IMG/VR virus record: IMGVR_UViG_3300023245_000095
Location: 1 to 26,505 of that record
DNA from: a virus
Strand: one strand, 5' to 3'
Length of the DNA: 26,505 bases
Shown: positions 1-26,505 of the stretch, one piece after another
Numbering within the stretch: the stretch's first letter is position 1
Layout of the letters: every line of letters starts with the position of its first letter
Notes under the pieces: generated by a model
What the model saw: only the letters and a program-made list of their open reading frames with translations
Databases searched by the model: none
What the model was told of the DNA's origin: nothing
Translations under genes and position numbers: made by a program

Positions 1-23
1 CCGTATTTTAACCTGGAGCTACT

Positions 24-221
24 ATGAACCCGACCCCCGAAGACACCTGGCAAGCCGAGTCTGATGCCCGCACCTTGATCGAAGTCAACGAGATCAAGAA
101 CGACGCTTCGCGGTACGCCGCCGCCAAGAAGCAGCTCAAGAAGCAGGCTAAGGCAGCAACCGACGCATCCCTGGAGGGGAAGGTCGCTCGCAAGCTGAAG
201 AACCTGAAGGATTTTTCCTGA
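24..221 (+). CDS. Small basic hypothetical protein (65 aa)
   Basis: The gene opens 5 nt after a GGAG ribosome binding site (15-18) inside the sequence TAACCTGGAG. The product is short, rich in Lys and Ala, and probably mostly helical. The segment around residues 30-60 (KKQLKKQAKA and the lysine-rich end) is strongly basic, while the N-terminus is acidic. There is no signal peptide and no recognisable domain. The stop codon overlaps the next ATG as TGATG, so translation is probably coupled to the zinc-ribbon gene. Its place just before the scaffold and capsid genes suggests a packaging or portal-associated accessory, but that rests on position only. The function is not recognised. Confidence 0.75.
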   Translation: MNPTPEDTWQAESDARTLIEVNEIKNDASRYAAAKKQLKKQAKAATDASLEGKVARKLKNLKDFS

Positions 222-553
222 TGCCCACCTACGTTTACAAGTGCGAAGTCTGCGAGCACGGCCAAGACGAGTTTCGCCCGATGGACGAACGGGACGCGCC
301 GGGGGTGTGCGACAAGTGTGAGGGTAATGCCCTTCGGGACATCGCTTCAGAGCTTGGCGGGGTGCAAACCGATTGGGCCGAGCCGATTTATTCTGAGGCC
401 GCGGGGGTTGGCCCGGAGCAGGTCGCCCAAGCTCGCGCCGTCAACAAAAACCACGAATACACGGACGATGGGCGCATGATCTTCAGATCTAAGGGGCACC
501 GGAAGCAGTGCCTCAAGGATCTGGGCATGGTCGATCGCGACGGTTTTGATTGA
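221..553 (+). CDS. FmdB-type zinc ribbon protein
   Basis: The N-terminus MPTYVYKCEVC is the classic opening of FmdB-family zinc ribbons. Two CxxC knuckles are visible, C8-x2-C11 and C30-x2-C33, which should bind one structural zinc. The remaining ~75 residues are polar, include a basic patch (RSKGHRKQC) and have no known domain. FmdB-like ribbons are common as small phage proteins of uncertain role; nucleic-acid or protein binding is the usual guess. An AAGGA Shine-Dalgarno lies at about 207-211, inside the upstream gene, and the start overlaps that gene's stop by one base. A TTGACA promoter-like box begins at the end of this gene, so it probably closes the upstream transcription unit. Confidence 0.8.
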   Translation: MPTYVYKCEVCEHGQDEFRPMDERDAPGVCDKCEGNALRDIASELGGVQTDWAEPIYSEAAGVGPEQVAQARAVNKNHEYTDDGRMIFRSKGHRKQCLKDLGMVDRDGFD

Positions 554-585
554 CAACCCCCCCTGCCTAGACTAACAATAGTACC
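550..585 (+). promoter_or_regulatory. Putative sigma70-like promoter before the capsid operon
   Basis: A perfect TTGACA lies at 550-555. It is followed, after 17-18 nt, by a weak -10 (TAACAA at 573-578 or AACAAT at 575-580) and then by TAGTACC at 579-585. The same TAGTACC follows the -10 of the divergent promoter near 19820 at almost the same distance from its -35. It is placed correctly to drive the scaffold and capsid genes. The weak -10 limits confidence. Confidence 0.45.
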
Positions 586-653
586 TATCTTGCCCAGGTT
601 CACCTACCCGCTTGTCGCGGAAGCGAGCCCTGGGATCGAAAGGTAGCTAGGTC
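586..653 (+). promoter_or_regulatory. Leader of the scaffold/capsid operon
   Basis: This is the non-coding leader between the putative promoter and the ATG at 654. It contains CCAGGTTC at about 594, related to the dispersed CCAGGTWA motif, and an inverted repeat CGCTT/AAGCG at 609-613 and 621-625. The arms CTACC (604-608) and GGTAG (642-646) flank that repeat and could partly cover the AAAGG ribosome binding site near 639-643. Whether the structure regulates translation is inference. Confidence 0.35.
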
Positions 654-1985
654 ATGGCAGAGGAAGCAACACAAGGTCTCCAGGTTAATCCCGACGTTCC
701 CTCAGCAGGGAAGGGCGGCGTTAGTGCCGCCGCCGAGAGCAAGATCCAGGGAGCCCTGGATGATGCCTTTGGCGGCGTTGACGATAAGGACCAAGATGGA
801 GGGAAGGACCAGGATCAAGCTACCGATAACGCCGGCGATGATGGTGATGGCGAGGCGGTCACGACCGTCCGCGAGCACAAGCGCCGCCGGCGAGCCCCCA
901 AGGACAAGCCCAAGCCTTCGCAGCAGCGGAGCCAGTGGGCCGAGCCCGAGGGGACTGAAGCTGGAGGAGAAGAATCTGTCGAGGACGACGATGACGACGA
1001 CGAGGGCACTGAAGGTCAAGCCCCGCCAAAGCCGAACGCCAGCAAACCCAAAGCTGCCGACCCGGACGATGATGGCGAGGGAGACTCTACCACCCCTTAC
1101 GGCGGCGTCGATTCTCGATTGGTGAACGCGGCTAAGAGGCGAGGCTGGTCCGAAGATCGGATCCAGCGTCTCATCAAGGCCGACGAGGAACTGGCGATCG
1201 ACACGTTCGACCAGCTTCTCCAGGATGCGAACAATCTCTCCCAAGAGTACGCAACCCTGGGGCGGCATGTCCAGCAGTCGAACGGCCAGGTTCCACCGCA
1301 GCAGGCCGGCCAAGCGGACCAGCAGGGGCAGCAGCCCCCGCAGCAACAAGTCCCCTACGGTCAAGGCCAGCAACCGATCCAGCCAGGGCAGCAGCCCCAG
1401 GCAAACCCCAGCGGGCAACAGCAAGGTGGCTTGCTGCCCAAGTTCTCGTTCCAAGGTGAGCAAACGAAGGGACTGGATGAAGGTTTTGTCCAGACCGTCC
1501 TTACGCCCATCCAGGAACACATGGACCGCATCGGCCAAGTTCTAAACAACGTCGTTGCGGGCCACGACAGGTTCATCCAGGAACGGCAGAACGAAGTGCT
1601 TTATCAGCAAATCGACTCCTACTTCGATGGCCTGGGCGACGGCTACCAAGACCTGTATGGGAAAGGCGCTCGTAGCGAACTCAACCAGCAGGCGATGGAG
1701 TCACGTCGTCGCGTCGTCCGCGAGGCCGATGCAATCCGCTACGGGGCTATGGCCCAGGGCCGCAACGTCAGCGTTGCGGAGGCCCTGGAGATGGCCCACA
1801 GTCTTGTATCCACACCACACCGAGACCAAGCGGCACGCCGGAAGATCACGAACGGCCTTCAGCAGAGACAGGCCCAGGTAACAGTCCGTCCAACCAACAA
1901 GACCGGCAAGAACGAGCAAGTCTCGGACGACCCGATCGAGCGGGCAGAGCGGAACCTGGCCAAGCGACTCAAGAAGCTGTCGTGA
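654..1985 (+). CDS. Putative capsid scaffolding protein (443 aa)
   Basis: The protein lies immediately before the major capsid gene, the usual position for a scaffold. The first ~150 residues are low complexity and very acidic, with Asp/Glu runs such as VEDDDDDDEG near residues 106-115. A short conserved-looking helical segment follows (about 150-190, with SRLVNAAKRRGWSEDRI). Next comes a Gln/Gly/Pro-rich linker at about 205-260. The C-terminal third is helical and ends in a basic tail (NLAKRLKKLS). An acidic disordered N-terminus, a central helix and a basic C-terminal capsid-binding tail match the general design of phage scaffolds. No protease is seen in the window. The role comes from position and composition, not from a recognised motif. 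Confidence 0.65.
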   Translation: MAEEATQGLQVNPDVPSAGKGGVSAAAESKIQGALDDAFGGVDDKDQDGGKDQDQATDNAGDDGDGEAVTTVREHKRRRRAPKDKPKPSQQRSQWAEPEGTEAGGEESVEDDDDDDEGTEGQAPPKPNASKPKAADPDDDGEGDSTTPYGGVDSRLVNAAKRRGWSEDRIQRLIKADEELAIDTFDQLLQDANNLSQEYATLGRHVQQSNGQVPPQQAGQADQQGQQPPQQQVPYGQGQQPIQPGQQPQANPSGQQQGGLLPKFSFQGEQTKGLDEGFVQTVLTPIQEHMDRIGQVLNNVVAGHDRFIQERQNEVLYQQIDSYFDGLGDGYQDLYGKGARSELNQQAMESRRRVVREADAIRYGAMAQGRNVSVAEALEMAHSLVSTPHRDQAARRKITNGLQQRQAQVTVRPTNKTGKNEQVSDDPIERAERNLAKRLKKLS

Positions 1986-1987
1986 TT

Positions 1988-2009
1988 TAACCTGGTGATG
2001 CCCAGGAGA
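1988..2009 (+). promoter_or_regulatory. SD-overlapping hairpin before the capsid gene
   Basis: CCTGG at 1991-1995 can pair with CCAGG at 2002-2006 across a 6-nt loop. The right arm overlaps the AGGAG ribosome binding site (2004-2008) of the capsid gene at 2018. The left arm is part of a reverse-oriented CCAGGTWA copy (1988-1995). A translational control role is possible but unproven, and a 5-bp stem is only moderately stable. Confidence 0.35.
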
Positions 2010-2017
2010 CCATAACT

Positions 2018-3127
2018 ATGAGCAGCGGTATCAAGAATACGCAACTGCTTGACCTCCTGGCGACCACGCTCCCCGACCTCCCCGACAACGAGTTCGAGGT
2101 GGCCTGGGAGTACCGCGATTACGAAGTTTGTAATCGCTGGTTCCAGCAGGACAAGATCGACGTGGACGGCGGTGTTACCATCGACCGTCGAATCATGCTC
2201 GACCACTCAGGCGCAGCACAGTATGTGCGTCTGTACCAGCCTTCGACGCCCAACGTGGCGGACGTGCAAAAGCGCATCTCCGTCCCCTGGTGTCAACTCG
2301 AAGTGAACTGGAGCGTCGAGCGACGTGAACTCCTCCGAAACCGATCCTCCGCGAAGGGCTTTATCAAGCTCATCATGTCGCGCCGGGTCGATGCGATGTC
2401 GGCCCTGGCCGATCTCCTGGAGGAGAAGGCTTGGGATGTGCCGGCCAACGCCAACGACGACCTCCTGCCCTACGGCTTGCCGTACTGGCTGGTGCTCGCC
2501 AACGATGGCGTTGATACCGATGGTGCCTTCAACGGTCAAACCGTTCGCTACGGCGACGGCACGACCGGCACCACGCGGGCCGGGCTCGACTCCGCGACCT
2601 TTGATAAGTGGCGGAACTGGACGGCCCAATACACCTCGGTCAACCGGACCCTGATGAAGCGTATGCGTAAGGCGTTCCGCGCCGTTCGCTTCCGCTCGCC
2701 TGTCACGGTGAAGGACATGTCCGAAGGGCCTTCGAGCAACTTCCGCATCTACATGGACCTCGACACCATCGTTGAGTTCGAGGAGGTCGCTCACAATCAG
2801 AACGACAACCTCGGCGGCGAGGTGGCGGCGTTCGGTGGATCGACCACGTTCCGCCGGATCCCCCTGGTTGACATCCCCCAACTCGACACCTTCACGGTGA
2901 CGGATGGCGGATCCAGCACCTTCAGCCCGGATCCGATCTACATGGTCAACCACTCGAAGTTCTATCCCATCGTCCAGGAAGATGACTGGCTCGTTGAGTC
3001 CGATCCTGAGACCGACCGTACCCTCCACAACGTCTTTACGTCGTTCGTGGATGGGTCTCACCAGTTCATGTCCACGAACCTCCGCACCGCCGGTGCGGCG
3101 ATTCACAAGGTCATCCCCGCCGCTTAA
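2018..3127 (+). CDS. Major capsid protein (369 aa)
   Basis: This is the probable shell protein of the virion. Length, position after a scaffold-like gene, and features such as the PNVADVQKRISVPW segment and conserved central and C-terminal beta-rich stretches (PVDIPQLDTF-like, PIYMVNHSKFYPI) fit capsid proteins of environmental podoviruses with an HK97-type fold. The fold assignment is inference; no single diagnostic motif exists. There is no obvious N-terminal delta domain, which agrees with a separately encoded scaffold. A good AGGAG ribosome binding site precedes the ATG, and a short hairpin may overlap it. A UUCG-capped hairpin follows the gene at 3158-3169. An encapsulin or other HK97-fold protein is an unlikely alternative given the neighbours. 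Confidence 0.82.
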   Translation: MSSGIKNTQLLDLLATTLPDLPDNEFEVAWEYRDYEVCNRWFQQDKIDVDGGVTIDRRIMLDHSGAAQYVRLYQPSTPNVADVQKRISVPWCQLEVNWSVERRELLRNRSSAKGFIKLIMSRRVDAMSALADLLEEKAWDVPANANDDLLPYGLPYWLVLANDGVDTDGAFNGQTVRYGDGTTGTTRAGLDSATFDKWRNWTAQYTSVNRTLMKRMRKAFRAVRFRSPVTVKDMSEGPSSNFRIYMDLDTIVEFEEVAHNQNDNLGGEVAAFGGSTTFRRIPLVDIPQLDTFTVTDGGSSTFSPDPIYMVNHSKFYPIVQEDDWLVESDPETDRTLHNVFTSFVDGSHQFMSTNLRTAGAAIHKVIPAA

Positions 3128-3157
3128 TAGCGACGGATGATACCTGGATATGATCGT

Positions 3158-3169
3158 GCCCTTCGGGGC
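3158..3169 (+). promoter_or_regulatory. GCCC-UUCG-GGGC hairpin after the capsid gene
   Basis: This is a perfect 4-bp GC stem closed by a C(UUCG)G tetraloop, among the most stable small RNA hairpins known. No T tract follows, so it is unlikely to be a full intrinsic terminator. An mRNA-end stabiliser or RNA-processing boundary is more plausible. Confidence 0.45.
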
Positions 3170-3204
3170 TTCCACTTCGCACCAAACCAACATGGAGACA
3201 ACGC

Positions 3205-3690
3205 ATGTCTGGTAGCAATGTTCAATACCAGGGGAACCACCCCCTGAAAACCAAGAAGGTCTACTACAACGGCTCGACCCCTCTGACTAAGAATCAGATG
3301 TTGACCTACGTTGAAGACGCTTCTCTCCTCGCCACCCTCCAAGCCGCAGAGACCGCAGCCCCCGGCTCGCAGAACTTCGGCTTGGCTCGGGGTACGCTGG
3401 TTGAGACTCCCGTAACCGCTTCGCTCGCGCTGTTCGCCGGCGTCCTCCAGGACGGCGACGAAGGCAAGGCGAACGGTGCGTGGGTCACGATCATCCAGCC
3501 GGTGTCGGGTGACGTGCTCTCGGTTCGCGCCACTGGCGCGACCGATATCGCGGTCGGCGACGACCTGGAACTGGTAAACGCCGGCGACGCCCTGGTCCAT
3601 GAGGCCTTTGACGCCGCGGCGACCCTGTTCCGAGCGATGGAGGCGTACACCGCCGCCGCCGACACCAGCATCCTCGCGATGCGTTACTAA
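3205..3690 (+). CDS. Putative capsid decoration/stabilisation protein (161 aa)
   Basis: The gene directly follows the major capsid gene and has a strong GGAGAC ribosome binding site. The N-terminus is basic and polar (MSGSNVQYQGNHPLKTKKVYY). Residues ~60-140 are rich in short beta-prone, Gly/Val/Ala stretches (LFAGVLQDGDEG, GAWVTIIQPVSGDV), which resembles small beta-barrel head proteins that bind the outside of the shell. No signal peptide or membrane segment is present. Position plus composition support a head decoration role; a tail-side structural protein is the alternative. Confidence 0.55.
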   Translation: MSGSNVQYQGNHPLKTKKVYYNGSTPLTKNQMLTYVEDASLLATLQAAETAAPGSQNFGLARGTLVETPVTASLALFAGVLQDGDEGKANGAWVTIIQPVSGDVLSVRATGATDIAVGDDLELVNAGDALVHEAFDAAATLFRAMEAYTAAADTSILAMRY

Positions 3691-3700
3691 AATCCAACGC

Positions 3701-3726
3701 TCCTCCTCGGCGAAAGCTGGGGAGGG
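3701..3726 (+). terminator. 11-bp GAAA-tetraloop hairpin
   Basis: Positions 3701-3711 pair with 3716-3726 in an uninterrupted 11-bp stem that includes three G-U pairs. The stem is closed by a GAAA tetraloop (3712-3715). The downstream sequence CTATTCCCC lacks a proper T run. It may be a partial terminator that lowers expression after the capsid and decoration genes, or an mRNA stabiliser. Confidence 0.5.
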
Positions 3727-3760
3727 CTATTCCCCATTCACCCCAACCTGGAGACTCGCT

Positions 3761-3874
3761 ATGAAAGGCAAGTACACGAAGAAGAACATGACCGGAGGCA
3801 AGATGAAGAAGTCCAAGGGCTTCCCAAAGGGCAACAAGAAGAAGATGGGTCGCACCGGCACGAAGTCGAAGTAA
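3761..3874 (+). CDS. 37-aa lysine-rich protein
   Basis: A short gene opens with ATG at 3761, 7 nt after the SD-like GGAGA in ACCTGGAGACTCGCT. The product has 14 Lys and one Arg among 37 residues, no acidic residue, and many Gly, Met and Thr. Its motifs are of the type KGK, MKKSK and GNKKKM. This composition suits binding of DNA or RNA, or of an acidic protein surface such as the scaffold. It sits between the capsid/decoration pair and the adaptor gene and has its own ribosome binding site, so it is probably real. It may be a minor DNA-condensing virion protein. No family is recognised. Confidence 0.65.
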   Translation: MKGKYTKKNMTGGKMKKSKGFPKGNKKKMGRTGTKSK

Positions 3875-3910
3875 CCCCCTTCTTCATTCGCACCTTTACC
3901 TGGATGAACG

Positions 3911-4744
3911 ATGAACCCGACAGGCGGACTACGATTCGATGCCATCACGATCCGCGTCGCCGAGTACCTTGGCGTCGCGAGCTATGGTTCTGCGGGTAGC
4001 ACTGCCGCCGCGGTCCCAACGGATCCCCACGACCTCGACCTGTGCAAGCGCCTGGTCAACGATGGGATCCGCATGTTCATCTCCGATAACCCCAAGTGGT
4101 ATTGGATGCGAAAGACCTACTCGCTCACGCTCAGCAACCTGGCTGTGCCCGAGCAGATCGACGGGGATCCGGGGCGATACTTCATGCCCCAGGACTTCAA
4201 CGGCGACGCGATGGGATCCTGGACCTTCGGGCCGGACCAAAACGTGTGGCCCGAGATCGTGACCCTGCCCGACACGGTGATCCGCCAGTGGCGCTCGATC
4301 CACTCGGGCAATCAGTCGGGGATCCCTCATTACGTTTCCTTCAGCAAGACCCGCGACGCCGACGTTCCCGCCGGCCAGCGGGGACGCTGGGAGGTGACGT
4401 TCTACCCCGATCCTGGACAAGCCTACGTCGTGGAGCTTGACTATCGCCACTACTTCAACGAGCTAGTGGATCTGACCCAGGATTACCAGCCGGCCGGGGC
4501 GGAGCACGACGAGACGATCGTGGCTGCGGCGATCGCGAAGGCCGAGCTTGATCGCGACGACGTGATGGGCTCGCGGAACCAATACTATGAGAAGTGCCTG
4601 AAGAACAGCATCCGCGTGGATCTTCAGCAAGCCCCGAAGACAGTTGGCGGCAACCTGGATCGTTCCAGTCTGCCAGCCGTGTTTAACCGCCGACAGTTGG
4701 GTTACTCACGGCCCGTCCTTCCGGCCAACTATCAAATCTCCTAA
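3911..4744 (+). CDS. Head-tail adaptor protein (SU10-adaptor/tail tubular A-like)
   Basis: This is probably the ring protein that joins the portal to the short tail. The protein shows the pattern typical of podovirus adaptors: an N-terminal helix with RVAEYLGV, then a helix LVNDGIRMFI followed by NPKWYWMRK, a beta-rich middle (YVVELDYRHYFNEL near residues 172-185), and a C-terminal helix with AAIAKAELDRDD. The length of 277 residues is in the range of such gatekeepers. The ATG at 3911 is preceded by TTTACCTGGATGAACG; the other ATG at 3904 is in a different frame. The C-terminus (VFNRRQLGYSRPV) is extended, as expected for an arm that reaches neighbouring subunits. It lies upstream of the nozzle gene, the usual order. 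Confidence 0.7.
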   Translation: MNPTGGLRFDAITIRVAEYLGVASYGSAGSTAAAVPTDPHDLDLCKRLVNDGIRMFISDNPKWYWMRKTYSLTLSNLAVPEQIDGDPGRYFMPQDFNGDAMGSWTFGPDQNVWPEIVTLPDTVIRQWRSIHSGNQSGIPHYVSFSKTRDADVPAGQRGRWEVTFYPDPGQAYVVELDYRHYFNELVDLTQDYQPAGAEHDETIVAAAIAKAELDRDDVMGSRNQYYEKCLKNSIRVDLQQAPKTVGGNLDRSSLPAVFNRRQLGYSRPVLPANYQIS

Positions 4745-4759
4745 TGAAAGGATACGACT

Positions 4760-5338
4760 GTGACTCCAGGTAACTACCTCCGCCAGCTTCAGATGCTCAC
4801 CGTGGGAGGCAATGGCTTTAACAAGCAACTGCCCCTCACCCCTAACGGCTGTGCCACCACCGGCACGCGAGCCACCGCGACCAACTCTGTCCCCGCCGAT
4901 GCCATCGTGCTCGACGCGGACGGCGAGGACGTGATCGTGGGATCCACCATCCCGCTCGACTACGACCAGGAATCTGACCTCCTGGACGTGGCCCTGATGG
5001 TCCGCAATGTCTCGGGCACCTCTAACACCCTCCAGGCGAGTGATGTGTCTCGCGGCCGGGTGGGCACGGACATTGTCGATGAGGCGGGGTTCACGCCGGC
5101 GACCGCCACGCTGGTCAACGCCGCCTTCGACATCGGCCTGGTGTCGGCGAACCTGTCGGGCCTCACCTGGCTCGCGGGCGACGTGTTCCATGTGAACTTC
5201 GCGACGGCCGCGACCACCAGCTCGGGCATCATGCACGTCGTCGGGGCAGTCATCACCTACCGCTCGGTCCTGGTCGCCTACAAGGATGCCAACCGCGGCA
5301 ACGAGGACACCGACACCTCGACCAACCACCTCAACTAA
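4760..5338 (+). CDS. Small beta-rich structural protein (192 aa), GTG start
   Basis: The gene uses GTG at 4760 after an AAAGGA ribosome binding site; the ATG at 4744 would end after six codons. The first codons contain a CCAGGTAAC copy (4766-4774). The protein is rich in Ala, Thr and Val with alternating beta-type patterns (ALMVRNVSG, FHVNFATAATTSSG, VGAVITYRSVLV), consistent with a beta-sandwich virion protein. It sits between the adaptor and nozzle genes, so a role in the head-tail junction or as a second decoration protein is plausible. A GCAA-capped hairpin with a T-rich tail follows. No family is recognised. Confidence 0.6.
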   Translation: MTPGNYLRQLQMLTVGGNGFNKQLPLTPNGCATTGTRATATNSVPADAIVLDADGEDVIVGSTIPLDYDQESDLLDVALMVRNVSGTSNTLQASDVSRGRVGTDIVDEAGFTPATATLVNAAFDIGLVSANLSGLTWLAGDVFHVNFATAATTSSGIMHVVGAVITYRSVLVAYKDANRGNEDTDTSTNHLN

Positions 5339-5362
5339 GGCAGCTTTTCTCCTCCGGGTTCT

Positions 5363-5390
5363 CGCCTCGCAAGAGGCGGGGGCCTTTTAT
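5363..5390 (+). terminator. GCAA-tetraloop hairpin with T-rich tail
   Basis: CGCCTC (5363-5368) and GAGGCG (5373-5378) form a perfect stem with a GCAA tetraloop. GGGGCC and then TTTTATT follow. It resembles an intrinsic terminator, although about 6 nt separate the stem and the T run. The next gene starts at 5392, so it is likely leaky and tunes expression of the tail genes. Confidence 0.55.
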
Positions 5391-5391
5391 T

Positions 5392-7977
5392 ATGCGAAAG
5401 CCGATGCCACTTCAGTTCCCGGTGTCGGGTGTCGTTGAGAACGCACCCTACTCCCAGCAGCCACCGGGCACGACGCCGGACGCGCTTAACGTGCGCTCGT
5501 TTGACTCCCTGGAGAGACGGAATCGCGGGGGCCAGCGGATCGGAATGTCAAAGCTGGCTGCGAGCCCTATCAGCGCCGGCAATCAGATCCAGCTTCTTGA
5601 GCAGATCGTTAGAGCCCTTGACCTGGTTCAGTCCGCGGCGTGGAGCGACAAGCTGGTCAACCCAGCCTCCGCCTTGTCCGCGGCGTTTAATCACTACGCC
5701 CGCTGGGATCCGAATGGCGCTTACCTGGTCCAATCTACACCTTCCAGCGGGATCCGAGTCTACCCCTTCGATGGGGTCTCCTTTGGCACCGGGGTTACGC
5801 TGGCTCACTCAACGATCGTTTCCGCGATCGGATCGGGCGACGTCAACGATATCGCGGTTTCCAACGACGGGGCTTATTTAATCATTGGCAGCGACGCGGG
5901 GATTGGGTACTGCACGATCAGCCCCACTGCGTTCGGGGCGATCACCGAGTTCGGATCCTTGACCGACGTGTTTGGCGTCCGCTTCACGCCCGACAGCAAC
6001 GCGCTGGTTTACCTCGACCAGACCGGAACCGGGTTCCATGCCATAGCCTGGACAGGGACGGCTCTGGGTTCGGCCTACTCCGATCCTGGAGTCTCCGCAA
6101 TCGGGACCGGCGGCAACTCACTGGAGATGTCTCCGACCGGCGAGTTCGTGGTCGGCATGGACAGCACGAACCTCTATATGATGGGATTCACCAGCCTCGG
6201 AGGTTTCACCACCGACATTGATTCGGTGCCGGATAGTTTGAGTGGACTTCCAAACCGGATGGCAATTAACCCGGCCGGCAGCTTCATCGCTTGGGGGTGT
6301 GGAGGATCCTCCTCTTTCCGCTATGCGCCGATCAACGTCTTGACTGGCTTTGGCGCTAGCACGTCTGAGGCCGCTGGGATTGGAGACGTGCTAGATGTGA
6401 AGTTCGACCCAAGCGGAAACTACCTGGGGGTCGCCGGAGAGACCACGCCCCATGCGAAGATCTATCAGTTTGGCGGCGGGCTCGGGGCGGCGTTGACGGC
6501 CCCCGGAACGCCGCCGGCCGCGGATGTCCAAGTCTTTGCCTGGAGTAGTGACAGCCTCAACATTGCCACCGCGACAGACTCGGGTTTAGAAGCATGGGCT
6601 TTCCTGCCAGCCGCGATCAACCCCACCGCCCGCGAGACCCGCTTGGTGGCGGTGTCCGGCGGCAATATGTACCAGTCAAGCGTAAGCCTGGCTACCTTCG
6701 CGCTGGTCTCAGGCGGATCCTCGGCGTTCGATGAGACCAATCCCGCCCTCATGGCTGATACCGCATTCCAAAAGCTGTTCGTTGCAGATGGGATTTCCGC
6801 CAACTACCAATACCTGGACTTTGCGGACACCACGCTGAAGGATTGGGCGGGCGACATCACGGACGGATCGCTGCCCCAAGGGACGACCGACACCACCTTG
6901 GGATGCCGGTTCCTCGCGGTGTACCGCGGCCGCGTCGTGCTCAGCGGGCTTAAGGAAGAACCTCAAAACTGGTTCATGTCCAGGGCCGGAGATCCGTTCG
7001 ACTTCGACTACTCCCCAACCGTGCCCGACGCGACTCAGGCCGTCGCCGGCAACAACTCCGAGGCCGGCGAGCTTGGCGACATCGTGACAGCGCTCGCCCC
7101 CTATCAGGACGACCTCATGGTCATGGGCGGGGCGAACTCGGTGTGGGTCATGCGTGGCGACCCTGCCGCCGGCGGTCAGATCGACAACATCGTCCGCGGC
7201 ATTGGCATTGTCGGCCCCCACGCCTGGTGCTTTGACGACGTGGGCAACTTCTACTTCTTCGCGGTCAACGGCCTGTACCGGATTTCCGCCGGCCTGGGTA
7301 CTCAGCCGGAACTCATTTCCAAGAACAAGCTCGACACAACCTTCGCTGACCTGGACGTGTCTGCTCAGTACATCCGCATGGAGTATGATCCGATTTGGCA
7401 GGGGGTTCACATCTTCAACGTGAGCGAAGCCGAGCCGTCGAGCAACGCCCTCGCGCCGATGCACTACTTCTGGGACTCCCGTAACAACGGCTTCTGGCCC
7501 GACCAGTACCCGGCCTCGATCGGCCCAACGGCGACCCTCTACTTCAACGACGACAACCCCGAGCGATCGGGCGTTGTTCTTGGCGGATGGGATAGCTACC
7601 TCCGGCAGTTCGATGACGGGGCTGCCGACGACGACGGCACCGCGATCACCAGCCGGGTGCAGTTCGCGGCCGAGAACCCCGGCTTGGCGATGGCCGACTC
7701 AAAGCTGAGCGAGATCCACATCAACCTGGACCGGCAATCAGACGACCTTACCTTGAACGTCTACTCCGGGCAGACCGTCGAGGACGCGGTGCGGGACGCC
7801 AACCTTCGATTCGCTCGGACCCTGGTGGCCGGCAAGAACAACGCGATCCGCCAACGAGCCCGAGGAGCGGCGATCGTCTTCGAGGTCACTCAGTCAGCCA
7901 CCGCTTCGACCTGGGCCTACGAGAACGGCTTGGCCATCTTCGAGACTCAAGGGAAGACCCGAAGAAGGAGGCAGTAA
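5392..7977 (+). CDS. Tail nozzle/stabilisation protein with inserted beta-propeller (861 aa)
   Basis: The N-terminus has the opening typical of podovirus nozzle (tail tubular B / P22 gp10-like) proteins: PVSGVVENAPYSQQPPGTTP, then ALNVRSFDSLERRNRGGQR. Residues ~425-860 again fit this family, with ADGISANYQYLDF, LGCRFLAVYRGRVVLSG, EPQNWFMSR, and the segment LMVMGGANSVWVMRGDP followed by IVRGIGIVGPHAW. Between them, residues ~100-415 hold seven repeats about 45 residues apart, each with a (F/D/S)xP(S/N)G-type turn followed by a beta strand: ARWDPNGAYL (~100), IAVSNDGAYL (~153), VRFTPDSNAL (~196), LEMSPTGEFV (~244), MAINPAGSFI (~290), VKFDPSGNYL (~336) and FAWSSDSLNI (~382). This indicates a WD40/YVTN-like seven-bladed propeller. 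The start may be ATG 5392 or 5404; neither has a clear SD. The stop overlaps the next ATG as TAATG. Confidence 0.78.
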   Translation: MRKPMPLQFPVSGVVENAPYSQQPPGTTPDALNVRSFDSLERRNRGGQRIGMSKLAASPISAGNQIQLLEQIVRALDLVQSAAWSDKLVNPASALSAAFNHYARWDPNGAYLVQSTPSSGIRVYPFDGVSFGTGVTLAHSTIVSAIGSGDVNDIAVSNDGAYLIIGSDAGIGYCTISPTAFGAITEFGSLTDVFGVRFTPDSNALVYLDQTGTGFHAIAWTGTALGSAYSDPGVSAIGTGGNSLEMSPTGEFVVGMDSTNLYMMGFTSLGGFTTDIDSVPDSLSGLPNRMAINPAGSFIAWGCGGSSSFRYAPINVLTGFGASTSEAAGIGDVLDVKFDPSGNYLGVAGETTPHAKIYQFGGGLGAALTAPGTPPAADVQVFAWSSDSLNIATATDSGLEAWAFLPAAINPTARETRLVAVSGGNMYQSSVSLATFALVSGGSSAFDETNPALMADTAFQKLFVADGISANYQYLDFADTTLKDWAGDITDGSLPQGTTDTTLGCRFLAVYRGRVVLSGLKEEPQNWFMSRAGDPFDFDYSPTVPDATQAVAGNNSEAGELGDIVTALAPYQDDLMVMGGANSVWVMRGDPAAGGQIDNIVRGIGIVGPHAWCFDDVGNFYFFAVNGLYRISAGLGTQPELISKNKLDTTFADLDVSAQYIRMEYDPIWQGVHIFNVSEAEPSSNALAPMHYFWDSRNNGFWPDQYPASIGPTATLYFNDDNPERSGVVLGGWDSYLRQFDDGAADDDGTAITSRVQFAAENPGLAMADSKLSEIHINLDRQSDDLTLNVYSGQTVEDAVRDANLRFARTLVAGKNNAIRQRARGAAIVFEVTQSATASTWAYENGLAIFETQGKTRRRRQ

Positions 7978-8714
7978 TGCCCAGCGCCTTCGGACAAGAC
8001 AGGACGCCGGGTGAAGACGTGCGCGTCCGCCGCAACTCCCAAAGCTGGCAAGACGATAACAACCTGGTGCTTCCGGCGGGAGCCCTTAGCGTTGATCCAG
8101 AGACGGGGGCTCTGTTCGTCAACATCGTCGCGCCGCTCCAGATCACCTCAAACGCGATCGGCATTGACCTTGGGAACGGCCTCGCGGTCGTGGCCGATCA
8201 GTTGGCCGTGGCGTTGGCTGCGAACCCTGGACTGGCCTTCAGCAGCGGCCTGTTGCTCATCGACCTCGACACGAACCCAGGGCTCGCGCTCGCCGCCGGC
8301 GGGCTGAGCATTAGCTTGGCGGCGAACTCCGGGCTCACAACGACGGGGGGCCTCCAAGCTGTGCTCGACGGATCTTCGCTGTCCCTCGGGGCGTCGGGGC
8401 TCAGCGTGACGGATCCAGCCGGCCGGCAAGGGGTGTCGGCGGTTGTGACCGTCGCTTCCAACGCGGCTTGGGGCGAGACCATGCGTGCGGACCCTTCGGG
8501 GGGAACCTTTGTTATCACTGCCCCTACGGCCGTTGGGAACGCCGGCCGGCGGTTCACGGTGAAGAATGTGACCAGCGACACAACCTCCTTCACGATCGAC
8601 GCCAACGGGGCGCAGACGGTAGATGGGGCAAGTGACGCTACAATCAGCACGGCGTTCGGAAGCCTGACTCTTGAGAGCGACGGGGCGAACCTGATGATCG
8701 TCGCATCGGCCTGA
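7977..8714 (+). CDS. Tail fibre with triple-beta-spiral shaft repeats (245 aa)
   Basis: A strong AAGGAGG precedes the ATG, which overlaps the nozzle stop by one base. Residues 1-50 may form the tail-attachment part. Residues ~52-145 contain five to six repeats of 15-17 residues with the pattern (P/S)GLxxxxGxLxxxLxxN, for example PGLAFSSGLLLIDLDTN and PGLALAAGGLSISLAAN. The alternating hydrophobic positions and the conserved PGL/SGL turn match the adenovirus and reovirus fibre shaft, a trimeric triple beta-spiral. Residues ~150-245 form a C-terminal beta domain (FVITAPTAVGNAGRRFTVKN, then TIDANGAQTVDGA) that is frequent at the ends of phage fibres. It is probably a short trimeric host-contact fibre. 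It is smaller than most tail fibres. Confidence 0.75.
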   Translation: MPSAFGQDRTPGEDVRVRRNSQSWQDDNNLVLPAGALSVDPETGALFVNIVAPLQITSNAIGIDLGNGLAVVADQLAVALAANPGLAFSSGLLLIDLDTNPGLALAAGGLSISLAANSGLTTTGGLQAVLDGSSLSLGASGLSVTDPAGRQGVSAVVTVASNAAWGETMRADPSGGTFVITAPTAVGNAGRRFTVKNVTSDTTSFTIDANGAQTVDGASDATISTAFGSLTLESDGANLMIVASA

Positions 8715-8729
8715 CCCCTGGAGACCACC

Positions 8730-9188
8730 ATGAGCATCACCCTCAACCAATACCTGTCCCTGGAAGCGGTCATCGACAACGCCCAGGTTTCCATCGGCCG
8801 GCGGAACGTGGCTCAAGAGATCGTCATGGCCGGCCTGAAGTACGACGCCAGCTTCTCGATTACGAACACCAGCGGAGACAACTTCAACTCCGACGTGATA
8901 TGGGCAACAGGGGACGGCGGCGTAACGACGTTTGATTACCTATACCTGGAAGTAGACGCCGCCGCCCTCGTCGCCTTGCAGAACGGCAATAGCGACTCGA
9001 TGGTGCTCAGCCTGATCGCTGGCGTACCGCTGATCCTTGGGGCCGACGAATACCTGGACGGCGCGCTTGGGGCCGACGGTTCCGCGACGACCGTGGCCGA
9101 CGTGATTGACCAGATCACCGTCAAGAACAACACTACTGGAGCAGCGGCCGGCGTGGTTGTCACCGGCCGCTTGGTCCTGTTCGATTAG
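8730..9188 (+). CDS. Small beta-rich tail-module protein (152 aa)
   Basis: The gene follows the fibre gene by 15 nt with a GGAGAC ribosome binding site. The sequence is beta-prone and acidic, with YDASFSITNTSG, FDYLYLEVDAAALV, LSLIAGVPLILGADEY and a C-terminal strand GVVVTGRLVLFD. It has no cysteine, signal peptide or membrane helix. Its place between the fibre and the ejection-type proteins suggests a virion component, such as a fibre-tip or attachment subunit. No family is recognised. Confidence 0.6.
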   Translation: MSITLNQYLSLEAVIDNAQVSIGRRNVAQEIVMAGLKYDASFSITNTSGDNFNSDVIWATGDGGVTTFDYLYLEVDAAALVALQNGNSDSMVLSLIAGVPLILGADEYLDGALGADGSATTVADVIDQITVKNNTTGAAAGVVVTGRLVLFD

Positions 9189-9196
9189 GAGATGCT

Positions 9197-10414
9197 ATGA
9201 GCCAGTACGGCGGAACTAACGTGGACTTCACGGCCATCATCCGGCAGATGCAGCAGCAAGAGGCGCAGCGGAATGAGGACGCTCTGGGTCGCTACGCCCA
9301 GGCCAACACCCTCGCCCAGCAACTCACCCAGCAGGTGGGGGCGATGGGCACCTACGGCGCGGCCGAGGCACAGATGAACATGGTGGGCAATGCGGCTCAC
9401 CAGCGGATCTCTGAGGGCGCGACCCAGCAGTTCGCCCAGGCCGATCAGGATCTTATGAATCGCGGGCTCGGCAATACGACGATCCGAAGCTCGGTCCAGC
9501 GGGGCATCGGCATGGACGAGCAGCGGGCCATGAATGAGCTTGACGAGGGCCTGGCTGCTCAGCGGTCGGGCCTCCTGGAGCGTCGCGCCGGCCAGGAGTT
9601 CCAGTCGGGCGTCAACGAGATCGACACCCTCCTCTCCAGGGTAGACGAGCCGATCGACTACGGTCTTATGGCCGGCTTGCTTCAGCAGGCTTCGGCCACG
9701 CCCCAAGGCAAGCAGCAGATCTCGATCGGCCCTGGCTCCAGCAACTACGGATCTCAATTCCGGGCGATGCCTGGAGGCGGAGGTGGAGGAGGCGGCGGGG
9801 GAAGCGGGCCGCGAACCTTTACCAACTCGGGCCTCTCGTCTTTTACTGATGCCGCCGGGTCGCAAGGCTCAGGCGGCGTCCAGACCTTCTCGAACCGCGC
9901 GGCCCCCCAGCCGCAACAGCGATCCTACTCCTCGGCTGGATCGTCCACCGGGCAGAACCGAGAGAGCGCCGGGTCGGGGCAAGGCATGACCAGCTACTAC
10001 GGTGGTCAGCCAGGCAACTCAGCCCAAGGGGCGCTCGGGGGCTACGCTTTCGGCCCTGGCATCATGGAAGGTTCGACCTACCAGGGAGCCACCGGGAGCG
10101 GGATGCCCCTGTTCCAGATGCCCAGCGGGGCGATCACGAACGACCCGAGCGCCGAGGGGATGAGTTCGATGATGGAATCCGGCACCGGAATGATCTCGGG
10201 GCCGGGTGGAGTCTTCGGTGCCGACGCCGGCGGCGTTGGGGCAATGGGAACTCGGCCGGCCGGCGGGGATCCCCAGGCGGCGGCTCCGGCCGCGGGCGGG
10301 GATGGCGAGCAGAACATGGACGAGTTCGTTTACCTTGGTGGCCGGTACTACACTAAGGAGGAGTACGCCCGGATGACGGGAACCTGGAGCGACGGAACCA
10401 AGTACCAGAAATAA
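9197..10414 (+). CDS. Gln/Gly-rich internal virion (ejection-type) protein (405 aa)
   Basis: The start has an AGGAGA ribosome binding site. Residues ~1-165 are helical and Gln-rich (IIRQMQQQEAQ, LAQQLTQQVGAMG, DEQRAMNELDEGL), as in internal proteins of podoviruses. A run of ten Gly starts at about residue 192, followed by a long Ser/Gly/Gln-rich disordered region. The last ~30 residues (DEFVYLGGRYYTKEEYARMTG) form a compact motif that resembles the end of the next protein, which closes on YWNGSSYAPKP. Together with the two following genes it fits a set of ejected proteins. The function is inferred from order and composition. Confidence 0.6.
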   Translation: MSQYGGTNVDFTAIIRQMQQQEAQRNEDALGRYAQANTLAQQLTQQVGAMGTYGAAEAQMNMVGNAAHQRISEGATQQFAQADQDLMNRGLGNTTIRSSVQRGIGMDEQRAMNELDEGLAAQRSGLLERRAGQEFQSGVNEIDTLLSRVDEPIDYGLMAGLLQQASATPQGKQQISIGPGSSNYGSQFRAMPGGGGGGGGGGSGPRTFTNSGLSSFTDAAGSQGSGGVQTFSNRAAPQPQQRSYSSAGSSTGQNRESAGSGQGMTSYYGGQPGNSAQGALGGYAFGPGIMEGSTYQGATGSGMPLFQMPSGAITNDPSAEGMSSMMESGTGMISGPGGVFGADAGGVGAMGTRPAGGDPQAAAPAAGGDGEQNMDEFVYLGGRYYTKEEYARMTGTWSDGTKYQK

Positions 10415-10424
10415 GGATCGTTCA

Positions 10425-11231
10425 ATGCCAGCCCCTCGCCCCGTCTCCGTTTCCTACATGGACCCCGGCTCTGTCGGAATGCTTGCCCTTCGCTCTGGCG
10501 AGGGGATGCTGCGGGACCGGCTCAGCAGTGAGGCGAGCAGCATCATCGACTCCACGCGACGCTACCAGCTTGGGCAACAGGAGATCCAGTCCAGGGAGCG
10601 GATGTTCGCGATCGAGCAGGCGTACAACAGCCGGGCCGGCAGTGTGGCTCCTCAACAGAACATCCAGCCGGCCTCGACCCGACAGCAGCAGCTAGACGAT
10701 ACGCTCCGGCAGATGGTCGGCCAGGGGACGGTCAACCCCGATCAAGCAAGCTGGCTCCGGCTGAGCGCCTTGGGCGTGAACCAAGCCCCGATCAACCAGG
10801 CGCTCGGGGTTGCGACCGGCGGACAGTCCAGTGGCCTCACCCCCTACCAGCAGAGCCAGATGCAATACCGCCAACAAGGGGACGCCCAGGACAACCAGGC
10901 AAGAGCCCTCCAGCAGCAGATCGAGCAGGCCGAGCAGCAGGTCAAGATGTACGAGGACTCGATCCCTGGTGGCGTCGCCGGCATGAGCGGGGAGGAGCGC
11001 CAGCAGTACGACCAACTGACCGAACTGCTCAACCAGCGGCAGACGAGCTTGTCCGGCATGTACCAGCAATTCAGTCAGGCTCCGGCCGGCGGCGCTGGCG
11101 GGCAGATGGGTCAGGCTCCGGCCGGCGGCTCGATGACCTTCGAGCAGGCTCAACAGCAGGGCTACGTCTTCCAGGACGCCAACGGCCAGATCATTTACTG
11201 GAACGGATCCTCCTACGCACCTAAACCATGA
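10425..11231 (+). CDS. Gln-rich internal virion (ejection-type) protein (268 aa)
   Basis: The ATG at 10425 has AAGGA 9 nt upstream. The protein is helical and very rich in Gln, with coiled-coil potential at residues ~145-205 (QARALQQQIEQAEQQVKMYE, then ERQQYDQLTELLNQRQTSLS). Two copies of QAPAGG near residues 217-235 come from an exact 20-bp DNA repeat. The C-terminus has GYVFQDANGQIIYWNG. The stop overlaps the start of the giant downstream gene as ATGA, so the two are probably co-translated. The partner arrangement (two Gln-rich proteins, then a very large one) recalls the three ejection proteins of T7- and P22-like phages, although sequence similarity is not evident. Confidence 0.6.
   Translation: MPAPRPVSVSYMDPGSVGMLALRSGEGMLRDRLSSEASSIIDSTRRYQLGQQEIQSRERMFAIEQAYNSRAGSVAPQQNIQPASTRQQQLDDTLRQMVGQGTVNPDQASWLRLSALGVNQAPINQALGVATGGQSSGLTPYQQSQMQYRQQGDAQDNQARALQQQIEQAEQQVKMYEDSIPGGVAGMSGEERQQYDQLTELLNQRQTSLSGMYQQFSQAPAGGAGGQMGQAPAGGSMTFEQAQQQGYVFQDANGQIIYWNGSSYAPKP
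11074..11129 (+). repeat. 20-bp direct repeat encoding QAPAGG
   Basis: The sequence GTCAGGCTCCGGCCGGCGGC occurs at 11074-11093 and again, identically, at 11110-11129, 36 bp apart and in the same reading frame. It encodes two copies of QAPAGG in a disordered part of the protein. A recent in-frame duplication is likely. Confidence 0.85.
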
Positions 11232-14200
11232 CAGCTTTCAACCAGAACCCAACGCTGCGGCCAACCGCTTCACCACCCCCGCCGCCGCCTGGCTTCTTCC
11301 CGATGGGACAGCCAGGCGGTTCTCCTATGGGCTCGCCTCCGCCACCGCCAGCGGGGTTCTTCCCCGCGGCGGATGTGCCCGAGGGCGAGTATTCATTCCT
11401 GGCCCGGCGGGTACACCCGAGCGCTTACATTCCCGAGGGGATGGAAGATAACGTGCCGTCCCTACGCAACACCGGGGTTACTCCAGGTAACGCGGGCATC
11501 TGGGCGGCACTCCACGTCGGTCAAGAGAACCAGAGGCGGCAGGCCGAGGGCAAGCACAACCTCGACCCCGACACTCAACTCGCGATCCAGGACATCTACA
11601 AGCGGATGGCCGGCCGTGGTGACGTTTCGAGCCAGAACTTCTACGAGCAGACCCGGCAGCGCCAGGCCGACGATCGAGGCAACACTTTGGGCGGTCGTGT
11701 TCAGGATGCGTCGGGAGCCTTCACCGGCAACCTCGCGAACACCGGGCTCGACATCCTCGGGCTCGCAGCCCCGCAGACGGCCAACCGGCTCAGCCAGGCC
11801 ACCGACGAGCAGTACCGAACGGGCCAGGCTTACGACAATGCGATCAACCCCGTCAACGCCGGCAACCTCGCGGCCGAGGCTGTGAAGATGGCGACGGTGG
11901 CTCGCGCTGGGCCTGGTGGCATGGCGGCGTTCTACGGCACGCAAGGTGCTGGCGGTCAGCGCCGCGAGGTGGCCACGCTCCGCGACCAGGGCAACGACAT
12001 CTCCGGGCTCAACGAAGCGCTCACCACGTTCGGCGTCGGCGCGACCGAAGCGATCTCGGGCTACATCGGTGGCCGGATCTTCCGCAGCATGGGCGGCGTG
12101 CTGAAGGGTGCAGCGCCCGAGTTCCGGGCCGCGCTCGCCAGCGGGTTCCGGCCGGCCGTGACCGAGGCGATCCGGCAGACGGCGATGGTCTCTGGCCACG
12201 CGCTCGCAGAGGGCACCGAGGAGGCCGTCACTCAGGCCGTCACGAACCTCATCCGCCAGGGGGTTAATCCCGAGCAGGCGATCGCCGAAGGGCTCGCCGA
12301 GTCGTTCACGATGGGCGTGCTCCTGTCGCCCTTCGGTGCAGGCAACATCGACGCCGGCCGTGGTCGCGAGGGCGTGGATCCTGCGGGTGCCGCCCAGGGC
12401 ACCGCGCCGGCCGGCGCTGGGGCGATGCAGGCCCAGCCCGCCCAGCTTGCCGAGGAGTTCCAGAACCGGATCCAGCGACGGCTCGCTGAAGCCCAGGGGC
12501 CGGACGACGTGGGGCAAGCCGCGGTGACAGAGCTTCAGCCGGACGTGAACACCGATCCGACCCGCCGGCTGGACCCCCAGCCCGACGCGGAGGCGGTTTA
12601 CGACCTCACGCCGGGGGGTCAGGAGCCGGCTCCTCCGAGCTTCCTCCAGCAGACGGGTCAAGCCCCGGATATCGCCGGAGGCCCGCTCACAGCCCCGCCC
12701 AGCGTTGCCGGTGAGCCTTCAGCGGTCAATCCGCTCGCCCAGGCTGGCCAGGATTCCGTCCAAGGGGTCCAGCCGAACATTGCAGGCCCTCAAGCTGGAA
12801 GCCCGCAGACGGGCTCTCCGGGCGTTGCTGGGCAAGGGCAGGTGCCCCTCCCGCAGAGCGCCAGCCGGGATGAGATCGCGGCGCTGGTGGCGTCGTCGGA
12901 CCCGGACGTGGTTTCCGGCGGGCTCCCGGCCGACATCGTGACCCAGGGGTTCGCTGGCGAGATGGCCAACCTGAAGAACGGGGACCAGGACTTCGAGCTT
13001 GTCGATGTGCCGGTCTCCCTGGTCCGCCAGCAGAGCGACTACCAGCCCGAGCAGGTCGCCGCCTACGCCCAGCAGCCGGCCGAGTCCGCGCCGCCCGGTG
13101 TCGGGGGCTTCACGAAGTTCGGCGACTTCGCGCTGGTGGACGGCAACACCCGAGCCCGCGCTGCGGCCCAGCGTGGCGACGCGACGGTGCGGGCCTACGT
13201 CCCCAAGTCCGACGCCGAGCAGATCCGCAAGCGGTTCGCCGACCAGCAGCGAGCCCAGCGGGCCGAGGAGTCGGTCGAGCAGTTATACGACGAGGCCCGC
13301 ACCGACCCGCTGACCGACCTCGGCAACAAGCGGCGGTTCGATGAGGCGGTCCAGGATGCTCAGTCGATGGCCGACGAGTCGGGCGAGCCCTTCTCGATGA
13401 TCGTGATGGACGCGGCCAACCTGAAGGCAGCGAACACGGCCTTCGGGCACCAGGGAGCCGACGAGAAGCTGCGAGCGATGGCCCAGGCGATCGCGGAAGT
13501 CACTCGCCAGGGCAACGACGGCCGGCCGGTGGACATGATCTCCACCCGGCAGGGCGGCGACGAGTTCGCGGTGATCCTGCCTGGAGCCAACCAGGCCGAG
13601 GCCGAGATGGTCCTGAAGCGGATCCAAGAGGTCGCCGGCCGCGAGGAGATCGTGCCCGGCGTCTCGATGTTCTTGGCCGGCGGCACCAGTGAGTACGCCC
13701 CCGGATCCGGCGATGTGAAATCGGTGATTAAAGCGGCCGACGACTCGGCCGAGCAGCGAAAGGAACAGTCCAAGCGCGACGCCGGCGAGGTGACAAGCCG
13801 GCAGGACGCCGAGCGTCTTGTCCAGGAGGGCGTGATGAAGGGGATCTTCAAGCAGGAAGTCAAGCCTGAAGACACGCCCACGCTCCCGCAGCCCAAGGCA
13901 CCTTCAGCCAAGAAGACCCCGACTACGAAGGCCGACAGGGACGACGCGAAGATCAAGGCCAAGTTCGCCGACACCGAAAGCCAACAGTTGTTCGCCGAGG
14001 AAGCAGAGGACCAAGCCGACGACGAGCCGATCACGGATCCCAACGAGGATCCCAACCTCCCCGACGACCTGCTCGATCAGGTCGCCAAGATGGGTTGGGA
14101 GCCCGACGCGACCCGCACGCGGCTCGAAGCGAAGATGGGCAACAGCCCCGAGGTCCGGCGGTCGATGATGCGTCTGCCTGGACCCGAACTCCTCAAGCTG

Positions 14201-17200
14201 GCCCAGGCCGTGCTCGGCTCGACGCCTGGCGTGAAGCGGATGATCGGCCGGCCGCGCGTACTGGGATGGTTCAAGCCCGACATCAACGGCGTCGGCGAGA
14301 TGAACATCAACCCGACGATCGGCCGCAACGAGGTCTTGCTTGCCAAGGTGCTCGCCCACGAACTCGGCCACGTCATCGACCATGTGCCGGACTCGGGGAT
14401 CGAGTCGCGGCCGAACATTATCTCGCGGCTCCGCGGCATGAGGGACGACATCAAGGAGGCCCTGGGCCACCCGGTCGGCGACGTGAAGAAGGAGCTGATC
14501 GCTTTGACCACGGCATGGAGCGGCCCGATCGCTCCAGGCAACTCGAAGCACAGCGTCTATCGACGGTCAGACGCGGAGATCTATGCCGAGTTCCTGTCGG
14601 TCTTCTTGTCGGATCCGGCGATGGCTCAACGCAAGGCCCCCAAGGCGTTCGAGATCTTCATGGCCCACGTCAACAACAAGCCCGACTTCGCGGATAACTA
14701 CATCGCGATCCAGGACATGCTCGACGGCCAGAGCGAGGAGGCGATCGCGGCTCGTCAGGCGGACATCCGTGGCGACTTCAAGAAGGGCAACGAGCGGATG
14801 CAGATCGCGGCCGAGGCTAATCGAGCCCGAGCACAAGACCCCTGGGAGAACTTCCTTCAAGCCACCCTCGACTCGGCCACGCCCCTGATGAAGCTGGAGA
14901 AGGACGACACCGGATCCTGGAGGGGATCGCACATCGACATGGCCAGCGATGAATACGCGATGGTGGACCAGGAAACTCAGATCATGGTCGATGACGTGCG
15001 GGCGGCGCTCAAGCCGGCCCTCAACGCGGGGATCGACACCGGGGTCATGGGCGAGTGGCTAATGATGAACCGCATCGCCTACGGCGACCGCTCCCGGATG
15101 AAGGATCTGGACAAGGCCATCAAGCTCGGCCTGGACCCCAAGGATCTCAACAACCGCGACCAGGCGTACATCAACCCGCGAGGCTATGGCCCTACGTCCG
15201 CCAAGCAGAACCTTGACGCGATCGAGAAGACGCTGGGCAAGGAGAAGGCGGACATCCTGAAGAAGTCGATGGAGACTTTCCTGGATATGCCGTACCAGAT
15301 GGCGGAGAAACTGCACCGTGAGGGTGCGATGACCGATGGCATGTTCGAGATCATCGAGGCGAACCGTGGCAACTATGTCACGTTCGCGGTGCTCGACTAC
15401 CTGGACGCTTCGATCCCGGCCGCGATCCGCAAGCAGATCGGCACCTTCAAGCCGATCGCGAACCCCTTGGTCGCGACCACGATGAAGATGATGAGTCAGG
15501 CCCGGCTCTACGAGACCCAGCGCTACAAGAACGCCGTCGTCCAGCGGCTCAGCGGGAGCAAGGAGATCACTCGGCTGCGAGTCGCCCCTGGAGGCAACCC
15601 CAAGGCTCCCCCGCCGTTCATGGACAACTTCATGCACCTGGTCAACGGCCGGCCGGTCTGGTTCCAGGCCCATGAGCGGTTCGTTCGATCGCTCAAGCGG
15701 AAGAACATCGGCGACCTGTCGTTTATGAATCAGCTTGCATCGAAGTACACCTACGGGATCTTCCACAAGGTCTTCGTACAGTTGAACATGTCGTGGATGA
15801 TCGCCAACCTCCCGCGCGACTTCATGCGGACCTACAAGAACCTGAAGGGTATCGACCGCTCGATCACCTTCGCGGAACTGCTCAAGGCGTACACCTCGTC
15901 GGTCAAGCCTGCCTACCTGAAGGAGAAGGGGATCTTCACCGATGAGGTGCGGGCGCTGGTCGAGAGCCGCGGGCTCGCGGCCGTGCAGATGGGCGAGCTT
16001 CAGAAGGCCCGCGAGAGCGGCGAGTATGAGCAACTGCTGATCGAGGAGTTCGGCGACATCCAGAAGGCGCGCAAGGGCCTCCTCGGCCGCATCGCGGGGC
16101 TCCAGGATGTCCTTATCACCCTGGGCAACACTACCGAGTCGATGTCGAAGATCGCCGGCGAGAAGGTGCTGATGGGGCGGATCTCCGACAGCAAGGCGCG
16201 AGCCCACATCATCCGCAACAAGGTCGGCACGCCGAACATCTACCGCAAGGGCACCGTGACCAGTTTGACCAATACGCTGTTCATGTACTCCAAGGTCGCG
16301 ATCGCCGGCTACCGGGCCGACTTCGATTCGGCCTTCAGCAAGAAGTCCGCCGGCGGCTGGTGGGAGGGTCACATGCGATTCATCGGGATCCCGCGGATCC
16401 TCATGTGGATGGCGGCTAACGGCTTCTTGGGGGAACTCCTGGAGGAGTGGTTCGACAAGATCCCGGACTACGACAAGGTAAACTACCTGATCGTGCCAAT
16501 GGGAGAGAGCACGGACGGCAAGGTTCGCTACATGCGGATCCCGATGGACCACACCGACCTGCTGGTGAGCGGGACGATGTGGCGGATGATGGACACGATG
16601 AAGCAGGACCAGGACGACAGCTTCGAGAAGGACATGAAGGACATGGCTCACTTCTTCAAGAGCCAGATCCCCGGCTTCTCGCCGCCGATCGAGATGGCCA
16701 ATGCCTGGACGCAGTACGCGACCGGGGCGAACCCCTACGACTCATGGCAGCGCCGGCCGATCATGTCGCCCGACGAGCACCGTGCCGGCGGCAAGTACGC
16801 CTTCAACTCGATGGTGCAGTGGACGGCCGACCAGTTCGGCATCGCGAGCCAGGTGCTCGACGTGATCCCCCACTTCAACGAGAGCCAGGGGAGCCAGGCT
16901 CCTCGGGTGGTCAACTACTTCCCCGGCATGTCCAGGTTCATCCGCGAATCCGACCGCGGCCTGGATCAAGAGCGGTGGTCTCGGGAGGAGGTCGAGGAGA
17001 TGGAGTCGGCCCGGTTCCGTATGGGCCTGCCGGATGGGGTGCGGGACATCCTCCAGGCCCGCAACCGCCTGGTGCGGTTTAGCGGCGGTCGGGAGAAGTC
17101 CGAACTGAGCCGGGAGGAGATCCGCACCAAAGCGATCTATGATGACTTCTACGGGGACTACCTCAGCCTCACCGACGCGATCAAGGTGTCGGAATCCAGG

Positions 17201-17296
17201 GGTGAACAAGAACGTGCCGATCGGCTGAGGCAGCGCCTCGGCGAGATGGCTACCAGTATTCAGGAAAGGGTTGAAGCCCTTGGAGCGCCAGAATGA
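11228..17296 (+). CDS. Giant polyvalent ejection protein: ParB-like, GGDEF, zinc peptidase, LPD-type C-terminus (2022 aa)
   Basis: The start overlaps the previous stop as ATGA. Residues ~17-46 are Pro-rich with two PPPPP(P)xGFFP repeats. Residues ~160-390 are Ala/Gly-rich and helical with an EGTEEA motif at 328-333, common in large phage internal proteins. Residues ~585-665 resemble a ParB-like nuclease fold (VPVSLVRQQ, then DGNTRARAAAQRG). Residues ~690-850 are a GGDEF domain with PLTDLGNKRRF at 694-704, D728 (VMDAANLKAAN), FGHQGADEKL and intact GGDEF at 776-780. Residues ~1000-1170 hold a zinc peptidase with HELGH at 1044-1048 and a likely third ligand in AEIYAEF (E1117 or E1121). The C-terminal half (SWMIANLPRDFMRTYKNLKG at ~1520) resembles large polyvalent protein-associated domains, LPD38 type. 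Such proteins are thought to be delivered with the genome and to act early against the host. Delivery here is inferred from position. Confidence 0.85.
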   Translation: MTAFNQNPTLRPTASPPPPPPGFFPMGQPGGSPMGSPPPPPAGFFPAADVPEGEYSFLARRVHPSAYIPEGMEDNVPSLRNTGVTPGNAGIWAALHVGQENQRRQAEGKHNLDPDTQLAIQDIYKRMAGRGDVSSQNFYEQTRQRQADDRGNTLGGRVQDASGAFTGNLANTGLDILGLAAPQTANRLSQATDEQYRTGQAYDNAINPVNAGNLAAEAVKMATVARAGPGGMAAFYGTQGAGGQRREVATLRDQGNDISGLNEALTTFGVGATEAISGYIGGRIFRSMGGVLKGAAPEFRAALASGFRPAVTEAIRQTAMVSGHALAEGTEEAVTQAVTNLIRQGVNPEQAIAEGLAESFTMGVLLSPFGAGNIDAGRGREGVDPAGAAQGTAPAGAGAMQAQPAQLAEEFQNRIQRRLAEAQGPDDVGQAAVTELQPDVNTDPTRRLDPQPDAEAVYDLTPGGQEPAPPSFLQQTGQAPDIAGGPLTAPPSVAGEPSAVNPLAQAGQDSVQGVQPNIAGPQAGSPQTGSPGVAGQGQVPLPQSASRDEIAALVASSDPDVVSGGLPADIVTQGFAGEMANLKNGDQDFELVDVPVSLVRQQSDYQPEQVAAYAQQPAESAPPGVGGFTKFGDFALVDGNTRARAAAQRGDATVRAYVPKSDAEQIRKRFADQQRAQRAEESVEQLYDEARTDPLTDLGNKRRFDEAVQDAQSMADESGEPFSMIVMDAANLKAANTAFGHQGADEKLRAMAQAIAEVTRQGNDGRPVDMISTRQGGDEFAVILPGANQAEAEMVLKRIQEVAGREEIVPGVSMFLAGGTSEYAPGSGDVKSVIKAADDSAEQRKEQSKRDAGEVTSRQDAERLVQEGVMKGIFKQEVKPEDTPTLPQPKAPSAKKTPTTKADRDDAKIKAKFADTESQQLFAEEAEDQADDEPITDPNEDPNLPDDLLDQVAKMGWEPDATRTRLEAKMGNSPEVRRSMMRLPGPELLKLAQAVLGSTPGVKRMIGRPRVLGWFKPDINGVGEMNINPTIGRNEVLLAKVLAHELGHVIDHVPDSGIESRPNIISRLRGMRDDIKEALGHPVGDVKKELIALTTAWSGPIAPGNSKHSVYRRSDAEIYAEFLSVFLSDPAMAQRKAPKAFEIFMAHVNNKPDFADNYIAIQDMLDGQSEEAIAARQADIRGDFKKGNERMQIAAEANRARAQDPWENFLQATLDSATPLMKLEKDDTGSWRGSHIDMASDEYAMVDQETQIMVDDVRAALKPALNAGIDTGVMGEWLMMNRIAYGDRSRMKDLDKAIKLGLDPKDLNNRDQAYINPRGYGPTSAKQNLDAIEKTLGKEKADILKKSMETFLDMPYQMAEKLHREGAMTDGMFEIIEANRGNYVTFAVLDYLDASIPAAIRKQIGTFKPIANPLVATTMKMMSQARLYETQRYKNAVVQRLSGSKEITRLRVAPGGNPKAPPPFMDNFMHLVNGRPVWFQAHERFVRSLKRKNIGDLSFMNQLASKYTYGIFHKVFVQLNMSWMIANLPRDFMRTYKNLKGIDRSITFAELLKAYTSSVKPAYLKEKGIFTDEVRALVESRGLAAVQMGELQKARESGEYEQLLIEEFGDIQKARKGLLGRIAGLQDVLITLGNTTESMSKIAGEKVLMGRISDSKARAHIIRNKVGTPNIYRKGTVTSLTNTLFMYSKVAIAGYRADFDSAFSKKSAGGWWEGHMRFIGIPRILMWMAANGFLGELLEEWFDKIPDYDKVNYLIVPMGESTDGKVRYMRIPMDHTDLLVSGTMWRMMDTMKQDQDDSFEKDMKDMAHFFKSQIPGFSPPIEMANAWTQYATGANPYDSWQRRPIMSPDEHRAGGKYAFNSMVQWTADQFGIASQVLDVIPHFNESQGSQAPRVVNYFPGMSRFIRESDRGLDQERWSREEVEEMESARFRMGLPDGVRDILQARNRLVRFSGGREKSELSREEIRTKAIYDDFYGDYLSLTDAIKVSESRGEQERADRLRQRLGEMATSIQERVEALGAPE

Positions 17297-17634
17297 TTCA
17301 TCTGCTTGCACAAACAGTCAACAACATCCCCTACATGGAGCTTGGCCTTGGCGTTGCCTCCCTGGGGACGATCCTATGGTTGGTTCGTCATGTGACGACC
17401 AAGACCCTTCCCGATCTGACCGAGCGGTACGAGAAGACTTCGGCCAAGCAGCTTGAGTCGTTCGAGCGGATCAACAGAGAGACCCGGCAGGAGTACCGGG
17501 AGGTCTTGGAGTCCGACCGTGAAATGGCATACAAGCGAGAGCAAAACATGCGAGGCGAGTTCCAAGCTGCGATCAATAAGTTCGAGGCGACCATTCAGCA
17601 GGTCCAGACAGGGGCAAGCTCAGATTCTCATTAG
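17293..17634 (+). CDS. Membrane-anchored coiled-coil protein (113 aa), holin- or spanin-like
   Basis: The start overlaps the stop of the giant gene as ATGA. Residues ~13-35 (IPYMELGLGVASLGTILWLV) form one hydrophobic segment, and residues ~40-100 are a charged coiled coil (TERYEKTSAKQLESFERINR, then EYREVLESDREMAYKREQNM). One N-terminal transmembrane helix plus a long soluble coil resembles inner-membrane spanins, some holin-associated proteins, and small virion membrane proteins. No lipobox or enzyme motif is seen. The stop codon overlaps that of the convergent minus-strand gene. The exact role is uncertain. Confidence 0.65.
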   Translation: MIHLLAQTVNNIPYMELGLGVASLGTILWLVRHVTTKTLPDLTERYEKTSAKQLESFERINRETRQEYREVLESDREMAYKREQNMRGEFQAAINKFEATIQQVQTGASSDSH

Positions 17635-18203
17635 ATGGGCGGTGGTGGTGTCGGTGCTGCCGGCTCCGCATCCCAATCGTCTCGACTCGCCTTTAGCCAG
17701 TCGTACACCAGGCCATGAGGCTTTACTACAGCCGAAGGCACAGACTTGAACTGCTCCCACCGGATCCGCGTCGAGTCTTCCTTGCTCGGCCCGCCGTTCG
17801 ACACCCGATCCAGGTTGGTCGCGAAGCGGCGGGCCGCGGCGACCAGGGCTTGCCCCGACAGGATGGCCACGCTGCCGGCGTTGCTCCACATGAGCCCGGC
17901 CCGGCCGGCGCTGAAGCTGACGTAGCCGGCAAGCTCCTCAAGCGAGGCGTAGCCCACCTGGCCAGGCTCGGGGGTGTCCTCCACGATGGGGATCGACTCG
18001 TTGGGCCGGATGGTGGAGACGATCGCGATCGCGATCGGCTTCCCCTCGGATCCGTCCTTGTTCAAGATGTGGCCGAGGAAGTCAACGTCCCAATCGTCGT
18101 CCGGGTCAATCTCCTCCGGGCGGTACAGTCGGGCCAGTCCCCTCTCCAGGTAAATAGCGTTCGCCCCTTGGATCGAACGTGCAAGCCGGTCTTCTAAGCT
18201 CAT
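17631..18203 (-). CDS. Hypothetical protein, last gene of the minus-strand operon (190 aa)
   Basis: The start at 18203 overlaps the stop of the upstream helix-turn-helix gene by 4 nt (ATGA). The protein begins with an amphipathic helix (SLEDRLARSIQGANAIYLER), then has an acidic stretch (EEIDPDDDWDVDFLGHI) and mixed alpha/beta segments (KPIAIAIVSTIRPNE, AGYVSFSAGRAGLMWSNAG). The C-terminus is a Pro-rich tail, APTPPPPI. There is no signal peptide or clear membrane helix. Its stop codon shares bases with the stop of the plus-strand gene (TTAG at 17631-17634) with no terminator between them. No family is recognised. Confidence 0.65.
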   Translation of the reverse strand: MSLEDRLARSIQGANAIYLERGLARLYRPEEIDPDDDWDVDFLGHILNKDGSEGKPIAIAIVSTIRPNESIPIVEDTPEPGQVGYASLEELAGYVSFSAGRAGLMWSNAGSVAILSGQALVAAARRFATNLDRVSNGGPSKEDSTRIRWEQFKSVPSAVVKPHGLVYDWLKASRDDWDAEPAAPTPPPPI

Positions 18204-18472
18204 CCTTGTAATCCTTTGACGAAGGTTTCGATCATCTTGTAGGTCGTGACCTGGAAGCCGTTGGACATCTTGGTCTCCAGGTAAACTTGCTCGCCGCCGG
18301 CACCCCGCTTGCCGTTGTTCACCCAGGAGTACACCGTCTGCCTGGAGACGGGTTCTTCATCCATGAGCTTCGCGGCGATCGGCGGCACATCGCAGAGGCG
18401 GATGTTACCGATCGGGACGGTGATCGTGACTTCGCGGGTCGGGGTCGGTTCGTCGTGGGCTTGGTTGCTCAT
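18200..18472 (-). CDS. Helix-turn-helix protein, DUF1580/excisionase-like (90 aa)
   Basis: Residues ~28-85 follow the layout of small excisionase or DUF1580-type DNA-binding proteins: a first helix (CDVPPIAAKLM), a recognition region (SRQTVYSWVNNGKRG), a beta hairpin (EQVYLETKMSNG) and a final helix (YKMIETFVKGLQG). DUF1580 proteins are known mainly from planctomycetes, which supports the host guess. The N-terminal 20 residues are polar. The ATG at 18472 has no good SD and lies 68 nt inside the upstream gene, so translation probably depends on coupling. It may regulate the cassette or the phage's excision, but neither an operator nor an integrase is visible here. Confidence 0.65.
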   Translation of the reverse strand: MSNQAHDEPTPTREVTITVPIGNIRLCDVPPIAAKLMDEEPVSRQTVYSWVNNGKRGAGGEQVYLETKMSNGFQVTTYKMIETFVKGLQG

Positions 18473-18833
18473 GGAGGGTCACTGCCTGCTTGTGGTAGTT
18501 CCTGAAGGTCTCAGGGTGGTCGCCGGCGTTGGTCACGCTCGGCAGTTCATCCCCCATCCATTGCTTCCAGTCGATCTCGCCCTCGCCCGCGATCGTGTGA
18601 CAGAACACGTCCGGCCCCCGCTGAGTCAGGCAAACATAGTGCGGCACCTCTGTACCGTGGATCTCGATGATCCATGCCGGCGTCTCCAGGTTGAACAGGC
18701 CGAGCAGGGTGGCTCGGCCATCGGAGATCCTGCCGGACTCCATCGGGTATCGCCTGGCGGACACAACCTCGGCCGCGTTCAATAACTGGGCTCGATCCAT
18801 ATTGCCCAGGCGCTTTGTTCGTGTTCGGGCCAT
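18405..18833 (-). CDS. Hypothetical protein (142 aa)
   Basis: I chose the ATG at 18833 because a GGGAG ribosome binding site lies about 8 nt upstream; a GTG at 18863 would add ten residues without better support. The N-terminus is basic (MARTRTKRLGNM). The middle is mixed alpha/beta, with TPAWIIEIHGTEVPHYVC, GPDVFCHTIAG and EIDWKQWMGDELP. The last ~22 residues (PSPRRTDPDPRSHDHRP) are encoded where the next gene overlaps and look like unconstrained tail sequence. Three cysteines do not form an obvious metal site. No family is recognised. Confidence 0.55.
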   Translation of the reverse strand: MARTRTKRLGNMDRAQLLNAAEVVSARRYPMESGRISDGRATLLGLFNLETPAWIIEIHGTEVPHYVCLTQRGPDVFCHTIAGEGEIDWKQWMGDELPSVTNAGDHPETFRNYHKQAVTLHEQPSPRRTDPDPRSHDHRPDR

Positions 18834-18875
18834 CAATCTCCCTGGCGGGGTTTCCCTCACCAAGGGGGCGGGAGT

Positions 18876-19208
18876 TTATTGCACGATATTGTCGGTCATC
18901 GACGTGTCTTCATCGTCGTCGGCCGGTGATTCGTCGTCCGAGGGGTCGCCCGGATCTGACTCGGGCTCGGGCGTAGCTTCGGGCTCGGGCTCGCCAGTCG
19001 GCTCCGGGTCCGGGGTGGGATCCGGCTCAAGCTGCTCGGGCGTGGTCGCCTCCTCGCCAGCCAATTCGACCAGCGCCTTGCGAGCTTCCTTGCGGAGCTT
19101 CAGGTAATCGGGCGGGACCGGCTTGCCGGCCGAGGCCAGGGCGGAGATCCCAGCTTCCAAAGCTGCCAGTCCGAGTGAGAGAAGTAGTAGTTCCATCTTG
19201 TTGTCCAC
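18876..19208 (-). CDS. Small membrane-active or secreted protein with acidic tail (110 aa)
   Basis: The start is GTG at 19208 after a well-spaced GGAG; the ATG at 19196 is an alternative. The N-terminus is a short charged stretch plus a hydrophobic segment (MELLLLSLGLAALEAGISAL). It is followed by a helical part (PDYLKLRKEARKALVEL), then a Pro/Glu/Asp-rich tail rich in PEP and DDDED motifs. The layout suits a small holin-like or accessory lysis protein, and it follows a holin-like/lipoprotein gene. Its first 182 nt overlap the 3' end of that gene in another frame. A virion membrane protein is possible. The function is inferred from context. Confidence 0.55.
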   Translation of the reverse strand: MDNKMELLLLSLGLAALEAGISALASAGKPVPPDYLKLRKEARKALVELAGEEATTPEQLEPDPTPDPEPTGEPEPEATPEPESDPGDPSDDESPADDDEDTSMTDNIVQ

Positions 19209-19725
19209 GGTCGGCTCCAGGTTCGCCGGTGATAAGCCAGAGCTTCAAGCGTTGAAGCACCGCCTGGAATGTCACCAGCTTCGCGTTGAGGACGCCAGAG
19301 TTGCCGGCCAACACGGCCGATTCCATCGCGTCCAGAATATCGTCGCCCTCCAGGATCAGAGGGTAGATCGTCTTGTCCCAATCCTCCTGCGAGATCCGGT
19401 CGGCCCGCTTGAGGGCCACCAGGTTCCCAACGGTCGAGATGTAGGTCTCCTGTGCCCAATCATAGTCGTACTCTACCTGGTCGGGCGTGTAACCTCCAGG
19501 AGAAGTCTTACATCCGCCCAAGGCGACCAGGCATCCGAGCAGCAGGGCGGGGGCGACCTTCTTGGCGGTCTCGGTCGAGATGCCGTGCCGGAGGGTCATG
19601 GCGAGCACGGCCGCGACGCTCATCTCGATCGCGTTGGCCAGTTCCATCTCGCCGGTGAGGTAAGCGCCGACGAAGCCAAGGATGGCCAGCACGCCGGTAA
19701 CATAGGTCTTCTTTCCTGAGAGCAT
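19027..19725 (-). CDS. Holin-like segment fused in frame to a lipoprotein (232 aa)
   Basis: The ATG at 19725 has GGAGA about 7 nt upstream; an upstream TTG at 19779 has none and lies in the promoter. Residues ~1-55 look like a small phage holin: MLSGKKTYVTGVLAILGFVG, then LTGEMELANAIEMSVAAVLA and a short MTLRHGIS turn typical of that group. Without a stop, the frame continues into a hydrophobic stretch with a lipobox, LLLGCLVALGGC followed by KTSPGG. A soluble helical part follows (WAQETYISTVGNLVALKRAD, then ISQEDWDKTIYPLILEGDD), similar to small phage lipoproteins found next to holins. The last ~60 residues overlap the next gene in another frame and look unconstrained. It may be a true fusion, or two products made from an internal start at MTLRHG. 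Confidence 0.65.
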   Translation of the reverse strand: MLSGKKTYVTGVLAILGFVGAYLTGEMELANAIEMSVAAVLAMTLRHGISTETAKKVAPALLLGCLVALGGCKTSPGGYTPDQVEYDYDWAQETYISTVGNLVALKRADRISQEDWDKTIYPLILEGDDILDAMESAVLAGNSGVLNAKLVTFQAVLQRLKLWLITGEPGADRGQQDGTTTSLTRTGSFGSWDLRPGLGRQAGPARLPEAPQGSSQGAGRIGWRGGDHARAA

Positions 19726-19770
19726 AGGGGGTCTCCAGAGGGGGGGTGGGGGTTTGGGCAACCGGGGGAG

Positions 19771-19798
19771 CTTAGACAATACTGTCGCGGCTTGTCAA
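19771..19798 (-). promoter_or_regulatory. Putative promoter of the minus-strand lysis operon
   Basis: On the minus strand a perfect TTGACA (19798 down to 19793) is followed after 16 nt by TCTAAG (19776-19771), which matches four of six -10 positions. It lies about 45 nt upstream of the ATG at 19725. Its -35 is one half of the palindrome CTTGTCAAG shared with the divergent promoter. Confidence 0.45.
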
Positions 19799-19826
19799 GT
19801 GGCCGCACCTTCGCTATGTTAGTACC
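19792..19826 (+). promoter_or_regulatory. Putative promoter of the replication/recombination operon
   Basis: TTGTCA at 19792-19797 and TATGTT at 19815-19820 are separated by exactly 17 nt. TAGTACC (19820-19826) overlaps and follows the -10, as it does at the capsid promoter. The -35 is inside the palindrome CTTGTCAAG (19791-19799), which also holds the -35 of the opposite promoter. A shared repressor or competition between polymerases could set the switch between the two operons. Confidence 0.5.
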
Positions 19827-19854
19827 TCGCTACCTAGACCTCCCTGGAGACAAC

Positions 19855-21141
19855 ATGAATAAGCAAGAGATTATCGAGTCGGGCCGCAACCTGCACACGA
19901 ACAGCAGCTTGTCGTCCTTCCGGGCCTGCCCGCGCCGCTACTACTTCGGCTTCCACGTCGGCATCAAGAAGGCCGAGTCGAAGAAGGCGCTCCGCATGGG
20001 CGGGGCTTTCCACCTCGGGCAAGAGGTGATCTCGATGATCCCGCACGACCTGAAGGGCGAGGAGAAGCAAGCTGAGATCGACAAGGCAGTGCTCGCGGCG
20101 ATCGCCGACTACAGCGACTCCCCGCCGGGGGACATGACGCCGGCGGAGTGGGCCGTCGAACGCGAGATCGTCGGGCGGATGCTCCAGGGGTGGGCCTGGC
20201 GGTGGAACGAGGAGCCGATGAAGATTATCCAGGGCGAGGCCCTGTTCAAGCTCCCGATCAAGAACGTCGAACGCAACGGCAACTTATTTAAGGTCGTTCC
20301 AGGTAACGGGGGTCCGCCCGACCGGCTCGAACTCTACCGATCGGGCCTGATCGACAAGATGTGCGAACTCCAGGACACGCGAAAGGGCATCCTGGAGCAC
20401 AAGACCACCGGGGACTCGATCAAGCAGAACTCCGACTACTGGATCCGCCACAAGATGAGCGGCCAGGTCACTTACTACTTCAAGGCCGCACAGGACGACC
20501 CAAACCTCCCCAATCCAGAGTTCATCTTTTACGACGTGATCCGCAAGCCGTCGATCGCCCCCAAGAAGCTGACCATCGGCGAGTTCCGCGACTACCTGGG
20601 GATCTCCTATCGCAAGGGCAAGAAGACGATCGTGCCGCCCGACGCCGAGAAGCTGCACAAGTATTGTGGCGAGGAGCAGGAGGTCGAGATCTTTGGCAAG
20701 ATTGACCTGGAGGAGCCGGAGAACACTGTCATCGAGAAGGTGCTGGTAGACGGCTTCGAGGCCAACCTGGTCAAGTCCGGCAAGAACACTGTGATCGAGG
20801 AGACGCCGACGATGTTCGGTGCCCGGCTGATGCTGGACATGACCGAGCGGCCCGGCATGTACTTTGCCCGCGAGGAGATCACCCGCCTGGAGAACGACCT
20901 GAAGGAGCTTGAAGCCGACGTTCACCAGACGGTCGAGATGATTATGTTCTGCGAGCGGACAGGCCAGTGGCCCAAGAACACGAACGCCTGCATCGACCCC
21001 TGGCGGTGCGAGTACCTGCCGCTCTGCCAGAACAACGTCCAGGTAACTGTCGAAGGCGATACGCCGCAAGGCTACGAGCGTGCCGCTTTTGTCCACCCCG
21101 AACTAGCCGACCGCCTCTCGCCCAAAGGAACCGCTGAATGA
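19855..21141 (+). CDS. Cas4/RecB-type PD-(D/E)XK nuclease with probable Fe-S cluster (428 aa)
   Basis: The ATG at 19855 has GGAGA 5 nt upstream; an upstream TTG at 19792 lies inside the promoter and was rejected. The N-terminus LSSFRACPRRYYFGF is typical of the RecB/AddB/Cas4 nuclease group. Conserved positions include H53 (GGAFHLG), D167 (GLIDKM), E181-x-K183 (ILEHKTT) and Q204 (GQVTYYF), which form the PD-(D/E)XK active site. C25 plus C379, C385 and C391 near the C-terminus match the four-cysteine arrangement of Fe-S nucleases, which holds both ends of the domain together. It probably processes DNA ends for phage recombination with the next two genes. It overlaps the next start by 4 nt (ATGA). 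Confidence 0.85.
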   Translation: MNKQEIIESGRNLHTNSSLSSFRACPRRYYFGFHVGIKKAESKKALRMGGAFHLGQEVISMIPHDLKGEEKQAEIDKAVLAAIADYSDSPPGDMTPAEWAVEREIVGRMLQGWAWRWNEEPMKIIQGEALFKLPIKNVERNGNLFKVVPGNGGPPDRLELYRSGLIDKMCELQDTRKGILEHKTTGDSIKQNSDYWIRHKMSGQVTYYFKAAQDDPNLPNPEFIFYDVIRKPSIAPKKLTIGEFRDYLGISYRKGKKTIVPPDAEKLHKYCGEEQEVEIFGKIDLEEPENTVIEKVLVDGFEANLVKSGKNTVIEETPTMFGARLMLDMTERPGMYFAREEITRLENDLKELEADVHQTVEMIMFCERTGQWPKNTNACIDPWRCEYLPLCQNNVQVTVEGDTPQGYERAAFVHPELADRLSPKGTAE

Positions 21142-22076
21142 CCACCGTACCACCCGCCCCTCAAGCCCCAGCCTCCCCCGCAGCACGACCGCCGGGGATC
21201 CCCGGAGCCCGACCCAACGCCGGCGCTTCAGCAGCGCCGCCGGCCAACTCGGCCGCGACTCAAACCAAGAAGCTCGACATCACTGACGATGTGGATAAGC
21301 GGGGGAAACGCATCGTCATGTACGCCCCCGGCGGCTGGGGGAAGACCTCGATCGCGGCGATGGCTCCCGGATCCGTGACGCTTGACCTGGAGAAGCGGAC
21401 GGGCCACGTCGCCGAGAAGCTGGGCAATCACAATGTCAAGATGCGACGCTTTGCCACGCTGGGCATGAAGAACGGCGAGGTGGACTCGGCCACGATGTTC
21501 GCTGACACGCGGGCGGCGCTGCACAACTTCGACCTGTTCCCCGCTGGCTCCACGATCATCATCGACAGTGTGACTAAGCTGGAGGAATGCTCCTGGAATT
21601 GGGTTGTGGAAAACATCGGGAAAGAGAAGGGCGGCAAGGTCACTGGCATCGAAGATTATGGCTACGGCAAGGGCTACACCCACGGCTTCGAGCAGATGGT
21701 TAAAGTGCTCGGTGACCTGGATGCCCTGTCAGCCCGCGGCGTGAACTCGATCTTGATCTGCCACGATTGCGTCGCCAACTTCGATGACCCGGCCCAGGTC
21801 GGAGAGCACAAGCGCTACGAGCCCCGGCTGTATCGCTCGGGTTCGGGCAACACCGACACCCGGCTCCGTGTCCGCGAGTGGTCGGATGCCGTCCTGTTTG
21901 GAACCTACGACATGGCCAGAGACCAACAGGGCAGAGTGACGGGCCAGGGCACCCGCATTATCTACACGCATGAGCGGCCCGCGTTCATGGCCAAGTCTTC
22001 GCTCGGACCCGAGCACTTCCAGGTTCCTGTCGCCCATGAGTTTGACGACCGGATCTGGAAACTACTGTTTGCTTAA
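21138..22076 (+). CDS. Sak4-like AAA_24 recombination ATPase (312 aa)
   Basis: After a ~45-residue Pro/Ala-rich tail, a RecA-type P-loop core begins. The Walker A is APGGWGKTS at residues 63-71 and the Walker B is TIIIDSVTKLEE with D143. The length and the pattern of short strands, with a late SILICHDCVANF segment, match phage AAA_24/Sak4 proteins, which promote single-strand annealing or exchange with an SSB partner. The genomic context agrees: a nuclease upstream and an SSB-like gene downstream. The C-terminal part (RIIYTHERPAFMAKSS) is typical of the group. The start overlaps the nuclease stop by 4 nt. Confidence 0.83.
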   Translation: MTTVPPAPQAPASPAARPPGIPGARPNAGASAAPPANSAATQTKKLDITDDVDKRGKRIVMYAPGGWGKTSIAAMAPGSVTLDLEKRTGHVAEKLGNHNVKMRRFATLGMKNGEVDSATMFADTRAALHNFDLFPAGSTIIIDSVTKLEECSWNWVVENIGKEKGGKVTGIEDYGYGKGYTHGFEQMVKVLGDLDALSARGVNSILICHDCVANFDDPAQVGEHKRYEPRLYRSGSGNTDTRLRVREWSDAVLFGTYDMARDQQGRVTGQGTRIIYTHERPAFMAKSSLGPEHFQVPVAHEFDDRIWKLLFA

Positions 22077-22112
22077 CTACTTCCCTCCCCCCTACTCCTT
22101 TGGAGAATCGTT

Positions 22113-23012
22113 ATGTCTCAGCTATTGAAATCGGCAGGCGTGTTTAAGGCACGCATCATCCAGCACGCTGTCACCGAGTCCAGGCAGCAGGGCCTTCCGC
22201 AATATGCGATCAAGGCCGGCTGCTACGAGATGGAGCAGCACCTAACCAACGCGGACGGATCCCAGCAACTCGACAAGGGTGGACGCCCGATCGTCGGCTT
22301 TGTCCCCCTAGACGATGAGTACACCCTCCAGGACTACCTCCCGCTGGCCTGGATGAAGGATGGCGTGCCCACTTTCACCAACACCTTCGACAACATCCAA
22401 GAGGCCCTTGGGTGGCACCCGGATCCGAACCGGCTTTGGGAGTCGCTGCAAGAGCACCCCATCGCGGAACTCTCGATCCAAGTTGTGGTCGAGGTCGAAA
22501 CGTATGAGGGCAAGGAGCGGGCTCAGATCAAGTTCATCAACCCGATCGGCTTCGCCGGCATGGGGATCCGCGAGATGGACGCCCCGGCGCTGGCCAAGCT
22601 CTCGAACGCCTGGGCCGCGACCTTCAGGGCCAAGTTCGGATCCGGGGGTGGGGCAGCAGCGCCAGCCCCTCAGCCAGCCGCAGCACCAGCCCCGGCCCCC
22701 GTCGCACAAGCGCCGGCACCTGCTCCTGCTGCGGCAGCTACGCCGTCACCTTCTACGCCACCTGCAAGCCCGGCCGCTTCGGGTGCCGCACCTGCGGCCC
22801 CTGGGAGCACGCCTAGCTCGAAGGAGGAGGTCTGGGCGCTGTGCGTGCAGGATCGCGGGAACATGACAGACGAGGCCCTGGGCCAAGAGTTCTTCAGCCA
22901 GGTCGAGTCGGCGACCGGAGCCAAGACCAGCGAGCAGGTCAACGCGCTCACCCCTGAGCAGTGGGGCACGGTCAGGGCTCAGATCGAGCGTGACGGCCTG
23001 ATCCCCTTCTAA
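22113..23012 (+). CDS. Probable single-strand DNA-binding protein (299 aa)
   Basis: The gene has a GGAGA ribosome binding site 7 nt before the ATG. Residues ~1-175 form a folded domain with beta segments (VFKARIIQHAVTES, LSIQVVVEVETYEG, AQIKFINPIGFAG). Residues ~176-245 are a long Ala/Pro linker, and ~246-299 form a C-terminal domain (SKEEVWALCVQDRGNMTDEA). The extreme C-terminus is GLIPF, close to the IPF tip with which bacterial SSB recruits partner proteins. Together with the Sak4-like ATPase this points to an SSB role, as phage SSBs often bind such recombinases. The OB fold itself is not proven from sequence. Confidence 0.6.
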   Translation: MSQLLKSAGVFKARIIQHAVTESRQQGLPQYAIKAGCYEMEQHLTNADGSQQLDKGGRPIVGFVPLDDEYTLQDYLPLAWMKDGVPTFTNTFDNIQEALGWHPDPNRLWESLQEHPIAELSIQVVVEVETYEGKERAQIKFINPIGFAGMGIREMDAPALAKLSNAWAATFRAKFGSGGGAAAPAPQPAAAPAPAPVAQAPAPAPAAAATPSPSTPPASPAASGAAPAAPGSTPSSKEEVWALCVQDRGNMTDEALGQEFFSQVESATGAKTSEQVNALTPEQWGTVRAQIERDGLIPF

Positions 23013-23033
23013 CCAGCCCCCGTCCAGGGAGGT

Positions 23034-23077
23034 GCGGCGGGCACGCTAGTACAGGTGCCTGCCGCCCTTCTTTTATT
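23034..23077 (+). terminator. Strong intrinsic terminator
   Basis: GCGGCGGGCAC (23034-23044) pairs with GTGCCTGCCGC (23055-23065) in an 11-bp stem with one G-U pair and a 10-nt loop. It is followed by CCTTCTTTTATT. Stem strength and T tract fit a rho-independent terminator that ends the nuclease/ATPase/SSB unit. Confidence 0.85.
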
Positions 23078-23109
23078 AAACACCACCAGGTTCACGGACG
23101 GACAGGGGC

Positions 23110-25242
23110 ATGAGCGACCCGCAACAAGAACCAATCAACTGGCTCCAGATGTGGAGTCAGTTCCGCCGGAATGTCCAAGCGGACAAGCTGGCGGCTTTGT
23201 GCCGCGCCTGGGGTTGCACGCCCGAGGCGACCAAGTGGCTCGGCGTCGGATGGAACGGCGCTAAGAACGCCTGGATCTTCCCTGAGCGAGATGCAGAAGG
23301 CGAGATCGTCGGGCTCACCTGCCGAGCGGCCGAGCGTGACGGCACGCCCAAGCCGGGGCAGCGGGCTAAGTATGCGATCCCCGGCTCGACCCGCGGGCTC
23401 ACCTACGCCCCGGATCCTGAGTGGGGCGTGATCCCCAAGTACATCGACCACCCGATCCCGATCCCCGAGGGGGCCTCGGACGTGCTGGCGTCGCTCTCGA
23501 TCGGCATGTACGCCATCGGCCGGCCCAGCGCCACCGGCACGGCCGACTCGAACGCCTGGCTCCAGAAGCTCGTCAAGGGTCGCGACATCGCGCTCTGCAT
23601 GGAGTACGACAAGGGGGCCGGCATGGTGTCGGTCCTGGACCACGCCAAGCGGCTGTTCAAGCACTGCACCTCGATCAGATTCCTGGAGCCTCCCGAGGGC
23701 GTCAAGGACATCCGCGAGTGGCTGATGATGGACTCGGCCGTCGATGAGATCGACTTTCAGCTAAAGCGAAAGCCCTTCGAGGCGTCAAGCCTCACCCTGA
23801 TCGCCGGCGACGTGCTCACCTCGTCGGCACCGATGGACGTGGCCAAGTCGTTCATCGTGGAGAACTACAACCAGGCAGGTAAGACGACGCTCCGCCGGTG
23901 GAACGGCCGGTGGATGTATTGGGACGGTAACGGGTACTACCCCTCGGAGGAGGAGTCTGTCCGCAACAGGGCCTACCAATACCTGGACGGCAAGCAGATC
24001 CTCGCACCGCCCAAGGATCCCAACAGCGGGGCCGAGTGGAAAGAGGAGCCGTTCCAGCCCAACCGCCACAAGGTCGGGAACATCGTGGACGCCGCCCGCG
24101 CCGTCGAGAGCGTGGCGATGCCGGACAAGACGGCCATGCCCTGCTGGCTGGAGACGCCGGGATCCCTTCCCCGGGTGGATAACCTGATCGTGTTCCAGAA
24201 CGGGATCCTGGACGTGGCCGCTTACGCGAAGTCAGGCAAGGCCAAGTGGCTCCCCAAGACCCCCCTGCTGTTCACTCAAAACTACTGCCCCTACATCTAT
24301 CGACCCGAAGCGCTGCCCCAGGCCAAGCCCTTCGTGGACTGGCTCTATTCGGTGGTCAACGGGTGCAACGACACGGTGCAGCTTCTCCGGCAGTGGGGCG
24401 GGTACTGCATGACCAACAACAACAGCTTCGAGAAGTTCATGTTCATCTATGGCCGGCCATCCGCCGGCAAGGGCACTTTCCTGGACGTGCTCAAGAAGGT
24501 CATCGGTCCCCGCAACGTCTACTCGATGAAGCTCGAAAGCCTGGGCGACGGCTTCAGCCTCTACTCAGCGATGGGCCATACAAACGTCTTCATGCCCGAC
24601 ACCCAGGCCAAGGACTTCGAGAAGACCAGCAATGCCCTGGAGATCATCAAGACGATCACCGGGCGAGGCTCGATCGACGTGGCCGGCAAGGGCGTCCAGG
24701 CCCGGAGCTACGACCTCAACTGTCGCTTCACGATCGCGGCCAACGAGATCCCGAACTTCCACGACTCGGCCGGGGCTCTACGCCGGCGGCTGCTGATCGC
24801 GCCGTTCCCCAACAGCTACGAGGGGCAGATGGACCGCGAACTGAAGGATCGGCTTGTCGCCCCGGAGATCATCCAGGGGGCCGCGACTTGGTTCGTGCAG
24901 GGCTACATCGACCTGCTGGCCGATGGCGAGTTCCCGATGCCGGCAGCGGCCAAGCAGATCCAGCGCGACTTCGAGGAGTCGAACAACCCGGTCTCGGCCT
25001 TCTTCTCGGACAACGTGGTGCTGGAACCGCTCGGCCGGATCCCCAAGGGGACCATCTACGACAGCTACGAGCGGTGGTGCAAGGAGAACGGCTATCGCCC
25101 TTGGAAGCAATCCAGGTTTAAGCTCGCGTTCGTGCAGATGAACCCAGGGATCGCCACCTCCAGGGCTCGCACCGGGGAGTTCCCAGGTGAACGCCCGCAC
25201 ATCTATACCGGCGTCCGCCTGAAGGGGCCTCTCGATGCTTGA
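23110..25242 (+). CDS. Primase-helicase: TOPRIM-like domain plus SF3/D5-like helicase (710 aa)
   Basis: Residues ~25-190 resemble a TOPRIM primase part: PEGASDVLASLSIGMYAIG has the conserved acidic E120, and ALCMEYDKGAG gives D167. No complete zinc finger precedes it. Residues ~260-640 fit the D5_N/SF3 helicase layout. The Walker A is GRPSAGKG at 448-455, then VFMPDTQAKDFEKTSNALEI, then a sensor region CRFTIAANEIPNFHDSAGA and ALRRRLLIAPF. The C-terminal ~80 residues (TIYDSYERWCKENGYRPWKQ) resemble the winged-helix tail of P4-type primases. It probably makes primers and unwinds the origin for phage replication. The ATG lacks a strong SD, and the terminator lies just upstream, so it may rely on read-through or an unseen promoter. 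Confidence 0.85.
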   Translation: MSDPQQEPINWLQMWSQFRRNVQADKLAALCRAWGCTPEATKWLGVGWNGAKNAWIFPERDAEGEIVGLTCRAAERDGTPKPGQRAKYAIPGSTRGLTYAPDPEWGVIPKYIDHPIPIPEGASDVLASLSIGMYAIGRPSATGTADSNAWLQKLVKGRDIALCMEYDKGAGMVSVLDHAKRLFKHCTSIRFLEPPEGVKDIREWLMMDSAVDEIDFQLKRKPFEASSLTLIAGDVLTSSAPMDVAKSFIVENYNQAGKTTLRRWNGRWMYWDGNGYYPSEEESVRNRAYQYLDGKQILAPPKDPNSGAEWKEEPFQPNRHKVGNIVDAARAVESVAMPDKTAMPCWLETPGSLPRVDNLIVFQNGILDVAAYAKSGKAKWLPKTPLLFTQNYCPYIYRPEALPQAKPFVDWLYSVVNGCNDTVQLLRQWGGYCMTNNNSFEKFMFIYGRPSAGKGTFLDVLKKVIGPRNVYSMKLESLGDGFSLYSAMGHTNVFMPDTQAKDFEKTSNALEIIKTITGRGSIDVAGKGVQARSYDLNCRFTIAANEIPNFHDSAGALRRRLLIAPFPNSYEGQMDRELKDRLVAPEIIQGAATWFVQGYIDLLADGEFPMPAAAKQIQRDFEESNNPVSAFFSDNVVLEPLGRIPKGTIYDSYERWCKENGYRPWKQSRFKLAFVQMNPGIATSRARTGEFPGERPHIYTGVRLKGPLDA

Positions 25243-25873
25243 GCCGATCGGTGGAGTAGATCCTGGATTCGAGGGCGGCATCGGCGTCATCAACGGCGAC
25301 AGCGGATCTCTGGAGGTTCTATACGACATGCCCCAGCGAAACCAGGCCAAGGGGCGTCGAAGGGAAGTAGATGTAGATGCTCTGAATTGGATCTTCCGGG
25401 ATCTTCACCAGCGGGGAGTGGCGGACGTGCATCTTGAATGGCCGACCACACGCCCCGAGGAGAGCGCCGAAAGTTCCAAGCGATTCGGCGTGGGCCTCGG
25501 CAATATAGAAGCCCTGGTGATCGCCAACGGCATGAAGCTCGCGCGTGTAGCGCCCAACAAGTGGAAGCAGGATCTCGGGCTTCCTGGAAAGAAGGACGGA
25601 CTTACAACCGCGACTGAAGCTCGGCGTCTCGCCTGCGAGCAGGCGCTTCGCTTGATCCCCGGCATAGAGCGGGACCATCTTTACGGCCCCCGAGGCGGTG
25701 CGAAGGACGGACGGGCCGAGGCGCTGCTGATTGCCTGGTGGTCGTGGTCGAGGTCGATTCATGCGATGCGTGTCCTGGCTGACCGATGGGGGAAGGATTC
25801 GGTGCAGGCTCAGGCTTTCATGCTGATGGGTGGCCGGCGGAGCCGCAAGGTCAGACCTGGACCGCTCATCTAA
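25235..25873 (+). CDS. RuvC-like Holliday junction resolvase (212 aa)
   Basis: The RNase H-fold RuvC pattern is visible: D9 in GGVDPGFEGGIGVIN, E68 in VHLEWP, and D158 and E162 in AKDGRAEALLIAWW. The segment GNIEALVIANGMKLARVAPN followed by KWKQDLG is typical of phage RuvC-like resolvases. The product would cut branched DNA made during recombination or before packaging. The start overlaps the primase-helicase stop by 8 nt, and the 3' end overlaps the convergent methyltransferase-like gene by 8 nt. The C-terminus is basic (GGRRSRKVRPG), suited to DNA contact. Confidence 0.82.
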   Translation: MLEPIGGVDPGFEGGIGVINGDSGSLEVLYDMPQRNQAKGRRREVDVDALNWIFRDLHQRGVADVHLEWPTTRPEESAESSKRFGVGLGNIEALVIANGMKLARVAPNKWKQDLGLPGKKDGLTTATEARRLACEQALRLIPGIERDHLYGPRGGAKDGRAEALLIAWWSWSRSIHAMRVLADRWGKDSVQAQAFMLMGGRRSRKVRPGPLI

Positions 25874-26505
25874 CTCGCGGGAGCTTGGCTGGACGACGGG
25901 CGGGCTTCCGTGCCGATCCGCCCCACTGATCGGCCATCGCATCGGCAATGCCCTTGAATGTTGTGCTGGCTATTCTCGCTCGCCGATCTTTGTTGGTTCC
26001 GCTCTGTCGGTGGCTCCAGGCGGACATCCGATCCCCGTTTGATTTTATGTAAAACTTGCCTCGCCCCACGATCTTAGTTGGGGTTAGTGGGGGCAACCCG
26101 CTCAACCAGAGGCATGTCGGCTTGTGGGCCTCATCGCCGAACTGCCAAGGGTTAATGACCTGATCCGGCTTCCTCCATCGCGTGGACATTATTCCTACGG
26201 GATTTTCAATCGCAGTTCTTTTGATTTTGGCCTGGGCTAATTGCATGAAGAACTCCTCAGCGATAGCAGTCAAGGCCCACCGCTCCGGCCTTCTTGCGTT
26301 CCACGCGACCCCTGGATTGCAGAGGTAAGTGCAAGGCGGATGGGCGACCATTAGATCCCAGCCATCCCCCAAGATGTCGCGAACATCCCCTTGGTAGTGC
26401 GGTCCAGGTGATTCGGTGGGCAGGAGGTCGCACGACATAGCATCGTGCCCCCGCTTGATAAAAGCGTCACGAACGCGACCGCTGTACTCACAGGCAACCA
26501 GAACC
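25866..26505 (-). CDS. C5-cytosine methyltransferase-like protein, partial (N-terminus beyond window)
   Basis: The minus-strand frame runs open to the window edge. The residues before the first internal Met at 26438 read VLVACEYSGRVRDAFIKRGH, a conserved N-terminal part with the SAM-binding-type loop, so the real start lies outside. A catalytic-type HPPC motif occurs in DLMVAHPPCTYL, and ENPVG is a likely motif VI. The rest (DEAHKPTCLWLSGLPPL) belongs to the compact phage family usually called DNA cytosine methyltransferase-like. The protein is short and lacks a clear target-recognition domain, so activity is uncertain. It may protect phage DNA from host restriction. It converges on the resolvase gene with an 8-nt overlap. 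Confidence 0.8.
   Translation of the reverse strand, partial: VLVACEYSGRVRDAFIKRGHDAMSCDLLPTESPGPHYQGDVRDILGDGWDLMVAHPPCTYLCNPGVAWNARRPERWALTAIAEEFFMQLAQAKIKRTAIENPVGIMSTRWRKPDQVINPWQFGDEAHKPTCLWLSGLPPLTPTKIVGRGKFYIKSNGDRMSAWSHRQSGTNKDRRARIASTTFKGIADAMADQWGGSARKPARRPAKLPRVR

Follow-up and report, generated by a model that had tools for sequence, protein, structure and literature searches.

The window analysed here, a virus record of 26505 bases from IMG/VR, contains a single open frame for a giant protein of 2022 residues (P0001; Table 1), within which lies a GGDEF domain with the fold and the intact active site of a diguanylate cyclase. Six other viral contigs with the same order of tail genes encode a giant (1440–2855 residues) in the corresponding location, each including a related GGDEF domain. 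Judging from the sequences, the new element is the retention of this domain in giants of related uncultivated podovirus-like genomes, while the remaining protein has been replaced. We consider it somewhat probable that the giant belongs to the large ejection (internal virion) proteins of short-tailed phages of the T7/N4 type and is equipped with a diguanylate cyclase that raises host c-di-GMP early in infection. If so, c-di-GMP, the main bacterial lifestyle switch, would be used by phages as an injected weapon, and these would be among the very few virions carrying an enzyme for the synthesis of a host second messenger.

Table 1. Features of the giant protein and of two virion genes in the window
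Feature	Position	Strand	Evidence or remark
Major capsid protein	2018..3127	+	PHROG major head protein, E 9e-5
Tail-nozzle (TubB)-like gene, clade marker	5392..7977	+	Weak PHROG tail match, E 6e-4
Giant polyvalent/ejection-type protein, 2022 aa (P0001)	11228..17296	+	Open frame; LPD38; post-tail-gene position common to relatives
N-terminal module, residues 79–384, also in L209 giant	11462..12379	+	37% identity, E 1e-47
ParB-like segment, residues 589–666, motif level only	12992..13225	+	34% identity to G003 giant, E 9e-8
Helix 660–690 preceding GGDEF, like stalk helix of WspR, DgcB, PleD	13205..13297	+	Model H3-33; PDB alignments span helix
GGDEF (diguanylate cyclase) domain, residues 691–849	13298..13774	+	Pfam, PDB sequence matches, AF2 WspR/PleD-type fold
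D728, equivalent of PleD metal ligand D327; invariant in 7 giants	13409..13411	+	
D745, at PleD D344 (recognises guanine); together with N736 favours GTP substrate	13460..13462	+	
GGDEF signature, residues 776–780	13553..13567	+	
K845 (PleD K442 equivalent) and K849 (at PleD R446; K in place of R in 7/7 giants)	13760..13774	+	
C-terminal chassis, residues 986–1970; GGDEF-less relatives in 14 viral contigs and Pelagibacter phage Baldr	14183..17137	+	
HELGH zincin-type peptidase motif, residues 1044–1048	14357..14371	+	H, E, G invariant in chassis alignment
LPD38 domain, residues 1739–1869	16442..16834	+	Pfam 29.3 bits, cut-off 27

A GGDEF domain with an intact active site

Residues 691–849 match the Pfam GGDEF family (PF00990) at 79 bits (E 4.4e-22; cut-off 23.8) and TIGR00254 at 75 bits (cut-off 37.4). 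A search of PDB sequences with the domain returned GcbC and WspR (E 3e-16 to 4e-15), with DgcB and PleD also matched. The AlphaFold2 model of residues 658–870, based on 69 aligned sequences, has a mean pLDDT of 95.4 and a pTM of 0.88; its best PDB folds are diguanylate cyclases, including WspR, SiaD, DgcB and PleD (Z about 20–23), and WspR chain 3i5b_B aligns with a Z of 22.7 and an rmsd of 1.8 over 156 residues. The first-pass annotation of this DNA had claimed an intact GGDEF domain from the motifs PLTDLGNKRRF (694–704), D728, FGHQGAD (739–745) and GGDEF (776–780), all of which are present in the one frame of 2022 codons, and had named structure prediction and comparison with diguanylate cyclases as checks; both checks bear the claim out. 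The domain resembles WspR, PleD, SiaD and DgcB in its fold, its catalytic residues and its preceding helix, but differs from them in the absence of a receiver or sensor domain, in a lysine in place of R446, and in an RxxD motif that is not at the canonical spacing.

Residue roles were assigned from PleD, where we take them to be established. D728, K733, N736, D745 and K845 correspond to D327, K332, N335, D344 and K442 of PleD, D778 and E779 to the acidic pair of its GGEEF motif, and K849 lies at the R446 position; the residues contacting metal, guanine and phosphate are therefore present, with K849 replacing the arginine. Of the PleD-type catalytic or substrate positions, ten were examined and each holds a usable residue in the window domain, counting the lysine for R446; the equivalents of D327, K332, N335, D344, GGDE and K442, together with this lysine, are identical in all seven giants. 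Invariance at these ten positions compares with 22 of 185 columns overall (p 6e-11), and holds for six of six when the GGDE positions used in the search pattern are left out (p 4e-7); the p values serve as a guide only, since columns are treated as independent and the sequences are related. Because the asparagine and aspartate that recognise guanine (N736 and D745) are kept, GTP is the predicted substrate and the enzyme is not predicted to be of the Hypr (cGAMP) type, the hallmark of which is replacement of PleD D344; this position is an aspartate in each of the seven giants.

An RxxD inhibition site at the canonical spacing was not found in any of the seven giants, the motif being displaced by one residue in the window, L209, L210 and L211, and missing at that place in the other three. 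Such a site is common, but not required, in active diguanylate cyclases. The displaced or missing RxxD and the lysine for R446 are departures from textbook cyclases that would suit a domain which binds GTP or c-di-GMP non-enzymatically, serving the ejection machine as a structural element or sensor. We consider this distinctly unlikely, since the other catalytic positions are invariant in domains that share 26–56% identity in the multiple alignment, and these include metal ligands which binding would not need. The preferred reading, a catalytically active domain, lends itself to testing without a cultured phage, because it concerns a small domain that is modelled with confidence and for which the catalytic mutants are clear.

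A constant domain between exchangeable flanks

A search with the tail-nozzle-like protein, which is independent of the GGDEF domain, gave seven loci. Besides the window, two of these reach the giant gene (L200, on the L103 contig, and L199, on G003), and both giants have the domain; the count made independently of GGDEF is thus three of three (window, L103 and G003), so that the frequency of the domain in the clade rests on three contigs. At the remaining loci the contigs end too early, that of L197 stopping just before the expected giant gene. A second search, with a profile of four phage GGDEF domains, returned L209, L210, L211 and L212, which have the same tail-gene order and a giant of 1440–1711 residues, each with a GGDEF domain. 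As these four giants were found through the domain, its presence in them is no evidence of frequency, but the search does not account for the unrelated flanks of these giants or for those catalytic residues that lie outside its patterns. Single-sequence scans of the viral contig collection (viral_contigs) with the whole protein or the domain gave no relative, and alignments were needed for detection.

Pairwise comparison of the seven giants detects similarity in 20 of 21 pairs for the GGDEF domain, 5 of 21 for the N-terminal part and 3 of 21 for the C-terminal part. The chassis common to L209, L211 and L212 shows no BLAST relationship to the window chassis. When placed in a tree alongside 66 further GGDEF domains, those of the seven giants form one clade (support 97/90; bootstrap not fully settled) together with two related stand-alone viral GGDEF proteins, L104 and L215. 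An NLK motif considered as a phage-only signature was rejected, as bacterial GGDEF domains also have it. Ejection proteins are known to be mosaic and fast-varying (PMC8954989), and a constant enzyme with exchangeable flanks would illustrate how they evolve.

The C-terminal part of the window giant has a separate set of relatives. A search with its alignment identified the same chassis of about 1000 residues in 14 viral contigs, all but one with an HExxH-type motif, and Pelagibacter phage Baldr has a giant of 2329 residues, encoded between the tail tubular B and tail fibre genes, with a C-terminal part 24% identical to that of the window giant. A GGDEF domain was found in none of these 15 chassis relatives; their N-terminal halves contain methylase and SNF2 helicase, RadC, ddrB-type ParB or phosphoribosyltransferase domains. 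Given these differing N-terminal domains, the chassis represents a known polyvalent backbone whose cargo can be exchanged; in the window giant this cargo is the GGDEF domain. In the L010 and L011 giants, which have this chassis, the methylase is of Eco57I type and accompanies the SNF2 helicase module.

The first-pass annotation had also described the giant as a putative ejected polyvalent protein and had singled out its combination of ParB-like and peptidase modules with the GGDEF domain. The polyvalent assignment is upheld by the length of the protein, an LPD38 domain above the Pfam cut-off and a location between tail-type and later genes, and the peptidase module by the HELGH motif. The ParB-like segment has a conserved DGNTR...QRG motif, found in one homologue only, the G003 giant; it gave no Pfam match and no PDB match, and its model (pLDDT 49) is too poor for a fold search. 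A match over this part, L044, was discarded as a Cache-domain sensor protein. The peptidase and ParB-like motifs occur, among the seven giants, in the window and G003 only, the other five keeping the GGDEF domain without either, which argues against this combination as the key to the system; the ParB-like segment is outside the conserved core of the giants.

Gene context and a possible ejected cyclase

The gene order of the window comprises a scaffold-like gene, the major capsid protein (PHROG), tail-type genes, two further proteins, the giant, and, 3′ of it, replication genes encoding a primase and an exonuclease. A near-identical contig, L202 (99.4–100% over the common proteins), reaches further upstream, where portal- and terminase-like genes are present. 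Within the virion cluster, the giant gene follows the tail nozzle genes, the nozzle assignment itself being weak: the tail-type assignment rests on a weak PHROG tail match, profile searches against the PDB found no solved relatives of the window tail-type proteins, and a profile comparison of these with the tubular proteins of Baldr was not significant. Across the aligned part, the tail-nozzle-like protein is 48–58% identical in the relatives. The place of the giant among virion genes supports a fit to a T7-type ejection protein, since proteins of that type are encoded where the Baldr giant lies, between tail tubular B and tail fibre genes. Like T7 gp16 and N4 vRNAP, the giant is the largest protein of its virion gene cluster, and its layout (N-terminal module, GGDEF enzyme, C-terminal chassis) would parallel that of N4 vRNAP, in which an RNA polymerase lies between N-terminal and C-terminal domains. 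It is unlike both in that its enzyme is a predicted diguanylate cyclase, and in the absence of a sequence match to solved ejection proteins; a profile search of the PDB with the chassis gave no solved relatives, ejection proteins included.

Giant enzymes that are ejected, with their copy numbers, have been described before (PMC12633501, PMC8954989); four copies of T7 gp16 are seen in the virion, and a hexameric ring reaching the cytoplasm is thought to form (PMC8954989). We infer that the giant is likewise packaged and ejected, and that its GGDEF domains dimerise and are catalytically active. Four to six copies would be packaged per virion and probably pushed into the cell before the phage DNA, traversing the tail ahead of it and assembling at the inner membrane. 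There, by analogy with T7 gp16, several GGDEF domains would be brought together into pairs able to convert GTP to c-di-GMP, preceding the transcription of any phage gene. The likely purpose would be to shift the host early into a high-c-di-GMP state, in which motility is low and the surface and cell cycle are altered, and the keeping of the domain while the rest of the giant was swapped suggests that host signalling is reset at infection. More broadly, the purpose may concern motility, surface, cell cycle, superinfection or counter-defence. More tentatively, a podovirus lineage may deliver, as a fixed core part of its ejection apparatus kept by selection, a functional diguanylate cyclase that raises host c-di-GMP within seconds and before phage transcription.

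By our own estimate, two or three pairs at usual turnover would yield tens to hundreds of nM c-di-GMP in the opening minutes of infection, an amount between borderline and relevant, and four to six copies could give little. This small copy number counts against the ejected cyclase, as do the weak tail-gene assignment, the lack of canonical RxxD spacing and the recovery of four of the seven giants by a GGDEF query. Newly made giant could add more c-di-GMP late in infection, and it might be that the cyclase acts late altogether, from newly made protein prior to packaging and not from the small number of ejected copies. The giant gene is in the structural (late) cluster and would thus be expressed in many copies, and the stand-alone relatives L104 and L215, which are ordinary phage genes, together with the GGDEF gene of Yuavirus MP1412, indicate that the function does not depend on ejection. 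We nonetheless think late action rather unlikely, since it gives no account of why the domain has stayed fused to the giant through several chassis swaps.

Relation to known GGDEF proteins of phages

GGDEF domains in polyvalent proteins were described by Iyer et al. (2017) as not very widespread, with an example from Acetonema longum (WP_004096050.1), and were proposed to act in cyclic-nucleotide signalling or in interference with host nucleotide responses (PMC5512222); the kind of protein seen here is thus already known. As in those proteins, GGDEF is fused in the window giant to further modules, among them a zincin peptidase. However, the example of Iyer et al. is a prophage protein in which GGDEF is one of at least nine domains, whereas in the window group GGDEF is the constant part, the chassis changes, and five of the seven giants are without the peptidase motif. 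Stand-alone GGDEF proteins of Yuavirus MP1412, Bordetella CN2, SP-15 and phage G are phage-encoded too, but by small separate genes outside an ejection protein. In Pseudomonas phage MP1412 (L207) this small gene adjoins a KlcA antirestriction gene.

The KlcA neighbour, the antirestriction-type cargo that related giants carry in the same part of the protein, and the proposal of Iyer et al. of interference with host nucleotide responses (PMC5512222) would all accord with a role in counter-defence, in which nucleotide sensors of host immunity are occupied or disturbed by the cyclic dinucleotide. We give this a slim chance, as the conserved N736 and D745 predict ordinary c-di-GMP, the common messenger of the host, as the product, and no defence link was seen in this analysis. 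No isolate phage with a GGDEF giant was found in the phage collection (at tblastn sensitivity and with a subset of the unannotated records opened); the GGDEF matches L003, L005–L007 and L008 in that collection were rejected because they proved to be sensor or regulator proteins of bacterial type, from unannotated records, or host-like genes such as DgcM.

Some minor observations concern single proteins. The GGDEF domain of the L212 giant (residues 563–660) gives a weak match to the Cas10/Cmr2 palm model as well (E 0.0018), which is unsurprising given the relatedness of the folds, and the BFVD match A0A516M277 is a giant-protein fragment with 21% identity. The tail-nozzle-like protein of the window contains an insertion of about 340 residues (approximately residues 73–413) with weak WD40/propeller similarity, which is absent from the 531-residue L103 homologue. 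At the end of the window, an open gene on the minus strand (25866–26504; LVACEYSGRVRDAFIKRGHDAMSCDL...) is truncated by the contig end and, by eye only, looks like phage DNA-modification genes.
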